From contig NC_023035.1 in NCBI RefSeq assembly GCF_000507245.1, positions 1,465,501 to 1,529,500 on the forward strand: a stretch of DNA of 64,000 bases, in the 5' to 3' direction. The notes beneath the pieces were generated by a model, which saw only the letters and a program-made list of their open reading frames with translations, did no database searches and was not told the DNA's origin. The position numbers and the translations under genes were made by a program. How positions within the stretch are numbered: the first letter of the stretch is position 1; each line of letters opens with the position of its first letter. Positions 1 to 64,000 of this stretch are shown in pieces. Origin of the DNA: Salinispira pacifica. Its GTDB lineage: Bacteria; Spirochaetota; Spirochaetia; DSM-27196; Salinispiraceae.

Positions 1-768
1 GCCATCGTGGTGGCCGCCACCCGAGCCATTGCCGGACTTCAGAATTTTCCCCTCAGCGAACTGCAGCTGCTGCAATGCGCCCACCAGGCGGAGACGGCAT
101 TTCTCCATGAAGATACCGGTTTTCTGCCCCATCTGGCCTGCCATCATGCTCTGCCCGGCAAAATCAGCCTTATCGATACCCACAGCCTCAGCGTCGAACA
201 TATGGATTATTCACCGGGAAATGTACGAATGGTACTCCTGGACTCCAAGGTTCCGCCCCAGGAGTTTGAGGAAGACAGGGTTGAGCGTCATCAGCTCACC
301 GATGACTGCATGAATCAGCTGAAAGAAAAACTGGGCGGCAGGGATTATCGGAACCTGACCATCAGGGAAATCCGCCAAAGTCTCGGCATCCTTTCCGAAT
401 CCAGACGGCGTGTATGCATTCATGTTGCCCAGGAATATCAGAGAGTATCAGAAGTCTACGGCTATCTGCAGGAAGGCAACTACGCTGAAGCGGGGAAAGA
501 GATGTTCCGCAGCCATGAGGGTCTGAGAGATCTCATGGAATTATCGGTACCGGAAATCGACTGGGTGGTAAAACGGAGCATGGAGATGGACGGCGTATAC
601 GGTGCCCGTCTCACCGGCCGGGGGTTCGGCGGATGCGTGCTTCTGCTTATCGATAAAGAACATATGGATACATACCGTGAACGCATGGATGAATACGAAC
701 GGATTTTCGGGTTTCACCCGGAGATGATCGAGGTAAGCCCCGGTGAGGGAACCCGAAAGGAATTATAG
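1..768 (+). CDS. galK: Galactokinase, C-terminal part (runs off the left edge)
   Basis: The frame is open from base 1, so the N-terminus lies outside the window. About 255 of roughly 390 residues remain. The diagnostic GHMP-kinase motif 3 (GARLTGRGFGGCVLLL) sits near the C-terminus; it forms part of the active site of galactokinases, which phosphorylate galactose at C1 with ATP in the Leland (Leloir) pathway. The N-terminal sugar-binding signature and motif 2 are not visible, so another GHMP sugar kinase is possible, but the spacing and the C-terminal GEGTRKEL tail suit galactokinase. No other gal gene lies in the window. It is followed by a short tandem repeat and then surE. Confidence 0.85.
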   Translation, partial: AIVVAATRAIAGLQNFPLSELQLLQCAHQAETAFLHEDTGFLPHLACHHALPGKISLIDTHSLSVEHMDYSPGNVRMVLLDSKVPPQEFEEDRVERHQLTDDCMNQLKEKLGGRDYRNLTIREIRQSLGILSESRRRVCIHVAQEYQRVSEVYGYLQEGNYAEAGKEMFRSHEGLRDLMELSVPEIDWVVKRSMEMDGVYGARLTGRGFGGCVLLLIDKEHMDTYRERMDEYERIFGFHPEMIEVSPGEGTRKEL

Positions 769-830
769 ATTTCGCCCATACGGCGGAATCTGTAACGGCT
801 GATATCTGCACTGCAAAAGCTGATACAATG

Positions 831-892
831 GACAAGCGGTGCCAATGAAAAACCGGTGCCATTGGACAAGCGGTGCCAATGGACAACCGATG
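831..892. repeat. 17-bp tandem repeat, about 3.6 copies
   Basis: Units start at 831, 848, 865 and 882 (last one partial). Units 1 and 3 are identical (GACAAGCGGTGCCAATG); unit 2 differs at a few bases. CCAATG at 842-847 and CATTGG at 860-865 can also pair as a hairpin. It lies between galK and surE, outside any convincing coding frame. Confidence 0.8.
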
Positions 893-923
893 ATAGATAC
901 GGCATGAAGGAATTACTCTGGAA

Positions 924-1676
924 ATGAAAATACTTCTGAGCAATGACGACGGAATAGACAGCGAGGGAATCCGAATTCTCAAAACAGTGGTTCAGCAATA
1001 TCATCCCGATGCGGAAATCTGGATTGTTGCTCCCGACGGAGAGCGCAGCGGCATGTCCCACTCAATTACCCTCAGGGATTCCATCCGTGCAAGAAAAATC
1101 GCAGAACATGAGTATCAGACCAGCGGGTCTCCTGCGGACTGTGTGATGACTGCGGTAATGGGAATAATGGATTCACGTCCCGATGTGATTATCTCGGGGA
1201 TCAACAGAGGGCCCAATCTGGGAACGGATATTACCTATTCCGGCACCGCAGCCGCAGCCCGGCAGGGTGCGTATATGAATATTCCATCCATTGCCGTAAG
1301 CCTGAATGGATTTCATCCTCCGCTTCACTATGCTCCCCTGGCGGAAACGGTTGCAAAAAACCTTGAGGCATTCATCCGTCTCTGGGATGAGCATCATTTT
1401 ATCAATATTAATGGACCGAACATTCCCGGCGGAGGGAAGGATGTCCGGATAACCTATCCCGGCAGGCGATTGTACAAGGATGTTCTGGAGTGGTTTGATG
1501 CTCCGTCCGGTGACCGCTACTGGTTTCTTGCCGGAGAACCGGTTGATAACAGCGACGAACCCGGTTCGGACTGGGAAGCGGTAAGTCAGAATCTGGTTTC
1601 CATCAGTCCCGTGCATTTGCACCCGCTGAATAACGAAATTGATTCCGAATACGAACAGACGGATTTTGTCATATAG
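924..1676 (+). CDS. surE: 5'/3'-nucleotidase SurE
   Basis: SurE is a metal-dependent phosphatase acting on nucleoside 5'- and 3'-monophosphates, often linked to stationary-phase survival. The 250-residue protein has the usual length. It begins MKILLSNDDGIDSEGI, containing the NDDG metal-binding motif, followed by GERSGMSHSITL with the catalytic-site Ser, then SGINRGPNLGTDITYSGTAA, all family hallmarks. The ATG at 924 puts the N-terminus exactly at the conserved first strand; a weak ribosome site (GAAGG, about 906-910) lies upstream. Cytoplasmic. The gene is followed after 42 nt by a TPR protein on the same strand. Confidence 0.95.
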   Translation: MKILLSNDDGIDSEGIRILKTVVQQYHPDAEIWIVAPDGERSGMSHSITLRDSIRARKIAEHEYQTSGSPADCVMTAVMGIMDSRPDVIISGINRGPNLGTDITYSGTAAAARQGAYMNIPSIAVSLNGFHPPLHYAPLAETVAKNLEAFIRLWDEHHFININGPNIPGGGKDVRITYPGRRLYKDVLEWFDAPSGDRYWFLAGEPVDNSDEPGSDWEAVSQNLVSISPVHLHPLNNEIDSEYEQTDFVI

Positions 1677-1718
1677 GGTGCTTCAGCCATGCTGGAGCAA
1701 TAACAGGGAGTACGGACT

Positions 1719-2387
1719 GTGCAAAAAGGCATACACCTATACAAGGAAGGCAAGTTTCAGGAGGCCCTGAGGTTTTTCCGGAGCATAGATGTTGAGGAAG
1801 ATCAGTATTCCCAGGTCTCATACTACCTCGGTCTGTGCTACACCCGGCTGGAGCAGTACGATGAGGCCCTGATTTACCTTGACCAGGTAATCGCCTCCTC
1901 AGATGATTTCGCTCAGGCGTATCAGAGCAGAATGGTGATCGGATACATATATGCTGAGACCGGCCGGTACCGGCTGGCGGAGTTCGAATTTCAGCATCTT
2001 TTGGATGAGGGATACGAAAGCGCACGGGTTCACGCTGCTCTGGGATATATTCTCTATGAACAGGGCAATATTCCGGGAAGCATTAAAAATCTGGAGGAAG
2101 CGCTGAATATCGATCCCGAGAATCCCACCGCACTGAACTCTCTGGCATTTATTATGGCAGACCAGGGGTTGAGACTTTCCGTGGCAAGGGATTACATCCG
2201 GAGAGCGCTGAATATCAGGCCGGACAGTGCAGCATACATGGATACTCTGGGATGGGTACTCTTTAAGAGCGGTGAGCTGGAGGGCGCCATGAAAGCCCTG
2301 AAGAAGGCACGGGATCTTGCACCGGATGAGAAGGAAATTCAGGAACATTTTGCACATGTGAAAAAAGCGGGTATGATAAATTCATGA
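1719..2387 (+). CDS. TPR-repeat protein
   Basis: This 222-residue protein is made almost wholly of tetratricopeptide repeats: repeated blocks such as YNEAL/YDEALIYLDQVI, GYILYEQGNIPGSIKNLEEALNIDPENP and RDYIRRALNIRPDSAAYMDTLGWVLFKSGELEGAMKALKKA. TPRs are protein-interaction scaffolds; no enzyme domain is visible. No signal peptide is seen, so it is probably cytoplasmic, unless an N-terminal part was missed. The start is a GTG at 1719, with AGGGAG at about 1705-1710. It overlaps the next gene by 4 nt (ATGA), so the two are likely translated together and may function together. Confidence 0.75.
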   Translation: MQKGIHLYKEGKFQEALRFFRSIDVEEDQYSQVSYYLGLCYTRLEQYDEALIYLDQVIASSDDFAQAYQSRMVIGYIYAETGRYRLAEFEFQHLLDEGYESARVHAALGYILYEQGNIPGSIKNLEEALNIDPENPTALNSLAFIMADQGLRLSVARDYIRRALNIRPDSAAYMDTLGWVLFKSGELEGAMKALKKARDLAPDEKEIQEHFAHVKKAGMINS

Positions 2388-4489
2388 AGGTATTGCAGAA
2401 CTTCCATCCCGCAGCTGCGGGAGCGAACAGACGGCGTATGTTGTTTTCCATTCTCATGCTGCTCCTCCTGGGTGCCTCAACACTTTGGGCACAGGTTGAT
2501 TTTGACGCCCTGAATGCCTCCGAGAGTTTCCGGGAGGGAGTGGTGAGCTTCCACCGGGGGCGGTATAACGAGGCAATCCTTGCGTTCCAGAGAAGTCTCA
2601 GTTTTGTATCGGACGACAACCTTACCAGGGAATGGCTGGGAAGGGCACTCTATTTCAGCGGTTTTGAAGATGCCGCATTGAATGAGTGGGAGCGGATCGA
2701 GAGTGCCGGTGAGGCTTCTCCCTCGCTGCGCGCCTTTATTGACCATGTCAGATCCCGTCAGAGCCTTGCGGGAGAACTGGGAGAGGACAGGGATTACCTG
2801 ATCCTTGAGGAATTCGAGGCAGATGAGTATCAGAATTCCATGCTTCATCCTGGCGGAATAGTGCCCGACGGAACAGGCCGCAGCTATGTCACCTCCTTCA
2901 GCGGAAACAGCATACAGCTCCTGGATCAAAGCGGGCGCATTCTGGACACTCTCATCGGTGGACTTTTTCCCCTCTCCGGACCCTATGACCTGGATCTGTA
3001 TGAAGATGAAATTTATGTAAGCAACTTCCTCTCCGACACAATTTCCGTGCTTGATTTGCAGGGCAATACCGTCAGACGCTTCGGCAGCACAGGCATCGGC
3101 GATGAACAGCTGATCGGCCCCCAGTATGTGAGCATTGCCCCCGAGCCCGCCCTTTATGTGAGCGATTTCGGCAATCAGAGAATCGTGAAATATGACCTGG
3201 AGGGAAATCTTCTTTTTCACTTCGGGGCTCCTCCCGCATTTCGCAGCAGTCCCTCTGTGTTTCAGGGCTTCGCCCGGATTGGAGGAATTACTGCTGTGGA
3301 AGACGGAATCTTTGCTGCCGATAACCGCAGCGGTTCACCGGTGCTCCATTTCTTTGATCACAGCGGAAATATACTGGAAAGCTTTCCGCTGCCCCGGCTG
3401 GATGAAATTGAAGATATCCATGCCCAGTCCCCTCAGGAAATTATCATCACAAGCCGCAGCGCAGTATACCGTTTCAATTCTTCGGATTTGAGTCTCCGTG
3501 AGCTGCATCAGGCGGCAGAAAACAGAAATGCACAGTTTATCTCTGCCCGACTGGACGATAACGATAATCTGCTGGTGAGCGATTTTCGAAACAGCCGGGT
3601 GGCATTCCTTTCCAGATTGTCTGGCCTCTATTCGGGATACCATGTGGAAATTCTCCGGGTGGAATCATCTGATTTTCCCCGGATCTATGCGGAAGTGTCC
3701 GTACGGGACTTCACGGGGAACCCCGTTCTTGGCCTGGACACAAACAATTTTATCCTTACAGAAGACGGTTTGCCCCTTGACGGCTGGGATCTTGAATACA
3801 GCGGTTCATTCGACACCCACAGCAGCATAGCTCTGATTATGGAATCGTCCCAGGCCAGGGAGGATGCGGAATTCCGGGAACGCCAGGCCGAAGGCCTGGA
3901 TCAGACGCTTCAGGCAATTTCTTCCATGGATACTTCCCCTTCTCTGAGAATCGTTTCTGCGGGACTGTCACCGGTCCTTGAATACGACCGGGGGGATGAT
4001 CCGGGAAATATTCCCGCCATCCTGGAAAATCTGGGTGCCGACCGGGAATGGAGGCTGGACCAGGCAATCCGTCTCGCAGGAGACAGGCTGCTGCTTGACC
4101 AGAGCAAGCGGGAGCTGGTGTTCATCGGACGGGGCAATCTGCCGGATTGGGCGTTTGAAAACATCGGTCTGAATCAGACTCTGGCCTATCTCCGGAACAA
4201 CAGCATCAGGCTGAGTTTTATACAGATAAGCGATACACCGGTGGATCCCGCTCTGGAATATCTCCTTGAACAGAGCGGCGGCCGACGTTATCGGCTGTTT
4301 CAGCCCCGGGGACTGAATGATATGGCCGGGGATTTTGAAGCGCGCAGAACCGGAATATATCTGTTCCAATCCAATTCATTGTTTGACGCTGACTTTGGAA
4401 GAAAGTATCTTCCTATAGAGGTCGAGGTAACCCACTTCACCAAGAGCGGAAGGGATGAATCGGGATATTTTGCACCTCTGGAATTCTAA
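2384..4489 (+). CDS. Secreted TPR / NHL-propeller / VWA-like protein
   Basis: A 701-residue exported protein. Residues about 19-37 form a hydrophobic signal segment ending LWAQ, a likely signal-peptidase site. Residues about 45-95 contain a TPR pair (EGVVSFHRGRYNEAILAFQRSL). Residues about 130-400 hold NHL/beta-propeller-type repeats (YVSDFGNQRIVKYDLEGNLLFHFG and similar). The C-terminal third (from about 470, SSIALIMESSQ) resembles a von Willebrand A fold, but the usual DxSxS metal site is not intact (MESSQ). The architecture suggests a periplasmic or surface scaffold; no specific function can be assigned. It overlaps the upstream TPR gene by 4 nt and is probably co-expressed with it. Confidence 0.7.
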   Translation: MKVLQNFHPAAAGANRRRMLFSILMLLLLGASTLWAQVDFDALNASESFREGVVSFHRGRYNEAILAFQRSLSFVSDDNLTREWLGRALYFSGFEDAALNEWERIESAGEASPSLRAFIDHVRSRQSLAGELGEDRDYLILEEFEADEYQNSMLHPGGIVPDGTGRSYVTSFSGNSIQLLDQSGRILDTLIGGLFPLSGPYDLDLYEDEIYVSNFLSDTISVLDLQGNTVRRFGSTGIGDEQLIGPQYVSIAPEPALYVSDFGNQRIVKYDLEGNLLFHFGAPPAFRSSPSVFQGFARIGGITAVEDGIFAADNRSGSPVLHFFDHSGNILESFPLPRLDEIEDIHAQSPQEIIITSRSAVYRFNSSDLSLRELHQAAENRNAQFISARLDDNDNLLVSDFRNSRVAFLSRLSGLYSGYHVEILRVESSDFPRIYAEVSVRDFTGNPVLGLDTNNFILTEDGLPLDGWDLEYSGSFDTHSSIALIMESSQAREDAEFRERQAEGLDQTLQAISSMDTSPSLRIVSAGLSPVLEYDRGDDPGNIPAILENLGADREWRLDQAIRLAGDRLLLDQSKRELVFIGRGNLPDWAFENIGLNQTLAYLRNNSIRLSFIQISDTPVDPALEYLLEQSGGRRYRLFQPRGLNDMAGDFEARRTGIYLFQSNSLFDADFGRKYLPIEVEVTHFTKSGRDESGYFAPLEF

Positions 4490-4598
4490 AAGCTGCAGAG
4501 GCGCAGTCACATGACCCTTACAGTTCTGAGGGAAGCTTCAATCACAGACGAAGGATCACATGCTGTGCCGATGCAGCAGCGACAATGGGAGTATTGCT

Positions 4599-4907
4599 AT
4601 GCCTGAACCCGGTGGACAGGGTGATGTTCAGCTGAAGAAAAAAACAGACCTGAAAAAGCCCGACATGTATAAGGTCATCATGCTTAATGATGACTATACG
4701 ACCATGGAGTTCGTGGTTGAGGTCCTTATGAAGTTTTTTCAGAAGGACCCGGTGAATGCTCAGCGGATTATGTTTGAAATCCACGAAAAAGGGGCCGGCG
4801 ATGTGGGTACATTCACCTACGATATTGCACAAAGCAAGGTCCAGAAGGTGCACCGCTACGCCAGGGAGAAAGAGTTTCCCCTGCGGTGCAGAATCGAAAA
4901 AGCCTGA
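4599..4907 (+). CDS. clpS: ClpS, N-degron adaptor of ClpA
   Basis: ClpS binds proteins with N-terminal Leu, Phe, Tyr or Trp and hands them to ClpAP for degradation. The core contains the family signatures YKVIMLNDDYTTMEFVVEVL, with the Asn-Asp pair that binds the substrate alpha-amino group, and IMFEIHEKGAGDVGTFTYDIAQSKV. I take the ATG at 4599 (MPEPGG...), 102 residues, because TGGGAG at 4586-4591 is well spaced; an in-frame ATG at 4560 would add 13 unconserved residues. It lies 15 nt upstream of clpA, in the same operon as aat, which creates ClpS-recognised N-termini. Confidence 0.95.
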   Translation: MPEPGGQGDVQLKKKTDLKKPDMYKVIMLNDDYTTMEFVVEVLMKFFQKDPVNAQRIMFEIHEKGAGDVGTFTYDIAQSKVQKVHRYAREKEFPLRCRIEKA

Positions 4908-4922
4908 AACCAAGAGGTATAT

Positions 4923-7649
4923 ATGAAAGTTAGCGGTGAAGTCCAGGATATACTCAACTCAGCATATCAGGAAGCGTTGAGCTGGCAGCATGAATTTCTC
5001 ACCCCCGAACACGTACTCTATGCGGCCCTGAATTTTCCCTATCCCAGGGAAGTGATCAGTCATTGCGGCGGGGAACCGGATGAACTCCGGGAACAGCTGA
5101 AAGAATTTCTTATGGAAAACACCCCCACTGTGGAAAACAGCGAACCCCTCTCATCTGCTTCGTTTAATCATGTATTTGAACGGGCGGTTCTCCACAGTCA
5201 TCATGTGAACAAAGATACCATTGAACCCGGGGACATTCTCGTTTCCCTCTTCGATGAGCCCGAAAGCCACGGCCGCTATTTCCTTGAGCAGGCTGGCGTT
5301 GAGCGGATCGGACTTCTGGAGATAATCAGTCACATTCTGGGAAGAAGCGAACAGGATATGAACAACCAGGGTGATGACGATGATGACGACGACGATGATG
5401 ATGAGATCTTTGCCTCAGGCGATGAGGAAGGTGATGAAAATTTCTTCGCCGCTCAGGAAGATGAATCAGAGGCTCAGAGCAGCGGAAAAAAATCCTCAGG
5501 GAAGAAAAAGAAGGCAATCAAGGCGTTTACCCGGGATCTTGTTGCCGCAGCCGGGAATGGGGAAATCGATCCAATCATCGGAAGGGATGAAGAACTTGAG
5601 CGCACCATGCAGGTACTCATGCGCAGAATTAAAAACAACCCCGTACTCATCGGAAAACCGGGGGTCGGGAAGACTGCAATTGTGGAGGGGCTTGCCCGCG
5701 CACTGTCCCATGATGAAACTCCGGATCTTCTGAAAAACTATCAGCTTTTGGCCCTGGACATGGGTGCATTGGTTGCAGGAACCCGTTACCGGGGGGATTT
5801 TGAGGAACGGATGAAACTTCTTATGAAGGAAGTGGAATCCCAGAACAATATTATTCTCTTCATTGATGAGCTGCACACAGTGGTTGGAACCGGTGCGGCA
5901 TCAGGCGGCAGCATGGATGCATCCAACATGCTCAAGCCTGCATTGGCTTCCGGAAAAGTGCGGATTATCGGCGCGACCACACCCGAGGAATACCGCCGTT
6001 TCATCGAACGGGACCATGCCCTGGCCAGGAGGTTTCAGAGCATCGAGGTCCCCGAGCCTTCACAGGACGACGCCTATGAAATCCTGAAAGGGCTGAGAAA
6101 GAATTACGAAGACCATCATCATGTGCGTTACAGCGACGATGCCCTCAGGCAGGCAGTAGAGCTTTCGGATCAGTATATTAACGAACGCTATCTGCCGGAC
6201 AAGGCCATAGATGTAATTGATGAGATCGGTGCACTCATCCGCCTGCGGACCTTCAGATTTACCGCCCAGGAAGCCCTTGAGAAGGCCAGACAGGAAACAG
6301 AAGAAAATTCCGCAGTCAAACCCGAAAACCCCAGCCCGGAAGAAAGAAAAACCGAATCCGGCCAGTCTGAATCCGAACAGACTGAATCCGAACAGACTGA
6401 ATCTGAAAAGGCTGAAGCTGACCAGACTGAAGCCGAAAAGACCCAAAACGCCGGTGATGAAACCACTCCTGTCCGGAACGACTCCGACTCCGCCGGTGAA
6501 GCAACCCAAAGCGCTTCGGGCGATGACGAATCGGGCCCGGAGGAGAGGGGTGAATCCGGGACCAATGAAGAATGGGACCGGGAGCTGTGGCCTGAAGTGA
6601 GCGTAGAGGATATTGAAACGGTAATTTCCAAAATCGCACGGGTCCCAAGAAAGCGGGTGTACGGTAACGAACGGGAAAAGCTAAAAACCCTTGAATCGGG
6701 TATTCTTTCAACCCTCTACGGACAGGATGAAGCAGTGAACACCGTGGTGGAATCCATTAAGCGCAGCCGGGCCGGTTTCCGTAAGGCGGACAAGCCGGTG
6801 GCTAACTTTCTCTTTGTGGGCCCCACCGGTGTGGGCAAAACCGAACTTGCCCGACAGCTCTCCGAACAGATGGGCGTACAGCTTATCCGTTTTGACATGA
6901 CCGAATACCAGGAGCGTCATTCGGTGAGCCGTCTCATCGGGAGTCCTCCGGGCTATGTGGGCTTTGAGGAAGGCGGCATGCTCACCGAATCCATCCGCCG
7001 GAACCCCCATGCGGTGCTGCTGCTGGATGAAGTGGAAAAGGCCCATCCGGATATCTACAATATCCTTCTGCAGATCATGGATTATGCAACTCTCACCGAC
7101 AACTCCGGCCGGAAAGCGGATTTCCGAAATGTGATTCTGATTATGACCAGTAATGCCGGCGCCCGGAATATCGGAAAGAGCCTCATTGGCTTCGGAGAAC
7201 GGGTGATGGACCGTGCCGCAATTCACGATGCAGTGGATAAAACTTTCTCACCGGAATTCCGAAACCGCCTGGATAAGGTGGTGGTCTTCAACGGCCTCAA
7301 TCAAGAGGCAGTGGTGGATATTGTCGAAAAGGAACTGGAAAGCTTCCGGCAGCAGCTGGAGGAAAAAGATGTTCAGGTTAAGGTTGATAAGGATGTGGTT
7401 CGCTTCCTGGCAGACCAGGGCTACAGTGAAGAGTTCGGTGCCCGGAATATCAGCCGCACCGTGGATGACCTTATCCGTGCCAGATTCATAGACGAGGTTC
7501 TGTTCGGGAAGCTGGAAAACGGCGGGAAAGCCCGGGTGAGTCTGGATCCCCAGGGTGAAAATGCTGAAGATAAAATAGTGATCAAGTTCACCCGCAGAAG
7601 AAGGAAAAAATCCAAAACATCCCAGGCTCCCGTGAGCGAGCATGTATGA
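4923..7649 (+). CDS. clpA: ClpA, AAA+ unfoldase of the ClpAP protease
   Basis: An ATP-driven hexameric unfoldase that threads substrates into ClpP. Order: N-terminal Clp repeat domain (1-140); Asp run near 150-160 in a charged linker; AAA module 1 with Walker A GKPGVGKT (about 242) and Walker B LFIDELH; AAA module 2 with GPTGVGKT (about 633) and LLLDEVEKAH; then an IGF tripeptide (about 753) at the place of the ClpP-docking loop, where E. coli ClpA has IGL. At 908 residues it is about 150 longer than E. coli ClpA, owing to the acidic linker and a Glu/Ser/Thr-rich insert (about 455-555) before module 2. It overlaps aat by 8 nt. Confidence 0.95.
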   Translation: MKVSGEVQDILNSAYQEALSWQHEFLTPEHVLYAALNFPYPREVISHCGGEPDELREQLKEFLMENTPTVENSEPLSSASFNHVFERAVLHSHHVNKDTIEPGDILVSLFDEPESHGRYFLEQAGVERIGLLEIISHILGRSEQDMNNQGDDDDDDDDDDEIFASGDEEGDENFFAAQEDESEAQSSGKKSSGKKKKAIKAFTRDLVAAAGNGEIDPIIGRDEELERTMQVLMRRIKNNPVLIGKPGVGKTAIVEGLARALSHDETPDLLKNYQLLALDMGALVAGTRYRGDFEERMKLLMKEVESQNNIILFIDELHTVVGTGAASGGSMDASNMLKPALASGKVRIIGATTPEEYRRFIERDHALARRFQSIEVPEPSQDDAYEILKGLRKNYEDHHHVRYSDDALRQAVELSDQYINERYLPDKAIDVIDEIGALIRLRTFRFTAQEALEKARQETEENSAVKPENPSPEERKTESGQSESEQTESEQTESEKAEADQTEAEKTQNAGDETTPVRNDSDSAGEATQSASGDDESGPEERGESGTNEEWDRELWPEVSVEDIETVISKIARVPRKRVYGNEREKLKTLESGILSTLYGQDEAVNTVVESIKRSRAGFRKADKPVANFLFVGPTGVGKTELARQLSEQMGVQLIRFDMTEYQERHSVSRLIGSPPGYVGFEEGGMLTESIRRNPHAVLLLDEVEKAHPDIYNILLQIMDYATLTDNSGRKADFRNVILIMTSNAGARNIGKSLIGFGERVMDRAAIHDAVDKTFSPEFRNRLDKVVVFNGLNQEAVVDIVEKELESFRQQLEEKDVQVKVDKDVVRFLADQGYSEEFGARNISRTVDDLIRARFIDEVLFGKLENGGKARVSLDPQGENAEDKIVIKFTRRRRKKSKTSQAPVSEHV

Positions 7650-8403
7650 TTTTTCTTCCATAGAGGAACTCTCCCATTACTACCGGATTACCCTCCCGGA
7701 TCCCGGGGATGCAAATCCCCAGGGGATTCTGGGAGTAGGGGGGAACCTCTCTCCGGGATTGCTTTTATCGGCATATGAACAGGGCATATTTCCCTGGTTC
7801 TCTGAATCCGATCCTATATTATGGTGGAGTCCCGATCCCCGCTGTGTATTTCACCCCGCCGATATTCATATTTCCAGCCGGAACCGCCGCATGCTGAAAA
7901 AGTCAGGCTATGTACTGAATATGGACCGGGACTTCTCCGGGGTAATTCGCCACTGCGCAAAGGTGGCCCGGAAAGATGAAGATGGCACCTGGATAACCCC
8001 GGAAATGATCGCCGCATACACCGAGCTCCACCGTCTGGGCTACGCCCACTCTGCGGAAGTATACGCCGACGGTGAGCTGGTTGGCGGGTTGTACGGTGTG
8101 AGCAGGGGCAGAATATTTTGCGGTGAATCCATGTTCTCCCTGGAACCCAATGCATCCAAGTTCGCTCTTGCCGGCCTGGCCCGCTTTCTCCATCGTTCCG
8201 GGTGCAGCATCATCGATTCCCAGGTGGAGAACCCCCATATTCTTTCCCTGGGGGCCCGGAATATTCCCCGGGACCAGTATCTCGCCGAACTTTCCCGGGC
8301 ATTGAAATATCCGGATATTCAGGGCTGGGGTGAAGTGGAATATCGTGCCCTGAACTTTTTTGAATCATGGAAACCGCTCACCGGCGACTCGGCTTCGGGT
8401 TAA
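7642..8403 (+). CDS. aat: Leucyl/phenylalanyl-tRNA--protein transferase
   Basis: Aat transfers Leu or Phe from tRNA to the N-terminus of proteins starting with Arg or Lys (or Met), creating destabilising residues read by ClpS. The family blocks are all present: GILGVGGNLSPGLLLSAYEQGIFPWF, WWSPDPRCVF, TWITPEMIAAYTELHRLGYAHSAEV and GGLYGV...FCGESMFS. Length of 253 residues is slightly above the E. coli protein (234). It starts inside the end of clpA (8-nt overlap), so all three parts of the bacterial N-degron pathway are in one transcript. Confidence 0.95.
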   Translation: MYDFSSIEELSHYYRITLPDPGDANPQGILGVGGNLSPGLLLSAYEQGIFPWFSESDPILWWSPDPRCVFHPADIHISSRNRRMLKKSGYVLNMDRDFSGVIRHCAKVARKDEDGTWITPEMIAAYTELHRLGYAHSAEVYADGELVGGLYGVSRGRIFCGESMFSLEPNASKFALAGLARFLHRSGCSIIDSQVENPHILSLGARNIPRDQYLAELSRALKYPDIQGWGEVEYRALNFFESWKPLTGDSASG

Positions 8404-8593
8404 ACGCTGTATGTAGCCTGTATTCCCCAATGTTTGTGCAGACCAGAGTTTTTTCGACTAAACTTTCTGTATGCAGAGATGCGTCTCGATTACCCGGTGA
8501 GTATACGTACCGGATGAGTTGAAGTGCCGGGTGAATAGAGGCAATGCGTCCAAATTTTGATCACTGCCACGCGAAATCCGGAGGAAAGGGGCC

Positions 8594-9016
8594 ATGATTT
8601 TCAAAGAACATGGTGTATATGATATTTCCGTTCAAAAGCGTCTATTGGTGGTGAACGCCACCGGTCCATGGAACGCAGAGGCGGCACAGCATTTCGCTTC
8701 CCGGGTTAAAGCGACTGTATTGAAGAACTGGACAGACGAAACCTGGGCCATGATAGCCATTCTTCACGGCCAGGGCCTGTACACAGAATTTTCCACGCCG
8801 ATTCTTAAGGACCTTCATGCCTGGCGGGTAGCACACGGACTGCGCCACATTGCGATTATTCACAGCGAAGAGAACCCTGAAAGCTCCGTTCTCACAGAAT
8901 ATCAGTTTGATGATATCTACCGCTCGCTGCAAAAAGGCAGCTGTGTCCAGCGCTACTTCAGATCTGTGGGGCAGGGGATGGAGTGGATGAAAGCTCTGGG
9001 TTACATCAGTACTTAA
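8594..9016 (+). CDS. Uncharacterised small protein (possible STAS-like fold)
   Basis: A 140-residue soluble protein with a strong ribosome site (GGAGGAAAGGGG ending at about 8591). The N-terminus (YDISVQKRLLVVNATGPWNAEAAQHFASRVKATV) and the alternating strand/helix pattern recall SpoIIAA/STAS-like domains, but I recognise no conserved phosphorylation Ser and the assignment is a guess. It is convergent with the kinase gene on the other strand, and their 3' ends overlap by 11 nt (9006-9016). The 190 nt upstream hold no other gene. Confidence 0.6.
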   Translation: MIFKEHGVYDISVQKRLLVVNATGPWNAEAAQHFASRVKATVLKNWTDETWAMIAILHGQGLYTEFSTPILKDLHAWRVAHGLRHIAIIHSEENPESSVLTEYQFDDIYRSLQKGSCVQRYFRSVGQGMEWMKALGYIST

Positions 9017-10673
9017 ACCTGCTTCCGCCGATAAATTCCCTGAGAATGGAGAGGTCGGGTACGAACTCTCTTTGAACGGGAAGAAAAGCATCCAATATGC
9101 CCAGAAGTCTCCGAGCCTGGGAAAAATGTCTGGATGACGGATGAATTTCCTTCAAAAGGGGTTCTGCATGTGCTTTCAGCACACCAAGCTCGTAATCCAG
9201 GGCCGAGTTGAAGGTTGCATCAGCCTCATCCTGAAACGGAAATATATGTGTGTGCTCCCCCCTGCGAACCGATGGCCATCGCATAATACTTTCCCGGGCG
9301 CTGTAACCACGGTATCGGTGATCCCGGACTATCCGGCGTATCAGCCGGTTATCGCTGGTTGATATGCGATTGCTGTCATCCAGGTTTATCTGGGTGAGTG
9401 CTGATATGTAAATGCGGTAACTTTGTTCCTCCGGGATTTCCGGGGTAAGGGCGGGATTCAGCCCGTGAATCCCTTCAATTATCAGAATACCGTCTTCTTC
9501 CAGTTCAAGCTCGAAATTATTGTATTCAGGGAGACCGTTGACAAAATCGAAGCGTGGAATGCCTACGGTCTTTCCGTTGATTAAATCCAGCAGATGGCTG
9601 TTCAGAAGGGGGATATCCAGAGCCTTAATGCTCTCAAAGTCATAGTTTCCCTCATCATCAAGGGGGGTGTTTTCCCGTGCAATAAAATAATTGTCCAGGG
9701 AAAGGCTTCTGGGGTGGAGCCCCAGACTCCGCAGTTCGATGAGAAGGCGTTTGGCGAAGGTGGTCTTTCCGCTTGAAGACGGTCCGGCAACAAGAATTAT
9801 TTTCGGAAGCTCATCCCTTTGCTGGATATCCTGGGAGATCCTGGCAAGTTTCTGTGCCTGGAGTGATTCCGCAACCCAAATAAACTCCTTGATCCGTTTT
9901 TCTTGCACCAGCTGGTTCAGCTTCCCCACGGTATCCACTTCCAGGATTTCCGCCCAGCGGTGATACTCGCTGTAGGTCTGGGTAAGCACCCGGACATCCC
10001 GAAAATCTCCTGCTTTCGATCCATCGCCGCCGGGCTGGGGATAAATAAGTACAAAACCTGAAGAGTGGGACTTGAGATGAAAACTGCCGACCATGCCGCT
10101 GTTGGGAAGAAGGGGCCCATGAGCCAAGTCGATATATGATTCACATTCATATATCCTCAAATGGGGCTGTGTATAATGCTGCATGAGCAGAAGAGTGCTG
10201 TATCTGTCGTGCTTGCAGAAATACTCCTCCAGTTTCTCGTACTTTCTGATGTTCAGCGCTATATGAAGGTCCTCAGACCTGATGCGCTCGATTTCCTGCT
10301 GCAGTGTATCCAGATCTTCCCGGGATACGCTATCTTTTCCCCGGTAGGAAAAGAACATGCTCTCGCCAATGCTGTGACCAATGACCAGCTGCCTTCCGGG
10401 AAAAACGTTATGAGAAGCCATGCTCAGTATGAAATCCATGCTGCTGCGCTGAATCGTCACTCCCCGGGGAGAATCCATGGGGATTATTTTCAGCACACCT
10501 CCGGTTTGAAGTTCCTCCTGCAGGGGAAGAACATTATGATCCAGTATCACCCCCGCTGGAAGCCCGGTCTGCTGAATTTGCTTTGAGTACAATTTTTCCA
10601 CTGCCTGGAGGGCGGTGCTGTGCCGCGGCAGGAAAACCGTGTTTCCCGAGTCTGACTGAAGTTCAATGTTCAT
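9006..10673 (-). CDS. TGS-domain uridine-kinase-like protein
   Basis: A 555-residue cytoplasmic protein. The N-terminal about 60 residues look like a TGS domain (NTVFLPRHSTALQAVEKLY...), followed by a region resembling the second domain of threonyl-tRNA synthetase (about 65-220). The C-terminal half is a P-loop nucleoside kinase: GPSSSGKTTFAKRLLIELRSLG near 294, LDNYF, and GILIIEGIHGLNP, typical of the uridine kinase/phosphoribulokinase family. The same architecture is known in Firmicutes, Thermotogae and spirochaetes as a putative nucleoside kinase; the substrate is not certain. Its stop overlaps the end of the convergent gene at 8594-9016. Confidence 0.85.
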   Translation of the reverse strand: MNIELQSDSGNTVFLPRHSTALQAVEKLYSKQIQQTGLPAGVILDHNVLPLQEELQTGGVLKIIPMDSPRGVTIQRSSMDFILSMASHNVFPGRQLVIGHSIGESMFFSYRGKDSVSREDLDTLQQEIERIRSEDLHIALNIRKYEKLEEYFCKHDRYSTLLLMQHYTQPHLRIYECESYIDLAHGPLLPNSGMVGSFHLKSHSSGFVLIYPQPGGDGSKAGDFRDVRVLTQTYSEYHRWAEILEVDTVGKLNQLVQEKRIKEFIWVAESLQAQKLARISQDIQQRDELPKIILVAGPSSSGKTTFAKRLLIELRSLGLHPRSLSLDNYFIARENTPLDDEGNYDFESIKALDIPLLNSHLLDLINGKTVGIPRFDFVNGLPEYNNFELELEEDGILIIEGIHGLNPALTPEIPEEQSYRIYISALTQINLDDSNRISTSDNRLIRRIVRDHRYRGYSARESIMRWPSVRRGEHTHIFPFQDEADATFNSALDYELGVLKAHAEPLLKEIHPSSRHFSQARRLLGILDAFLPVQREFVPDLSILREFIGGSRFKY

Positions 10674-10736
10674 GCAGCCCCCCGGTCCGGCTGGTGGCTT
10701 GGGTATTAGCCAGGCAGACTTGGCTATCAGCCCGGG

Positions 10737-11900
10737 CTATTCGCCTTTCAGCGCTTCCCTCAACTTGGACGCCTTGGTGTTGGGAATTACTCCCACGATG
10801 CGATATTCCTCGTTCAGAGTGTTCACCACCGGATTTTCCATGTATTGGCCCCCTTTGGGACCCAGGAGAAGTTTTACCAGAGGGGTTCGGGGGTGCTCCT
10901 GGAAGGTCTTCACCACCATGCCCTGTGCACCGTTTTCCACCTGAACAAAGGTTCCGATGGGGTACACCGAAAGAGCCTTCACCAGCCCGCTGAGCACTCC
11001 GGCATCGTAGCGGGTGCCCCGGTTCTTGAGCAGCTCAACCACTGCGTGATGGCCGTCCAGGGCCACACGGAAGGGGCGGTCTGAGTTCATGGCGGCAAAC
11101 GAAGAGGCTACAGAGACAATCTTGGCATACTGGCTGATCCGTTCGCCGGTGAGGTTCCGGGGATACCCGCTACCGTCAATATTTTCGTGGCTTTCCAGTA
11201 CACCCAGGCATACCGCCATGGGATAATCATGGGTTCTCAGGATTTTAAACCCGAGTGCGGTATGTGCGGTTATGGCTTTGCGTTCCTTTTCATTCAGAAG
11301 CTTGTCCGTCATATACAACTGGCTCGGGAGTTTGATCATTCCGATTTCATGGAGCAGGCAGGTTGTAGCCAGCTCTATCATTTTGTGGGGCGGAAGATGC
11401 ATTTCCAGACCCAGGATGGTGCCTACAATGGTGGTCTTTACCGAATGGACCACAATGTAGTTGATATTCACCTGAAACTCGTTATACCGGAGAAGAAAGT
11501 GACGATACCGTTTCACCGTTTCGATGAATTCTTTCACCTTGTTGGAGATCATTCCGTGGGGAAGATCTCCCCTGGTTACAAACTGGGTAAAGATCTTCTC
11601 GGTAAACTCCACCATTTCCCTGAACTTCGACTCAGCCTGTTCAAGCTCTTCACGTTCCTTGAACTGGGCGTTCAGGTTCGCCACTTCAACATCGTCGCCG
11701 TTTATGCCGCCTTCGCTGTCCGCCCTGTCGGTAATATCACCATTTGAATATACATAGTTGTATCCCCAGCGCTGGAGTCGATCCAGTAAAGGCTGGTCCA
11801 CAGGAGTCTCGGGGGACAGGAGGATGTAGTTGTCATCAAGAAAGGCGCCAAGATTAAAGTATTTTCCTTCCTCTATCTGGCTCAATAAAAAATCGTTCAT
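10737..11900 (-). CDS. HD-GYP-like protein with degenerate metal site
   Basis: A 387-residue protein whose middle (about 145-330) aligns with HD-GYP domains, which hydrolyse cyclic di-GMP. The DGSGYP signature is intact (242-247) and H152, H184 and H213 are in place. Several metal ligands differ: HD has become HE (LHEIGMIKLP, 184-185), the HHE motif is SHE (237-239), and the usual D-x-x-D-A-L segment reads SSFAAM. The domain may therefore be a non-catalytic cyclic-di-GMP sensor. The N-terminal about 110 residues match the DUF3391-like region often preceding HD-GYP. A 42-bp dyad lies in the divergent upstream region. Confidence 0.8.
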   Translation of the reverse strand: MNDFLLSQIEEGKYFNLGAFLDDNYILLSPETPVDQPLLDRLQRWGYNYVYSNGDITDRADSEGGINGDDVEVANLNAQFKEREELEQAESKFREMVEFTEKIFTQFVTRGDLPHGMISNKVKEFIETVKRYRHFLLRYNEFQVNINYIVVHSVKTTIVGTILGLEMHLPPHKMIELATTCLLHEIGMIKLPSQLYMTDKLLNEKERKAITAHTALGFKILRTHDYPMAVCLGVLESHENIDGSGYPRNLTGERISQYAKIVSVASSFAAMNSDRPFRVALDGHHAVVELLKNRGTRYDAGVLSGLVKALSVYPIGTFVQVENGAQGMVVKTFQEHPRTPLVKLLLGPKGGQYMENPVVNTLNEEYRIVGVIPNTKASKLREALKGE

Positions 11901-11957
11901 GAACTCCCTTTCATGCCTTGGGTTGTGTGTCTCCGTTCTGATTCATCCTTGGAATCT

Positions 11958-11999
11958 CTTGTACCTGAAAGTGTATAAACGTATACTTTCAAGAACAAG
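11958..11999. promoter_or_regulatory. Extended operator-like dyad between divergent genes
   Basis: Two nested inverted repeats share one centre at 11978/11979: outer arms CTTGT (11958-11962) and ACAAG (11995-11999), inner arms TGAAAG (11966-11971) and CTTTCA (11986-11991), with further partial symmetry across TGTATAAACGTATAC-like sequence. It lies between the minus-strand HD-GYP gene (start 11900) and the plus-strand membrane-protein gene (start 12052). No T tract follows, so an operator fits better than a terminator. Confidence 0.5.
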
Positions 12000-12051
12000 C
12001 AGATTTCAAAATGAATACCTTCTCCCAATATATATTATAGGAGCATTACAC

Positions 12052-12936
12052 ATGAAATTTAAGCTGATTTTCCTGATTTTCAACGCCATCGTGGTTTTTT
12101 CCTTCCTTTTTATTGCGTTACTTCCTGTTTTCATGCTGGGTTGGGAATATGCAGCACCGTTCTGGGAGAATTCCTGGTATCTGCTGCTTCTCTTCGTCCT
12201 GGTGCTTTTCGGCCTTGATGCGTATTTTATCCGCAACTGGAAAATGTTCACCCTTCTGGAACAGAAGGACTGGGAACTGATTCAGAAATATCTTGAAGAG
12301 GAAATCTTTTCAAAAAAACGGATCGGCGATCAGCGGGTTCAGATTCTGCTGAATACTTATGTGGTGAAGGGCAGGCCTGACAGCATGATCCGTCTGGCGG
12401 AATGGGTGCGAAATGAGAACCCCGGAGTGTATCGTCGACTTCTTCTCCCCCTGAGTACCGGTCATCTGCTGAATAATGATTTTCAGGGACTGAAAGAGTA
12501 TTATGATCCCTGGATTCAGGAAAATTCCCTGACGAAAAAAGGCTGGGCGGACTGGCTGTGGGCGTTCGCTGCATTGCGGCTTCAGGAAGGGGAGGCTCCT
12601 CTCTCCCGCCTTACATTCACTGCACAGAAGAGTAATGATGAAGCGGTAAGGCTGCTCTCGGCCTATCTTCTGAAGGATATTCTCCAGCTGGAAATATCTG
12701 AAAAAACCCGGGATTTTCTCTCCGGATTTGCCTCCCGATATTCCAAGGCCGCCTGGGCGAAGAAGCTTGAAGGCCGTAAGGAAAAGCTTCACATCCTTAC
12801 ATTGAGCTCAATTCTCCAGCAGGCCGGTGAATGGTGCATAGCCAATTATGCCTACACGGCGGACATTCCCGTTGCCAGCCCGGCAGCTGCGCAGGAACAG
12901 GGCAGCAGCGACGAGCAGGAGGATTCTCATGTCTGA
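12052..12936 (+). CDS. Inner-membrane protein with soluble helical domain
   Basis: A 294-residue protein with two N-terminal hydrophobic segments (about 4-28 and 42-62: FLIFNAIVVFSFLFIALLPV and YLLLLFVLVLFGL) followed by a helical region of about 210 residues that may be TPR-like. No family is recognised. I chose ATG 12052 because TAGGAG at about 12038-12043 precedes it and the hydrophobic segment begins there; the reading frame runs further upstream, but through a non-coding-looking leader. It overlaps the aminotransferase gene by 8 nt, so the two are probably co-transcribed. Confidence 0.7.
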   Translation: MKFKLIFLIFNAIVVFSFLFIALLPVFMLGWEYAAPFWENSWYLLLLFVLVLFGLDAYFIRNWKMFTLLEQKDWELIQKYLEEEIFSKKRIGDQRVQILLNTYVVKGRPDSMIRLAEWVRNENPGVYRRLLLPLSTGHLLNNDFQGLKEYYDPWIQENSLTKKGWADWLWAFAALRLQEGEAPLSRLTFTAQKSNDEAVRLLSAYLLKDILQLEISEKTRDFLSGFASRYSKAAWAKKLEGRKEKLHILTLSSILQQAGEWCIANYAYTADIPVASPAAAQEQGSSDEQEDSHV

Positions 12937-14224
12937 AAACGAACATCCCGTCGATCCGGACAGCAAGGCTTCACCGGGCCGGAAATTCGCAGCAGATGCT
13001 GAACCGGGAATTCCCGTGCATGTAAAGAGCAATAAACTGGCTGATGTTCTTTATGATATTCGGGGTCCTGTTCTTAAGGAAGCCAAACGGCTGGAAGAAG
13101 AGGGTACCAGGGTAATTCAGCTGAATACCGGGAATCCCGCTCCCTTCGGTTTCGAAGCTCCGGACGAACTGATCCATGATGTGATGTATAATCTGCGGAA
13201 TGCCCAGGGCTACTGCGACAGCAAAGGACTGTTCTCCGCCAGGAAAGCGATCATGCAGTACTACCAGACACGGGGCGTACCCCACGCCGATCTGGAAAAC
13301 ATCTATATGGGAAACGGTGTGAGTGAACTGATCGTCATGACCATGCAGGGGCTGATCAACGATGGAGATGAAGTACTTATTCCTTCTCCGGATTATCCTC
13401 TCTGGACCGCCGCAGTGAACCTCTCCGGCGGGAAGGCCGTGCACTATATCTGCGACGAATCTTCCGAGTGGAATCCCGACCTTGAAGATATGAAGTCAAA
13501 GATCAGCTCCCGCACCAAGGCGGTGGTGGTGATCAATCCGAATAATCCCACCGGAGCCGTGTATCCCCGGGAGATCCTGGAAAAAATCCATGCAATGGCA
13601 GCGGAACATGATCTGATCGTGTTTGCAGATGAGATTTATGACAAAATCGTCTACGACGGTCATGAACATGTGACTATGGCGAGCATCTGTGATGATATTC
13701 TTTGCATAACATTCAACGGACTGAGCAAAAGCTACCGGGCTGCAGGTTTTCGAAGCGGCTGGATGCTTCTTTCGGGAAGGCTGAGCCATGCCAGAGATTA
13801 TCAGGAAGGGCTGGATATTCTTGCCAGTATGCGCCTCTGCGCCAATGTTCCCGCCCAGTATGCGGTACAGGCAAGTCTGGGAGGCTACCAGAGCATTGCG
13901 GATCTCACTGCCGAGGGCGGGCGTCTTGAACAGCAGCGGAGTATTGCCTATGAGATGGTCAACTCCATTCCTGGACTCAGTGTGGTGAAGCCCAAAGGAG
14001 CACTTTATCTCTTTCCCCGGGTGGATCAGAAACGTTTTAATATTCAGAATGACCAGAAAATGATCCTGGATCTGCTTCTGGAGAAAAAAATTCTTCTGGT
14101 GCAGGGGACCGGCTTCAACTGGAGCGAACCCGATCACTTCCGCATGGTCTTTCTTCCCGAGAAGGATGAGCTCAGACATGTGTGCACCGAAATGAAGGAT
14201 TTTTTCAGCTGGTACCGGCAATGA
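12929..14224 (+). CDS. AlaA/AspC-like PLP aminotransferase
   Basis: A fold-type I aminotransferase of 431 residues. Signatures: TGNPAPFGFEAPDELIHDV, GNGVSELIVMTMQGLINDGDEVLIPSPDYPLW, NPNNPTGAVYPREIL, FADEIYDKIVYDG, and the PLP-lysine segment GLSKSYRAAGFRSGWM. These match the AlaA (alanine-synthesising, glutamate-pyruvate) group most closely; aspartate aminotransferase remains possible. The ATG at 12929 is preceded by AGGAGG at 12917-12922, better placed than the upstream start of the same open frame. About 25 residues of charged N-terminal extension precede the conserved domain. It overlaps the previous gene by 8 nt. Confidence 0.9.
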   Translation: MSENEHPVDPDSKASPGRKFAADAEPGIPVHVKSNKLADVLYDIRGPVLKEAKRLEEEGTRVIQLNTGNPAPFGFEAPDELIHDVMYNLRNAQGYCDSKGLFSARKAIMQYYQTRGVPHADLENIYMGNGVSELIVMTMQGLINDGDEVLIPSPDYPLWTAAVNLSGGKAVHYICDESSEWNPDLEDMKSKISSRTKAVVVINPNNPTGAVYPREILEKIHAMAAEHDLIVFADEIYDKIVYDGHEHVTMASICDDILCITFNGLSKSYRAAGFRSGWMLLSGRLSHARDYQEGLDILASMRLCANVPAQYAVQASLGGYQSIADLTAEGGRLEQQRSIAYEMVNSIPGLSVVKPKGALYLFPRVDQKRFNIQNDQKMILDLLLEKKILLVQGTGFNWSEPDHFRMVFLPEKDELRHVCTEMKDFFSWYRQ

Positions 14225-14225
14225 C

Positions 14226-14330
14226 GGATGCCGGCGGCCCGGCAGCGCGCCTCACAGTCGGTCTTGTTTACTGACGGCCCGGAAAGCCGCCGGCCCGCGG
14301 GCCCGCTGGCCGAACCCACCGCCGGCATCC
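14226..14330. repeat. GC-rich region bounded by a 12-bp inverted repeat
   Basis: GGATGCCGGCGG (14226-14237) and its exact complement CCGCCGGCATCC (14319-14330) flank a very GC-rich stretch, directly after the aminotransferase stop and about 100 nt before gltX. No T tract follows the right arm. It might act as a long-range hairpin or terminator-like structure. Confidence 0.55.
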
Positions 14331-14429
14331 CCAGGCTGCTCATCCTTGACCGCAAATTCACCACTGGCTATAATGGCCATTCACTGCCCACGCCGGGGTA
14401 GTGAAATACACGAACAAACGGAGCAATTC

Positions 14430-15905
14430 ATGAGCGTCCGCGTCCGCTATGCCCCGAGTCCAACGGGGTTACAGCACATAGGGAGTCTTCGAACGGCTCT
14501 CTTCAACTACTTTTTCGCCCGCAGCCAGGGCGGAACTTTCATTTTACGGGTGGAAGACACCGACCAGACCCGGTTTGATCCCCGGGCCCTTCAGGATATT
14601 TACGATACCTTTGACTGGATCGGGATCCACTGGGACGAGGGTCCCGATGTGGGGGGCGAATACGGCCCCTACATCCAGAGTGAACGTTTTGACCTCTATA
14701 AAGAGCATGCCCTCCGCCTTGTGGAAGAGGGCAAGGCCTACAAATGCTTCTGCAGCGCTGAGCGTCTGGAAAAGCTGAGGGAAGAGCAGAGCAAACAGAA
14801 AGGCGGACACCAGGGCTACGACCGCCACTGCCGGAATCTCAGCAGCACGGATGTTGCATCCAAAGAAGCCGCCGGAGAACCTTATGTGATCCGTTTCAAG
14901 ATTCCTCTGGAGGGAGAAACGGTAATTTCCGACCGGGTTCTGGGGGAAACCAGAAGAAAGCACAAGGACATCAATCCCGACCCGGTATTGCTGAAAACCG
15001 ACGGATTCCCCACATACCATCTGGCCAATGTGGTGGACGACCATCACATGGGAATTACCCATATTCTCCGGGCACAGGAATGGGTGAGTTCAGCGGCCCT
15101 TCATGTTCTGCTGTACAAGGCCTTCGGTTGGGAGGTTCCGGAATTTGTCCACCTGCCCATGGTAATGGGAAAGGACGGATCCAAGCTTTCGAAACGCCAC
15201 GGATCAACATCAGTGATCGACTTCCGAAACCAGGGATATCTTCCCGAGGCACTGGTGAATTATGTGACCATGGTGGGCTGGGGTTATGACGAATCCACAG
15301 AGTTTTTCAGCATTCAGGATCTGGAGCGGGTCTTCAGTGACGGTAAAATCAATAAGGCTCCAGGAGTTTTTGATTACAAAAAACTTCAGTGGTACAACTC
15401 CCAGTATATTGCCCGTACCGATGAGAACCGGCTTGTGGATCTCTGCCTTCCCTATCTTGTAGATGAAGGTTTTATAACCAGGGACGCCCGCGGCGATGTT
15501 CCCTCTGATCAGCTTGAACTGCTTCAGAGCGTGATGCCTCTGGCAAAAGAGCGGATGAAGCTTTTGTCGGATATTCCGTCGGTGGCAGGATTCCTGTTCC
15601 GGGATTTTACCCTCAACGGAGCGGGAGATCTGGTGCAGAAGAAGCAGAACCCGGAAGATACGAAAAAAATCCTGGAACAAATCCGGGATGATTTCACCAC
15701 AATTGCAGACCTGGATGAAGAAGGATTCCACGACTATTTCCAGAATCTTGCGGAATCCCTGGAGACAGGTATGGGGAAGGTGATGATGCCTCTGCGAATC
15801 GCAATCACCGGAAGCCGTGCAACTCCTCCTATGGCGGATTCTATCCGTCTCATGGGCCGGGAAAAGGCCCTGTCCCGGCTGGAAACGGCAATCGGGCTGC
15901 TGTAA
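14430..15905 (+). CDS. gltX: Glutamyl-tRNA synthetase
   Basis: A class I synthetase that charges tRNA-Glu (and tRNA-Gln in non-discriminating versions). The 491-residue protein has the HIGH-type motif in YAPSPTGLQHIGSLRTALFN, the KMSKS counterpart in GSKLSKRHG (about residue 250), and the usual anticodon-binding C-terminal half. ATG 14430 is preferred since the conserved MSVRVRYAPSPTG starts there and GGAG lies at about 14420-14423; the frame is open 84 nt further upstream. First of three synthetase genes in a row (gltX, glyS, tyrS). Confidence 0.96.
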   Translation: MSVRVRYAPSPTGLQHIGSLRTALFNYFFARSQGGTFILRVEDTDQTRFDPRALQDIYDTFDWIGIHWDEGPDVGGEYGPYIQSERFDLYKEHALRLVEEGKAYKCFCSAERLEKLREEQSKQKGGHQGYDRHCRNLSSTDVASKEAAGEPYVIRFKIPLEGETVISDRVLGETRRKHKDINPDPVLLKTDGFPTYHLANVVDDHHMGITHILRAQEWVSSAALHVLLYKAFGWEVPEFVHLPMVMGKDGSKLSKRHGSTSVIDFRNQGYLPEALVNYVTMVGWGYDESTEFFSIQDLERVFSDGKINKAPGVFDYKKLQWYNSQYIARTDENRLVDLCLPYLVDEGFITRDARGDVPSDQLELLQSVMPLAKERMKLLSDIPSVAGFLFRDFTLNGAGDLVQKKQNPEDTKKILEQIRDDFTTIADLDEEGFHDYFQNLAESLETGMGKVMMPLRIAITGSRATPPMADSIRLMGREKALSRLETAIGLL

Positions 15906-15935
15906 GCACAGATATCTATCAACAGGAGAAAACAG

Positions 15936-17281
15936 ATGTCCAAGAAAGAAAAGAACCAGAAGGGTGTAACCCTGGATAAAATTGTATCCCTGGCCAAGCG
16001 CCGGGCTTTGTCTTCCAGTCTTCCGAAATTTACGGAGGACTCTCTTCAGCCTGGGACTACGGTCCCCTTGGCGTTGAGCTGAAAAACAACATCCAGAGCA
16101 AATGGTGGAAGGAAATGACCCAGCTTCACGATAATATTGTGGGGATTGACGCTTCCATTCTCATGCACCCAAGGGTGTGGGAAGCTTCCGGTCACGTGGA
16201 AAACTTCCATGACCCGATGGTGGACTGTAAGCAGTGCCGATCCCGGTTCCGGGCCGACCATATCGATCTGAATGCTGCCTGTCCCAATTGCGGAACCAGG
16301 GACAGTTTTACCGAGCCCCGGGAATTCAACCTGATGTTCAAAACCGTCATGGGTCCCACCGATGAAAGCGGCACCGCCGTATATTTACGGCCCGAAACCG
16401 CCCAGGGAATTTACGTCAACTATAAAAACGTTCTCCAGTCCGGCCGGGTGAAGCTGCCCTTTGGTATCGCCCAGGTGGGCAAGGCATTCAGAAATGAAAT
16501 TGTGACCAAGAATTTTATTTTCCGAACCTGCGAGTTTGAGCAGATGGAGATGCAGTATTTTATTCATCCCTCCCAGGACGATGAAGTATTTGAAACCTGG
16601 AAAGAAGCCCGGATGGCCTACTACGAGAAAATCGGGATTCGCATGGACAAGCTGCGCTTCAAGGAGCACGGACCCGATGAGCTTGCCCACTACGCCAAGG
16701 CCGCCTTCGATATCGAATATGAATTTCCCTTTGGATGGCAGGAACTGGAAGGCATTCACAACCGCACCGACTTTGATCTGAAACGGCATGCAGAGTTTTC
16801 CGGGAAGGATCTCACCTATCTGGATGATCAGACCCGGGAGCGCTTCGTACCCTATATTATTGAAACAAGCGCCGGGCTGACACGGACCCTGCTGATGGTG
16901 CTTTCCGATGCCTATGAAGAGGAAGAGGTGGCTGATGGGGATGTGCGAACTGTTCTCCGTTTCCACCCCGATCTTGCTCCCATCACCGTGGCGGTATTCC
17001 CCCTGGTGAAGAAGGATGGTTTGGCCGAGCTGGCCCGGGAGGTTGAAAAGGAACTGCGGGAAGATTTCGCAACCTTTTACGACCAGAGCGGTGCCATCGG
17101 CCGCCGGTACCGCCGTCAGGATGAAATCGGTACGCCGTTCTGCGTTACCGTGGACTACGATTCCAAGGAAGATCAAACGGTTACCCTGCGTTACAGGGAC
17201 AGCATGGAGCAGGTTCGCCTGCCCATCAGCGAACTCTCCTCCCATATCCGCAAAGCGGTGAAGGAGTACCGCCGGAACTGA
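15936..17281 (+). CDS. glyS: Glycyl-tRNA synthetase, interrupted by a one-base frameshift
   Basis: The alpha2-type GlyRS. Translation from ATG 15936 gives MSKKEKNQKGVTLDKIVSLAKRR, then runs out of frame and stops at about 16080. Reading from 16004 in the next frame restores GFVFQSSEIYGGLSSAWDYG and continues to 17281 with the class II motifs FRNEIVTKNFIFRTCEFEQMEM and the Zn-type cysteines CKQC...CPNCG. Adding one G to the GGG at 16003-16005 gives a 448-residue product of normal length. Since GlyRS is essential, a sequencing error is the likeliest cause. Otherwise only the ATG at 16115 would yield a 388-residue fragment lacking motif 1 residues. Confidence 0.9.
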
Positions 17282-17439
17282 GGCTCCGGAAAGCGGGAAG
17301 GGAGAAAGCCGAAGCGTCGCCGGAATATCGCCGAAATATCGCCTGAGCTTTGTCTCAGCGTGAGCGGCACGTGAGGCACGGAAGGCTGCTGAACCGCAGC
17401 CCTTCCGGATTTGCTGAATGACTACAACAGGAACAGAAT

Positions 17440-18768
17440 ATGAAAACCCAAGAACAGGCTTCCGCCCAGGCGGAACAGACGGACAAAATCCCGGGATCCC
17501 ATATTTCCGGGCGAACGGTACACATCGAAGCATTGAAGATTCTTGCGGAACGGGGCTTCCTCCAGCAGTGCAGTGATCTTCAGGGGCTGGAAAAGCGGAT
17601 GGAAGAAGGACCGGTTACCCTCTATGTGGGAACCGACCCCACCGGACCCAGTCTCCATGCCGGGCACATGGTTCCCATGTTCGCCGTAGCCCATCTTGCC
17701 AGGGCAGGGCACAGACCCACCGTTCTTATCGGCGGAGGTACCGCCATGGTGGGAGATCCCAGCGGCAAGACCGAAATGCGGAAAATGATCAGTGCCAGGG
17801 AAATTTCCGAAAACGGCAAGCGGTTCGAGAAACAGCTGAACACGTTTTTTCATCATGCGGGGGTCACCGAAGAGGTGAACTTTGTAAATAACGCCGACTG
17901 GCTTTCGGGTCTTAATTACATCGATTTCCTCAGGGATATCGGCCGTCATTTTTCGGTAAACCGGATGCTCAGTTTTGAAGCATACAAGATGCGCATGGAA
18001 ACAGGACTTTCCTTCATTGAGTTCAACTACCAGCTTCTGCAAAGTTTCGACTTTCTAGAACTCTACCGGAAACATAACTGCGAACTGCAGATCGGCGGGG
18101 ATGACCAATGGGGGAACATTGTGGCAGGAGTTGACCTGATCCGCCGGGTGGAAGGGCATGAAGCCCGAAGCTTCGGCCTTACCTTTCCCCTGGTGACCCG
18201 ATCCGACGGGAAAAAGATGGGGAAAACCGAACAAGGCGCCGTTTTTCTGGATGGCGAACTGTTCACCCCCTTTGACTTTTTCCAGTACTGGCGCAATGTT
18301 GCCGACGCCGACGTGATTAAATTTCTCAAGCTTTTCACCTTCCTTCCCATGGAGCAGATCAATGAAATGGCATCCTGGAAGGATCAGAAGATCAACGAGG
18401 CCAAGGAAATTCTTGCCTATGAATTCACTTCCCTGGTACACGGGAAAGAAACGGCGGACAAGGTTCTTGAATCGGTAAAGGCGGCATTTTCCAAAGGCGG
18501 ATCAGGCGCAGCCCTGGATTCCATGCCCACCACCGAAATTCCCTCAGCGGAACTGGAGGCGGGAATCGGCGTACTGGAACTGTTTGCCCGAAGCGGCTTG
18601 TGTTCCTCCCGGGGCGAAGCCCGCCGTCTTGTTCAGCAGGGCGGTGCCAGGGTGAACGATGAGAAAGTGAGCGACATTGAGCAGAACATTGACGCCTCCC
18701 ATCTTGGAGAGGACGGAATCGTTCTCAGAGCCGGAAAAAAACGCTATGCCAGGATTGTAAGGGGCTGA
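17440..18768 (+). CDS. tyrS: Tyrosyl-tRNA synthetase
   Basis: A class I synthetase of 442 residues. Key features: YVGTDPTGPSLHAGHMVPM with the HIGH-type HAGH, GGDDQWGNIVAG, and the KMSKS counterpart GKKMGKTEQGAVFLD. The C-terminal about 70 residues form an S4 RNA-binding domain (LFARSGLCSSRGEARRLVQQGGARVNDEKV). The roughly 25-residue N-terminal tail before TVHIEALKIL is not conserved. It follows glyS after 158 nt and ends upstream of a good terminator at 18864. Confidence 0.96.
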   Translation: MKTQEQASAQAEQTDKIPGSHISGRTVHIEALKILAERGFLQQCSDLQGLEKRMEEGPVTLYVGTDPTGPSLHAGHMVPMFAVAHLARAGHRPTVLIGGGTAMVGDPSGKTEMRKMISAREISENGKRFEKQLNTFFHHAGVTEEVNFVNNADWLSGLNYIDFLRDIGRHFSVNRMLSFEAYKMRMETGLSFIEFNYQLLQSFDFLELYRKHNCELQIGGDDQWGNIVAGVDLIRRVEGHEARSFGLTFPLVTRSDGKKMGKTEQGAVFLDGELFTPFDFFQYWRNVADADVIKFLKLFTFLPMEQINEMASWKDQKINEAKEILAYEFTSLVHGKETADKVLESVKAAFSKGGSGAALDSMPTTEIPSAELEAGIGVLELFARSGLCSSRGEARRLVQQGGARVNDEKVSDIEQNIDASHLGEDGIVLRAGKKRYARIVRG

Positions 18769-18863
18769 GTTTCCACCGGTTCCTTACATCCCCCGTCGAA
18801 GACGTCATTATGAACGGACCTCATCATAAACGGACGGCATTAAAAAAGATGGTATCCAAAAAG

Positions 18864-18897
18864 GATGTCTGAGCCCCGGGCTGAGGCATCTTTTTTT
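18864..18897 (+). terminator. Intrinsic terminator after tyrS
   Basis: GATGTCTGAGCCC pairs with GGGCTGAGGCATC (one G-G mismatch, one wobble) around a short loop, followed by seven T residues (18891-18897). It ends the gltX-glyS-tyrS run. Confidence 0.85.
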
Positions 18898-18913
18898 ATC
18901 CGGCAAAAATTGT

Positions 18914-19046
18914 CAGTGCACAGAAGCTTGTGAAGAACCATGTATTCCAATAAAAACCTGCATATGTAGTGCCTGAAAAATGCCCGACACCACCAGTACG
19001 GTATAATTTTTCGAAATAGATAGTTTTCACAAGCTTTGGTGCACTG
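18914..19046. repeat. 133-bp element with 21-bp imperfect inverted ends
   Basis: Left arm CAGTGCACAGAAGCTTGTGAA (18914-18934, given here in two overlapping parts: CAGTGCACAGAAG and AAGCTTGTGAA) pairs with the right arm at 19026-19046 (TTCACAAGCTTTGGTGCACTG split likewise) with about three mismatches. The 91-nt interior has TATAAT at about 19002 and no coding frame of note. It sits in the 567-nt gap between tyrS and the RlmK-like gene. It could be a miniature mobile element or a structured RNA; no clear target duplication is seen. Confidence 0.5.
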
Positions 19047-19125
19047 TAAACCGGTCACATTCCGATTAATCCGGGCACTGCTGGTGGAGGGGGGGGTGCC
19101 TGCCCATCGGGGGACGCAAGGAATT

Positions 19126-19193
19126 AGATGGTACAGTGAAACAGATGGTGCAGTGAAACAGATGGCTCAATGAACCTGATGGTGCAAAAAATG
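19126..19193. repeat. 17-bp tandem repeat, four copies
   Basis: Units begin at 19126, 19143, 19160 and 19177. The first two differ by one base (AGATGGTACAGTGAAAC, AGATGGTGCAGTGAAAC); the last two are more diverged. The unit length equals that of the repeat at 831-892, though the sequence differs. A run of ten or so G residues follows (about 19194-19203). Confidence 0.75.
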
Positions 19194-19306
19194 AGGGGGG
19201 GGGGAACCCCGGCTCGGAGCAGGCATGCAACGCCTCTGTTCACAACCTGGCCCCAAATCCCCAGCTCACAACCTGGTATCAACGCCCTCACCCGGGAGGC
19301 CGTTGC

Positions 19307-19352
19307 ATCAGGCCCGCTGAATCAAGTCCATCGAATCAGGCCCGCTGAATCA
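19307..19352. repeat. 18-bp direct repeat overlapping a gene end
   Basis: ATCAGGCCCGCTGAATCA occurs at 19307-19324 and 19335-19352. The second copy contains the stop codon and last codons of the minus-strand methyltransferase gene, so the first copy looks like a short duplication of the gene's 3' end. The rest of 19194-19306 holds no gene I can support. Confidence 0.7.
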
Positions 19353-20304
19353 GCCAGCAGCGGTGGGGTTTGCGCTTGGCAAAATCCTCAGGAATGGTCT
19401 TGTTGGTTATTTCGTCTATGAGAGCACCCCGTTTTTTCAGTTCACGATCTTCCAGGCGGAATTTTCGGAAGTTGTTGCTGAAGATCAGTACACCCTTTTT
19501 GGTGAGAAGCTTCAGGCATTGCTCAATTAGCCAGACCTGGTCTTTCTGCACATCAAAAACCCCGTCCATTTTTTTGCTGTTGGAGAATGTGGGGGGATCG
19601 CAGACGATGAGATCGTAGCTGTCTTTTCGCTCCACGGCCTGGTTCAGCCATTCAACTGCATTGGCGGTAATCAGCCGGTGGAGATTTCCGGTAAGAAAGC
19701 CGTTTCGCTCAAGGTTTCGCTTGGCCCATTCACTGTAGGTGTTGGACATATCCACGCTGGTGGTGCTCATAGCACCGCCGTTGGCGGCGTAGACCGAAAA
19801 GCTGCCTGTGTAGGAAAAGAGATTGAGCATTCTTGACCCGTCCGCTATGTCCCGGATGAAGGAACGGGTGGTACGGTGATCCAGGAACAGCCCGGTATCA
19901 AGATAATCAGAAAGGTTGACCTCGAATTCCAGGCCGCCTTCGCGGATCTCTATGGTGAAGCGTTCACGGGCGAAGCGCTCGTACTGATTGCGCCCTTTCT
20001 GCTGCCGGCGGGTCTTGATGAAGACATTTTCCTCTGGGATTCCCAGAGCCCTGGCCGCATGCTCAGCCATGGTGATGGTCCACTCTTCCTGTTCCTTCTC
20101 GTCTTTGTCCCGGAATTTCAAAAGCTCTGCGATATGCAGATACTTTCCGTATATATCAATCTGAAGAGGGACTTCCGGAATATCCTTGTCGTACAGCCGG
20201 AACGCCTGAATATCCTGTCGTTTTGCCCATTTTCGAAGATGCTGATGCCGCTTTTTCAAGCGGTTCATGAGCATTTCTGCCTGGTCGGCGGTTTTTTCAT
20301 CCAT
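19336..20304 (-). CDS. RlmK-like 23S rRNA methyltransferase
   Basis: A 322-residue SAM-dependent methyltransferase matching the C-terminal (RlmK) half of the E. coli fusion RlmKL: NRLKKRHQHLRKWAKRQDIQAFRLYDKDIP, then LDTGLFLDHRTTRSFI, the SAM motif MLNLFSYTGSFSVYAA and the catalytic-region YDLIVCDPPTFSNSKKM. RlmK makes m7G2069 in 23S rRNA; here the RlmL half is absent, as in other standalone versions. RlmI-like m5C activity is an alternative. It lies 63 nt downstream of rex on the same strand and may share its transcript. Confidence 0.85.
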   Translation of the reverse strand: MDEKTADQAEMLMNRLKKRHQHLRKWAKRQDIQAFRLYDKDIPEVPLQIDIYGKYLHIAELLKFRDKDEKEQEEWTITMAEHAARALGIPEENVFIKTRRQQKGRNQYERFARERFTIEIREGGLEFEVNLSDYLDTGLFLDHRTTRSFIRDIADGSRMLNLFSYTGSFSVYAANGGAMSTTSVDMSNTYSEWAKRNLERNGFLTGNLHRLITANAVEWLNQAVERKDSYDLIVCDPPTFSNSKKMDGVFDVQKDQVWLIEQCLKLLTKKGVLIFSNNFRKFRLEDRELKKRGALIDEITNKTIPEDFAKRKPHRCWLIQRA

Positions 20305-20367
20305 ATCGGGTACCTGTATTGTGTCTGCTGAGTCTTCTGTTGTTGTATCTGTCCATACAGCCGGCGG

Positions 20368-21009
20368 CTACACTGAGCCGTGCTGCCGGGCCATTTTCAC
20401 CGCAAGAACCGCGTAGCCCGACGAAAGGTCTTCTTTCTGCACCACCACATTCCCGGGAACCTTCAATTTTACATTGGTGAAATTCCATATCGCCTTGATG
20501 CCGGCCTTCACCAGCAGTTCTGCCACCGCCTGGGCCTGATCCGAAGGAACGGTGAGAATCGCAATATGCACATCCAGTTCCCGGATTTTATTCACCATCT
20601 GATTCAGGGAATGAACCGGAACACCGCAGATGGTTTTCCCGATTTTATCAGTTGAGGGATCGAATGCCGCCAGAATGCTCATGCCGTGACGCTTAAACTC
20701 CGCATATCCCATGAGAGCACGGCCCAGGTTACCGGCGCCTACAATGATGGCCCGGTGGATTTTATCCCATTCAAGAAACGAATTGATGGCATTGATCAGT
20801 TCCTTCACCGGAAAACCTATGCGGGGCTTTCCCACGATTCCGGTGATTGCCAGGTCTTTCCGTACCTGTATCGGCTCAAGTTCAAGCTCTTCGGCAATGA
20901 TGGTGCCGGAGATAAAGTCTTTCCCGTCTTTCTGAGCCGCCTCAACAACATGTAGATATGACGGAAGACGCTTGATGGTGGGCAGACTGGCAAGTTTTAC
21001 TATTGGCAT
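20368..21009 (-). CDS. rex: Redox-sensing repressor Rex
   Basis: Rex senses the NADH/NAD+ ratio and represses fermentation and respiration genes. The 213-residue protein has an N-terminal winged helix (about 1-80, LPSYLHVVEAAQKDG...LEPIQVRKDLAITG) and a Rossmann NAD-binding domain with GAGNLGRALMGY, followed by AAFDPSTDKIGKTICGVPVHSL. Length and layout match the family. I found no clear Rex site (TTGTGAANNNNTTCACAA-type) near its own start. Its direction is opposite to the uracil methyltransferase gene at 21116. Confidence 0.95.
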   Translation of the reverse strand: MPIVKLASLPTIKRLPSYLHVVEAAQKDGKDFISGTIIAEELELEPIQVRKDLAITGIVGKPRIGFPVKELINAINSFLEWDKIHRAIIVGAGNLGRALMGYAEFKRHGMSILAAFDPSTDKIGKTICGVPVHSLNQMVNKIRELDVHIAILTVPSDQAQAVAELLVKAGIKAIWNFTNVKLKVPGNVVVQKEDLSSGYAVLAVKMARQHGSV

Positions 21010-21115
21010 GTATAGACCCCATAACAGTTACGCGGATTAAGAAAAGCTGGTGAAATTATATCGGTAAATTTGCGCTTTCTCAAGCATTAGACAGGGATTT
21101 CTAAATGGGGGTAGA

Positions 21116-22369
21116 ATGGAGGAGATGAGTGAGATACAGATTGATACCGGCGACAAAACCGGGCAGCATGACGATGAATTACGCATAGAAAAAATTGTGT
21201 CAGGCGGATACGGACTCGGCCGGGATTCAGAGGGGGTGATATTCATCCCTTACACGGTCCCCGGGGATCTGATCCGGGTTGGATCCGTCAGGAGCGCCAA
21301 GGGAACCCGCTACGGTGAAGCAGTCCGGATTCTTGAGCCAGGACCGGGCCGCCGGGAAGCCCCCTGCAGATATTATTACCGCTGCGGCGGCTGCGATCTC
21401 CAGCATATTGAGTATGCCGCCCAACTGAATATCAAAAAAGAAATGATCAGAGAAGCGCTGATACGCCAGGGTGGTTTTGATCCCGGGGATTCTGTTTTGG
21501 CAGGTCTGGAGATGTTCGGATCTGACGAATGGAATAGCAGAAACCGGGTGCAGATCCATGCGGGACCCCAGGGACCGGGATTTATGGAAGCTCGCAGTAA
21601 CAGGGTTTTGAGAATAGAAACCTGTCCGGTGGTTCATCCCCGTATTAACCGCCTCCTGGCGGAGCCGGAATTGCGCGGCAGCAGCGGCGAGGGTGCGCGG
21701 ATACCGGTCTTTGCAGATGATTCGGCTGTCACTGTGAAGGAAGGAACCCATAGCCTGGAAATTGCCGGAAAACATCTGAGTTTTGATGTCCGGGGCTTTT
21801 TTCAGAGTAATCTTTCAGGCTTGGAACATCTCATTACCTGGGTGCGCCGGCGGCTCGATGATCTGAATGTGATCGCCCCTGCGGCAGCACTGGACATCTA
21901 TGGAGGTGTGGGCTTTTTATCTTCCCTTCTTCCCGGGGAATTCACCTCCATCGATGTTGTGGAAATCAACCGCCATGCGGAAACATATGTCCGGCGGAAT
22001 CTGGGAGACCGAGGACGCTTTTATGCCATGGATGCATCCGCATGGGCCCGGGGTCCGGGCAAGAGCAGGCTGAAAAGGGGCAGACAAGAGGCGAAAAAGT
22101 CCGGCGGTGCAAGCCGACGACCTGAGTTCAACGGGTATGATCTGGTGATTGTTGATCCGCCCAGAAAGGGGCTTGATGCAGCGTTGAGAAAACTGCTGCT
22201 GGAGACGGATGTACCCAACATTCTCTATGTATCCTGTGATCCGGTAACATTTTCCCGGGATCTCGCCCGGCTGAAAGAGCGCTACACGGTTCACAGCCTG
22301 GCGGGGTTCGATTTCTCACCCCATAATCATCATGTGGAGGCCGCCGCCTGGCTGGAGCGCTCTCAATGA
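21116..22369 (+). CDS. RlmD/RlmC-type rRNA (uracil-5-)-methyltransferase
   Basis: A TrmA-superfamily enzyme of 417 residues. An N-terminal TRAM domain (about 20-75) precedes iron-sulfur cysteines (PCRYYYRCGGCDLQHIEY; fourth Cys in IETCPVV). The SAM domain has LDIYGGVGFLSSLL and DLVIVDPPRKGLD, and the nucleophile sits in SCDPVTFSRDLARL. It makes 5-methyluridine in rRNA; the exact position (747 or 1939) cannot be told from sequence alone. The start at 21116 has GGGG at 21107-21111; ATG 21125 is an alternative. It overlaps the next gene by 4 nt. Confidence 0.88.
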   Translation: MEEMSEIQIDTGDKTGQHDDELRIEKIVSGGYGLGRDSEGVIFIPYTVPGDLIRVGSVRSAKGTRYGEAVRILEPGPGRREAPCRYYYRCGGCDLQHIEYAAQLNIKKEMIREALIRQGGFDPGDSVLAGLEMFGSDEWNSRNRVQIHAGPQGPGFMEARSNRVLRIETCPVVHPRINRLLAEPELRGSSGEGARIPVFADDSAVTVKEGTHSLEIAGKHLSFDVRGFFQSNLSGLEHLITWVRRRLDDLNVIAPAAALDIYGGVGFLSSLLPGEFTSIDVVEINRHAETYVRRNLGDRGRFYAMDASAWARGPGKSRLKRGRQEAKKSGGASRRPEFNGYDLVIVDPPRKGLDAALRKLLLETDVPNILYVSCDPVTFSRDLARLKERYTVHSLAGFDFSPHNHHVEAAAWLERSQ

Positions 22370-24096
22370 CCGGAATTCAGGATCTCAGCATTCGCCGATA
22401 TCATGTGCCGCATCTTTTTTTCTTATCTCTTATGCTGATATGGAACTCGCTGCTTTTCGCCCAGGATCAGGAATCCCTCCTCCCTACAGCGGCGGAGCTT
22501 GAGCGCTATCCGTGGTATGAGACCATCGTTCTGGAGGGGCGGGTAATCAACGACCCCCTGTTTACAACAGATGGCGGAATGATCCTGATCAGCGATGACA
22601 GACGAATTCAGAGAATAGATGCCCGGGCCCAGGGTCCCGCTCCCCGCTGGAACCTCCGGCTGCCCAGGTTATCCGCCGGGGAATGGTTCATATCAAGCGG
22701 AGCGGGAGTTCTCATTCCCGCTCCCGGCGGGAGGATGTGGAGTGTTGATATTCGCCGGGGACGGGTTCTCGACCGGAGCATCCGCTATCCATTCGGGGAT
22801 GAGGGGACCGTACTGTTCCGGGATATCGTCCGGGGAAGGATAGTTGAGGTACGCTCCGCAGACAGGGGGGCGGCGGTTCACCTGTATCGCTGGAACCCGT
22901 CGGAAGAGGGCAGGGGTAAGATGCTGCTCCGCTGGGAGGTCTCCGGTTCGCAGGAAGGGCTGAGAAGCATTCATCTGCATGACGGCCGGATTTTCATTTT
23001 TCAGACCGCCGATGCTCTCCGCTGGTTTTCTCTGGACGGCGCGGAATTGGCACAGTCCGATCTTGCCCGGGGACAGAGTGATGGAAGATACTCCCAATGG
23101 GATGAACTGTTCCGGATGGGAGATCTGTATTTTCTCAATAATCTGGAAGGCGGCAGATACCGGATATATGATTCTACGGGAGCTCTGCTGACCGAAGCAG
23201 AAAAACCGGCCGGGTCTCCGGTCCTCATGAGCTGGAAGATTATTTCCGGTGCAGAGGGGGGTAATTTCACCGTCAGTCACTCATCCGGGGGGCTGTATGC
23301 CGAAACGGGCAGGGGGTCCCGGCGGCTTTTTTTCAGCCTTGAAGAGCAATGGCGATTTCTCCGGTTTTTTTATCACGACGGGTATTTGTATGCTGCAGAT
23401 AACGGATGGCGGATTCACCGTTTCCACATCAGGGAAATGGCCCAGGAGCTCTACGGGGCGGATATCCGCCCAACGGCACCCGGTTCAACGGGCACACCCC
23501 AAGAAGGCGCATTTCTGTCTGAACTGCTGGTTGCCGCTCTTGATTTTCCTGACAGGTTCGATGCCCAGATAACCTCCATCAGCCGGGCCGTGGAAAACGG
23601 GGAACTGCGGGGCCGCCTGGAAAATTACAGCAGTGCCCTGGACGGGACGATCCGGGCGGTCTACGGCTCCGCAGCTGCAGGTTCCCCGTCCAACACCCTC
23701 CCGGGAAGCGCCGAGAACCGCAGGCAGCTGGCCGCAGCCGTGCTCCTTTTGGGGGATTCCGGGATGATCTCCCGGCTGATCAACGCTCTTCAATACGAAT
23801 TTCACCCCCGGGTTCTCTTCGAGCTGGTTGAGCGGGGTGGTGAATTGCTGCCGATGCAGAAGCTGGAGCTCATCGCTTTGCTCAGAGCTTACATCGCCGA
23901 CGCCCAGCCCTGGCAGCGCAGCGGCGAACTGATGGCCGGGTTCGCCGAATTTCTCCTGCATGAACTGGAGCAGAATTCTCCCGGCGGAGGCGAAGAATCA
24001 GTGGTTGCACAGGAAGCCTTTCCCGCTTTGAATGCCGTGTATCCGTATCTTGATAATGTTCAATTACGCAGACGCATTCTGGGGCAAAGTCCCTAG
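22366..24096 (+). CDS. Exported beta-propeller protein, function unknown
   Basis: A 576-residue protein with a signal-like hydrophobic segment (about 15-31, LFFLSLMLIWNSLLFAQ). Residues about 50-370 alternate short beta strands with repeated Trp/Asp-rich turns, as in PQQ-like propellers. The C-terminal about 190 residues are helical, perhaps HEAT-like (LRAYIADAQPWQRSGELMAGFAEFLLHELE). I recognise no enzyme motif. It starts within the methyltransferase gene's stop (4-nt overlap) and is followed by the P83/100 gene, so the two exported proteins may act together. Confidence 0.7.
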   Translation: MTGIQDLSIRRYHVPHLFFLSLMLIWNSLLFAQDQESLLPTAAELERYPWYETIVLEGRVINDPLFTTDGGMILISDDRRIQRIDARAQGPAPRWNLRLPRLSAGEWFISSGAGVLIPAPGGRMWSVDIRRGRVLDRSIRYPFGDEGTVLFRDIVRGRIVEVRSADRGAAVHLYRWNPSEEGRGKMLLRWEVSGSQEGLRSIHLHDGRIFIFQTADALRWFSLDGAELAQSDLARGQSDGRYSQWDELFRMGDLYFLNNLEGGRYRIYDSTGALLTEAEKPAGSPVLMSWKIISGAEGGNFTVSHSSGGLYAETGRGSRRLFFSLEEQWRFLRFFYHDGYLYAADNGWRIHRFHIREMAQELYGADIRPTAPGSTGTPQEGAFLSELLVAALDFPDRFDAQITSISRAVENGELRGRLENYSSALDGTIRAVYGSAAAGSPSNTLPGSAENRRQLAAAVLLLGDSGMISRLINALQYEFHPRVLFELVERGGELLPMQKLELIALLRAYIADAQPWQRSGELMAGFAEFLLHELEQNSPGGGEESVVAQEAFPALNAVYPYLDNVQLRRRILGQSP

Positions 24097-24143
24097 TGCA
24101 ATATTCCGTCAATAACGCTATTATCATAGAAGAAGGGGATGTT

Positions 24144-25727
24144 ATGAAATTCAGACTATCTGCATTTGGTTTCGGTGTTTTTACTGCCTTACTGGTGTTT
24201 TCCTCGGCCTTGTCACTTCATGGGCTGGAGGTTGATGTTGATGAGTTGGAAACAACTGTTACCGATACCGTAAGTTTTATTAATTATTCCGGTCCCCACG
24301 ATGATATCGACACCATTGAAGAGATTCGGGGAATCGGCGTCAGTCTTTCCAGGGAGATTGCTTCGGGGGAAAGCCGGGAGTTTGCCGGGAAGTACCGGAT
24401 AACCCATGTGCTGCCCGAAGAAGGACAGACTCTCAGAGGAGCAGATGTTCTTGAACTTCTGGATGACGCCCGGGTGGACCACATCGACAATCTCAGAAGG
24501 ATTATTTCCGCATACCTGGAAAGCCGATACGCATACAGCAGCGAAGATGCCAATCTTCTGGGCAGGCTGGTAACCGTATACAACGCCGTGCACCGGGGCA
24601 ACATGGAGCTGTTTAGCAGCCGCTATATCCCTGAACTCACCACGGTTCTTGACCCGGAAAAGGCGGGCCTCTCCCTGAGTTACACCGAATGGGCCGGAGC
24701 ATCCCAGATTATTATTCCAATTGCACCTGACGCAGCCCCCGGTGAACTTTCCTCTGTACCCGCCGATGAACTGATGGATGAATCCGTTGAGGAGACCATC
24801 CGCGACAGCGAAGACAGGGGCCTTGAAGAGCGAATGGAAACCGCAGACCTGATCGACCGCACGGTGGATGAGGAAACTTCCCAGATCGAAGAGGAAGAGA
24901 CTGCGATCCAGGAAGAGCAGGAAGCCATCCAGGAGGAAGAGCAGGAGCTTCAACAGCAGGAACAGGAACTGGAAGAGGAAATCCAGGAACTGGACCGGCA
25001 GATAGAAGAGTCCGAACCGGAAAGTGAGGAACGGGAGGAACTGGAACAGCAGAGGGAAGAGGCTGAACAGCAGCAGGAGGACGTGAGCCGGCAGCGGGAA
25101 GAGCTGGATGAACGCCGACAGGAAACCGAGGAACGGCAGGCGCAGACAGATCAGCGGCGGGAACAAACCGATGAAGCTGAAGAGCGCTCCAGGGAAATAC
25201 GGGAAGAAGCCGCCCAGGATGTGGAGGAACTGTCCACGTCACGGGAAGAACCGGTATCCGAACTGCGGGTTACCCGCAGCAGAATTGCCAACAATGTGCT
25301 GTACTCAACCCTTTTAATTATTAACTCCAATGACGGAGCGGTGCTCACCACCGCCCAGCGGGAGATTATCGGCCGTCAGTATCTGGAAACCCGGCAGGGG
25401 ATTATCGCAATAAGCAAAGAGGACGGCTCCCCCGGACTTGTTCTTCTTGATCCTGATGATCTGAGTTTCATCTCCGCAGGGGACAGCGAGGTGAGTCCCT
25501 ACAGTCCCCTTCTCACCGGATCGGGAGACGGGATTTTTGCGGTAATACGAGACGGCGGTGAATGGTACGCCGGACGATTCGATGCGAACCTGAATCTTTT
25601 ATTCAGATCGTCAATACCGGTTTCCGAAGCCAGCAATTTAGTGATAGAAAATGGAAAGCTCATCGTCCAGCGCAAGGACGGTCGTTTTACCGGTCTGGAT
25701 CTGGATGAGCTCTCGGTAAATCCCTGA
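24144..25727 (+). CDS. P83/100-family spirochaetal antigen
   Basis: A 527-residue exported protein related to Borrelia P83/100. The N-terminal signal peptide (about 1-28) is followed by a conserved domain with family-like blocks: VSFINYSGPHDDIDTIEEIRG, NLRRIISAYLESRYAY, VTVYNAVHRGN and AGLSLSYTEWAGASQIIIPI. Residues about 240-385 are a long Glu/Gln/Arg-rich coiled coil (EEEQELQQQEQELEEEIQEL). A C-terminal beta-rich domain (about 400-527) closes it. ATG 24144 is chosen because it begins the signal peptide and AGAAGGGGA precedes it; the frame is open slightly further upstream. Known members are periplasmic or membrane-associated; the molecular role is unknown. Confidence 0.88.
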   Translation: MKFRLSAFGFGVFTALLVFSSALSLHGLEVDVDELETTVTDTVSFINYSGPHDDIDTIEEIRGIGVSLSREIASGESREFAGKYRITHVLPEEGQTLRGADVLELLDDARVDHIDNLRRIISAYLESRYAYSSEDANLLGRLVTVYNAVHRGNMELFSSRYIPELTTVLDPEKAGLSLSYTEWAGASQIIIPIAPDAAPGELSSVPADELMDESVEETIRDSEDRGLEERMETADLIDRTVDEETSQIEEEETAIQEEQEAIQEEEQELQQQEQELEEEIQELDRQIEESEPESEEREELEQQREEAEQQQEDVSRQREELDERRQETEERQAQTDQRREQTDEAEERSREIREEAAQDVEELSTSREEPVSELRVTRSRIANNVLYSTLLIINSNDGAVLTTAQREIIGRQYLETRQGIIAISKEDGSPGLVLLDPDDLSFISAGDSEVSPYSPLLTGSGDGIFAVIRDGGEWYAGRFDANLNLLFRSSIPVSEASNLVIENGKLIVQRKDGRFTGLDLDELSVNP

Positions 25728-25762
25728 ACCGGGACACCGGAAATCTATCTTGGAGAAAACAT

Positions 25763-27337
25763 ATGAACTCAGCATTCAGCGGCAGGACGATCCAGGTGGT
25801 ACGGGATCTTCACCCTGACGAGCAGTGGTATCTGTACGCAAAAACCCGTGAACTGAAACAGGCCATGAGAGGGGAGGGGAATCTTGACTCCTTCCGTCTG
25901 AATGAACCGGATCTGGGCATGTACCTGTTTTTCATGGAGGACTCAACCCGGACCAAGGAATCGTTTCGCAATGCCGGGAAGTTTCATGGAATCAAGCTGA
26001 ATGATTTTGACGCAAAAAATTCCAGTTTCCAGAAGAAGGAAAGCATCACCGACACCATCAAGATGCTCACCGGATATTCTGCCCGGAGCATTTTTGTGGT
26101 TCGCTCCCGTATTGAAGGCACCTGCCGATGGCTGGAATCAAGTCTCAGCGAATATGCGGCCAAAATCGGCGCTCCACGCCCTGCGTTTATCAATGCAGGT
26201 GACGGCAGACATGAGCATCCCACACAGGAATTTCTGGATGAGTTCAGTTTTCTTGAACAGCTTGAATGGAATCGGGATCACATACATATCGCCCTTGTGG
26301 GGGATCTGTTTCACGGACGTACGGTTCATTCAAAGGTTGACGGGCTTGAGGTCTTTCATAATGTGGAAGTTGATCTGATTGCACCGGAGGAATTGGCCAT
26401 GCCGGAGCATTATATCAGAACCATGGAATCCAAGGGGTTCCGCATCCGGATATTCGAATCCCTGGACGAATACCTGGCTCAGAAACGACAGGCGCCGGTT
26501 TGGTATTTTACCAGGCTTCAGCTGGAACGGATGGGAGACAAGCTCCTGAACAAGGCCGAGCGGCTGCGCAGAGCCGTAAGCTTCCGGGAAGACCATCTGG
26601 AAAAACTGGATGAACGGGTGAGGTTCTATCATCCCCTTCCACGGCATTCCGAAACCCCCACAATTCCCACCTTCCTTGACCGCCTGCCGGTTAACCGCTG
26701 GGACGAACAAAGCATGAACGGATATCTCACCAGGATTATTGAACTTGCCATGGTCGGCGGCAAGCTGGGGCACAACTATGAAGGTGAGCAGGCCCGGCCC
26801 GCTGAGTACACCGATGATTTTATTCTGGAAAGCACCCGGGCAAACAGCAGTAAGCCTGAATTCAAAGTGGGAATAAAACCCGTGGACAGGGGTATTGTGA
26901 TCGATCATATTGCCAAGGGTCAGTCACCGGAAGAGATATGGGAACATATCACCAAGATCCGGAGAGTTTTGGATCTGAACACCATGGGTTCCCACGGAGT
27001 ATTTCCCAGTTTCCGGGAAGGCAGTTACAAGGGAATCATTTCATTGCCCGATCACCGCTTACCCGGTGAGAAGAAGCTGAAAATGCTTTCGGCGGTTTCT
27101 CCGGGAGTAACCCTCAATCTGGTGGAAAATCACGAAGTGGTGAAGAAATTCCGGCTCACAACCCCTCCCAGGGTGTACCGGCTGCCGGGACTGTGTTGTA
27201 AAAATGAAGCCTGCGTGAGCCGTCCCGAGTATCATGAACCCATATATTCGGATTTTATCCGTTCGGCGGAAAATCAGTTTATCTGCGCGTACTGTGAAAC
27301 GCCCCACGGTTTCAATGAGATCTGGCAGGATCAGTGA
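25763..27337 (+). CDS. pyrBI: Aspartate carbamoyltransferase, PyrB-PyrI fusion
   Basis: Catalyses carbamoyl phosphate plus aspartate to carbamoyl aspartate in pyrimidine synthesis. Residues 1-345 form the catalytic part, with the phosphate-binding motif DSTRTKESF, GDGRHEHPTQEFLDEF and YHPLPRHSE. Residues about 365-524 are a regulatory-chain homologue: GIVIDHIAKGQ and MGSHGVFP correspond to the nucleotide domain, and CCKNEACV...CAYCE is the zinc site. Fused chains are known in Thermotoga and Treponema. carA and carB, whose product supplies its substrate, lie 14 kb away. It is convergent with the ParB-like gene (3-nt gap). Confidence 0.92.
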   Translation: MNSAFSGRTIQVVRDLHPDEQWYLYAKTRELKQAMRGEGNLDSFRLNEPDLGMYLFFMEDSTRTKESFRNAGKFHGIKLNDFDAKNSSFQKKESITDTIKMLTGYSARSIFVVRSRIEGTCRWLESSLSEYAAKIGAPRPAFINAGDGRHEHPTQEFLDEFSFLEQLEWNRDHIHIALVGDLFHGRTVHSKVDGLEVFHNVEVDLIAPEELAMPEHYIRTMESKGFRIRIFESLDEYLAQKRQAPVWYFTRLQLERMGDKLLNKAERLRRAVSFREDHLEKLDERVRFYHPLPRHSETPTIPTFLDRLPVNRWDEQSMNGYLTRIIELAMVGGKLGHNYEGEQARPAEYTDDFILESTRANSSKPEFKVGIKPVDRGIVIDHIAKGQSPEEIWEHITKIRRVLDLNTMGSHGVFPSFREGSYKGIISLPDHRLPGEKKLKMLSAVSPGVTLNLVENHEVVKKFRLTTPPRVYRLPGLCCKNEACVSRPEYHEPIYSDFIRSAENQFICAYCETPHGFNEIWQDQ

Positions 27338-27340
27338 GGG

Positions 27341-27739
27341 TCAGGATGAGCTGCCACGTTTGAACAGCCGGCGGAAAAAATCCTTGATGAAATTCAGAAA
27401 TCTGGTGAACCATCCGGGATTTTTCAGCCGCTCCAGATACTCATATGCCTCGGCCAGTTCATCGGCGCTGAGATTTTTGCGGTAGAGATTCTCTTCAATC
27501 TCGATCTCCACCTTGTCCGCCGCATCCTTTTCATCGATAATCCGCACAGGAATCATATTCCATCCCAGCTGCCGGGCCGACTCAAGACGTCGATGACCGG
27601 CAACCAGTTCATTTTTACTGTTGATAACCACAGGATTGAGAATTCCGTGCTTTTGAATGGAATCTTTCAGCCCTGCCAGGTCCCCGAGGTTTTTTCTGAT
27701 ACGGTTTTTGATCTGAATTTCCTGAATGGGAATCTGCAT
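27341..27739 (-). CDS. Single-domain ParB-like protein with amphipathic C-terminus
   Basis: A 132-residue protein corresponding to only the N-terminal ParB/sulfiredoxin-like domain: IPIQEIQIKNRIRKNLGDLAGLKDSIQKHGILNPVVI, then NELVAGHRRLESARQLGW with the GHRR CTP-binding motif, and IEIEENLYRKNLSADELAEAYEYL. The helix-turn-helix and dimerisation domains of chromosomal ParB are missing. Instead the protein ends with PGWFTRFLNFIKDFFRRLFKRG, an amphipathic, positively charged helix that could bind membrane. It lies 24 nt downstream of the PBP1A gene on the same strand, so a role in envelope growth, rather than DNA segregation, is worth considering. Confidence 0.82.
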   Translation of the reverse strand: MQIPIQEIQIKNRIRKNLGDLAGLKDSIQKHGILNPVVINSKNELVAGHRRLESARQLGWNMIPVRIIDEKDAADKVEIEIEENLYRKNLSADELAEAYEYLERLKNPGWFTRFLNFIKDFFRRLFKRGSSS

Positions 27740-27763
27740 GGGCTCTCCTTTTTGCAGGTTCTG

Positions 27764-30433
27764 CTAATCAAGGTACGGATTTCCGCCTTCATCTGAATTG
27801 CCGCCTTCCGGGGGAATCACATCTGAGCTGCCCCCGGGTCCTTCGAGGCTGAAACTGTCATCGAAGAAGGGGTTTGACAGGGAATCCCCGTCACCGTCAT
27901 TTCCGGCCCCTGATTCTTCGCCGTTCGAACCTCCCTGACCGTCTCCGGTTCCGTCCAGGTCCAGGCTGAGCTCAAGATCCAGATCCAGGCTGATACCTGA
28001 GTCACTGAGACTGCTGCCGCCGATGGTGCTTAGCTCGACGCCGCCCTGGGAGATGCTCTGGTCAAGTTTGGTTCTCCCTTCGCTGGCCACCTGGCGCTGA
28101 AATTCCTCGCTGGTGTCGAATTCACGGGGTTCTGTCCCTTCACGGAAAATTTCCGTATAGGTGGCCCCATTGTATCCCGCCGGGGGGAGAAGACCGTTTC
28201 GGTTTGTCACTTCCAGTTCGATGAGACCGTTGGCCGGCCGGTTGTATGTACGGGGTTCAAGATCCCGGTGAACTTCCTTCATGTAACGGGCCCATATGGG
28301 TCCTGCGGTGATGGCACCGGTCTGGTTTACCCCCATGGAGTTATTACCTTCATCGAACCCGATCCATACAGCCGTGGTGTAGTATGGGCTGAAACCCACC
28401 GTCCAAAGGGCCGACCAGTTCTGGGTGGTTCCGGTTTTTCCCGCTATGGGCATGTCTCCGAATCCTCCCACCAGGCTTCTTGGATACCTCAGCGTACCTT
28501 CCTGAACGGTGGTCTGCAGCATTTCGGTCATTATGTACGCAGTTTGGGGACTGATAATTTGAAGCTCCCGTCCCTGCCGGGCCTGCTCCTCACGGAGATT
28601 CCGTTCAGGTTCTGCTACAATCCTCCCGCTCCGGTCTTCCACATAGCGGATAAACACCGGAGTGACCTCCCGTCCCTCATTGGGGAAGGTGGCGAAGGCC
28701 TGGGCCATCATAATCGGAGATACAGAGATAACCCCCAATCCGATGGGATATTTCCGAACAAGCCCGCGGCTGACCTGTTCCCGTTCGGGAATCCCCAGCA
28801 GGTCGGAGGTGATGCTGATGGCATCGTCGAATCCCAGACGGTTGAGTATTCGCAGAGATGGAACGTTCATGCTTTTCGCAAGTGCATAGCGGGCGAGAAC
28901 CGGTCCCTCCCATTCACCCTTGTAATTGGTGGGGGTGTAGGGGGTGCCGTCATCGTTCCAGAACACCACGGGACTGTCATATATCATCGTGGCAGGTGTG
29001 ATCACTTCCTTTTCTATGGCTGCGGAATAGTACAGGGGTTTGAATGAACTTCCCGGCTGCACCCGGGCCTGGAGAGCCCTGTTCAGCTGGTTGGTTTGTT
29101 CAAATTTGTTTCCCCCGATCATGGAGAGTACATGACCGGTCTCATTTTCCAGTGATATGAGAGCTCCCTGTACGGTGGTTTGTTTTTCCAGGTTTTCCTT
29201 TTGCTGATACGCAGTCCAGGTGATGTCCCTCAGCCCGCCGTCATTGCTGTTTTCGCTCAACAGAGTGAGCATATCGATCATCGGGGTAATATTGTCCCGA
29301 AAATAGGTCTTGGCATTCTGGAGCTGCTTCTCCCCGGCTACTCTCAGCTGGTCGACGTTGAAACCCAGGGAGAGAAGATCGATGGCGGGGACGAACACCT
29401 CGGTGGCAAAGCGTGCACGGCTGGATATATTGCGGTCATAGGTTTCATTGGCGGACTGGATGCCGACCTGGAGGTATTCCCGGGCAGCGTCCTGGTAATC
29501 CAGATCCAGAGTAGTGTACACCTTGTAGCCGTCCCGGTAGATATCGGCGCTGCCCAGGAGAATCTCGTTTTCCAGAAGGTAGCGGACATGTTCGCTGAAA
29601 TACGGCGCTTTATCCTGCCGTTCGAAAAAAGCGGTGGTGGTCCCGGACCTGGTATAGTCGTAATTGCGCCAGAACTCATCAAAAGAGGCTTCAACCTCTT
29701 CCTGGGTTGCGTAGCCCTGCACCACCATCTCGTCCAGCATCTCTTTCTGCCGTTCTCTGGCCAGGTTGGGATTTTTCAGGGGAGAGTACTTATTGGTGCT
29801 GGAAAGCTGGAGGGCAAGCATCATGCTCTCGGCAATGGTGACTTCCCGGGCGGAATGACCGAAGAAAAACTTGCTGGCCGCCTCCACCCCGTAGGTGTTA
29901 TGTCCGAACCATGACTTATTCAGATATTCTTCAAGAATTTCATTCTTGGACCAGTTGCGTTCAAGTTGAAGGGCTATCCAGATTTCCTGAAGCTTCCGGC
30001 TTACCGATACATCGCTCTTGTCAAGATACAGCATGGTGGCAAGCTGCTGAGTGAGGGTCGAACCTCCTCCGGCAAAGTTGTTGGTGAGATAGCCGATGGC
30101 CGCACGGGTGGTGCCGGTAATGCTCACCCCTTTATGCTGGAAAAAGTCCTGGTCTTCACGGGTGATAACTGCATAAATCAGATGTCTGGGCATTTCCTCA
30201 ATGGAAATGAGTTCTCTCTTTTCATCAGAGAAAAACTCTGTGATCAGACGGCCGTTTCTGTCATATATTTGAGTGGGCAGAGCAGCTTCCGATTCATTAA
30301 AATCATTCAGTCCCTCAAGATTATATGTCGCTCCTAAAGCGATTCCGATAACCACTGAAAACAGAATGAAAAAGCCGGCGAATACACCGGCGAGAATTCT
30401 GAGAGTTGTCTTCCCTTTTTTAGATAATGCCAT
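27764..30433 (-). CDS. Class A penicillin-binding protein (PBP1A-type)
   Basis: A bifunctional peptidoglycan synthase of 889 residues. One N-terminal membrane helix (about 12-35) leads to a GT51 glycosyltransferase (about 60-240) with the catalytic Glu in REDQDFFQHKG, then GGSTLTQQLA and RKLQEIWIALQLE. The transpeptidase (about 420-730) has SxxK as GSSFKPL (about 460), SMN and KTGTT (about 666). The last about 80 residues are an acidic, Gly/Ser-rich tail with LDLDLELSLDLD, which is unusual and probably disordered. It acts outside the inner membrane. The ParB-like gene follows 24 nt downstream. Confidence 0.95.
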   Translation of the reverse strand: MALSKKGKTTLRILAGVFAGFFILFSVVIGIALGATYNLEGLNDFNESEAALPTQIYDRNGRLITEFFSDEKRELISIEEMPRHLIYAVITREDQDFFQHKGVSITGTTRAAIGYLTNNFAGGGSTLTQQLATMLYLDKSDVSVSRKLQEIWIALQLERNWSKNEILEEYLNKSWFGHNTYGVEAASKFFFGHSAREVTIAESMMLALQLSSTNKYSPLKNPNLARERQKEMLDEMVVQGYATQEEVEASFDEFWRNYDYTRSGTTTAFFERQDKAPYFSEHVRYLLENEILLGSADIYRDGYKVYTTLDLDYQDAAREYLQVGIQSANETYDRNISSRARFATEVFVPAIDLLSLGFNVDQLRVAGEKQLQNAKTYFRDNITPMIDMLTLLSENSNDGGLRDITWTAYQQKENLEKQTTVQGALISLENETGHVLSMIGGNKFEQTNQLNRALQARVQPGSSFKPLYYSAAIEKEVITPATMIYDSPVVFWNDDGTPYTPTNYKGEWEGPVLARYALAKSMNVPSLRILNRLGFDDAISITSDLLGIPEREQVSRGLVRKYPIGLGVISVSPIMMAQAFATFPNEGREVTPVFIRYVEDRSGRIVAEPERNLREEQARQGRELQIISPQTAYIMTEMLQTTVQEGTLRYPRSLVGGFGDMPIAGKTGTTQNWSALWTVGFSPYYTTAVWIGFDEGNNSMGVNQTGAITAGPIWARYMKEVHRDLEPRTYNRPANGLIELEVTNRNGLLPPAGYNGATYTEIFREGTEPREFDTSEEFQRQVASEGRTKLDQSISQGGVELSTIGGSSLSDSGISLDLDLELSLDLDGTGDGQGGSNGEESGAGNDGDGDSLSNPFFDDSFSLEGPGGSSDVIPPEGGNSDEGGNPYLD

Positions 30434-30552
30434 ACCGCATAGAGATTATGACAGTCTGCGCTCTGTTGTCAATTACTGGGACCGGCGAATGATCGGGTTA
30501 TTTTCTGCCGGGACCGTTGGATCCTCCGGAAACCAGGAGGAGGGAATAGAGC

Positions 30553-30582
30553 AAAAAAAAGGCCGGTTCGAGGGAACCGGCC
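30553..30582 (-). terminator. Intrinsic terminator after the M23 gene
   Basis: Perfect 9-bp stem GGCCGGTTC / GAACCGGCC (30561-30569 and 30574-30582) with a 4-nt loop. On the minus strand it is followed by eight U residues (A run 30553-30560). It separates the PHP-M23 operon from the PBP1A gene. Confidence 0.9.
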
Positions 30583-30716
30583 AACCCTTAAGGGTTATCG
30601 ACCAGGAAAATATAGCAAACTGGGAGGGGAACTATACCCCGGCCGACACTGCTATTATCGTAAATTTCCGGCCAAACGTTAATAGAAAAGATTGATTTAT
30701 CCGGGAAATTTCATTA

Positions 30717-31775
30717 TCAGCGGCGAATATACTCCTGGGGATCCCGGTTTTTTCCCAAATACATGATTTCAAAGTGAAGATGTGCCCCTGTGGAAAGACC
30801 GCTGTTGCCCACAGAGGCGATTGTATCCCCTGCCTTCAGGGTATCGCCGATTCCCACAAAAATGTTCCCCAAATGTGCATACATGGTCTGATACCCCGAT
30901 GGATGCTCAATGCTGATGTATTTGCCGTATACCCGGTCTTCCCCCACATCCAGCACTCTCCCCTCCATTGCGCTGACCACGGATGTTCCCATGGGAGCTA
31001 CAAGATCAATACCGAAATGAAACTGGTTCCGGCCGGTGAACGGACTGGTACGCAGCCCGTAGCCCGATGAAATGTAGCTTCCCGGAAGAGGATCCCTGAA
31101 CAGAACCTGAAGAAATGCCCGCCGTTCAACGCCTGTAAAATCCCCGTTGAGAACAAACCGCCAGGAGGAGGGATCCTTGCCCGGAGCTCTGGGCGGCAGG
31201 GTGAATTGTTCGCTGAGTTCGAAGCTGCCGTCATCCTTAATGCGTGAACTGAGCATCCGCTGAAAATCGCTTTCAGGATTCTCCGGAATAAACATGCCGG
31301 GAATATTCGGTATGAGCACGGGAGTGCCTGGCAGGGGCAGCCGGGGATTATCCAGCCGGTTCAGCGTGGCTATGCTTGCCTGGGGGATATTCAGCCGGGC
31401 TGCCAGAGAGAACATGCTGTCGCCTTCCTGAACCACATATTCGTAGATGCTCAGCTGAGGCCTGGCATCATTACCCGCCTGCCAGCGGTAAAACGACTGG
31501 ATGTCATCGCTGATCTGGCGGAAAATAGGATCCTGGTTGTTGAGACTCTCCAGTCTTGGAAAATTGAATGTTCTTTGTGAAGGCTCAGCCCCATCCTGGG
31601 CGTGGAGATTCAAGCCGGGGAATCCCGCCAGCAGCAGTAATGCCATGAAAAGCATGTATGGTATCCTGCTCAGCACAGCCCGCACCCCGCCGGACCCGGG
31701 CAGGAAGCCTGGGAATCTGCCTGGAACCTTCCCGGGGATGATCCTGCTCTCGTTGCTGTTTCCCCTTCCATTCAT
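30717..31775 (-). CDS. LysM-M23 family cell-wall endopeptidase
   Basis: A 352-residue exported protein. After a charged N-terminus comes a hydrophobic signal segment (about 40-60, MLFMALLLLAGFPGLNLHAQ). A LysM peptidoglycan-binding domain spans about 108-155 (YVVQEGDSMFSLAARLNIPQ). The C-terminal M23 domain (about 225-350) has the zinc motifs HFGIDL and HLHFEI plus YAHLG, so it should be an active DD-endopeptidase. In this setting next to PBP1A it probably trims wall cross-links. It overlaps the PHP gene by 4 nt and is translated after it. Confidence 0.92.
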   Translation of the reverse strand: MNGRGNSNESRIIPGKVPGRFPGFLPGSGGVRAVLSRIPYMLFMALLLLAGFPGLNLHAQDGAEPSQRTFNFPRLESLNNQDPIFRQISDDIQSFYRWQAGNDARPQLSIYEYVVQEGDSMFSLAARLNIPQASIATLNRLDNPRLPLPGTPVLIPNIPGMFIPENPESDFQRMLSSRIKDDGSFELSEQFTLPPRAPGKDPSSWRFVLNGDFTGVERRAFLQVLFRDPLPGSYISSGYGLRTSPFTGRNQFHFGIDLVAPMGTSVVSAMEGRVLDVGEDRVYGKYISIEHPSGYQTMYAHLGNIFVGIGDTLKAGDTIASVGNSGLSTGAHLHFEIMYLGKNRDPQEYIRR

Positions 31776-32602
31776 CCGAAAATATCCTCCAGAATAGATT
31801 CATCCATGGGAACCTGCTCCACACAGTAATGTCCGATCTTCCTGTGGCTGTGTTCCGGTGTATGGAAGTCGCTTCCCGGGGTACTGAGAATACCGAACTC
31901 ATCCGCAGCTTTTTGAAACTTCCGAGCTTCCCTGAGTTTCACCGAAGAGTGGAACGCCTCAAGACCGTCCAGTCCCAGGGGAACCCATTGTTCAAGAGCC
32001 TTTTTCAGTTTGGTCCAACTCATGTGGAGCGTCCCGGGATGAGCGATCACCGCCTTGCCTCCTGCCCTGTGAATCTTATCAATTGCTTCCTTCAGTTCCA
32101 GACCCTCCCGGGGGACATAGAGGGCTTGTCCGGGTCCCAGAAAGCGTTCAAATGCATCGGGAATATCCAGGGCGAACCCCTTCCTGATTAAATATTCGGC
32201 AAAATGGGGTCTGCCCACAATCTCGCCTCCCGCAAGCTGCTGAACATCCCGATATTCTCCCGGTACTCCCAGTTGATTCATCTTTTTGGCAATTTTCCGG
32301 TTGCGGCGCTCACGGTCTTCCAGAATCCGGGGGAGAACATCATCCATGGTACCCTTGTAGTCGTGAATACCCAATCCCAGCAGGTGGAAGCTTCCGGAGG
32401 GATGGGATATCTCAATTTCGATACCCGGAATCACCCGTACTCCCAGGGATCTTCCCGCCCGGTACGCAGGTTCAAAGCCCGCCACTGTATCATGGTCGGT
32501 GAGGCAGAGAGTGCTGATTCCCCTGGCGGCGGCATATTCTATCAGTTCAACCGGTGAAAAGTATCCGTCTGAAGCAGTGCTGTGACAATGTAATTCAATC
32601 AT
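31772..32602 (-). CDS. PHP-domain phosphatase (RnaM/TrpH-like)
   Basis: A 276-residue metal-dependent phosphoesterase of the PHP family. Metal-ligand motifs: HCHSTASDG at the N-terminus, LTDHDTVAGF, then GIEIE, VIAHPG and GSDFH near the C-terminus. Close relatives (E. coli RNase AM/YciV, C. violaceum nucleoside 3',5'-bisphosphate phosphatase) hydrolyse pAp-type nucleotides and short RNAs from the 5' end; the same activity is inferred here. Cytoplasmic. It is first in a two-gene operon with the M23 peptidase and is divergent from the CNB-TPR gene. Confidence 0.88.
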   Translation of the reverse strand: MIELHCHSTASDGYFSPVELIEYAAARGISTLCLTDHDTVAGFEPAYRAGRSLGVRVIPGIEIEISHPSGSFHLLGLGIHDYKGTMDDVLPRILEDRERRNRKIAKKMNQLGVPGEYRDVQQLAGGEIVGRPHFAEYLIRKGFALDIPDAFERFLGPGQALYVPREGLELKEAIDKIHRAGGKAVIAHPGTLHMSWTKLKKALEQWVPLGLDGLEAFHSSVKLREARKFQKAADEFGILSTPGSDFHTPEHSHRKIGHYCVEQVPMDESILEDIFG

Positions 32603-32653
32603 GGTTTTTTCCCTGTATCGGAATATAATTTTATGCCGATGCTACAAAGCATA

Positions 32654-32676
32654 TTGCCAATCATCCTGCTTGGCAA
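32654..32676. promoter_or_regulatory. Inverted repeat TTGCCAA-N9-TTGGCAA
   Basis: A perfect 7-bp inverted repeat (32654-32660 and 32670-32676) with nine bases between. It sits in the 128-nt divergent region between the PHP gene and the CNB-TPR gene. No T tract follows. It looks like a binding site for a dimeric regulator, perhaps the adjacent Crp-like protein, but that is conjecture. Confidence 0.45.
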
Positions 32677-32730
32677 CAAACGCTTGATTTTACCTACGGA
32701 AGCAATTATTGTAGATTTTAGGAGTATTCT

Positions 32731-33743
32731 GTGCCCAAGGCAATGAACTACAATGCCAACTCTGTTGTATATTTCACAGGTGATGTTGGCGAGAAGATTT
32801 ATATACTTCAGCAGGGTAAGGTTGCATTAAAATCCGTAGATATTGAGACCGGAGAAGAGGTGACCGATCTGATCGCCACCGGAGAGTTTTTCGGGGTGAA
32901 GTCGGCCCTGGGACATTATCCACGGGAAGAGGACGCCATTGTGCTCACCGACAGCCAGTGTCTCATGTTTACCGTGCCGGAATTCGAAGTAATGATCAGC
33001 AAAAACACCCGGATCATCATGAAAATGCTGAAGGTCTTCAGCAATCAGCTTCGGAGAATTCATGGAAAGGTCCGTAATCTTATTGCCACCGGGAAGAGAG
33101 AAGTACCCGAAGACGGCTTGTTTAAAATTGCAGAATACTATCTGAAAAAGCAGGCGTATCCTGAAGCCATTTACACCCTCCAGAAATATCTTCAGCATTT
33201 CCCCCGGGGGGCATACCGAAGCAAAGCCCAGGATTATCTGAAAAAGGCGGAAGAGTACGCTCAGGAATACGGCAAGGGAAAAGGACCGGCGATTATTGCC
33301 GGAACCAAGACATCCCAGTCCAATCCCAACCTTTCCTTCGAGGACAAGCCCCCCTCACCCAGGAGGAGCAGGAATTTTACAATGCCGAAAGTTTTCTGGG
33401 TCAGCAGGATTATCAGAAAGCTGCAGAAATCCTCGCATCCATCATAAAAAAAGGAACAGAGCATCCGAATTTTCATGAATCGAATATTGAAATGGCCAAA
33501 GCGCTTTTAGGTCTCCACAAGGCGGATACTGCAGTTCAGCACTTGAAGGTGTACATTCAGAATCATTCGGACAATAGAAAGATCGGCGAAGCCATGATTT
33601 ACCTTGGAGATGCATATATGGCCCAGGACCAAAAGGATCAGGCCAAAAAAGTGTATCAGCGGGCGTTGAATATTCCGTCTATCGATGATGTGTGCAGAAG
33701 AAAGGCCAATAGCATGATCCGGAAAATTGAGGGTAAGGCATGA
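32731..33743 (+). CDS. Cyclic-nucleotide-binding domain + TPR protein, with a one-base frameshift
   Basis: GTG start at 32731 (TTAGGAG upstream). Residues 1-115 form a cyclic-nucleotide-binding beta-roll (FTGDVGEKIYILQQGKVALKSVD...GEFFGVKSALGHYPREEDAIVL). TPR-like helices follow (KIAEYYLKKQAYPEAIYTLQKYLQHFP). The frame is lost at the C6 run 33349-33354; adding one C continues it as LTQEEQEFYNAESFLGQQDYQKAAEIL through 33492-33743 (second TPR block), for a 337-residue product. No helix-turn-helix, so it is probably an effector, not a DNA binder. It overlaps the Crp-like gene by 4 nt. Spirochaetes, including Treponema, have proteins of this layout. Confidence 0.82.
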
Positions 33744-34381
33744 ATTTTAACACCGCAGCATTTGAACGCTTTGCCGTAACCTTTCAAAAGGAAGACATAA
33801 TATTCTGTGAATATGAACCCGGCGATGCGTTTTATCTGATCCAGGAAGGCCGGGTGCGAATCAGCAAAATCATGGGTGACATCGAAAAAACCATCGATGT
33901 TTTGTATCCCGGGGAGATTTTCGGGGAAATGGCGATTCTCGAAGAAGCCCCCAGGTCAGCCAGTGCCATTGCCCTGGATAAAGTGAAAGCGCTGGAGTTC
34001 AACCGTGAAAATTTCACCATTCTTCTCCAGGGCAATCCCCAGATTGCCATGAAACTTCTCAAACTGTTCACCAAGCGCATATATGATCAGCGCAGACGCT
34101 TTCAGATTCTCACCCTGGAAGATACCCAGGCACGGATCGTGGATGTTTTCCTCATGCTCAGCGAGCAGCTGCCGCCGGATCAGGCAGAGAGGAACCAGCA
34201 GGTCTTCGAAGTTTCGGTGGATGATGTGGCACACTGGGCGGGTCTATCCATTGAGAAAACCTCGGATATCATCAACCAGCTCATAACCCAGCGGCGGATC
34301 GAGGTGAGTACGGGAAAAATCATTGTGAAAAACATCCACGACCTGAGACGCTTCGTTCAGAGCCGCAGAAAGGACCGCTGA
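33740..34381 (+). CDS. Crp/Fnr-family transcription regulator
   Basis: A 213-residue regulator. Residues 1-120 hold the cyclic-nucleotide-type sensor (YEPGDAFYLIQEGRVRISK, YPGEIFGEMAILEEAPRSASAIA, with the Arg-Ser pair that contacts cyclic nucleotide in CAP). Residues about 145-210 form the winged helix (VSVDDVAHWAGLSIEKTSDIINQLITQRRIEVSTGKIIV). No Fnr-type N-terminal cysteines are seen. It starts within the stop of the CNB-TPR gene. The 3' end carries a 12-bp repeat that extends past the stop codon. Confidence 0.9.
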   Translation: MNFNTAAFERFAVTFQKEDIIFCEYEPGDAFYLIQEGRVRISKIMGDIEKTIDVLYPGEIFGEMAILEEAPRSASAIALDKVKALEFNRENFTILLQGNPQIAMKLLKLFTKRIYDQRRRFQILTLEDTQARIVDVFLMLSEQLPPDQAERNQQVFEVSVDDVAHWAGLSIEKTSDIINQLITQRRIEVSTGKIIVKNIHDLRRFVQSRRKDR

Positions 34382-34416
34382 AAGGACCCCAGAAAAAACC
34401 CCAGAAAGAACCCCAG
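34369..34416. repeat. 12-bp tandem repeat spanning a stop codon
   Basis: Four units of AAAGGACCCCAG-like sequence at 34369, 34381, 34393 and 34405. The first unit lies in the last codons of the Crp-like gene and contains its stop. ACCCC and GGGGT at its end can form a hairpin. The rest of the gap to 34505 is GC-rich, with a CCGCCGCACTGCGGC hairpin and no gene. Confidence 0.7.
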
Positions 34417-34505
34417 AAACGGGGTACTGAAACAGGGGGGCTGAAAAAGCCCTGTGCCGAGACACCCGGCCCGCGCCTGGGCCGCCGCACTGCGGCAGCC
34501 TGGGA

Positions 34506-35588
34506 TTAATTCCCCGCCAGCTCCTCTATCTCCCCGCTTGTGAGGGTTCTGTTGTAGACATGAAATTCGTCAACAATACCGTCAAAGCCCGGCTGTACTC
34601 CGTTATTTCCGATGGTGAAGGGGGCTGGGACGTGGGGCAGATCGACGGCATTGGTTTCAAGGGCCCGTGACGATCCGTCAATATATATTTTAAGATTTCC
34701 CGTATTCTGATGAAAGGTTACCGCTACATGATGCCAGCTGCCGGCGCTCACCTGTGAAGCGGTAAATTCACCCACTGCGGCCATGGGCGCAATATCATCG
34801 TAGGTGAGACTCAGCTCATCATTTGCACTGATGTATTCAAGACGCCAGCCCGGCGCCGGCCCCACCAGAGTGTTATCCATGGTTACGAATGAGCTGTCTG
34901 CCGCGGGAAGGGTATTGAGGTTGAGCCAGAACGCCATGCTGAAGTTGCCGTAGGTAACATCGCCGGGTTCGATTTTAAACGTGTCGGCTTCACCTGCAGC
35001 AGTAGTATCAAAACTCAGGGAATCTGCAGGTGATATTTGAACGGCCGAATCGGCAGATCCGTTGCGGCCGGATGCGGAAGCGCTGCTGCCGGTGAGAGTA
35101 AGATTCCGTGCGCCGGGACTGGAATCGCCGATCCCGCCGTCCATGTTCCAGTAGGCTTCCAGACCGGTTTTCAGCCGTATTTCCTCCCGGGTATCCAGTT
35201 CCCCGTCGCTGAGGAAGGCCGTGAGGATATATTCGCCGGGAACATCCGGAGTGAACCGCAGCTCTGTACCGCTGAGATACTCTTCGGCGAGCCGGGTTGC
35301 GGAAGCGCCGGGAACGGTGAGCTGCCATTCAAGAACAAAGGGATCCCCGTTGGGATCCGATGTAGCTGAAGCATCCAGCACCACTTCCGTCCCCGGGAAA
35401 ATCTCGTCTCCCAGGAGAATGCCGGAGGTCTCGGCGATTCCCAGCACCGGCGGCGAGGGCGGGGTGAGAACGTTACTGAGAAAATCGCAGGAACTCAGCA
35501 TTCCTGCGGCTGAGAGAAGCAGCAGAGCGGTGCCCAGGGCCCGCAGCATACCCCTCAAGGGTGTTCGGCGCTGTAATGTATCCTTCAT
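34506..35588 (-). CDS. LamG-domain lipoprotein
   Basis: A 360-residue predicted lipoprotein: charged N-terminus, hydrophobic core and lipobox MLSSC at about residues 30-34. A PKD/immunoglobulin-like segment follows (about 50-135, VVLDASATSDPNGDPFVLEWQL). The C-terminal about 220 residues are a LamG/concanavalin-type jelly roll (FSMAFWLNLNTLP..., SWHHVAVTFHQNTGNLKIYIDG, GIVDEFHVYNRTLTSGEIEEL). Such domains often bind sugars or surface ligands; the target is unknown. It is probably exported to an outer membrane or periplasm and is divergent from flgF. Confidence 0.82.
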   Translation of the reverse strand: MKDTLQRRTPLRGMLRALGTALLLLSAAGMLSSCDFLSNVLTPPSPPVLGIAETSGILLGDEIFPGTEVVLDASATSDPNGDPFVLEWQLTVPGASATRLAEEYLSGTELRFTPDVPGEYILTAFLSDGELDTREEIRLKTGLEAYWNMDGGIGDSSPGARNLTLTGSSASASGRNGSADSAVQISPADSLSFDTTAAGEADTFKIEPGDVTYGNFSMAFWLNLNTLPAADSSFVTMDNTLVGPAPGWRLEYISANDELSLTYDDIAPMAAVGEFTASQVSAGSWHHVAVTFHQNTGNLKIYIDGSSRALETNAVDLPHVPAPFTIGNNGVQPGFDGIVDEFHVYNRTLTSGEIEELAGN

Positions 35589-35645
35589 ATCATCTAATAA
35601 TAACTGGAGTCTTTATAAAATTCTATTCCTGCCGATACTCAAAAC

Positions 35646-36509
35646 ATGATACGCGGAATGTACACCGGCGCCGCCGGTATGATCGTACAGCAACACACCA
35701 TGGATGCAATTTCCAACAATCTTGCCAATGTGGATACCACCGCATACAAGGAAGATGTGTCCGTCCATAAAGCCTTTCCCGAACTGATGCTCCGGAGGAT
35801 GAACACCGAGATCACACAGCTGCCCATCAGCAGAACCGCACCTCATCTGGGTTCGGTGGATCGCGCCCCTGTGGTGGGAAAACTGGGCACCGGCGTGGAA
35901 CAGAATGAAGTGTTTACCGTGTTTGAGCAGGGTTCCATGAAGCAAACCGGCAACTCCTTCGATCTTGCCCTTGAGGGCGACGGGTTTTTTGTGGTCCAGA
36001 CTCCCTACGGTGAACGACTGACCCGGAACGGAAGTTTTCATCTGGGGCCTGAAGGCCTGCTGGTTACCAAGGAAGGGTATCCCGTTCTTGGTGAAAACGG
36101 CCCCATCCGGGCCAAGGCGAACAACTTCATCGTAGATCAGGACGGACGAGTGTTCCATAATGAGCGCTTCGCCGACGATCCGGAGCGTCTGGTTTCCCAG
36201 ACCGAGAATGAATGGGATGAAACCGTTCAGGTGGATACCCTGCGAATGGTGGACGTGGACAGCAGCCGATATCTCAAGAAGATGGGATCAAGTCTCTACC
36301 GGACAACCTGGGAAAGCGGAGACGCCTACACCCTCCAGGATTCCCGACCGAAAGTACGACAGGGCTTCCTGGAAACATCCAATGTGAATCCGGTGAAGCA
36401 GATGGTGAAAATGATTGAAGTAAACCGGGCATATGAGGCGAACCAGAAAGTGATTCAGTCCCATGACCAGGCAAGCGATAAACTGATAAACCAGGCAATG
36501 CGATTCTAA
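35646..36509 (+). CDS. flgF: Flagellar basal-body rod protein FlgF
   Basis: A 287-residue axial protein of the flagellar rod. It has the conserved N-terminal helix MIRGMYTGAAGMIVQQHTMDAISNNLANVDTTAYK and the matching C-terminal helix MVKMIEVNRAYEANQKVIQSHD, with the FlgE/F/G central fold between (LEGDGFFVVQTPYGERLTRNGSF). It is exported by the flagellar type III system and has no signal peptide. The ATG at 35646 has no clear ribosome site. First of three rod genes; the order flgF-flgG suits spirochaetes, where the filaments are periplasmic. Confidence 0.92.
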   Translation: MIRGMYTGAAGMIVQQHTMDAISNNLANVDTTAYKEDVSVHKAFPELMLRRMNTEITQLPISRTAPHLGSVDRAPVVGKLGTGVEQNEVFTVFEQGSMKQTGNSFDLALEGDGFFVVQTPYGERLTRNGSFHLGPEGLLVTKEGYPVLGENGPIRAKANNFIVDQDGRVFHNERFADDPERLVSQTENEWDETVQVDTLRMVDVDSSRYLKKMGSSLYRTTWESGDAYTLQDSRPKVRQGFLETSNVNPVKQMVKMIEVNRAYEANQKVIQSHDQASDKLINQAMRF

Positions 36510-36563
36510 TAGCGCCAGGCAAGGAATGCGCTTCGACAAGCGCCAAGTGAGGAGTAACAGACA

Positions 36564-37358
36564 ATGATGCGTTCACTGTGGACTGCTGCATCGGGAATGA
36601 TAGGGCAGCAGTTTAATATCGACACGATTTCCAACAACCTCTCCAACGTGAACACCACCGGGTTTAAACAGAACCGGCCGGATTTTGAAGACCTGCTCTA
36701 TCAGACTACCCGGACAGCGGGAACCCCCGCCACCGAAGAAACTCTTGTTCCGGTGGGAGTACAGGTTGGGCATGGTGCCAGAGTGGCCGCAACCCAGAAG
36801 ATTTTTACCCAGGGCTCTTTGCAGAACACAGGAAATGTCAGTGATGTTGCCATAGAAGGGGAAGGTTTTTTCCGGGTACTCACCTATGACGGCACCTATG
36901 GGTATACCCGGGACGGTGCCTTTAAAATCGACAGCAACGGCCAGCTTGTCACATCCAACGGGTACCGGGTCATGCCCGAGGTGGTAATGCCCGAGGGGTT
37001 CATCCGTGAATCAATTTCCATCAGCCAGGACGGGAGAATCAACGTCCGCCTTCCCGGACAGGATGATCCAGTGGAAGTTGGGCAGCTTGAGCTGTACCGC
37101 TTTGTGAATCCCGCCGGACTCCAGGCGGTGGGGGAAAATCTATTCAAGGTGAGCAGTGCAAGCGGCGATCCCATTGCGGGACAGCCGGGTTTTGACGGTA
37201 TGGGTAAGACCATTCATAAGTTTCTTGAGATGTCCAATGTTGAGACGGTGAAGGAAATGGTGAATATGATTACCGCCCAGAGAGCATACGAATTCAACTC
37301 CAAGGCCATTCAAACCTCGGATACCATGCTGGGAATTGCCGCCAACCTGAAGCGGTAA
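36564..37358 (+). CDS. flgG: Flagellar distal rod protein FlgG
   Basis: A 264-residue rod protein with the family N-terminus MMRSLWTAASGMIGQQFNIDTISNNLSNVNTTGFK, the GEGFFRVLTYDGTYGYTRDGAFKID segment, and the C-terminal helix VETVKEMVNMITAQRAYEFNSKAIQTSD. These are close to FlgG of other spirochaetes. GAGGAG about 12 nt before the ATG serves as ribosome site. It follows flgF after 54 nt and precedes the rod-cap gene. FlgG forms the distal rod that passes through the wall to the hook. Confidence 0.95.
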   Translation: MMRSLWTAASGMIGQQFNIDTISNNLSNVNTTGFKQNRPDFEDLLYQTTRTAGTPATEETLVPVGVQVGHGARVAATQKIFTQGSLQNTGNVSDVAIEGEGFFRVLTYDGTYGYTRDGAFKIDSNGQLVTSNGYRVMPEVVMPEGFIRESISISQDGRINVRLPGQDDPVEVGQLELYRFVNPAGLQAVGENLFKVSSASGDPIAGQPGFDGMGKTIHKFLEMSNVETVKEMVNMITAQRAYEFNSKAIQTSDTMLGIAANLKR

Positions 37359-37446
37359 TCCTTGGGTATACAGGGGGATTCTGCCGTAAATCATAAATCG
37401 GGAATCCGCCGAAGATAGAAGATAGAAGATAACAGGAGATGATTAC

Positions 37447-37776
37447 ATGTCCAGCATCGCAGATATAATGGGAAAATATCAGAATATCGATCAGAACAGT
37501 TCTCTGCCAAGGGTGAATGCCCAGGCTTCCAGGGATGAGCTGAATGAGGTTGCCCAGGAATTTGAGTCCCTGTTTGTAAAAATGATGCTCGATTCCATGC
37601 GTGACACCCGAAACAGTGAAGATAATTTCACCTATGGGGGCATGGCGGAAGATATTTTCGAGGACATGCTGTATACTGAATATGCGAGCGATATAGCCAG
37701 GCGCGGCGATTTCGGCATTGCAGATATGATCATCAACCAGTTTTCACCCAACCGGGGACAAAATCCCGGAGGCTGA
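37447..37776 (+). CDS. flgJ: FlgJ-type rod-cap protein without muramidase domain
   Basis: A 109-residue protein matching only the N-terminal rod-binding domain of FlgJ: AQEFESLFVKMMLDSMRDTR and YTEYASDIARRGDFGIADMIINQF. The C-terminal glucosaminidase domain of enterobacterial FlgJ is absent, as in other spirochaetes and many bacteria, so a separate enzyme must open the wall for the rod. AACAGGAG precedes the ATG. It is the last of the rod genes and is followed by a strong terminator at 37853. Confidence 0.88.
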   Translation: MSSIADIMGKYQNIDQNSSLPRVNAQASRDELNEVAQEFESLFVKMMLDSMRDTRNSEDNFTYGGMAEDIFEDMLYTEYASDIARRGDFGIADMIINQFSPNRGQNPGG

Positions 37777-37852
37777 AGCCGAATCAGCCTGCAGATATCA
37801 TATGAATTTATGAATATTTTTGCCATAAATGTATAATAAAGTATACGATTGA

Positions 37853-37878
37853 AGACCGGCGGGATGCCGGTCTTTTTT
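37853..37878 (+). terminator. Intrinsic terminator after flgJ
   Basis: Perfect 8-bp stem AGACCGGC / GCCGGTCT with loop GGGAT, then six T residues (37873-37878). It insulates the downstream sigma-factor gene from the rod operon. Confidence 0.92.
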
Positions 37879-37938
37879 AGAATCCGGTAAAGTGCTGCAT
37901 TGTAACAAATTAAAAATATAATTGAACCGCATTCGGTT

Positions 37939-37954
37939 TGGCACGCTTATTGCA
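37939..37954 (+). promoter_or_regulatory. Consensus sigma-54 (-24/-12) promoter
   Basis: TGGCACG-N4-TTGCA: GG at 37940-37941 and GC at 37952-37953, ten bases apart, agreeing with the sigma-54 consensus at every key position. The predicted start of transcription is about 37965, immediately before the GGAGGG ribosome site (37966-37971) and the sigma-factor ATG at 37976. An isolated terminator lies upstream, so this is probably the gene's own promoter. Confidence 0.82.
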
Positions 37955-37975
37955 TGTATACATGCGGAGGGTGTT

Positions 37976-38839
37976 ATGACAAACTCGGCCGCAACGATTT
38001 CAAAATCCGTATCCCAGAATCAGACTCATGATGTGCTGAAAGCATATTTTTCACAGATCAAGGATAGTCCGCTTCTGAACTTTCAGCAGGAGCTGGATCT
38101 TTCGAAGCGTATTCAACGGGGCGATACGGCAGCCCGCCAGAAGCTTGTGGAGAGCAATCTCCGCCTGGTGGTGAAAATTGCCCGTCAGTATATGTCCTCC
38201 GGTGTGGGGCTTCTCGACCTGGTTCAGGAAGGGAATCTCGGACTGCTTCATGCTGTGAGCAAATACGATTACCGCAAAAAAGTCCGGTTCAGCACCTATG
38301 CATCATTCTGGATCAAGCAGAGCATCTCACGGGCCATCTCCAACAAGCGCCGGTCCATACGGCTGCCCCACCGAAAAGAGGATGTCCTGAAAAAGGTTCA
38401 GGCAGCATATAATGCGCTGGCTCAGAAAATGATGAGGTCGCCCACCACAGAAGAGATTGCCGCATATCTTCATATTTCCCATGAAGAAGTGGTGGATATT
38501 TTGAGTATCAGTGAACATCTGGTAAGCTTGGACAGCAGCCTGGCCAATGACAGCGGAACCATGTACGACCTGTATGAGGATTATTCCTACACTCCTGAAA
38601 AAGAACTTCTGGATAACTCCATGAACGACAGCATGCGCAACCTTCTGGAACATCTGGAGCAGCGGGAGCAGTTCGTGATTATCAACCGCTACGGCCTTTG
38701 GGGACAGGAGAAAAAGACCCTGAAGGATATCAGCAAGCTGCTGGACGTAAGTCCTGAAACAGTCCGCCAGATTGAAATGCGGTCAATCCGCAAACTGAGA
38801 CAGTTCTCCAAGGAACTGGAAGACTTTATTGGAACTTGA
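37976..38839 (+). CDS. Group-2 sigma-70-family sigma factor (RpoS-like placement)
   Basis: A 287-residue sigma factor. Region 1.2 is DVLKAYFSQIKDSPLLNFQQELDLSKRI; region 2 is NLRLVVKIARQYM...GLLDLVQEGNLGLLHAVSKYDYRKKVRFSTYASFWIKQSI, which matches the -10-recognising helix of RpoD/RpoS; region 3 follows; region 4 is KTLKDISKLLDVSPETVRQIEMRSIRKLRQ. The long N-terminal region 1.1 of the main sigma factor is absent, so it is an alternative factor of the RpoD/RpoS group. ATG 37976 has GGAGGG just upstream. A consensus sigma-54 promoter precedes it, as for Borrelia rpoS. Confidence 0.9.
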   Translation: MTNSAATISKSVSQNQTHDVLKAYFSQIKDSPLLNFQQELDLSKRIQRGDTAARQKLVESNLRLVVKIARQYMSSGVGLLDLVQEGNLGLLHAVSKYDYRKKVRFSTYASFWIKQSISRAISNKRRSIRLPHRKEDVLKKVQAAYNALAQKMMRSPTTEEIAAYLHISHEEVVDILSISEHLVSLDSSLANDSGTMYDLYEDYSYTPEKELLDNSMNDSMRNLLEHLEQREQFVIINRYGLWGQEKKTLKDISKLLDVSPETVRQIEMRSIRKLRQFSKELEDFIGT

Positions 38840-38876
38840 CCCCCCGTGTAATCCGGGGTATTTTCACTCATAATTC

Positions 38877-39962
38877 ATGAGAAAAAACTCCGGTTCTTCC
38901 AAACAGACCCAATCAAAACGAAAGCCCGCCGGAAGCCGTTCAGGTTCCCGGCGTTCATCCGGCGCTTCTCTCACCCCTGCAGCAAAACGGGAACGTTTTG
39001 TCCGCAATATTACCGCATTGCTGGCGGTGATTGTTCTGGCTCTGGCCGGGATTTATCTGCTCATTCCATCCGGTACCGATCAGTCTATTGCTGCCCGGGA
39101 CTCCGGAAGGGGAGTCGGGGAGTCTGAAACACCGTTACCCGTACCCGCAGAACCACGGGCAGATGAGTCTGCAGGAGCTGCAGAAGAATCCGGCAGTGGG
39201 TACCGGGACTCCGGCGTTACCGGGGCCGGCAAAAGTGCCGAAACCCCGGCGTCCGGGGAACCGGAAGGGGAAGCAGCGCTGCCGGTGAAAATCCGGCCGA
39301 AACTTGTGGTTGTGATCGATGATGTGGGCTACAATGTTGAAGGACTCAAACCCTTTTTGGAAATCCCCGTACCTGTTACCTTCGCGGTTCTTCCCAGGCT
39401 TGACTACTCCCGGGAGACGGCCCGCTTAATCAGTGATGCCGGTCAGGAATTGATACTTCATTTGCCCATGGAGAGTCAGAACGGCCAGGATCCCGGGCCC
39501 GGTACGCTTCGCAGCAATATGTCCGGGGATGAACTGCTGAGGGAAATTCAGGGCAACGCAGCCACGGTGCCGGGAATTATCGGAATGAATAATCATATGG
39601 GAAGCAAGGGAACTGAAGACCGCAGAATTGTACGGGAAGTTCTGGAATACGCCAGGAGGGACTCGCTCTTTTTCCTCGATTCCCGTACCAGCCCACAGAC
39701 AGTGGTTCCGGAGATTGCCCGGGATATGAACATGAAAATACTTGAGAGGGATATATTTTTGGATAACAGTCAGGATACCGGCTACATCATGGAAGCGCTG
39801 GAGAAAGGAAAGGCCGTAGCACGGGACCAGGGGCATGCCATACTCATCGGTCATGTCTGGACCGAAGAGCTGGCGGAAATCCTTCTGGAAAATTATCCCT
39901 TTATTATGGAAGAGGGATTCGACTTCGCAACCCTGTCGAGCATCATTATGAAAGGCGAATAA
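38877..39962 (+). CDS. YibQ-like divergent polysaccharide deacetylase
   Basis: A 361-residue protein anchored by one N-terminal membrane helix (about 42-63, ITALLAVIVLALAGIYLLIP) after a basic Ser-rich tail. A Glu/Ser/Pro-rich linker (about 65-140) leads to a YibQ/DUF610 domain: PKLVVVIDDVGYN, LILHLPMESQ, GIIGMNNHMGS and LFFLDSRTSPQT. These belong to the NodB-like deacetylase superfamily. Whether it is catalytic and its substrate are unknown; an envelope role is likely. Its stop shares one base with the start of tsaD, so the genes are coupled. Confidence 0.82.
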   Translation: MRKNSGSSKQTQSKRKPAGSRSGSRRSSGASLTPAAKRERFVRNITALLAVIVLALAGIYLLIPSGTDQSIAARDSGRGVGESETPLPVPAEPRADESAGAAEESGSGYRDSGVTGAGKSAETPASGEPEGEAALPVKIRPKLVVVIDDVGYNVEGLKPFLEIPVPVTFAVLPRLDYSRETARLISDAGQELILHLPMESQNGQDPGPGTLRSNMSGDELLREIQGNAATVPGIIGMNNHMGSKGTEDRRIVREVLEYARRDSLFFLDSRTSPQTVVPEIARDMNMKILERDIFLDNSQDTGYIMEALEKGKAVARDQGHAILIGHVWTEELAEILLENYPFIMEEGFDFATLSSIIMKGE

Positions 39963-40978
39963 TGCTGGTTCTGGGAATAGAAAGCTCCTGCGATGAGTGT
40001 TCCTTCGCGGTGGTGGAAAACGGCAGAAAGATAATCTCCCATGTAATCGCCACACAGATTGAAGATCATAAGCCGTATAACGGCGTGGTTCCCGAGATTG
40101 CCAGCCGTCGGCATGTGGAGATGATCACCCCGGTGTACCGCCAGACCATGGAGCTGGCGGCGGAGCAGGGGGTAAAGCCTTCGGATATTCAGGGAATCGG
40201 CGTAACCACCCATCCCGGCCTGAGCGGAAGCCTGGTGGTGGGCCTGAACTATGCCAAAGCCCTGAGCTATGCCTGGAATGTTCCCTATGTGGGAGTGAAC
40301 CACATCCTTGCCCACCTCTACGCCCCCCAGCTGGAGCAGGAAATTCCCTATCCCTATCTGGGGCTGCTGGTTTCCGGCGGTCACACCATGATCACCCTTG
40401 TGAAGGGGTATCAGGATATTCAGGTTCTGGGAGCCAGCATTGATGATGCCTGCGGCGAAGCCTTCGACAAGGTTGCAAAGCATTACGGACTGGGATATCC
40501 CGGAGGAAAACTGATAGACGACCTGGCAATGCAGGGGAATGACCGGGCTTTTGCCTTTCCCTTCGCAAACCTTCATAAAGGCGGACACCGCTATGATGTG
40601 TCCTACTCAGGATTGAAAAACGCCGTTATCAACCAGCTGGATACCTTCTGGGACGGAAAAAGCGAAAAAAGCGTGGAAAATATCTGCGCCAGCTTTCAAC
40701 GGGTTGCCATTACCAGTCTTTTGAAGAAACTGTACCGGGCGGTGGAGGACACAGGAATAACCACCATCGTAGCCGGAGGCGGAGTTGCCGCCAACTCATA
40801 TTTACGAAAATCACTGGAAGAACATCCGGATTATCAGGTATATTTCCCCGGCATGGAATTATGCACCGATAACGGTGCAATGATTGCCGGCATCGCCTAT
40901 CATTATTTGAAAGAGGGAAACGTCAGCGGACTGGATGCCGGTGTTTCCCCCAGGGTAAAGGGGTTCAGGAAAATCTGA
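39962..40978 (+). CDS. tsaD: tRNA N6-threonylcarbamoyladenosine transferase TsaD
   Basis: The catalytic subunit for t6A37 synthesis in ANN-decoding tRNAs. The 338-residue protein shows the ASKHA signatures GIESSCDECSFAVV (Cys where Thr is usual), EIASRRHVEM and VNHILAHLYAP for metal binding, LVSGGHTMI, and VAGGGVAANSYLR. HRYDVSYSGLKNAV corresponds to the SFSGLKTAV block. It works with TsaB, TsaC and TsaE, none of which lies here. It starts one base before the end of the YibQ-like gene and is followed by apt. Confidence 0.96.
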   Translation: MLVLGIESSCDECSFAVVENGRKIISHVIATQIEDHKPYNGVVPEIASRRHVEMITPVYRQTMELAAEQGVKPSDIQGIGVTTHPGLSGSLVVGLNYAKALSYAWNVPYVGVNHILAHLYAPQLEQEIPYPYLGLLVSGGHTMITLVKGYQDIQVLGASIDDACGEAFDKVAKHYGLGYPGGKLIDDLAMQGNDRAFAFPFANLHKGGHRYDVSYSGLKNAVINQLDTFWDGKSEKSVENICASFQRVAITSLLKKLYRAVEDTGITTIVAGGGVAANSYLRKSLEEHPDYQVYFPGMELCTDNGAMIAGIAYHYLKEGNVSGLDAGVSPRVKGFRKI

Positions 40979-41040
40979 ATGCCGGAAGGCCGAAATTGTG
41001 CACGGACAGCTGAATGCTGCCGGATGTGAGGGAGAGAGAT

Positions 41041-41574
41041 ATGAATCTCAAGGAATTTGATGAATCTATACGGCGGGTGAAGGACTTTCCCAAGCCTGGA
41101 ATAAACTTTTATGACATTACCAGCATCCTCACCAACAGCGAAGCCTTCGGGTACTGTCTGGAACAGATGAATCTCTGGATTGATGAGCTTGAGGTGGATA
41201 CCCTGCTTGCGGTGGAGGCCCGTGGATTTCTTTTTGCCGCCCCTCTGGCCCAGATGCGAAAAATACCGCTGGTACTTGCCCGGAAAAAAGGGAAGCTCCC
41301 CGGAAAAACCTGGTGCGAAGAATACAGTCTGGAGTATGGAACCGATGTTGTCTGCATTCAACAGGAAGATATTGCTCCCGGCAGCAGAGTGCTGCTCATA
41401 GATGATCTCATCGCAACAGGTGGAACCTTGAAGGCTACTGCCGCACTGGTGAAAAATCAGGCCCGTTCCAGTCTTGCCGGGTATGCCGCCGTAATCGGTC
41501 TGCCTTTTCTGGGGTATGAAAAGCATCTTGACGACGCCCCCATCCGTACGCTCATCAACTATCAGGGAGAATAA
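41041..41574 (+). CDS. apt: Adenine phosphoribosyltransferase
   Basis: Salvages adenine to AMP with PRPP. The 177-residue protein matches Apt in length and blocks: IRRVKDFPKPGINFYDITSIL at the start, VEARGFLFAAPLA, and the PRPP-binding loop VLLIDDLIATGGTLKATAALV. ATG 41041 is preferred to the upstream in-frame ATG at 41014 because GAGGGAGAG lies just before it and the conserved N-terminus begins there. It is 62 nt after tsaD and is followed by the tRNA-Gln promoter. Confidence 0.94.
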   Translation: MNLKEFDESIRRVKDFPKPGINFYDITSILTNSEAFGYCLEQMNLWIDELEVDTLLAVEARGFLFAAPLAQMRKIPLVLARKKGKLPGKTWCEEYSLEYGTDVVCIQQEDIAPGSRVLLIDDLIATGGTLKATAALVKNQARSSLAGYAAVIGLPFLGYEKHLDDAPIRTLINYQGE

Positions 41575-41617
41575 GTTCCGTGCACTGCAAAAGGATTACA
41601 GTTTTTAAAATCCTTAC

Positions 41618-41646
41618 TTGACAAGTTTTTGCCACTCTGGTACTTT
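41618..41646 (+). promoter_or_regulatory. Sigma-70-type promoter of tRNA-Gln
   Basis: TTGACA (41618-41623), 17-bp spacer, TACTTT (41641-41646). The expected start at about 41653 is some seven bases before the mature tRNA. Confidence 0.7.
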
Positions 41647-41659
41647 CCAATTCGATCAT

Positions 41660-41731
41660 TTCCCGGTGGTGTAATTGGTAACACTACAGATTCTGGTTCT
41701 GTCGTTGGGGGTTCGAGTCCTCCCCGGGAAG
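41660..41731 (+). tRNA. tRNA-Gln (anticodon CUG)
   Basis: Cloverleaf is complete: acceptor TTCCCGG / CCGGGAA, D stem GTGT / ACAC, anticodon stem ACAGA / TCTGT with loop TTCTGGT (anticodon CTG), T stem GGGGG / CCTCC with loop TTCGAGT. Discriminator base is G. The 3' CCA is not encoded, so it must be added by tRNA nucleotidyltransferase. It stands alone with its own promoter and terminator. Confidence 0.96.
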
Positions 41732-41735
41732 TAAT

Positions 41736-41760
41736 GCCGGCTTGAGGCCGGCTTTTTTTT
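41736..41760 (+). terminator. Intrinsic terminator of the tRNA-Gln unit
   Basis: GCCGGC (41736-41741), loop TTGAG, GCCGGC (41747-41752), then eight T residues. Confidence 0.92.
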
Positions 41761-41835
41761 AAAGAGAGCCGCAGGGGTTCTCTTGATTGATCGGCCTCAG
41801 CATCGGTCTGCGTTTTTGCTGATAGGAGGCCTTTC

Positions 41836-43053
41836 ATGAGTGTCAGAACCTGCCTGGTTCTTGAAAACGGTTCCATATATAACGGTAAGGGATTCGGCTA
41901 TCCGGCTCCATTGCCCCGGGATCTGGAACCGGGAACCCCGAGTTTCAGCAACGCCGGTGAGGTGGTGTTCAACACCGCCATGGTGGGCTACCACGAAGTC
42001 CTCACCGATCCTTCCTACACCGGTCAGATTATCACCATGACATATCCCCATATGGGAAACTACGGCCATCTGGACGACTGGAATGAAAGCGGTCCTCTGG
42101 GCGAAGACTGTCAGGATTCATCCTCCTGCGATCCCCGTCCGGTGAAGGCCGCAGGTTTTGTTCTGCGGAGTCTGTATCGCGGCCCGGTTCCCAAGGGCCG
42201 GATTACCCTGGACGAATATCTGAATAGACACGAAATACCGGGCATTACCGATGTTGATACCCGCAGACTCACCCTGGAGATCAGGGACGGCGGGGCGGTA
42301 AACGCAGTGCTGGTTCGTCCGGAAAACCCCGCTCTGGGTCTCAGTCCCGATGAAATCAATATGATATCCAGCTATCTCGAGTCCTTCCCCGGCATGCTGG
42401 GAAGAAACCTGGTCCGGGATGTAGGCACCAGCCTGAAATTCAGCCGAAGCAGACCTCTTGAAGGCAGCTATGCGGGAATGCGCCTGGCCCTGTATGACTG
42501 CGGGACCAAGGCCAATATCATCAGGGAGCTGGAAAAACTTGGCTGTGAAATAACCGTGTACCCCTCGGACAGCAGCGCCCGGGACATTCTGAACGGAAAA
42601 CATCACGGAGTTCTGGTATCCAACGGGCCAGGGGATCCCCAGGTTCTTCAGGATCAGATCGCAACCGTGAAGGGTCTCATCGGAAACATGCCGGTCTTCG
42701 GTATCTGCCTGGGTCATCAGCTCATCGCCGAAGCCCTGGGCGCACGGACCTACAAGATGAAATTCGGCCACCACGGCATCAATCACCCGGTGCGGGATGA
42801 GCGTACCAAAAAGGTGTTTGTCACCAGTCAGAACCACGGCTTTGCGGTGGATGAAAAGACTCTGCCCTCCGGAACCCAGGTATGGTTCAGGAACGCCAAT
42901 GATCTGAGCATCGAGGGAATCCGGAACGACGAACTTTCGGTGCTTACCGCTCAGTTTCATCCCGAGTCCGCTCCAGGTCCCTATGATTCCCATTGGATCT
43001 TCCAGGCGTTTCTGGATGCAGTACCCAGGGAAGCCTGGGCTGAACCTGCCTGA
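41836..43053 (+). CDS. carA: Carbamoyl-phosphate synthase, small subunit
   Basis: The glutaminase subunit that supplies ammonia to CarB. The 405-residue protein has the CarA N-terminal domain (GYPAPLPRD...GEVVFNTAMVGYHEVLTDPSYTGQIITMTYPHMGNYG) and a class I amidotransferase domain with Cys in GICLGHQLIAEALG and the His-Glu pair in AQFHPESAPGPYDS. TAGGAGG precedes the ATG at 41836 by about six bases. It is somewhat longer than E. coli CarA (382), with a small insert around residues 90-100 (EDCQDSSSCDPRP). carB follows after 120 nt. Confidence 0.96.
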   Translation: MSVRTCLVLENGSIYNGKGFGYPAPLPRDLEPGTPSFSNAGEVVFNTAMVGYHEVLTDPSYTGQIITMTYPHMGNYGHLDDWNESGPLGEDCQDSSSCDPRPVKAAGFVLRSLYRGPVPKGRITLDEYLNRHEIPGITDVDTRRLTLEIRDGGAVNAVLVRPENPALGLSPDEINMISSYLESFPGMLGRNLVRDVGTSLKFSRSRPLEGSYAGMRLALYDCGTKANIIRELEKLGCEITVYPSDSSARDILNGKHHGVLVSNGPGDPQVLQDQIATVKGLIGNMPVFGICLGHQLIAEALGARTYKMKFGHHGINHPVRDERTKKVFVTSQNHGFAVDEKTLPSGTQVWFRNANDLSIEGIRNDELSVLTAQFHPESAPGPYDSHWIFQAFLDAVPREAWAEPA

Positions 43054-43173
43054 GCAGCTGAACTGCCGAACATGCCCATGTAAAAAAAGACGCAGAAAAG
43101 ACAGAACAGGAAACAGGAATAGGCAAGATGGAATAACATCCGGGAAGATTCCGGAAAACACAGGGGGAATAAG

Positions 43174-46100
43174 GTGCCGGTACGCAAGGATATACATAAG
43201 ATTTTGATTTTCGGCTCCGGGCCGATTATGATCGGTCAGGCCTGCGAGTTTGATTACTCCGGAAATCAGGCGGTGAAAGCGCTGAAGGAAGAAGGCTTTG
43301 AGGTGGTGCTGTTGAATCCCAATCCCGCCACCATCATGACCACCCCCGGGACTGCCGACCGTATCTACATGGATCCTCTGGAAGTTCCGTATGTTGAGGA
43401 AATCCTGAAAAAAGAACAGCCCGATGCCATTCTACCCACCATGGGGGGACAGACCGCACTGAATCTGGCTCTGGATCTGGACGAAGCGGGAATCTTTGAG
43501 AAATATGATGTTGAGCTTCTGGGTGCGGGAGTGGAGAGCATCAAGCTTGCCGAGGACCGGGGTGAATTTAAAAAGCTCATGGATCAAATCGGTCTTGAAA
43601 GTGCAAAATCCATTCTTGCCTCCGACCTTGACTCCGCCATGGGGTTTGCCAAGGAACAGGGGTTGCCCCTGATTATCCGGCCCAGCTACACCCTGGGGGG
43701 TAGGGGGGCAACATCGCCACCCGCTGGGAGGACGTTGAGCCCATGATCCGCCGGGCTATCGATGAAAGTCCGGTGCATACCGCCCTCATAGAAGAAAGCC
43801 TTCTGGGATGGAAGGAGTTTGAGATGGAGGTGATGCGGGACGCAGCAGACAACGCTGTGATCATCTGTTCCATTGAAAACGTGGATCCCATGGGAGTTCA
43901 CACCGGAGATTCCATCACCGTTGCTCCCATTCAGACCCTCTCCGACGTTGAGTATCAGAAGATGCGTACCGCCTCCATAGAGATTCTCCGGGCCGTGGGA
44001 GTGGACTGCGGCGGATCCAATGTGCAGTTCGCCTACAACCCCGACGACGGCAGGATGATCGTCATCGAAATGAACCCCCGGGTGAGCCGCTCCTCCGCCC
44101 TTGCCTCCAAGGCTACGGGCTTTCCCATTGCCCGAAGCTCCGCCAAGCTGGCGGTGGGCTATACCCTTGATGAAATCATCAACGATATTACCGGGAAAAC
44201 CGTAAGCTGTTTCGAACCCTCACTGGATTACGTCGCCGTGAAGGTTCCCCGCTTCGAGCTGGAAAAATTTCCCCGGGGCTATGCCCAGCTGGGCACCCAG
44301 ATGAAGAGTGTGGGAGAATCCCTCGCCCTTGGCAGAACATACAATGAAGCGCTGAACAAGGCGCTGCGCTCCTGCGAGCTGGGAGTCGAAGGGCTGGATC
44401 ATCTGCTGAATGCCGGTGACGATGAGCTTTCTCACATGATTGACAGCCTCCATCCGAAGCGGATTTTTGCCGCCTACACCCTGATCCGCAGGGGAGTTGA
44501 ACAGGCTGCTGCCCGGGGGGAGCTTCCCGATTTTCCCGGTGAAGCGGAGTTGAATGTGATGAACGACGTACAGCGCAGAAGCAGCTACGATCCCTGGTTT
44601 CTTTACAACATGGTGGAACTTGCCCGTCTGGAACTCAGGGTCGAAAAGCTGAACAGGCAACAGCCCGATCCGTTCCTCCTGCTGGAGGCGAAGCGGGCAG
44701 GGCTTTCGGACCGGCGGATCGCCGCCCTGATGGCTGCCTCCGCAGCATCTGCCGCATCAGCCTCCAAATCCAAACACTCTCCCACACAGGATGAACTTGT
44801 GAACCGTATCCGCAGCGTCAGAGATGATATGGGGATTCATGCGGGCTATCATTTTGTGGACACCTGTTCCGGTGAGTTTCAGGCTTCCACTCCGTATTTC
44901 TATTCAACCTGGGGGGAAGTGAACGAATCCAAACCCATGGACGGCCGGGGAGTGATTATCCTCGGCTCCGGTCCAAACCGCATAGGGCAGGGGCTGGAGT
45001 TTGATACCTGCTGTACTCTCTCATCCATGGCTTATCGCAGGCAGGGAGTGAACACCGTCATCGTGAACTCCAATCCCGAAACGGTTTCCACCGATTTTAA
45101 TGTGTCCGACCGTCTCTATCTTGAGCCCCTCACATTTGACGATGTGAGAGAGGTGATGAAGACCGAAGGAATCCGGGATGTGATCGTTCAGCTTGGCGGA
45201 CAGACTCCCCTGAACATGGCCAAGGAGCTGAAGGAGTGGGGGGCCAATATTATCGGTACTCCTGTTGAAAGCATTGAAGGTGCCGAGGACCGCCGCCAGT
45301 TTGCGGACATGCTCAACCGTCTGGGACTCCGCCAGCCGGAAAACCGCAGCGCCGGCAGCCTTGCCCAGGTGGAGAAGTTCGCCAAGGAAATCGGGTATCC
45401 GGTGCTTCTGCGTCCCAGTTACGTCCTCGGCGGACGGAGCATGATGATTGCCTTCAACCGCGAGGAGCTTCAGGAATTCATTAAGCGAGATGTGGAGGTG
45501 AGCGATCATAAGCCCATTCTTGTGGATCAATTCCTGGATGATGCGGTGGAATATGATGTGGACGCCCTGTGCGACGGGAAGAACGTCTACATCGCCGGGA
45601 TCATGCAGCATATCGAAGCCGCCGGGGTGCACTCCGGTGACTCGGCCTGCGTGTTTCCCGCCTACAAAACCACCGATGAAATACAGGCCCAGATCAGCGA
45701 CGCCACCGCCAGGATCGCCCTGGAGGTTGGGGTGAACGGTTTTCTGAACATCCAGTTTGCCGTGAAGGACGATGTACTCTACGTTCTGGAGGTGAATCCC
45801 CGGGCCAGCCGTACCGTGCCGTTTATCTCCAAAGCCAGCGGTGTTGATCTTGTGGATGCCGCGGTGAAGGTCTGGGAAGGAAATGATCTGGCAGCTCAGG
45901 GACTTATCCGGGAAGATATCAGCGGTCTGAAAAATGTGGGAATCGGAAGCTGCGTTACCGGATGGGCGGTGAAAGAGGCCATGTTCAGTTTTGACCGCTT
46001 CCTGGATACCGATCCCATGCTGGGTCCGGAAATGAAATCCACCGGCGAAGCCATCGGACTGGGCCGGAGTTTCGGAGAGGCTTTTGCAAAGGCCAGTTCG

Positions 46101-46511
46101 GCAACCGGCACCCGCCTGCCCACATCAGGCAGGGTGTTTGTATCGGTGAATGCCTTCGATAAAGAAGCGGTGCTCCCCATGGTGAAAGATCTGGTTGATA
46201 TGGGCTTCGGCATCATGGCAACCCGGGGAACCGCACAGTTCCTCTTCGAACAGGGGATCATGGCTGAAGTTGTGCTGAAAGTACATGAGGGGAATCCCAA
46301 CATTGTGGATCATCTTGAGGCCGGCAGGGTCGATCTGGTGATCAATACCCCCCGGGGTCGATACACCCAGATGGATGACGGCTATTTGAGAATTCACACC
46401 CTCCGGCATAAAGTTCCCTACACCACCACCATATCCGCCGCCCGGGCGGCGGTTGAGGGAATCCGTTATCTTGCATCAGGGGAATACCGGGTTCAGTCTC
46501 TGGAAGGCTGA
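43174..46511 (+). CDS. carB: Carbamoyl-phosphate synthase, large subunit, with a one-base frameshift
   Basis: CarB makes carbamoyl phosphate for pyrimidines and arginine. A GTG start at 43174 (AGGGGGAA upstream) opens the first synthetase half: [21 protein letters not shown] and [10 protein letters not shown]. At the G6 run 43703-43708 the frame is lost; adding one G gives [17 protein letters not shown], joining the second frame, which continues to 46511. The second half repeats the motif as [18 protein letters not shown], and an MGS-like regulatory domain closes it. The repaired protein has 1112 residues, with an Ala/Ser-rich insert near residue 525. Loss of one G is most simply a sequencing error. 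Confidence 0.94.
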
Positions 46512-46536
46512 AGGGGGTTGAAGGAGGCTGTCTGCG

Positions 46537-48180
46537 TTAGCTGAGAAGCCTTCGAATTTCACTCTCATAGCCGGGCATGAGTGTTCCGGGACTCAAGTCC
46601 CGGATCCCTTCCCGAGGGCTCGGCCGGGGTGACAGAAGGCGCCGGACAATTTCCTCTATTACATGGTCAGGCTGATGCTCTTTGGGGATGGCCGTGCTGT
46701 CCTCTTTTTCCACAGGATATCTGCAGTCCCGGGGAAAATATTCGGGGTACGACAGGGCGTCGGGAACAACCGGCGTCAGTCCCGCATATGCGGCTTCCAG
46801 CATGCTCAATCCCTGAAACTCGTGCCGGGCGGTTGAGAGCACCAGATGCCTGCAGGATGTCTGGCCTTCCCCGCCATATTCACCGGCGGGTACGGCGGAC
46901 CTGCGGTTTTCCGCCCCCCACTCGGTCAGCTTCTCCACATACTCTTCCCGTGGCAGGGGCTCGCCCACCCGGATTCTGTGGGCAAATTCCAAACGAAGCT
47001 GTTCCAGTTCCCCGGGCACGCTGCGGAACTTTCTCCCCAGCAGGCTGATGCTCCAGCCCCCGTTCTTCTCATCTTCCCGGTCCGACTGTAAGCCGTGGGG
47101 CCCCTGTTCCTGCTGTTTCGCATGTTTCTGCCGGGGCCCCAGAGTCGCCAGGCGGCGCTCAAGCCCACGGCAAATCTCCAGCAGCAGCCCGGGATTTTTA
47201 TCGTACTCCCAGCGGTGGGGCCACACAATATGGATATGGGGATGCTCGTGAACCTGCCGCTCTTCCCTGCCTGCCCGGGCGGATCGGGTTTTCTGTCGGG
47301 AGATGGAGAGCTGTGGGGAGCTGAAAAGAGAAACCTCCACTGCCACAGGAATTACTGCTGATTTTTCGGCAATATCCCGGCAGATTTCCGGATCAGTTTT
47401 CTCGGGAAGGGCATCCAAAAAGCTGCTGATCCCTGCCAGGCAGCTGTCCCGGTTCCAGGCCGAATTAAATGCAATCCGGTCAGCGCTCAAAAGGGAGTAA
47501 AGCTGGCTTGCCTGGGCGTCCCGCTCCAATGCCCTGCTCTCTGCCTGGTGTCTCTGCCGGCCTTTGCCAGATTGCCGGCTGGTATCCGATTGCCGGCTGG
47601 TATCCGAAGGGCGGCTGGCGGGTGAAAGCTCGGTGCTTTGCCAGGGCCCGCTGCTTCGCAAAGGCCCTTTGTTTCGCATGGGCCTTTTGTTTTGCAAAGG
47701 ATAGGCGAACTGGTTTTCATGGACATACTGCAAAACCGGAATGTTCCTCAGCCGGGGCAGAACGGCCCGTATAGCGCTCACATCCACCGAACTGGTTGCA
47801 ATGATCATATCCGGGGGGCCTCCATCCCCGGGGGATACACCGTCCTCAAGGTGCATACTGTTCCTGGGAAAAATCTCCCTGAGCTTATTTCTCCAGCTGA
47901 GAGCCGATCCTTTGAGCCGAAAACTGAAGTAGCGGGGTGGAAGAGTCAGTGCGTACCATCTGAACTCCGGCAGACCCTCCATGAGGGAGCGTGCCCAGGA
48001 GGCCTGGCTGTCGCTGTGATACCCTGAGAGCAGAAGAATGCTGTGTGTGCCTTCCCCGGTTTCGTTGCCGCTGCCGTATCTGTTGTAGTCCGGGCCTGAG
48101 TCCTGGGGTGAGTCCGGGCCTGAGTCCGGGACGGTGCCGGGGCCGGAGGTCGAGAATTCTTCGTCCCGACCCATGCTCAT
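46537..48180 (-). CDS. QTMAN/GTDC1-like glycosyltransferase (DUF3524)
   Basis: A 547-residue GT-B glycosyltransferase related to human GTDC1/QTMAN, which mannosylates queuosine in tRNA-Asp. The N-terminal domain has LLLSGYHSDSQASWARSLMEGLPEFRWYALTLPPRYFSFRLKG (written in parts: LLLSGYHSDSQASW, LPPRYFSFRLKG); the C-terminal domain has HIVWPHRWEYDKNP, LGRKFRSVPGELEQL and STARHEFQGLSMLEAAYAG, blocks typical of that family. Low-complexity Arg/Ser/Pro-rich inserts lie at about 1-40 and 165-220, the latter with an 18-bp duplication. It overlaps the end of cimA by 4 nt, so it is translated behind it; no metabolic link is obvious. Confidence 0.8.
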   Translation of the reverse strand: MSMGRDEEFSTSGPGTVPDSGPDSPQDSGPDYNRYGSGNETGEGTHSILLLSGYHSDSQASWARSLMEGLPEFRWYALTLPPRYFSFRLKGSALSWRNKLREIFPRNSMHLEDGVSPGDGGPPDMIIATSSVDVSAIRAVLPRLRNIPVLQYVHENQFAYPLQNKRPMRNKGPLRSSGPWQSTELSPASRPSDTSRQSDTSRQSGKGRQRHQAESRALERDAQASQLYSLLSADRIAFNSAWNRDSCLAGISSFLDALPEKTDPEICRDIAEKSAVIPVAVEVSLFSSPQLSISRQKTRSARAGREERQVHEHPHIHIVWPHRWEYDKNPGLLLEICRGLERRLATLGPRQKHAKQQEQGPHGLQSDREDEKNGGWSISLLGRKFRSVPGELEQLRLEFAHRIRVGEPLPREEYVEKLTEWGAENRRSAVPAGEYGGEGQTSCRHLVLSTARHEFQGLSMLEAAYAGLTPVVPDALSYPEYFPRDCRYPVEKEDSTAIPKEHQPDHVIEEIVRRLLSPRPSPREGIRDLSPGTLMPGYESEIRRLLS

Positions 48181-49754
48181 TCGCCGGGTTCCCGGTTGAG
48201 GTTGTTCAGATAGTATTCAAAACTGTCCAGGAGGGCCTCCCAGCTGGCTTCCACAATATTTTCGTTGACTCCCACCGTTCCCCAGTCATGCTCGCCGTCG
48301 GAGCTGGTAATGAATACCCGCACCTTGGCCGCAGAAGCGCTTTCGGGGTTCAGAACCCGCACACGGTAATCGATGAGTTTGATTTTTTTCAGATCGGGAT
48401 AGTGGGGGTAGAGGGCGTTTCTCAATGCCCCATCCAGGGTTTCAACAGGGCCCACACCCACCGCGGCCCCCATGACTTCGGTACCCGAATCATCAAGAAA
48501 CATTCTTCCTACCGTATTGCTTTGAGCGGTTGCAGTTTTGTAGCTTTCAAGATGATAGTTCTTCAGGCTGACCAGGGGTGTGTAGATCCCCAGGGCTTTC
48601 CGCATAAGAAGGTCGAAACTGCCTTCCGCCGCCTCATATTCATATCCGAAATTCTCCCGGCTTTTCAGTTCGTCAATAAGAACCTGTACCACTTCATCGT
48701 TTTTCCCGAAATCGCCGTACTTCCGCATCTTTTCTATGATTGTGGACTTTCCTGCCAGTTCGCTGAGGAGAACCTGCCGGGAATTGCCCACCAGCTTTCC
48801 ATCCAGATGTTCCATCAGGTGGGGAGCCTTGAGAATTACATCCGCGTGCTGTCCCGCCTTGTGGGAGAATGCTGCAACACCCACAAATGCCTGGCGTTTA
48901 TCAGGAATGATATTGGCTTTTTCTGCGACAAAACGGCTCAGCCCGGTAAGATGGGGCATGTTCGGCTTGCAGTTGGCCTCATAGTCCATTTTAAGAGTGA
49001 GATTGGGCATGATTTCGCAGAGATTGGCGTTTCCGCAGCGTTCGCCCCAACCGTTTACCGTTCCCTGAATATGCATGGCCCCGGCGTTCACTGCCGCAAG
49101 ACTGTTGGCCACTGCGGTACCGCAGTCATTATGGAAATGTCCTCCCAGGCGTTGATAGCCTTCGGATTTCAGAGTGCTATAAATCTCAGATACTTCGTGG
49201 GGAAGGGTGCCTCCGTTGGTATCGCATAAAACCATCACATCAGCCCCCGCATTCATTCCTGCGGAGAGCACCTTTCTTGCGTACTCAGCGTTGCCCTTCC
49301 ATCCGTCGAAAAAATGCTCAAGGTCGAAAATCACAACCCGGCCCTGTTTTTTCAGGAAAGAAATTGAATCGTCGATCATCCGCAAATTTTCTTCCAGGTT
49401 GGTTCCGATGACCCGTGTCACGTGTTCGGTCCAGGTCTTTCCCACCACCACCACGGTGCTGGTTTCTGCGTCCAGCAGTGCTCTGATGTGTCCGTCGCTT
49501 TCAGCCGACCCGCCGGCCTTCCGGGTGGAGCCGAAGCTTGCCACCCGGGCATGCCGGAGATTCATGGACCGGATTTTTCGGAAAAATTCAGCTTCCTTGT
49601 CATTGCTCAGGGGAAATCCCCCTTCAATATAATCAATCCCAAGGTCATCAAGCTTGCTGGCAATTTCCAGTTTATCTTCGAGACTGTAGTTTATCTCCAG
49701 CCCCTGCATGCCGTCTCGAAGGGTGGTGTCGAATATTTCCACTTTCCGGTTCAT
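48177..49754 (-). CDS. cimA: Citramalate synthase
   Basis: Condenses pyruvate and acetyl-CoA to (R)-citramalate, a threonine-independent entry to isoleucine. The 525-residue protein has the DRE-TIM N-terminus VEIFDTTLRDGMQGLEINYS, GGFPLSNDKE, GGHFHNDCGTAVANSLAAV and GTVNGWGERCGNAN, all typical of the CimA group rather than isopropylmalate synthase, plus a C-terminal LeuA-type allosteric domain (about 400-525) that usually binds isoleucine. ATG 49754 has AGGAGG just upstream; the frame extends further to 49802 without support. An Ile-rich leader and attenuator lie upstream, which supports the Ile assignment. Confidence 0.92.
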   Translation of the reverse strand: MNRKVEIFDTTLRDGMQGLEINYSLEDKLEIASKLDDLGIDYIEGGFPLSNDKEAEFFRKIRSMNLRHARVASFGSTRKAGGSAESDGHIRALLDAETSTVVVVGKTWTEHVTRVIGTNLEENLRMIDDSISFLKKQGRVVIFDLEHFFDGWKGNAEYARKVLSAGMNAGADVMVLCDTNGGTLPHEVSEIYSTLKSEGYQRLGGHFHNDCGTAVANSLAAVNAGAMHIQGTVNGWGERCGNANLCEIMPNLTLKMDYEANCKPNMPHLTGLSRFVAEKANIIPDKRQAFVGVAAFSHKAGQHADVILKAPHLMEHLDGKLVGNSRQVLLSELAGKSTIIEKMRKYGDFGKNDEVVQVLIDELKSRENFGYEYEAAEGSFDLLMRKALGIYTPLVSLKNYHLESYKTATAQSNTVGRMFLDDSGTEVMGAAVGVGPVETLDGALRNALYPHYPDLKKIKLIDYRVRVLNPESASAAKVRVFITSSDGEHDWGTVGVNENIVEASWEALLDSFEYYLNNLNREPGE

Positions 49755-49821
49755 AAATCCTCCTGTAATCCTGCTGCCTGTCCTTCCGGAACCGCCATCC
49801 ACCGAAGTGAATCTACGGACA

Positions 49822-49876
49822 TAAAAAAAGCCGCCTTCCAGCAGGAAAGCGGCCTTCGATGCACCCTGATCCTGCT
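49822..49876 (-). promoter_or_regulatory. Transcription attenuator of cimA (terminator plus antiterminator)
   Basis: Read on the minus strand, GCCGCTTTCC (49853-49844), loop TGCT, GGAAGGCGGC (49839-49830) and seven U residues (49829-49823) form an intrinsic terminator between the leader peptide and cimA. AGCAGGA (49876-49870), overlapping the leader stop codon, is exactly complementary to TCCTGCT (49846-49840), which spans the 5' arm and loop of the terminator. Pairing of the two would stop the terminator forming. A ribosome finishing the leader covers AGCAGGA and lets termination occur; one stalled at Ile codons leaves it free. Confidence 0.85.
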
Positions 49877-49949
49877 ATTTTTCCCCGTTGCCGATAATCG
49901 CAATAATGAGGTTAATAATGGATATGGATGCAATAATATTCATTCTCAT
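49875..49949 (-). CDS. Isoleucine-rich leader peptide of cimA
   Basis: A 24-codon frame from ATG (49949-49947) to TAG (49877-49875). Nine codons are Ile, in the block IIASISIINLIIAII, with one Leu. It ends at the attenuator, 121 nt before cimA. Translation signals are weak: no ribosome site is well placed. A TATAAG (49960-49955) would put transcription start at about the ATG, so a leaderless message is possible, but the TTGACA upstream (49988-49983) is 22 bp from it, more than the usual 17. ATG 49943 is an alternative start. Its purpose is inferred to be sensing of charged tRNA-Ile. Confidence 0.82.
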   Translation of the reverse strand: MRMNIIASISIINLIIAIIGNGEK

Positions 49950-50002
49950 GTATTCTTATACACTCTTCCCTTTTATTGATTTTGTCAAGGGGATGTATCA
50001 TT

Positions 50003-51079
50003 ATGAGCCCCATGAAAGTGCCGAACACCATGTATGAATCCCTTCCCCGGCCCGAGGGAGGCTGGTATGACCTCAGCCCCCGGGGAAGTGCAGCTCCCCC
50101 CATGTTTCTCTCGTCAGCCTCGCTGGGAAGTGCCGGAACCTCGGGCGTCCGGGGACTGGCGCAGCGCTGCAGGCTCATTTCCACATTGAGGGAGGGGGCC
50201 GGGAAGGGCCCACGGAAAGCCCGGCCCCCGGAACAGGATGAGCAGAAGCCCGCGGCACAGGATGAGCAGAAGCCCGCGGCACAGAAGCCTGTGACACTGG
50301 AAGCGGGCCAGGGTTCGCTCCTCGTATCCGTGAAGCAGGTACACAGCATGGATGTCCTTATCATACGGGGCCTTCAGCGAAACGGCGGCCGACAGCGTGA
50401 CAGCGTGAGAATTTCGGTCATTTCTTCACAGTGGCGGGAGGCCTCTTTTTCCAGGGGCGGTGAGAAGGTCCTGGCGGAACCGGGGTGGGATGCATTTCTG
50501 GATGAAGCAGCTGATGGATTTCCTATGCTTCACGGCATTGAAGCCGACGGAATTCTTACCAACCTGGATCTGATCACACCGGGGGTGACGGTGGCTGACT
50601 GCATGCCGATTTTTCTGCATACAGGAGCCTGGAGGGGGCTCCTTCATTCGGGCTGGGCGGGAACGGGGATTTTGCGTGCTGCCCTGGAATATCTGTCCGA
50701 AGCGGGGCAGGAGGCTCCGGAAGTTGTTCTGGGCCCCTGCATTTCGGCGGACAGCTATGAGGTGGATCAGTCACGGGCGGATTTGTTTTCCCGGCGTCAT
50801 GGCGCGAACGCGGTGCGGGGCAGACACCTGGATTTGCCGGCAGCCAACCTGGGAATTCTGGAAGAGATTTCCCGCATGGAGCTGTTCCGTCAGGAATTCC
50901 GGATCCTGGTTCGGGACAGTTGCACAGTAAAGCATTCTGGTTTATTTTCTTACAGGCGGATGGGACCGGAGTCCTATGGCCTGATGCTTGCTCTATTTCC
51001 TCCGGACAGATCCCGTATCCCCGTCTGCAGCGGCAGCGAGCTCCGCGAATTGCAGCACGGCCGGATCCGGAAGGTCTGA
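50003..51079 (+). CDS. pgeF: Laccase-domain protein, purine nucleoside phosphorylase PgeF-like
   Basis: A DUF152/YfiH-family protein, 358 residues. The metal-site blocks are present: SVKQVHSMDVL, GIEADGILTNL...GVTVADCMPIFL, LLHSGWAGTGI, VVLGPCISADSYEV and CTVKHSGLFSYRR. Members act on purine nucleosides or on misplaced L-Ser in peptidoglycan precursors. The first about 100 residues are low-complexity and include a 24-bp duplication (50237-50284, DEQKPAAQ twice). ATG 50003 has AAGGGGA upstream at about 49986-49992; the frame is open from 49976. It is divergent from the cimA leader. Confidence 0.88.
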   Translation: MSPMKVPNTMYESLPRPEGGWYDLSPRGSAAPPMFLSSASLGSAGTSGVRGLAQRCRLISTLREGAGKGPRKARPPEQDEQKPAAQDEQKPAAQKPVTLEAGQGSLLVSVKQVHSMDVLIIRGLQRNGGRQRDSVRISVISSQWREASFSRGGEKVLAEPGWDAFLDEAADGFPMLHGIEADGILTNLDLITPGVTVADCMPIFLHTGAWRGLLHSGWAGTGILRAALEYLSEAGQEAPEVVLGPCISADSYEVDQSRADLFSRRHGANAVRGRHLDLPAANLGILEEISRMELFRQEFRILVRDSCTVKHSGLFSYRRMGPESYGLMLALFPPDRSRIPVCSGSELRELQHGRIRKV

Positions 51080-51149
51080 GTGTTCAGGCAGCTCTGCCTG
51101 GGGGAACGGTACGCCGGGCAGGCTGATCAGCTTATGAAAGGGTATAACG

Positions 51150-52895
51150 ATGAAAGAATTGAAAATTGAACTTGCTCAGAAACTTCTTCTTGCGCTCAAG
51201 GATTTTGCAGGGGAGAAGAATCTGGAGCTTTCCATTTCTATTGATGATATTATGATTGAGACTCCTCCCAAGCCCGAGCTGGGGGATGTGGCGTTCCCCA
51301 TGTTTCCTTTTGCCAGGCTTCTGCGTATGGGCCCGCCGCAGATTGCAGCTTCAATGGTTTCGCGGCTTCAGGAGATGGGAGTTGATGCCGAACAGGCCGG
51401 TCCCTATGTAAATGCACGTCTGGATCGCAGTCATGCGGCCGGGCAGACAATTACCAGAATCCTTCAGGAAGGGGATACCTACGGGTCCAACGCTAATTAT
51501 CACGGTGAAAAAGTGATGATCGAGTTTTCATCCCCCAACACCAACAAGCCCCTCCATCTGGGGCACCTGAGAAATAATGCTCTGGGAGAGTCTGTCGCAC
51601 GGGTGCTCAAAGCCAACGGCGCCCAGGTCCGGAAAGTGAATCTGGTAAATGACCGAGGGGTGCATATCTGCAAGTCCATGCTTGCCTACAAGGAGCTTGG
51701 CGACGGGGACAGCCCCGGGAAGCAAGGAGTGAAATCCGACCATTTTGTTGGAGACTATTATGTGAAGTACAATGAGATGGCTTCCAGAGATCCCGATGCG
51801 GAAAAGCGCGCCCAGGCCATGCTCAATGCCTGGGAAGCCGGGGACGGGGAGACGGTGGATCTGTGGAAAACCATGAACTCCTGGGCTCTTGAGGGGCTGA
51901 AAGAAACCTATGAGCGTACCGGCATTCATTTTGATGACATCTACTATGAGAGCAACACCTACAAGCTGGGCCGTGAACATGTCCTGAAGGGGCTGGAAGA
52001 CGGAGTGTTTTTCCGGGATGAAGAGGGTACGGTCTGGATAGATCTGGAAGATATCAAACTGGACAAAAAAGTGCTGTTGAGAAAAGACGGTACCAGCCTC
52101 TACATGACCCAGGATATCGGAACCGCGGTGAGCAGGCATGAAGACTGGCCCTTTGAGCGTCTCATCTACGTGGTTGCGTATGAACAGAACTATCACTTCA
52201 GGGTGCTGTTTCATATCCTCAAAAAGCTGGGATTTGACTGGGCGGATAAACTCTACCATCTGTCCTACGGCATGGTGAACCTCCCCGACGGAAAGATGAA
52301 GAGCCGGGAAGGCACCGTAGTGGATGCAGATAAGCTCCTTGACGAGCTGAGAGATCTTGCCCTCCAGGAAATGACCGAGAAGGGCAGGGATCAGAAAATT
52401 GATGATCCCCAGGCGGTTGCCGAGCAGGTGGCCCTGGGCGCCATCCATTATTATCTGCTCCAGGGAACCCCGTCAAAGGATATGGTGTTCAACCCCGCAG
52501 AATCCCTGTCATTCAACGGAAACACAGGACCATACCTCCAGTACATGGGAGCACGGATTTCCAGCATGTTCCGGAAATACGGAAAGGATCTTCCCTCTCC
52601 CGAATCCCTGGATTGGAAGCTGCTGAAAGAAGACGAGGAGTGGGAGCTGGTAAAACTTCTGGCGTCCTATCCCCAGGCCGTGGAAGCTGCGGGAACCGAC
52701 TACAACCCCGCCCACATTGCATCCCACCTTTACGAACTGGGGAAGGCCTTCTCCCGATTCTACCACGAGCATCCGGTGCTGAACTGTCCCGATGCAAGTC
52801 TCAGAGATCTTCGCCTGTATCTGGCCTGGGCAGTCAAACGGGTGCTGATGCACGGGTTTCACCTGATCAATATGCCCTTCCTGGAAAGCATGTAG
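51150..52895 (+). CDS. argS: Arginyl-tRNA synthetase
   Basis: A class I synthetase of 581 residues. The N-terminal Add1 domain (about 1-120, PPKPELGDVAFPMFPFARLL) is followed by the catalytic domain with HIGH-type HLGHLRNNALGESV after IEFSSPNTNKP, and GMVNLPDGKMKSREGTVV as the KMSKS counterpart. The C-terminal DALR anticodon-binding domain ends VLMHGFHLINMPFLESM. GAAAGGG precedes the ATG. It starts 71 nt after pgeF and ends before a strong terminator at 53007. Confidence 0.96.
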   Translation: MKELKIELAQKLLLALKDFAGEKNLELSISIDDIMIETPPKPELGDVAFPMFPFARLLRMGPPQIAASMVSRLQEMGVDAEQAGPYVNARLDRSHAAGQTITRILQEGDTYGSNANYHGEKVMIEFSSPNTNKPLHLGHLRNNALGESVARVLKANGAQVRKVNLVNDRGVHICKSMLAYKELGDGDSPGKQGVKSDHFVGDYYVKYNEMASRDPDAEKRAQAMLNAWEAGDGETVDLWKTMNSWALEGLKETYERTGIHFDDIYYESNTYKLGREHVLKGLEDGVFFRDEEGTVWIDLEDIKLDKKVLLRKDGTSLYMTQDIGTAVSRHEDWPFERLIYVVAYEQNYHFRVLFHILKKLGFDWADKLYHLSYGMVNLPDGKMKSREGTVVDADKLLDELRDLALQEMTEKGRDQKIDDPQAVAEQVALGAIHYYLLQGTPSKDMVFNPAESLSFNGNTGPYLQYMGARISSMFRKYGKDLPSPESLDWKLLKEDEEWELVKLLASYPQAVEAAGTDYNPAHIASHLYELGKAFSRFYHEHPVLNCPDASLRDLRLYLAWAVKRVLMHGFHLINMPFLESM

Positions 52896-53006
52896 GAAGT
52901 TTTCCGCCGGGGACGGGATTATCCGGGGCCGCGCTTCTGCCGCGACAGGAACCAGGGAGCTGCAGCTTGAGTATGTTTTCCCGGCCGGTCCATTTATCTT
53001 TATACA

Positions 53007-53033
53007 GGCCGCCTGAATATGGCGGCCTTTTTT
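53007..53033 (+). terminator. Intrinsic terminator after argS
   Basis: GGCCGCC (53007-53013), loop TGAATAT, GGCGGCC (53021-53027), then six T residues. Beyond it, 53040-53320 is AT-rich with no gene; it could hold upstream sites for an activator of the sigma-54 promoter at 53321, but I see no clear NtrC box. Confidence 0.92.
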
Positions 53034-53320
53034 GCATGTTTATGCTCATATTCATCAGCCTGGCACAGAAATTGAGTGAATATGTAGCAATAAAAACATT
53101 GTAAATAGAGAAAATGTAAATTGGTGTCCGTGCAATATGGTTTAACATACATATATGTACCTTAGCCTACAAAAATGTATGACACTTTAGTTGAAAATGG
53201 TCTGATAGATTGGAAGTTTTTGAATAAAATTGATGATATTTCGCATAATTATGAAATATTTTGCCCCGCCCCCCTTTACTACTCCCCCTGAGCTTTACTA
53301 ATATGCGGTAAACGCCGTTA

Positions 53321-53336
53321 TGGCATGGAACTTGCA
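53321..53336 (+). promoter_or_regulatory. Sigma-54 (-24/-12) promoter of gltB
   Basis: TGGCATG-N4-TTGCA, with GG at 53322-53323 and GC at 53334-53335. It differs from the consensus TGGCACG by one base. The predicted start at about 53347 leaves a leader of some 77 nt before gltB. Confidence 0.75.
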
Positions 53337-53423
53337 ACTATATTAGTCACGGATTTTCGGCAGTTTGAGAGTGATTTTTCCGACATTTATGTCGTTCATT
53401 TCCGTAGTATAAAGGAGCAGCTT

Positions 53424-56400
53424 ATGGCATTTAAACAACGACCCAAGAAGCAGGGACTGTATGACCCCGCATTTGAACATGATGCCTGCGGTGTGGGGTT
53501 TATCGCCCACATTAAAGGTGATGCAAGTCATTCAATTGTAAAAGACGCAGAAGAGATCCTTATCCGGATGACCCACCGGGGTGCGGTGGGCGCGGAAAAA
53601 AACACCGGGGACGGGGCGGGAATTCTCACATCCCTTCCCCACGAATTTCTCAGGAAGGCCGCAAAAAAGGATCTGCAGCTTGATCTGCCCGCTCCAGGAA
53701 CCTACGGCGCGGGGATTGTATTTTTTCCTCAGGATGATACCCGCCGGAGCAAATGTCTGGAAATTTTCCAAACCCAGGCCGAAGAAGAGGATCTTGAGCT
53801 TTTAGGCTGGCGTGAAGTTCCCACCAACAACACTATGATCGGCCCCAGTGCCCGGGAAAGCGAACCGGTAATGAAGACCGCATTCCTGAAGCTGAAGGAA
53901 GGAAGCGAACCCTCCTCCAATCCCCAGGATGAGCTTGAGAAGCGTCTGTACATTCTGCGCAAGCGGGTAACCAACAGCATCAGGGGAACCAGCGAACTGG
54001 ATCCCGACGATTTTTTCTACGTATGCTCTCTCTCATCCAGGGTGATGGTGTACAAGGGCATGCTTATGCCCGAGCAGCTGTTTCCCTACTTCCCCGATCT
54101 GGATAACAAGGATTTCACCTCCCACCTGGCCATGGTGCATTCCCGGTTTTCCACCAACACCTTTCCCAGCTGGGACCGGGCCCAGCCTCTGCGCTATATG
54201 AGTCATAACGGAGAAATCAACACCCTCCGGGGAAATGTGAATAAAATGCGCAGCCGGGAAGGTACGCTCAAGAGTGAATTCTTCGGCCCGAAACTTGCAT
54301 CTACATTCCCGGTGAACGAACCCGACCTCTCTGACTCGGGAAATTTTGATAATGTGCTTGAGCTTCTGATTATGGCGGGCAGGAAGCTTCCCGAAGCGGT
54401 GATGATGATGATTCCCGAAGCCTGGCAGAGAGACCCCCAGATGGATCCCGAAAAGCGGGCCATGTACGAGTATTTTTCCAACATGATGGAGCCCTGGGAC
54501 GGTCCCGCTTCGGTGGTGTTCACCGACGGTACCTACATTGGTGCAACCCTTGATCGAAACGGATTGCGCCCCAGCAGATACTATGTGACCGACGATGATC
54601 GGGTGATTATGGCCTCGGAGGTGGGGGTTCTTGATATTCCCGAGGATCACATCGTGGCCAAGGGCCGTCTCCAGCCGGGAAAAATGTTTCTGGTTAACTT
54701 TAATGAAGGGCGGATTATCGATGACAACGAGCTGAAAAGCAGTTACAGCGGTGAACAGCCCTACGGAACATGGCTGGAAGAGAAACGGATTACCCTGGAT
54801 GAGATTCCCGCTCCGGAGGATGTTCCCGGTCTGGATGAACGGAGCCTGCTTCAGCGTCTTAAACTGAACGGGTTCACCTGGGAACATCTGCGGGAAGTAC
54901 TGAAACCCATGGCTGAACTGGCCAAGGAGCCCCTGGGAAGCATGGGGAATGACGCTCCTCTGGCAGTTCTCTCGGATAATCCACGGATGCTCTACGACTA
55001 TTTCAAGCAGCTGTTCGCTCAGGTTACCAATCCGCCCATCGACTCGGTGCGTGAATCGGTGATTATGAGTCTGAAAACCTATATCGGCCCGGAAGGAAAC
55101 CTTCTGGAGCCGGGCGCAGATCATGCTCACCGGCTCATGCTTGAAGAACCGGTGCTCACCAACGATCAGCTGGCCGCTTTGAAGCATATGGACCACCGGG
55201 GCTGGAGAAGCAAAACCCTGGACATCACCTATCCGGTACGAAGCGGAAAAGACGGGTTGATGGACGCCCTTGAAAGGATCAGCAGGGAAGCGGAGCAGGC
55301 AATCGCCGATGGTGCCAGCCTGGTCATTCTTTCGGACCGGAATGCCGGACGGAACAACATCCCCTTGCCCGCACTTCTGGCGGTGGGCTCCATCCATCAG
55401 TATCTGGTGAGCATGCACAAGCGCACCCAGATCGGACTGGTGCTGGAATCCGCAGAGCCCAGGGAGGTACACCATTTCTGTACCCTCACCGGGTACGGTG
55501 CGGATGCGGTAAATCCCTATCTTGCATTTGAAGCAATGTGGAAAATGCAGGATGACGGTCAGCTTGATCCGGAACTGAGCAGGGAACAGCTCGCCGACGA
55601 TTACCTGAGAGCCATTGAGTACGGTATGCAGAAGGTATTCGCAAAAATGGGAATCTCCACCCTTGAATCCTACAAGGGTGCCCAGATTTTTGAAGCCGTG
55701 GGGCTTGCGTCAGAAGTTGTTGAACGCTGCTTCACCGGTACCGCAAGCAGGATTGAAGGGGCCGATTTCCAGCATATCGCAGAGGAATGTCAGCGCCGAC
55801 ACAACATTGCGTATCCCGACGGGAATCCCACCGTGGGCGAGGAATATCTCAACCCCGGGGACTACTCGGTCCGCCACGGCGGGGAAGGCCACATGTGGGA
55901 TGCCGAATCCATTGCCAACCTCCAGATTGCGGTCCGCAGCAACGATGTAAACTACTATAAGGCCTTCTCCCGGCATCAGGATCAGCGCAGTCAGCGGCAG
56001 TATACCCTTCGGGGGCTTCTGCGCTTTAAAGAAGGAGTTGAGTCCATACCCATTGAGGAAGTTGAACCCATAGAAAGCATTATGACCCGCTTCGCCAGCG
56101 GAGCCATGAGTTTCGGCTCCATCAGTCAGGAAGCCCATGAAACCCTGGCCATCGCCATGAACCGGGTAGGGGGAAAATCCAACACCGGCGAGGGGGGGGA
56201 GATGCCAGAGCGCTTCAAGCCCCTTGCCAACGGCGACAGCAAGCGTTCTGCAATTAAGCAGGTGGCTTCCGGCCGTTTCGGGGTTACCAACGAATATCTC
56301 ACCAACGCCGATGAGATCCAGATCAAAATGGCACAGGGAGCCAAGCCCGGCGAAGGCGGAGAGCTTCCGGGACACAAGGTTTTTGAGGTGATTGCCAAAA

Positions 56401-57989
56401 CCCGGCATACCACCAAAGGGGTTGGGCTCATTTCCCCGCCCCCCCATCATGATATCTATTCCATCGAAGACCTGGCTCAGCTGATCTTCGATCTGAAAAA
56501 CTCAAACCCCAAGGCAAGAATCAGTGTGAAACTGGTCTCCAAGGTTGGAGTGGGAACCATCGCCGCCGGGGTGGCAAAGGGTCATGCGGATCACATTCTC
56601 ATATCAGGACATGACGGCGGAACCGGAGCAAGTCCGCTCACCGGCATTAAGCATGCCGGTCTGCCCTGGGAACTGGGGCTGGCGGAAACCCACCAGACCC
56701 TGGTCATGAACGACCTGAGAAGCCGGGTAGTAATTCAGACAGACGGTCAGCTGAAAACCGGCCGGGATGTGGTAATCGCCGCAATTCTGGGTGCCGAAGA
56801 GTTCGGCTTTGCAACATCCGCCCTGATCACCATGGGCTGCATCATGATGCGGAAGTGTCAGAAAAATACCTGTCCCGTGGGTGTGGCCACACAGGATGAA
56901 CGGCTGAGAAAAAAATTCACCGGGAAGCCTGAGCATGTGGTGAATTTCCTGAAGTTTATCGCCCAGGAGGCACGGGAACTGATGGCTCAGCTGGGTGTGC
57001 GAAGCATCAATGAGCTGATCGGCCGGGTGGATCTGGTTGAAGCCGATGACAGCGTACGTAACTGGAAGAGCGAGGGGATCGATCTCAGCTCCCTGCTCAA
57101 TCCCCCGAAAAATGAACTTGCCCGAACCGGTACCATCTGCTGCATTCCCCAGGACCATGGAATCGCAGATATTCTGGACCGCCGCCTCATCGAGCTGTCC
57201 CGAAAGGCCATCAGCATGAAGAAAAAAGTTGAACTGGAACTGGGTATTAAAAACACCGACAGGGCTGTCGGAACCATGCTCAGCCATGAAATTGCCAAGC
57301 GCTACGGCTTTGACGGCCTGCCGGAAAACACCCTGGATATTAAACTCAGGGGACACGCCGGGCAGTCCTTCGGAGGCTGGCTGGCGTCCGGAGTCACTCT
57401 GGAGCTGGAAGGGGATGCCAACGACTATGTCGGGAAGGGACTGAGCGGAGGAACCATCTGTATATATCCTCCGAAACATTCCCGGTTCCAGGCTGAGGAA
57501 AATATCATCATCGGAAACGTTGCCTTTTATGGAGCAATCACCGGGAAGGCATTTATCCGGGGGATGGCCGCAGAGCGCTTCTGTGTGAGGAACTCCGGAG
57601 CCAAGGTGGTGATCGAAGGCGTGGGCGACCACGGCTGCGAGTACATGACCGGCGGACGTGCGGTAATTCTGGGTGAAGCCGGAAGAAACTTCGGCGCAGG
57701 CATGAGCGGCGGCATTGCCTATGTCTGGGATCAGAATGGAACATTCCGGGAAAATATCAATCCCGGCATGATCGACAGCTACGACCTGATCACCCAGGAA
57801 GCATGGGAGATCGAAGAGGTGAAAACCCTTATAGAAGAGCACCTTGAGTGGACGGGATCAACCAGGGCCCAGGATATTCTGGACAACTGGGAGAAAGAGT
57901 CGAAGAAGTTTGTAAAAGTGATCAGTCCTGCATATGCCAAGGTGCTGGAACTGGAAAAAGAAGCAGACAGGGAGGCGGTTCATGGGTAA
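53424..57989 (+). CDS. gltB: Glutamate synthase, large subunit
   Basis: The GOGAT large chain, converting glutamine and 2-oxoglutarate to two glutamate. The 1521-residue protein starts with a 21-residue propeptide before nucleophile Cys22 ([13 protein letters not shown]). The amidotransferase domain (about 22-430) is followed by a central linker domain, the FMN synthase domain with [19 protein letters not shown], the 3Fe-4S cysteines in [15 protein letters not shown], and C-terminal Gly-rich repeats. ATG 53424 has AAAGGAG at 53411-53417; the frame is open upstream to 53325, across the sigma-54 promoter. It overlaps gltD by 8 nt. Confidence 0.97.
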
Positions 57990-59448
57990 GCCCACAGGAT
58001 TCCTTGAAATAGAGCGTAATAAAGTGAAGTGGAGGGACCCCAGCGTCCGCTCCCAGGATTTTCTCGAATTTGCAGTTGAGCATGATGACAAGGCCAGGCA
58101 GGAGCAGGGTGCACGCTGTATGGACTGCGGCGTCCCCTTCTGTCAGACCGACTACGGCTGTCCGGTGCACAATCTCATTCCCGAGTGGAACGATCTGGTG
58201 TACCAGGGCCGCTGGAACGAGGCCTACTGGCGGCTTCGGCTAACAAACAACTTTCCGGAGTTCACCGGCCGAGTCTGTCCCGCGCCCTGTGAAACCGCCT
58301 GTGTTCTGGGCATTAATGAGCCTGCGGTAACCATCAAAGATAATGAGGCGGCCATCATCGACCGTGCCTGGGAATCCGGGCTGGTGCAGCCCCGTCCTCC
58401 CCGCTACCGGAACGGTAAAACCGTCGCCATTGTGGGCAGCGGTCCCGCAGGTCTTGCTGCGGCGGATGAGCTGAATCAGGCAGGATACTCGGTTACCGTG
58501 TATGAGCGTGAAGACCGGGTGGGGGGGCTTCTGATGTACGGCATTCCCAACATGAAGCTTGATAAAACCCTAGTGGAAAAACGCTGCAACCTCATGGCCG
58601 AGGAAGGAGTCGAGTTCCGCACCGGCGTGGATGTGGGCAAAGATATGAGTATAAAAGAGCTCAGAGATTCCAACGACGCGGTACTCCTTACCGTGGGGGC
58701 GACAAATCCCCGGGATCTTCCGGTGCCGGGCCGGGAACTCAAGGGCGTGCACTTCGCCATGGAGTTTCTCACAGCCAATACCCGAAGCTACCTCAACTCC
58801 AAGCTCTCCGACGGCAAATACATCGATGCCAAAGGCAAGAAGGTGATCGTAATCGGTGGGGGCGACACGGGGAACGACTGCATCGGTACCAGTGTCCGTC
58901 ACGGTGCAGAGAGCGTGATAAACTTCGAGCTTCTCAGCCGGCCGCCCAAGGAGCGGGACGCTTCAATGCCTTGGCCCACATACCCACGGCTTGAAAAAAG
59001 CGACTACGGTCACCAGGAAGCCGAGGCGAAGTACGGCCGTGACCCCCGGGAGTACAATATTCTCACCAAGGAGTTCATCGGAGACGGTGAAGGTAATCTC
59101 AAGGCTCTGAAGACCGTCCGGGTGGAGTGGAGCAAAAAGCCCGGCGAACGGCCCACCTTCGCAGAGGTGCCCGGAACCGAGGAGACCTGGGAGGCGGACC
59201 TGGTATTTCTGGCTCTGGGGTTTCTCGGACCCGAGCAGTATCTTGCAGAAAGCCTTGAGCTGGATACTGACCAACGGAGCAACTACCGGGCCGAATACGG
59301 CGAGTACGCCACCTCTGTTGACAATGTCTTCGCCGCCGGGGACGCCCGCCGGGGACAGAGCCTGATCGTATGGGCAATTAACGAAGGCAGGGGCGCAGCC
59401 CGGGCCGTGGATCTGAAGCTTAACGGCAGCAGTAATCTGCGGGGGTGA
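57982..59448 (+). CDS. gltD: Glutamate synthase, small subunit
   Basis: The NADPH-oxidising subunit of GOGAT, 488 residues. The N-terminal iron-sulfur cysteines are [19 protein letters not shown] and [21 protein letters not shown] binds at [20 protein letters not shown], and the NADPH site is [12 protein letters not shown]-terminal [19 protein letters not shown] closes the FAD domain. I use ATG 57982 with GGAGG at 57971-57975; the frame continues upstream into gltB. The 8-nt overlap with gltB suggests coupled translation. Confidence 0.96.
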
Positions 59449-59470
59449 GAATGTAAGAAGCTTGTGATTT

Positions 59471-59511
59471 GCTCCATATTGTGATGTGCAGCTGTTTTCA
59501 CAATATGGAGC
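59471..59511. repeat. Perfect 14-bp inverted repeat after gltD
   Basis: GCTCCATATTGTGA (59471-59484) and TCACAATATGGAGC (59498-59511), loop of 13. No T tract follows on either side, so it is not a standard intrinsic terminator. It could stabilise the gltBD message or be a binding site. It lies between convergent genes. Confidence 0.7.
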
Positions 59512-59579
59512 TGATATGAAAACTAAGTACTTTCATTATTATATGTAATTATCAAATATCCAGAATGCTTGATGTTGTT

Positions 59580-60014
59580 TTAATGGTCTTTTTGGGCGGG
59601 AACAACGTCGATGCGGACGGTATTGGATCTGGGAGTGGTAAAAATCCATCGGCCTTTTTCAGACTGTTCTCTGTTTGAAGGACTGACAAGAAACCGGGAT
59701 GGTCCAAGCTGAAGCAGGAATTGATTTCGCGTTTTCGTATTTGTAATATCATACTCTAAAACAGAGTCCTGTTGTGCAGACTGCACTAACGATTCCCAGG
59801 CAGCTTCGTTCATTTGTCCGAATACCGAGGATATTTCCAGAGCAGTTTGTCTGTCATCGGAAGCAATGGCTGCAATCAGGGTCTGGGTATCGTTCTCCAG
59901 TTCTTGAAGAAGTTCCTGATTGTCACTGCATGAGCTGAGAAGCGTTAACAGGAATACCGGCACGAAAAATAGCGTTTTCAAACAGCCTGAGAGTGTGGGT
60001 TTTTTGTATATCAT
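59580..60014 (-). CDS. Small lipoprotein
   Basis: A 144-residue predicted lipoprotein with signal MIYKKPTLSGCLKTLFFVPV and lipobox LLSSC at about 28-32. The mature part is soluble, charged and mixed alpha/beta; I recognise no family. ATG 60014 is preferred to the open frame up to 60104, because GGAGGA lies about ten bases upstream and the signal peptide starts here. It follows another small lipoprotein on the same strand, separated by a hairpin terminator. Confidence 0.7.
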   Translation of the reverse strand: MIYKKPTLSGCLKTLFFVPVFLLTLLSSCSDNQELLQELENDTQTLIAAIASDDRQTALEISSVFGQMNEAAWESLVQSAQQDSVLEYDITNTKTRNQFLLQLGPSRFLVSPSNREQSEKGRWIFTTPRSNTVRIDVVPAQKDH

Positions 60015-60061
60015 GAGAGTGAGTCCTCCGGCATTTTCTTCTGAAGTAGGTGCAGGGGCAG

Positions 60062-60097
60062 AAAAAATGGAAGGAGGAAACCTCCTTCCATTTTTTT
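60062..60097. terminator. Bidirectional terminator between two lipoprotein genes
   Basis: ATGGAAGGAGG / CCTCCTTCCAT with loop AAA, flanked by A residues on one side (60062-60067) and T residues on the other (60091-60097). It should terminate on either strand; the functional direction is likely minus, after the gene at 60112-60501. Confidence 0.85.
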
Positions 60098-60111
60098 CAT
60101 GCACTGTAACA

Positions 60112-60501
60112 TCAGTTATATTTTACAACTGATCCGGTAATGCGGGCGGTTGCGGGGGCAACAATAGAGCCTGTGAAACCATTGATCAGCAGATCAACAA
60201 CAGTTGCTGAGTATTCAACAGTGATATTTACTGCTGCATCCCCGGAATATTTGCTGATTTCTCTTTGAATGGCATCATAGATTTTTTCATCCATGGCATC
60301 GGCGGTTACGTTACCAAGGTTTGCGCCACCGGCTGAACCCAGGAATTCCCACACTTTCACGGTTTTATCGAATTCGCCAACTACATTGTAGTTCTGCATA
60401 TTCGAAACAACTTGAACTCCGGAGAGTTTGAACGTGGTACAGGAACTGAGTACCAGTACAACCAGCAACGCAAGTGCCAGCAGTTTAACAGATTTTTTCA
60501 T
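60112..60501 (-). CDS. Small lipoprotein
   Basis: A 129-residue predicted lipoprotein: MKKSVKLLALALLVVLVLSSC gives a typical signal and lipobox (LSSC, Cys about 21). The mature protein (KLSGVQVVSNMQNYNVVGEF..., DAIQREISKYSGDAAVNITVEYS...) is probably a compact periplasmic domain; the family is not recognised. AGGAGG precedes the ATG. The 497-nt gap to rplU upstream of it holds the rplU promoter and leader and no other gene. Confidence 0.75.
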   Translation of the reverse strand: MKKSVKLLALALLVVLVLSSCTTFKLSGVQVVSNMQNYNVVGEFDKTVKVWEFLGSAGGANLGNVTADAMDEKIYDAIQREISKYSGDAAVNITVEYSATVVDLLINGFTGSIVAPATARITGSVVKYN

Positions 60502-60800
60502 CTGTTCCTCCTATTTAATTAAGCTGAAACTGCATACATGCTGCAGTTTCCACTGTTTCTTGGTTAATTTTAGTGAAGCAGTACATTCGATACAAGGATT
60601 TTACCCATTCTTATAGGTTTTTCACAGTCAGAAAGCAAAAACTAGGTGATGCACGAAGAAACAGGAAGACAGTTTTTATCCATCCGCATGAAACGGAATG
60701 ATCGGGGGAAAAATACAGAAAACCGCTATGCATCAATGCAGTTTTTTTATAGTATGTGTGGTCACCGGATTTATTGCGGATAATATGCCCGGTATATCTC

Positions 60801-60829
60801 TTGACTTATATGACAGTATTTGCTAAATA
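60801..60829 (+). promoter_or_regulatory. Promoter of the rplU operon
   Basis: TTGACT (60801-60806), 17-bp spacer, TAAATA (60824-60829). The predicted start at about 60836 leads into a hairpin leader of about 160 nt before rplU. Confidence 0.65.
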
Positions 60830-60835
60830 TTGTCT

Positions 60836-60873
60836 CCGGTGGATTTTTAAAAGCTATCGTTTTTAAAATCCGG
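60836..60873 (+). promoter_or_regulatory. Hairpin in the rplU leader
   Basis: GGATTTT (60841-60847) pairs with AAAATCC (60865-60871); the flanking CC and GG can extend the stem, and A/T-rich inner sequence partly pairs. It lies right at the predicted start of the rplU transcript. A ribosomal-protein leader or a 5' stabiliser is plausible; the structure does not obviously match a known L21 leader. Confidence 0.45.
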
Positions 60874-60998
60874 CGACGGATTCGAAATAATAATTATTTC
60901 CTGTATATGTAATTATCATTTCCAAAAATCCCGGTAGTTTCAAAATGAAAGATTTGAAATTACGTAACGAAAAATATTTAATGTAAGGAACCATACTT

Positions 60999-61310
60999 AT
61001 GTACGCAATGGTAGAAATCAAGGGCAAACAGTACAAAGCAGAAGAAGGCGCCCTGCTGAAAGTTGATAGACTCGCAGAAGAAGCCGGCAAAAAGGTAGAA
61101 TTCGATTCCGTACTTCTTGTTGGTTCTGATGACGATGTAAAAGTTGGTGCTCCCTATGTGAAGGGCGCAAAAGTGGCCGCAGAAGTGGTTGAGCATGGAA
61201 AAGATAAAAAAGTTGTGGTATTCAAATATCGCCGAAGAAAAGACTCCATGACAAAAAACGGTCATCGTCAGCAGTACTCGCTTCTTAAGGTAACCGGGCT
61301 GAAGGCCTGA
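60999..61310 (+). CDS. rplU: Ribosomal protein L21
   Basis: A 103-residue 50S protein with the usual start MYAMVEIKGKQYKAEEGALL and C-terminal RRRKDSMTKNGHRQQYSLLKVTGL. TAAGGA lies upstream. It heads the common rplU-prp-rpmA order. It binds 23S rRNA, close to L20. Confidence 0.97.
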   Translation: MYAMVEIKGKQYKAEEGALLKVDRLAEEAGKKVEFDSVLLVGSDDDVKVGAPYVKGAKVAAEVVEHGKDKKVVVFKYRRRKDSMTKNGHRQQYSLLKVTGLKA

Positions 61311-61342
61311 GGCACCGAAACAATCCTGAAGGGTGAGAGCCG

Positions 61343-61681
61343 ATGATCCGCTGCATTGTTGAAGCAGATAACGGAATGCTCAGGGTCCTTCACTCCAGCG
61401 GACACGGAGACGTAGATAACCGTGATGCCAGGGTGAGCATTTCCTGCGCTGCAGTGAGTACATTGCTGCGCACTGCAGGGGTTCTTCTGGAGACCAGTGA
61501 ACAGGTAATGATCGAGCTGAAGAAGTTTCAGCCCGGTGAAATTGATTTGCGGGTCAAGCATGTGGATGAGAAAGCCGAGCAATGGCTTCGGGGTCTCACC
61601 GACATGCTTATCCGCGGGCTTGAAGATGTACAGCGGGATTTTCCCGCCCAGGTGCAGCTTTCCCAGAGCCCCAAGTATTAG
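61343..61681 (+). CDS. prp: Ribosomal-processing cysteine protease Prp
   Basis: A 112-residue protein of the YsxB/Prp family. The proposed catalytic dyad is His in SGHGDVDN and Cys in SISCAAVSTLL, at about residues 21 and 35. In Staphylococcus, Prp removes a short N-terminal extension from L27. It sits between rplU and rpmA as in those bacteria. The rpmA product here starts directly with MAHKKGGGS and so offers no extension to cleave. Confidence 0.88.
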   Translation: MIRCIVEADNGMLRVLHSSGHGDVDNRDARVSISCAAVSTLLRTAGVLLETSEQVMIELKKFQPGEIDLRVKHVDEKAEQWLRGLTDMLIRGLEDVQRDFPAQVQLSQSPKY

Positions 61682-61699
61682 AGAATAAGGGAGAAGACT

Positions 61700-61954
61700 A
61701 TGGCACATAAAAAGGGTGGCGGTAGTACAAAGAACGGTCGCGATTCGGAAAGTAAACGCCTTGGAGTCAAGCGCTTCGGAGGCCAGCTGGTAAAAGCCGG
61801 TGAAATTCTTGTTCGTCAGAGAGGAACCAGAATTCATCCCGGTGAAAATGTAGGTCGGGGCAAGGATGATACTCTCTTCGCAATGGCACAGGGAACAGTG
61901 GAGTTCCGCCAGCGCCGGGGAAAGAAAGTGGTGAATATCAGCGAAGCCCAGTAG
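61700..61954 (+). CDS. rpmA: Ribosomal protein L27
   Basis: An 84-residue 50S protein, with the standard N-terminus [22 protein letters not shown] that reaches the peptidyl-transferase centre (written here as [15 protein letters not shown] and RLGVKRFGG). No Prp-type extension precedes it. AAGGGAG lies just before the ATG. It is followed by a terminator at 62025. Confidence 0.97.
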
Positions 61955-62024
61955 GTTTTCCTGTACCGCCGAATACATCCGGAAATCGATCCATCGGGAC
62001 ATCGTCCCCATGATGTCGAACTGC

Positions 62025-62063
62025 AAAGCCCGAGCGCCATTGTGCAGCTGCGGGCTTTTTTTT
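62025..62063 (+). terminator. Intrinsic terminator after rpmA
   Basis: AAAGCCCG (62025-62032) and CGGGCTTT (62051-62058) with an 18-nt loop, followed by a T run to 62063. Ends the rplU-prp-rpmA unit. Confidence 0.8.
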
Positions 62064-62094
62064 GCGGTTATATAATTCAGAAATGAGCCAGGAC

Positions 62095-62330
62095 AGAAAA
62101 TCTCGGTTTCACCGGTATCAGGGCCTGCGACTCTGTAGGTTATAGCAAAATCCTTTGGATTTCGCTGGTATTGGAGCCTGCGGCTCTGTAGGTTATAGCA
62201 AAATCCTTTGGATTTCGCTGGTATTGGAGCCCGCGGCTCTGTAGTTTGTAGCAAAATCCTTCGGATTTCGCTGGTATTGGAGCCCGCGGCTCTGTAGTTT
62301 GTAGCAAAAACCTTTCAGGTTTTCGCTAGG
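62095..62330. repeat. 53-bp tandem repeat with two hairpins per unit
   Basis: Full units start at 62144, 62197 and 62250, exactly 53 bp apart; a diverged 49-bp unit precedes them (62095) and a partial one follows (62303). Each unit has GCAAAATCC-TTT-GGATTTCGC and GAGCC-YGC-GGCTC hairpins. In the last unit the first hairpin reads AAAACCT/AGGTTTT, a U-A to A-U double change that keeps pairing. The period is not a multiple of three, so it is not coding. It fills the 389-nt gap between rpmA and obgE; its end supplies AGGGG before the obgE start. Confidence 0.85.
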
Positions 62331-62343
62331 GGTTTAAATAAAA

Positions 62344-63447
62344 ATGAATTCGTTTGTAGATGAAATGAAAATCGGGGTTGCCAGCGGTAACGGCGGGCCC
62401 GGATGTGTGTCGTTCCGCCGGGAAAAATATGTTCCCAAGGGCGGTCCCGACGGCGGCGACGGCGGCCGGGGCGGGGATGTGATTTTCCGCGTTAAGGATA
62501 ATTTGAAGACGCTCACCCATTTGCGCCCCAACAAGACCTACCGGGCGCAGAACGGGCTACCCGGGGAGGGCCGGAAGAAGCACGGGAAGGATGGCGAAGA
62601 TCTGGTGGTTCTTGTACCTCCGGGCACCCAGGTGAAGGATGCCGAGACCGGCGATATCCTGCTGGATCTGGTGGAGAACAACTCCGAGCACCGCTTCCTC
62701 ATCGGCGGAATCGGCGGCCAGGGGAATACCCATTTTGCCACCAGCCGGAATCAGACACCGCGCTTCGCTCAGCCGGGCATGCCCGGAGAGACCAGGAAGA
62801 TCAGGCTGGAGCTGTCGCTTATTGCCGATATCGGGTTTGTGGGCTACCCCAATGCGGGAAAGAGCAGCCTGCTGGGGGTTCTCACCTCCGCCCATCCCAA
62901 GGTCGGGGCGTATCCTTTTACCACCAAGATTCCCAATCTGGGTGTGCTTCGGGCGTTTAACAGGGATATTATTCTTGCAGATATTCCCGGAATTATTCAG
63001 GGGGCCAGTGAAGGTGCGGGGTTGGGATACCGTTTTCTGAAACATATCAGCCGTACCGCTGCGCTGTTGTTTCTGGTGGATCTCAGTGACTATCAGGATC
63101 CTGTGGAGGTCTTTGAAAATCTCAAACAGGAGCTTCACGCATATGAGCCTGAACTGCTGAAGCGCCCGCATTATATTCTGGCTACGAAAATGGATATTCC
63201 AGAGGCGCGGGAACGGCTGGATGAGTTCCGCTCCAAGGTATCCGAAGAGGTGCTGCCGGTTTCCTCCGCTACACGGGACGGAATTGATGAACTGATTAAG
63301 AAATTGTTCAGTCTTACGGTGGAAAAAAAGAGCGTCGAAGAGGCCGTGGAAGTACCGGATTATTATTCCTATGATCCTGATGATGATCACAGCAATGCTG
63401 AAGGTGCTTCCGAATCCCGGAGTGAGTCTTCAGGCGGAAAGGAATAA
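62344..63447 (+). CDS. obgE: Obg GTPase (ribosome assembly)
   Basis: A 367-residue GTPase needed for 50S maturation and stress control. The Gly-rich Obg fold (1-158) has FVDEMKIGVASGNGGPGCVSFRREKYVPKGGPDGGDGG (in parts: GVASGNGGPGCVSFRREK, PKGGPDGGDGGRGG). The G domain has G1 GYPNAGKSSLL, G3 DIPGI, G4 ATKMD (usually NKxD) and G5 SSATRDG. The short acidic C-terminal tail lacks an OCT domain. Only weak ribosome signal (AGGGG, 11 bases upstream), part of the repeat array. nadD follows after 6 nt. Confidence 0.96.
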   Translation: MNSFVDEMKIGVASGNGGPGCVSFRREKYVPKGGPDGGDGGRGGDVIFRVKDNLKTLTHLRPNKTYRAQNGLPGEGRKKHGKDGEDLVVLVPPGTQVKDAETGDILLDLVENNSEHRFLIGGIGGQGNTHFATSRNQTPRFAQPGMPGETRKIRLELSLIADIGFVGYPNAGKSSLLGVLTSAHPKVGAYPFTTKIPNLGVLRAFNRDIILADIPGIIQGASEGAGLGYRFLKHISRTAALLFLVDLSDYQDPVEVFENLKQELHAYEPELLKRPHYILATKMDIPEARERLDEFRSKVSEEVLPVSSATRDGIDELIKKLFSLTVEKKSVEEAVEVPDYYSYDPDDDHSNAEGASESRSESSGGKE

Positions 63448-63453
63448 CCGGAG

Positions 63454-64000
63454 ATGAGGGCAGCTGTGCTCGGCGGGAGTTTTGATCCGCCCCACCTGGG
63501 CCATGAGCATATCGCAGTGGAGGCCGCCGAACAACTGAATCTTCAGCGCCTCTATCTGGTGCCTGCTCACCGGTCTCCTTTTAAATCCGGACACGGCGCC
63601 CGGGGCTTCCGGCGTATGGAAATGCTTGAGCGCAGCGCTTCGGCAATTAAGCGCAGGGTTCCCGAGCTCCAGATAAAAATCCTGGATGTTGAACTCAAAC
63701 GGGGCGGGAGCAGCTACAGCTATCAGACCCTGGAATATATTTCCCGGGAGTTGTCCGGGGAAAATCATGACTACACAAACTCGGAACTCTATCTTATTAT
63801 TGGGGAAGACAACCTGAAGACATTCACCCTCTGGAAACAGTGGAAAAATATTCTTGAGCTTGCACGACTTGCGGTTCTTCCCCGGGAAACCGGCAGGGGA
63901 AGAATATCTCTGCCGGAGGATTTGGAGCATGTGAAGGAACGTATCCGGATTGTGAATGCTCCGGTGTTCCCGGCTGCATCCAGCTCAATTCGGGAGATGA
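63454..64000 (+). CDS. nadD: Nicotinate-mononucleotide adenylyltransferase (runs off the right edge)
   Basis: Translation from ATG 63454 stays open to the window end (182 codons). MRAAVLGGSFDPPHLGHEHI is the class I nucleotidyltransferase start, with the GSFDPPHLGH ATP-binding motif; LYLVPAHRSPFK and LYLIIGEDNLKTFTLWKQW are also typical of NadD, which converts NaMN to NaAD. About 15-25 C-terminal residues are missing. It starts 6 nt after obgE; obgE-nadD is a frequent order. Confidence 0.93.
   Translation, partial: MRAAVLGGSFDPPHLGHEHIAVEAAEQLNLQRLYLVPAHRSPFKSGHGARGFRRMEMLERSASAIKRRVPELQIKILDVELKRGGSSYSYQTLEYISRELSGENHDYTNSELYLIIGEDNLKTFTLWKQWKNILELARLAVLPRETGRGRISLPEDLEHVKERIRIVNAPVFPAASSSIREM

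Follow-up and report, generated by a model that had tools for sequence, protein, structure and literature searches.

The ilvGMEDA, ilvBN, leu, thr, his and trp operons of Escherichia coli and Salmonella are controlled by ribosome-mediated attenuators. In these systems a short open reading frame rich in codons for the regulated amino acid is followed by a terminator that lies before the first gene, and antiterminator and terminator are mutually exclusive structures. Shared operons carry leaders that contain codons for several amino acids. A survey from 2010 described leader-peptide systems as known only in Proteobacteria and Actinobacteria and added the his genes of Firmicutes (PMC2965389). The BCAA attenuators of Firmicutes are the subject of two further papers, as judged from the part of their text that is available (PMC5794164, PMC5864092). 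Among the Actinobacteria, the Corynebacterium ilvBNC uORF (ilvB-II motif) and the ilvB and leuA leaders combine a BCAA-rich uORF with a terminator (PMC10272879, PMC1262725). For the ilvBNC leader of C. glutamicum, formation in the absence of a ribosome binding site has been reported (Morbach 2000, as cited in the available part of PMC10272879). In Sinorhizobium meliloti, the trpL transcript has the ATG of its leader ORF at the very 5' end and is leaderless (PMC7298713). Closest in phylogeny is the ilvB motif of Leptospira, for which the accessible text of the sources gives seven representatives, confined to Leptospira, with a predicted uORF that is rich in BCAA and Thr and contains a Val run (PMC8632094, PMC10272879). 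According to the same portion of the 2023 paper, this motif is reinterpreted as a BCAA-rich uORF, which is a prediction (PMC10272879). Because of this predicted Val-rich uORF, the spirochaete phylum is not wholly new to attenuation. An earlier note on the DNA analysed here had stated that translation-coupled attenuators are best known from Proteobacteria and Actinobacteria; these two phyla stand, but the statement has to be widened to Firmicutes (PMC2965389, PMC5794164, PMC5864092) and to Leptospira ilvB (PMC10272879), where such systems are known or predicted. A report of cimA attenuation was not found in the open-access literature.

Here, we describe a leader in front of cimA in the spirochaete Salinispira pacifica that, judged by its sequence and by comparison with relatives, is very probably a classic ribosome-mediated transcription attenuator tuning cimA to charged tRNA-Ile. 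The host genome is complete (3.78 Mb), and the locus lies on the minus strand of the window, by which we mean the whole 64-kb stretch of DNA that was analysed. On this strand an Ile-rich frame, an intrinsic terminator and cimA follow one another. The regulated gene (48177..49754, minus strand) encodes a citramalate synthase of 525 aa, the enzyme with which isoleucine synthesis begins, and its assignment in the earlier note is borne out by the citramalate synthase equivalog TIGR00977, which the product matches with 611 bits (cut-off 450). The ATG of cimA at 49754 is located downstream of leader and terminator and is preceded by a Shine-Dalgarno sequence, AGGAGG, at 49759..49764 (minus strand). 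On its other side the leader is bordered by a divergent gene that starts near 49976-50006. The leader ORF itself (MRMNIIASISIINLIIAIIGNGEK, 49878..49949, minus strand) has no Shine-Dalgarno sequence. It comprises 24 codons, nine of which encode Ile (seven ATT, one ATC and one ATA), exactly as the earlier note had read it. The stop codon TAG (49875..49877, minus strand) is placed inside the 5' arm of the antiterminator. When both strands of the 64-kb window were searched for this anatomy without regard to composition, the cimA leader was the sole match. The only Rfam match of the window at the gathering threshold is a tRNA gene on the plus strand (41660-41731).

Fold and terminator prediction place an intrinsic terminator hairpin (segments 3:4) at 49826..49857 on the minus strand, with 14 bp and the loop UGCU. 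Its stem has a dG of -23.3 kcal/mol (z = -5.7 against dinucleotide shuffles), and a tract of seven U occupies 49823..49829, with the end of the attenuated transcript expected around 49823. The complete leader fold has a z of -4.5. Pairing analysis and a swap control identify UAGCAGGA (segment 2, 49870..49877, minus strand), at the leader stop codon, as the 5' antiterminator arm. The 3' arm, UCCUGCUG (segment 3, 49839..49846, minus strand), consists of the end of the terminator 5' arm together with the loop, as seen from fold and pairing. The two arms form 8 bp, the last of them a G-U pair. Both the strong terminator with its seven U and the complementarity of AGCAGGA and TCCTGCT had been pointed out before, and both are present, the latter as 7 bp within the 8-bp antiterminator. 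The MFE fold shows a further helix for the RNA without a ribosome, between segment 1 (UGCAUCC...AUCC, 49920..49932, minus strand), which is part of the leader ORF, and the segment-2 region at 49872-49860; this pairing does not appear to be general in relatives. For S. pacifica the calculated probability of the antiterminator is 0.97 with a ribosome stalled at the last Ile and 0.00 with a ribosome at the stop codon; when no ribosome is present, the local 1:2 pairing keeps it at 0.14.

This arrangement suggests the following course of events. Transcription would begin at the leader ATG or only a few bases away from it, and the leader would be read as a leaderless mRNA. When Ile-tRNA is sufficient, the ribosome would reach the stop codon in the 5' antiterminator arm and mask this arm, the terminator would form and the RNA would end near 49823. 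A shortage of Ile-tRNA would make the ribosome stall in the Ile run and leave the arm by the stop codon free to pair with the terminator 5' arm before the terminator 3' arm is synthesized, which would allow read-through into cimA. In this species the pairing of segments 1 and 2 would hide the antiterminator arm as long as no ribosome is on the leader. We infer that the leader is translated, that ribosomes stall on it, that transcription terminates there in vivo and that the start is leaderless. The parts and their order are visible in the DNA itself, and their conservation, the covariation of the arms and a codon content matched to the operon come from the comparison with relatives.

At E <= 0.001, all but one of the 46 genomes of the order (45 of 46) and 329 of 395 genomes drawn from the class contain a relative of cimA, the weakest matches being to leuA-type paralogues. 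The sequence upstream of cimA or its operon yielded 51 leaders, which include that of S. pacifica and represent 16 families; examples from relatives are MNHYDSAQNSIIILIIIESLM from the same family, MKKGWGGDNGIIIAICIDSEFRREA and MFEKTPATVVNRSIPVIPGFIIIIGLGTHVEG. Since circular selection was to be avoided, loci were also chosen by anatomy only and not by composition: TTGAC, a start codon 33-48 nt further on, an ORF of 12-50 codons and a strong terminator. This selection retained 51 loci, and 49 of these have at least 12% Ile. Across the loci chosen by anatomy, Ile accounts for 21.7% in frame, whereas reading the same DNA in its two other frames gives 2.7% and 4.4% (p about 1e-23). By this comparison of sequences, chance is excluded as the origin of the Ile-rich leader anatomy.

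The attenuator is absent in G002 (L004), a genome of the same family, and in G012 (L121), of the same order. In both, cimA itself starts a few tens of bases past TTGACA, as if it stood in the place of the leader and were translated leaderless. Two further loci (L043 and L048) likewise lack an attenuator and have a TTGACA box ahead of cimA. For 20 genomes, sequence further upstream was read over 7-12 kb, and in 11 of them this revealed no candidate with promoter, leader and terminator. Family f27 of the class, with genomes of about 1 Mb, yielded no match to cimA, and the title of one record, a cave MAG named Borreliella garinii (L044), looks wrong for this reason; the record contains a full cimA and an Ile-containing leader.

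The antiterminator helix of the 51 leaders spans 6-13 bp (median 9), and in 40 of them the 5' arm ends at the stop codon, overlaps it or comes within 3-4 nt of it. The leader stop codon is a fixed point of the design. The arms covary, as in the pairs CGCAGGAAG/CTTCCTGCG, CGTGGAAGGAT/GTCCTTCCACG and CCCGGCGG/CCGCCGGG. When 5' arms were combined with the 3' arms of other genera (26 genera), none of 20,000 permutations equalled the own pairing, and no draw did so when arms were swapped at the level of families. The 5' arm starts a median of 17 nt past the Ile cluster, outside the edge of a stalled ribosome. We modelled the ribosome with its edge 10 nt past the A-site codon. A modelled stall at the last Ile of the cluster gives an antiterminator probability of at least 0.5 in 50 of the 51 leaders, and a ribosome at the stop codon does so in none. 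About half of the leaders have an available antiterminator when no ribosome is present, and a conserved 1:2 protector hairpin is unsupported as a general part. For the closed RNA, equilibrium calculations favour the terminator in nearly all cases (median P about 0.96), and antitermination would thus need co-transcriptional timing, that is the order of synthesis, as in known attenuators. The earlier note had proposed a comparison among spirochaetes: there the Ile-rich frame is kept and the antiterminator arms covary, and codon changes, where they occur, match the operon. On the level of sequence, its attenuation reading is supported by this conserved frame, the covarying arms and codons that follow the operon.

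A TTGACA box at 49983..49988 (minus strand), followed by the leader start codon 39 nt later, is the probable -35 element. We base the promoter on the spacing of TTGAC in relatives, where it precedes the leader start by 35-39 nt in 43 of the 51 leaders. A Shine-Dalgarno-like motif occurs in only one of them. Many relatives also have a plausible -10 hexamer (for example GATTAT or GATGAT) 17-18 nt from TTGAC. In S. pacifica the -10 region is ambiguous or weak (TATAAG, 49960-49955, 22 nt from TTGACA), and a strict sigma-70 scan called no promoter at the cimA leader. A -35 box at the observed spacing would place the transcription start at or a few bases before the leader ATG. The leader mRNA is probably leaderless, a feature that this promoter-to-start distance points to and that was absent from the earlier note.

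The amino acid encoded in the leader changes with the genes behind it. Leaders of cimA alone contain on average 5.9 Ile and 1.9 Leu, those of leuA alone 1.1 Ile and 6.9 Leu (p 7e-9 and 1e-7). Leaders of leuA-cimA or ilv-first operons, which in examples begin with 2-isopropylmalate synthase, acetolactate synthase or dihydroxy-acid dehydratase, contain 5.8 Ile and 5.1 Leu on average (more Leu, p = 4e-9). Eleven genomes have both leaders: Ile is higher before cimA than before leuA in all of them, and Leu is higher before leuA in ten; in the remaining genome the frame was poorly chosen. Nine further ilv-first leaders, for example MKTFSVYRSIFHPLYAIINIIVVVVILPFRASPED, came to light when up to 12 kb of upstream sequence was read. 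Elsewhere in the class, other families have leaders rich in Ile, Leu and Val before ilvB or ilvD, at a distance of 4-6 kb on the upstream side of cimA (L228, L229, L232, L234, L235, L243, L244, L245 and L247). The separate leuA genes of the order have leaders that share this layout but are rich in Leu, such as MKRTLLSAAMILLGLLLALPGVSDREGLDWHPRR, and peptides of the LLGLLLALP type precede leuA across the order (L209-L225). S. pacifica has such a Leu version too, which was not part of the earlier note. Its leuA-type gene (G000:C1, match from 2568624) is preceded by the leader MNRITGTADIPTLLLLGLNSYCCSACVCIQNR and then a terminator, and this Leu-type attenuator (L201:1192-1346, plus strand) combines the run LLLLGL with a terminator of 9 bp and a TTGACA box that precedes the ATG by 38 nt. 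An attenuator was also searched for at ilvB, ilvD and hisG of this genome and was not found there, and control in S. pacifica therefore appears to sit on the branch-specific enzymes, cimA for Ile and leuA for Leu.

This codon pattern bears on the other explanations that can be given for the locus. The nascent peptide or translation itself might control cimA, by small-molecule arrest or by coupling and reinitiation on cimA, instead of the supply of Ile-tRNA. The hydrophobic peptides of relatives (18-44 residues) and the fixed stop codon would fit such a mode of action. However, beyond the Ile run the peptides of different families have no conserved sequence, and the identity of the codons tracks the operon, with Ile before cimA and Leu before leuA. 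Coupling is also difficult to reconcile with a leader stop about 120 nt from the cimA start, a terminator in between and a Shine-Dalgarno sequence of cimA's own; we consider control by peptide or translation very unlikely. The frame could also be the gene of a small membrane protein with its own terminator, since Ile-rich peptides resemble transmembrane segments, or the hairpin could be the terminator of the upstream gene, terminators being common between genes. Yet the neighbouring gene on the upstream side is divergent, covariation links the terminator to the antiterminator arm at the stop codon, and Leu takes the place of Ile before leuA, and we give these two possibilities hardly any probability.

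Amino acid genes of other phyla are under the control of T-boxes and riboswitches (PMC2965389, PMC10272879), and a tRNA- or metabolite-binding RNA of this sort, a T-box or a BCAA or ppGpp riboswitch, might act on the terminator here, with the Ile-rich frame being incidental. No such Rfam family matches in the window or in 13 related loci, and on this ground the identity as a T-box or riboswitch was rejected. Moreover, the space between leader ORF and terminator in relatives is only about 15-35 nt. The best weak match of the leader is itself an attenuator, the Rfam Thr_leader (21.9 bits against a cut-off of 55, E = 0.055). Control by a T-box or riboswitch has next to no probability in our judgement. 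The known Rfam amino-acid leader families (Leu, Thr, His and Trp) likewise gave no match at the gathering threshold in the window and the 13 related loci.

We had meant 74 cimA loci from outside the spirochaetes, ranked by similarity and not evenly sampled, as a negative control. They failed in this role because Planctomycetota have Ile-rich leaders of their own, in which such frames precede terminators with a different core (GCCCTGAGGYC...). A terminator lies close to cimA in 38 of these similarity-ranked loci; in 25 of the 38, three or more of the last 14 codons encode Ile, versus 2.8% in shuffled DNA, kinship being ignored. Their arms pair better with their own terminators than with swapped ones (2 of 20,000 permutations reach the own pairing, again with kinship ignored). 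In some of the loci (L060, L086 and L090) the antiterminator arm extends across the stop codon and forms 12-13 bp. Records with an Ile-rich leader and a terminator before cimA are L047, L057, L058, L060-L064, L072, L074, L076-L080, L083, L085-L087, L090-L091, L095, L097, L099 and L107; nearly all are Planctomycetota, and L072 is labelled bacterium only. Taken together, we consider it likely that the Spirochaetia have one widespread leaderless BCAA leader-peptide attenuation system whose control codons are rewritten when operons are rearranged (to Ile where cimA follows, to Leu where leuA follows and to mixtures before leuA-cimA or ilv operons), and that Planctomycetota have an equivalent attenuator before cimA that arose by common descent or by convergence. 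The Planctomycetota finding suggests that attenuators are under-annotated outside the model phyla.

The previous evidence for spirochaetes in the searchable literature is thin and consists of the prediction before Leptospira ilvB only; the leaders described here are strong comparative evidence that classic tRNA-charging attenuation acts on cimA and leuA throughout the class Spirochaetia. The near-fixed distance from promoter to start makes leaderless translation of the leader directly testable, and the codon swaps between cimA and leuA within the same genomes resemble a ready-made mutagenesis of amino-acid specificity.

Apart from a general 1:2 hairpin, which found no support, the cimA leader has the features of a ribosome-mediated attenuator that can be looked for in a sequence. 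As in the attenuators of E. coli and Salmonella, there are a codon-rich ORF, mutually exclusive antiterminator and terminator structures, a terminator before the first gene and multi-amino-acid leaders. Unlike there, it is cimA that would be controlled, the leader lacks a Shine-Dalgarno sequence, the antiterminator arm overlaps the stop codon and a 1:2 protector hairpin does not appear to be conserved. The leaders of Corynebacterium and other Actinobacteria share the BCAA-rich uORF with a terminator, but they differ in phylum, gene and sequence, and in Spirochaetia Ile-only and Leu-only leaders are separated by gene. The S. meliloti trpL has its attenuator leader at the 5' end of the mRNA, as is probably the case here, but with Trp codons and in Alphaproteobacteria. 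The Leptospira ilvB motif comes from the same phylum and also has a BCAA-rich uORF; in the available text of its sources it concerns ilvB only, neither cimA nor leuA, and comes with no covariation test of an antiterminator. The kind of switch that the cimA leader would represent is already known, and this new example of it has an unusual breadth and a clean natural swap of specificity between cimA and leuA.
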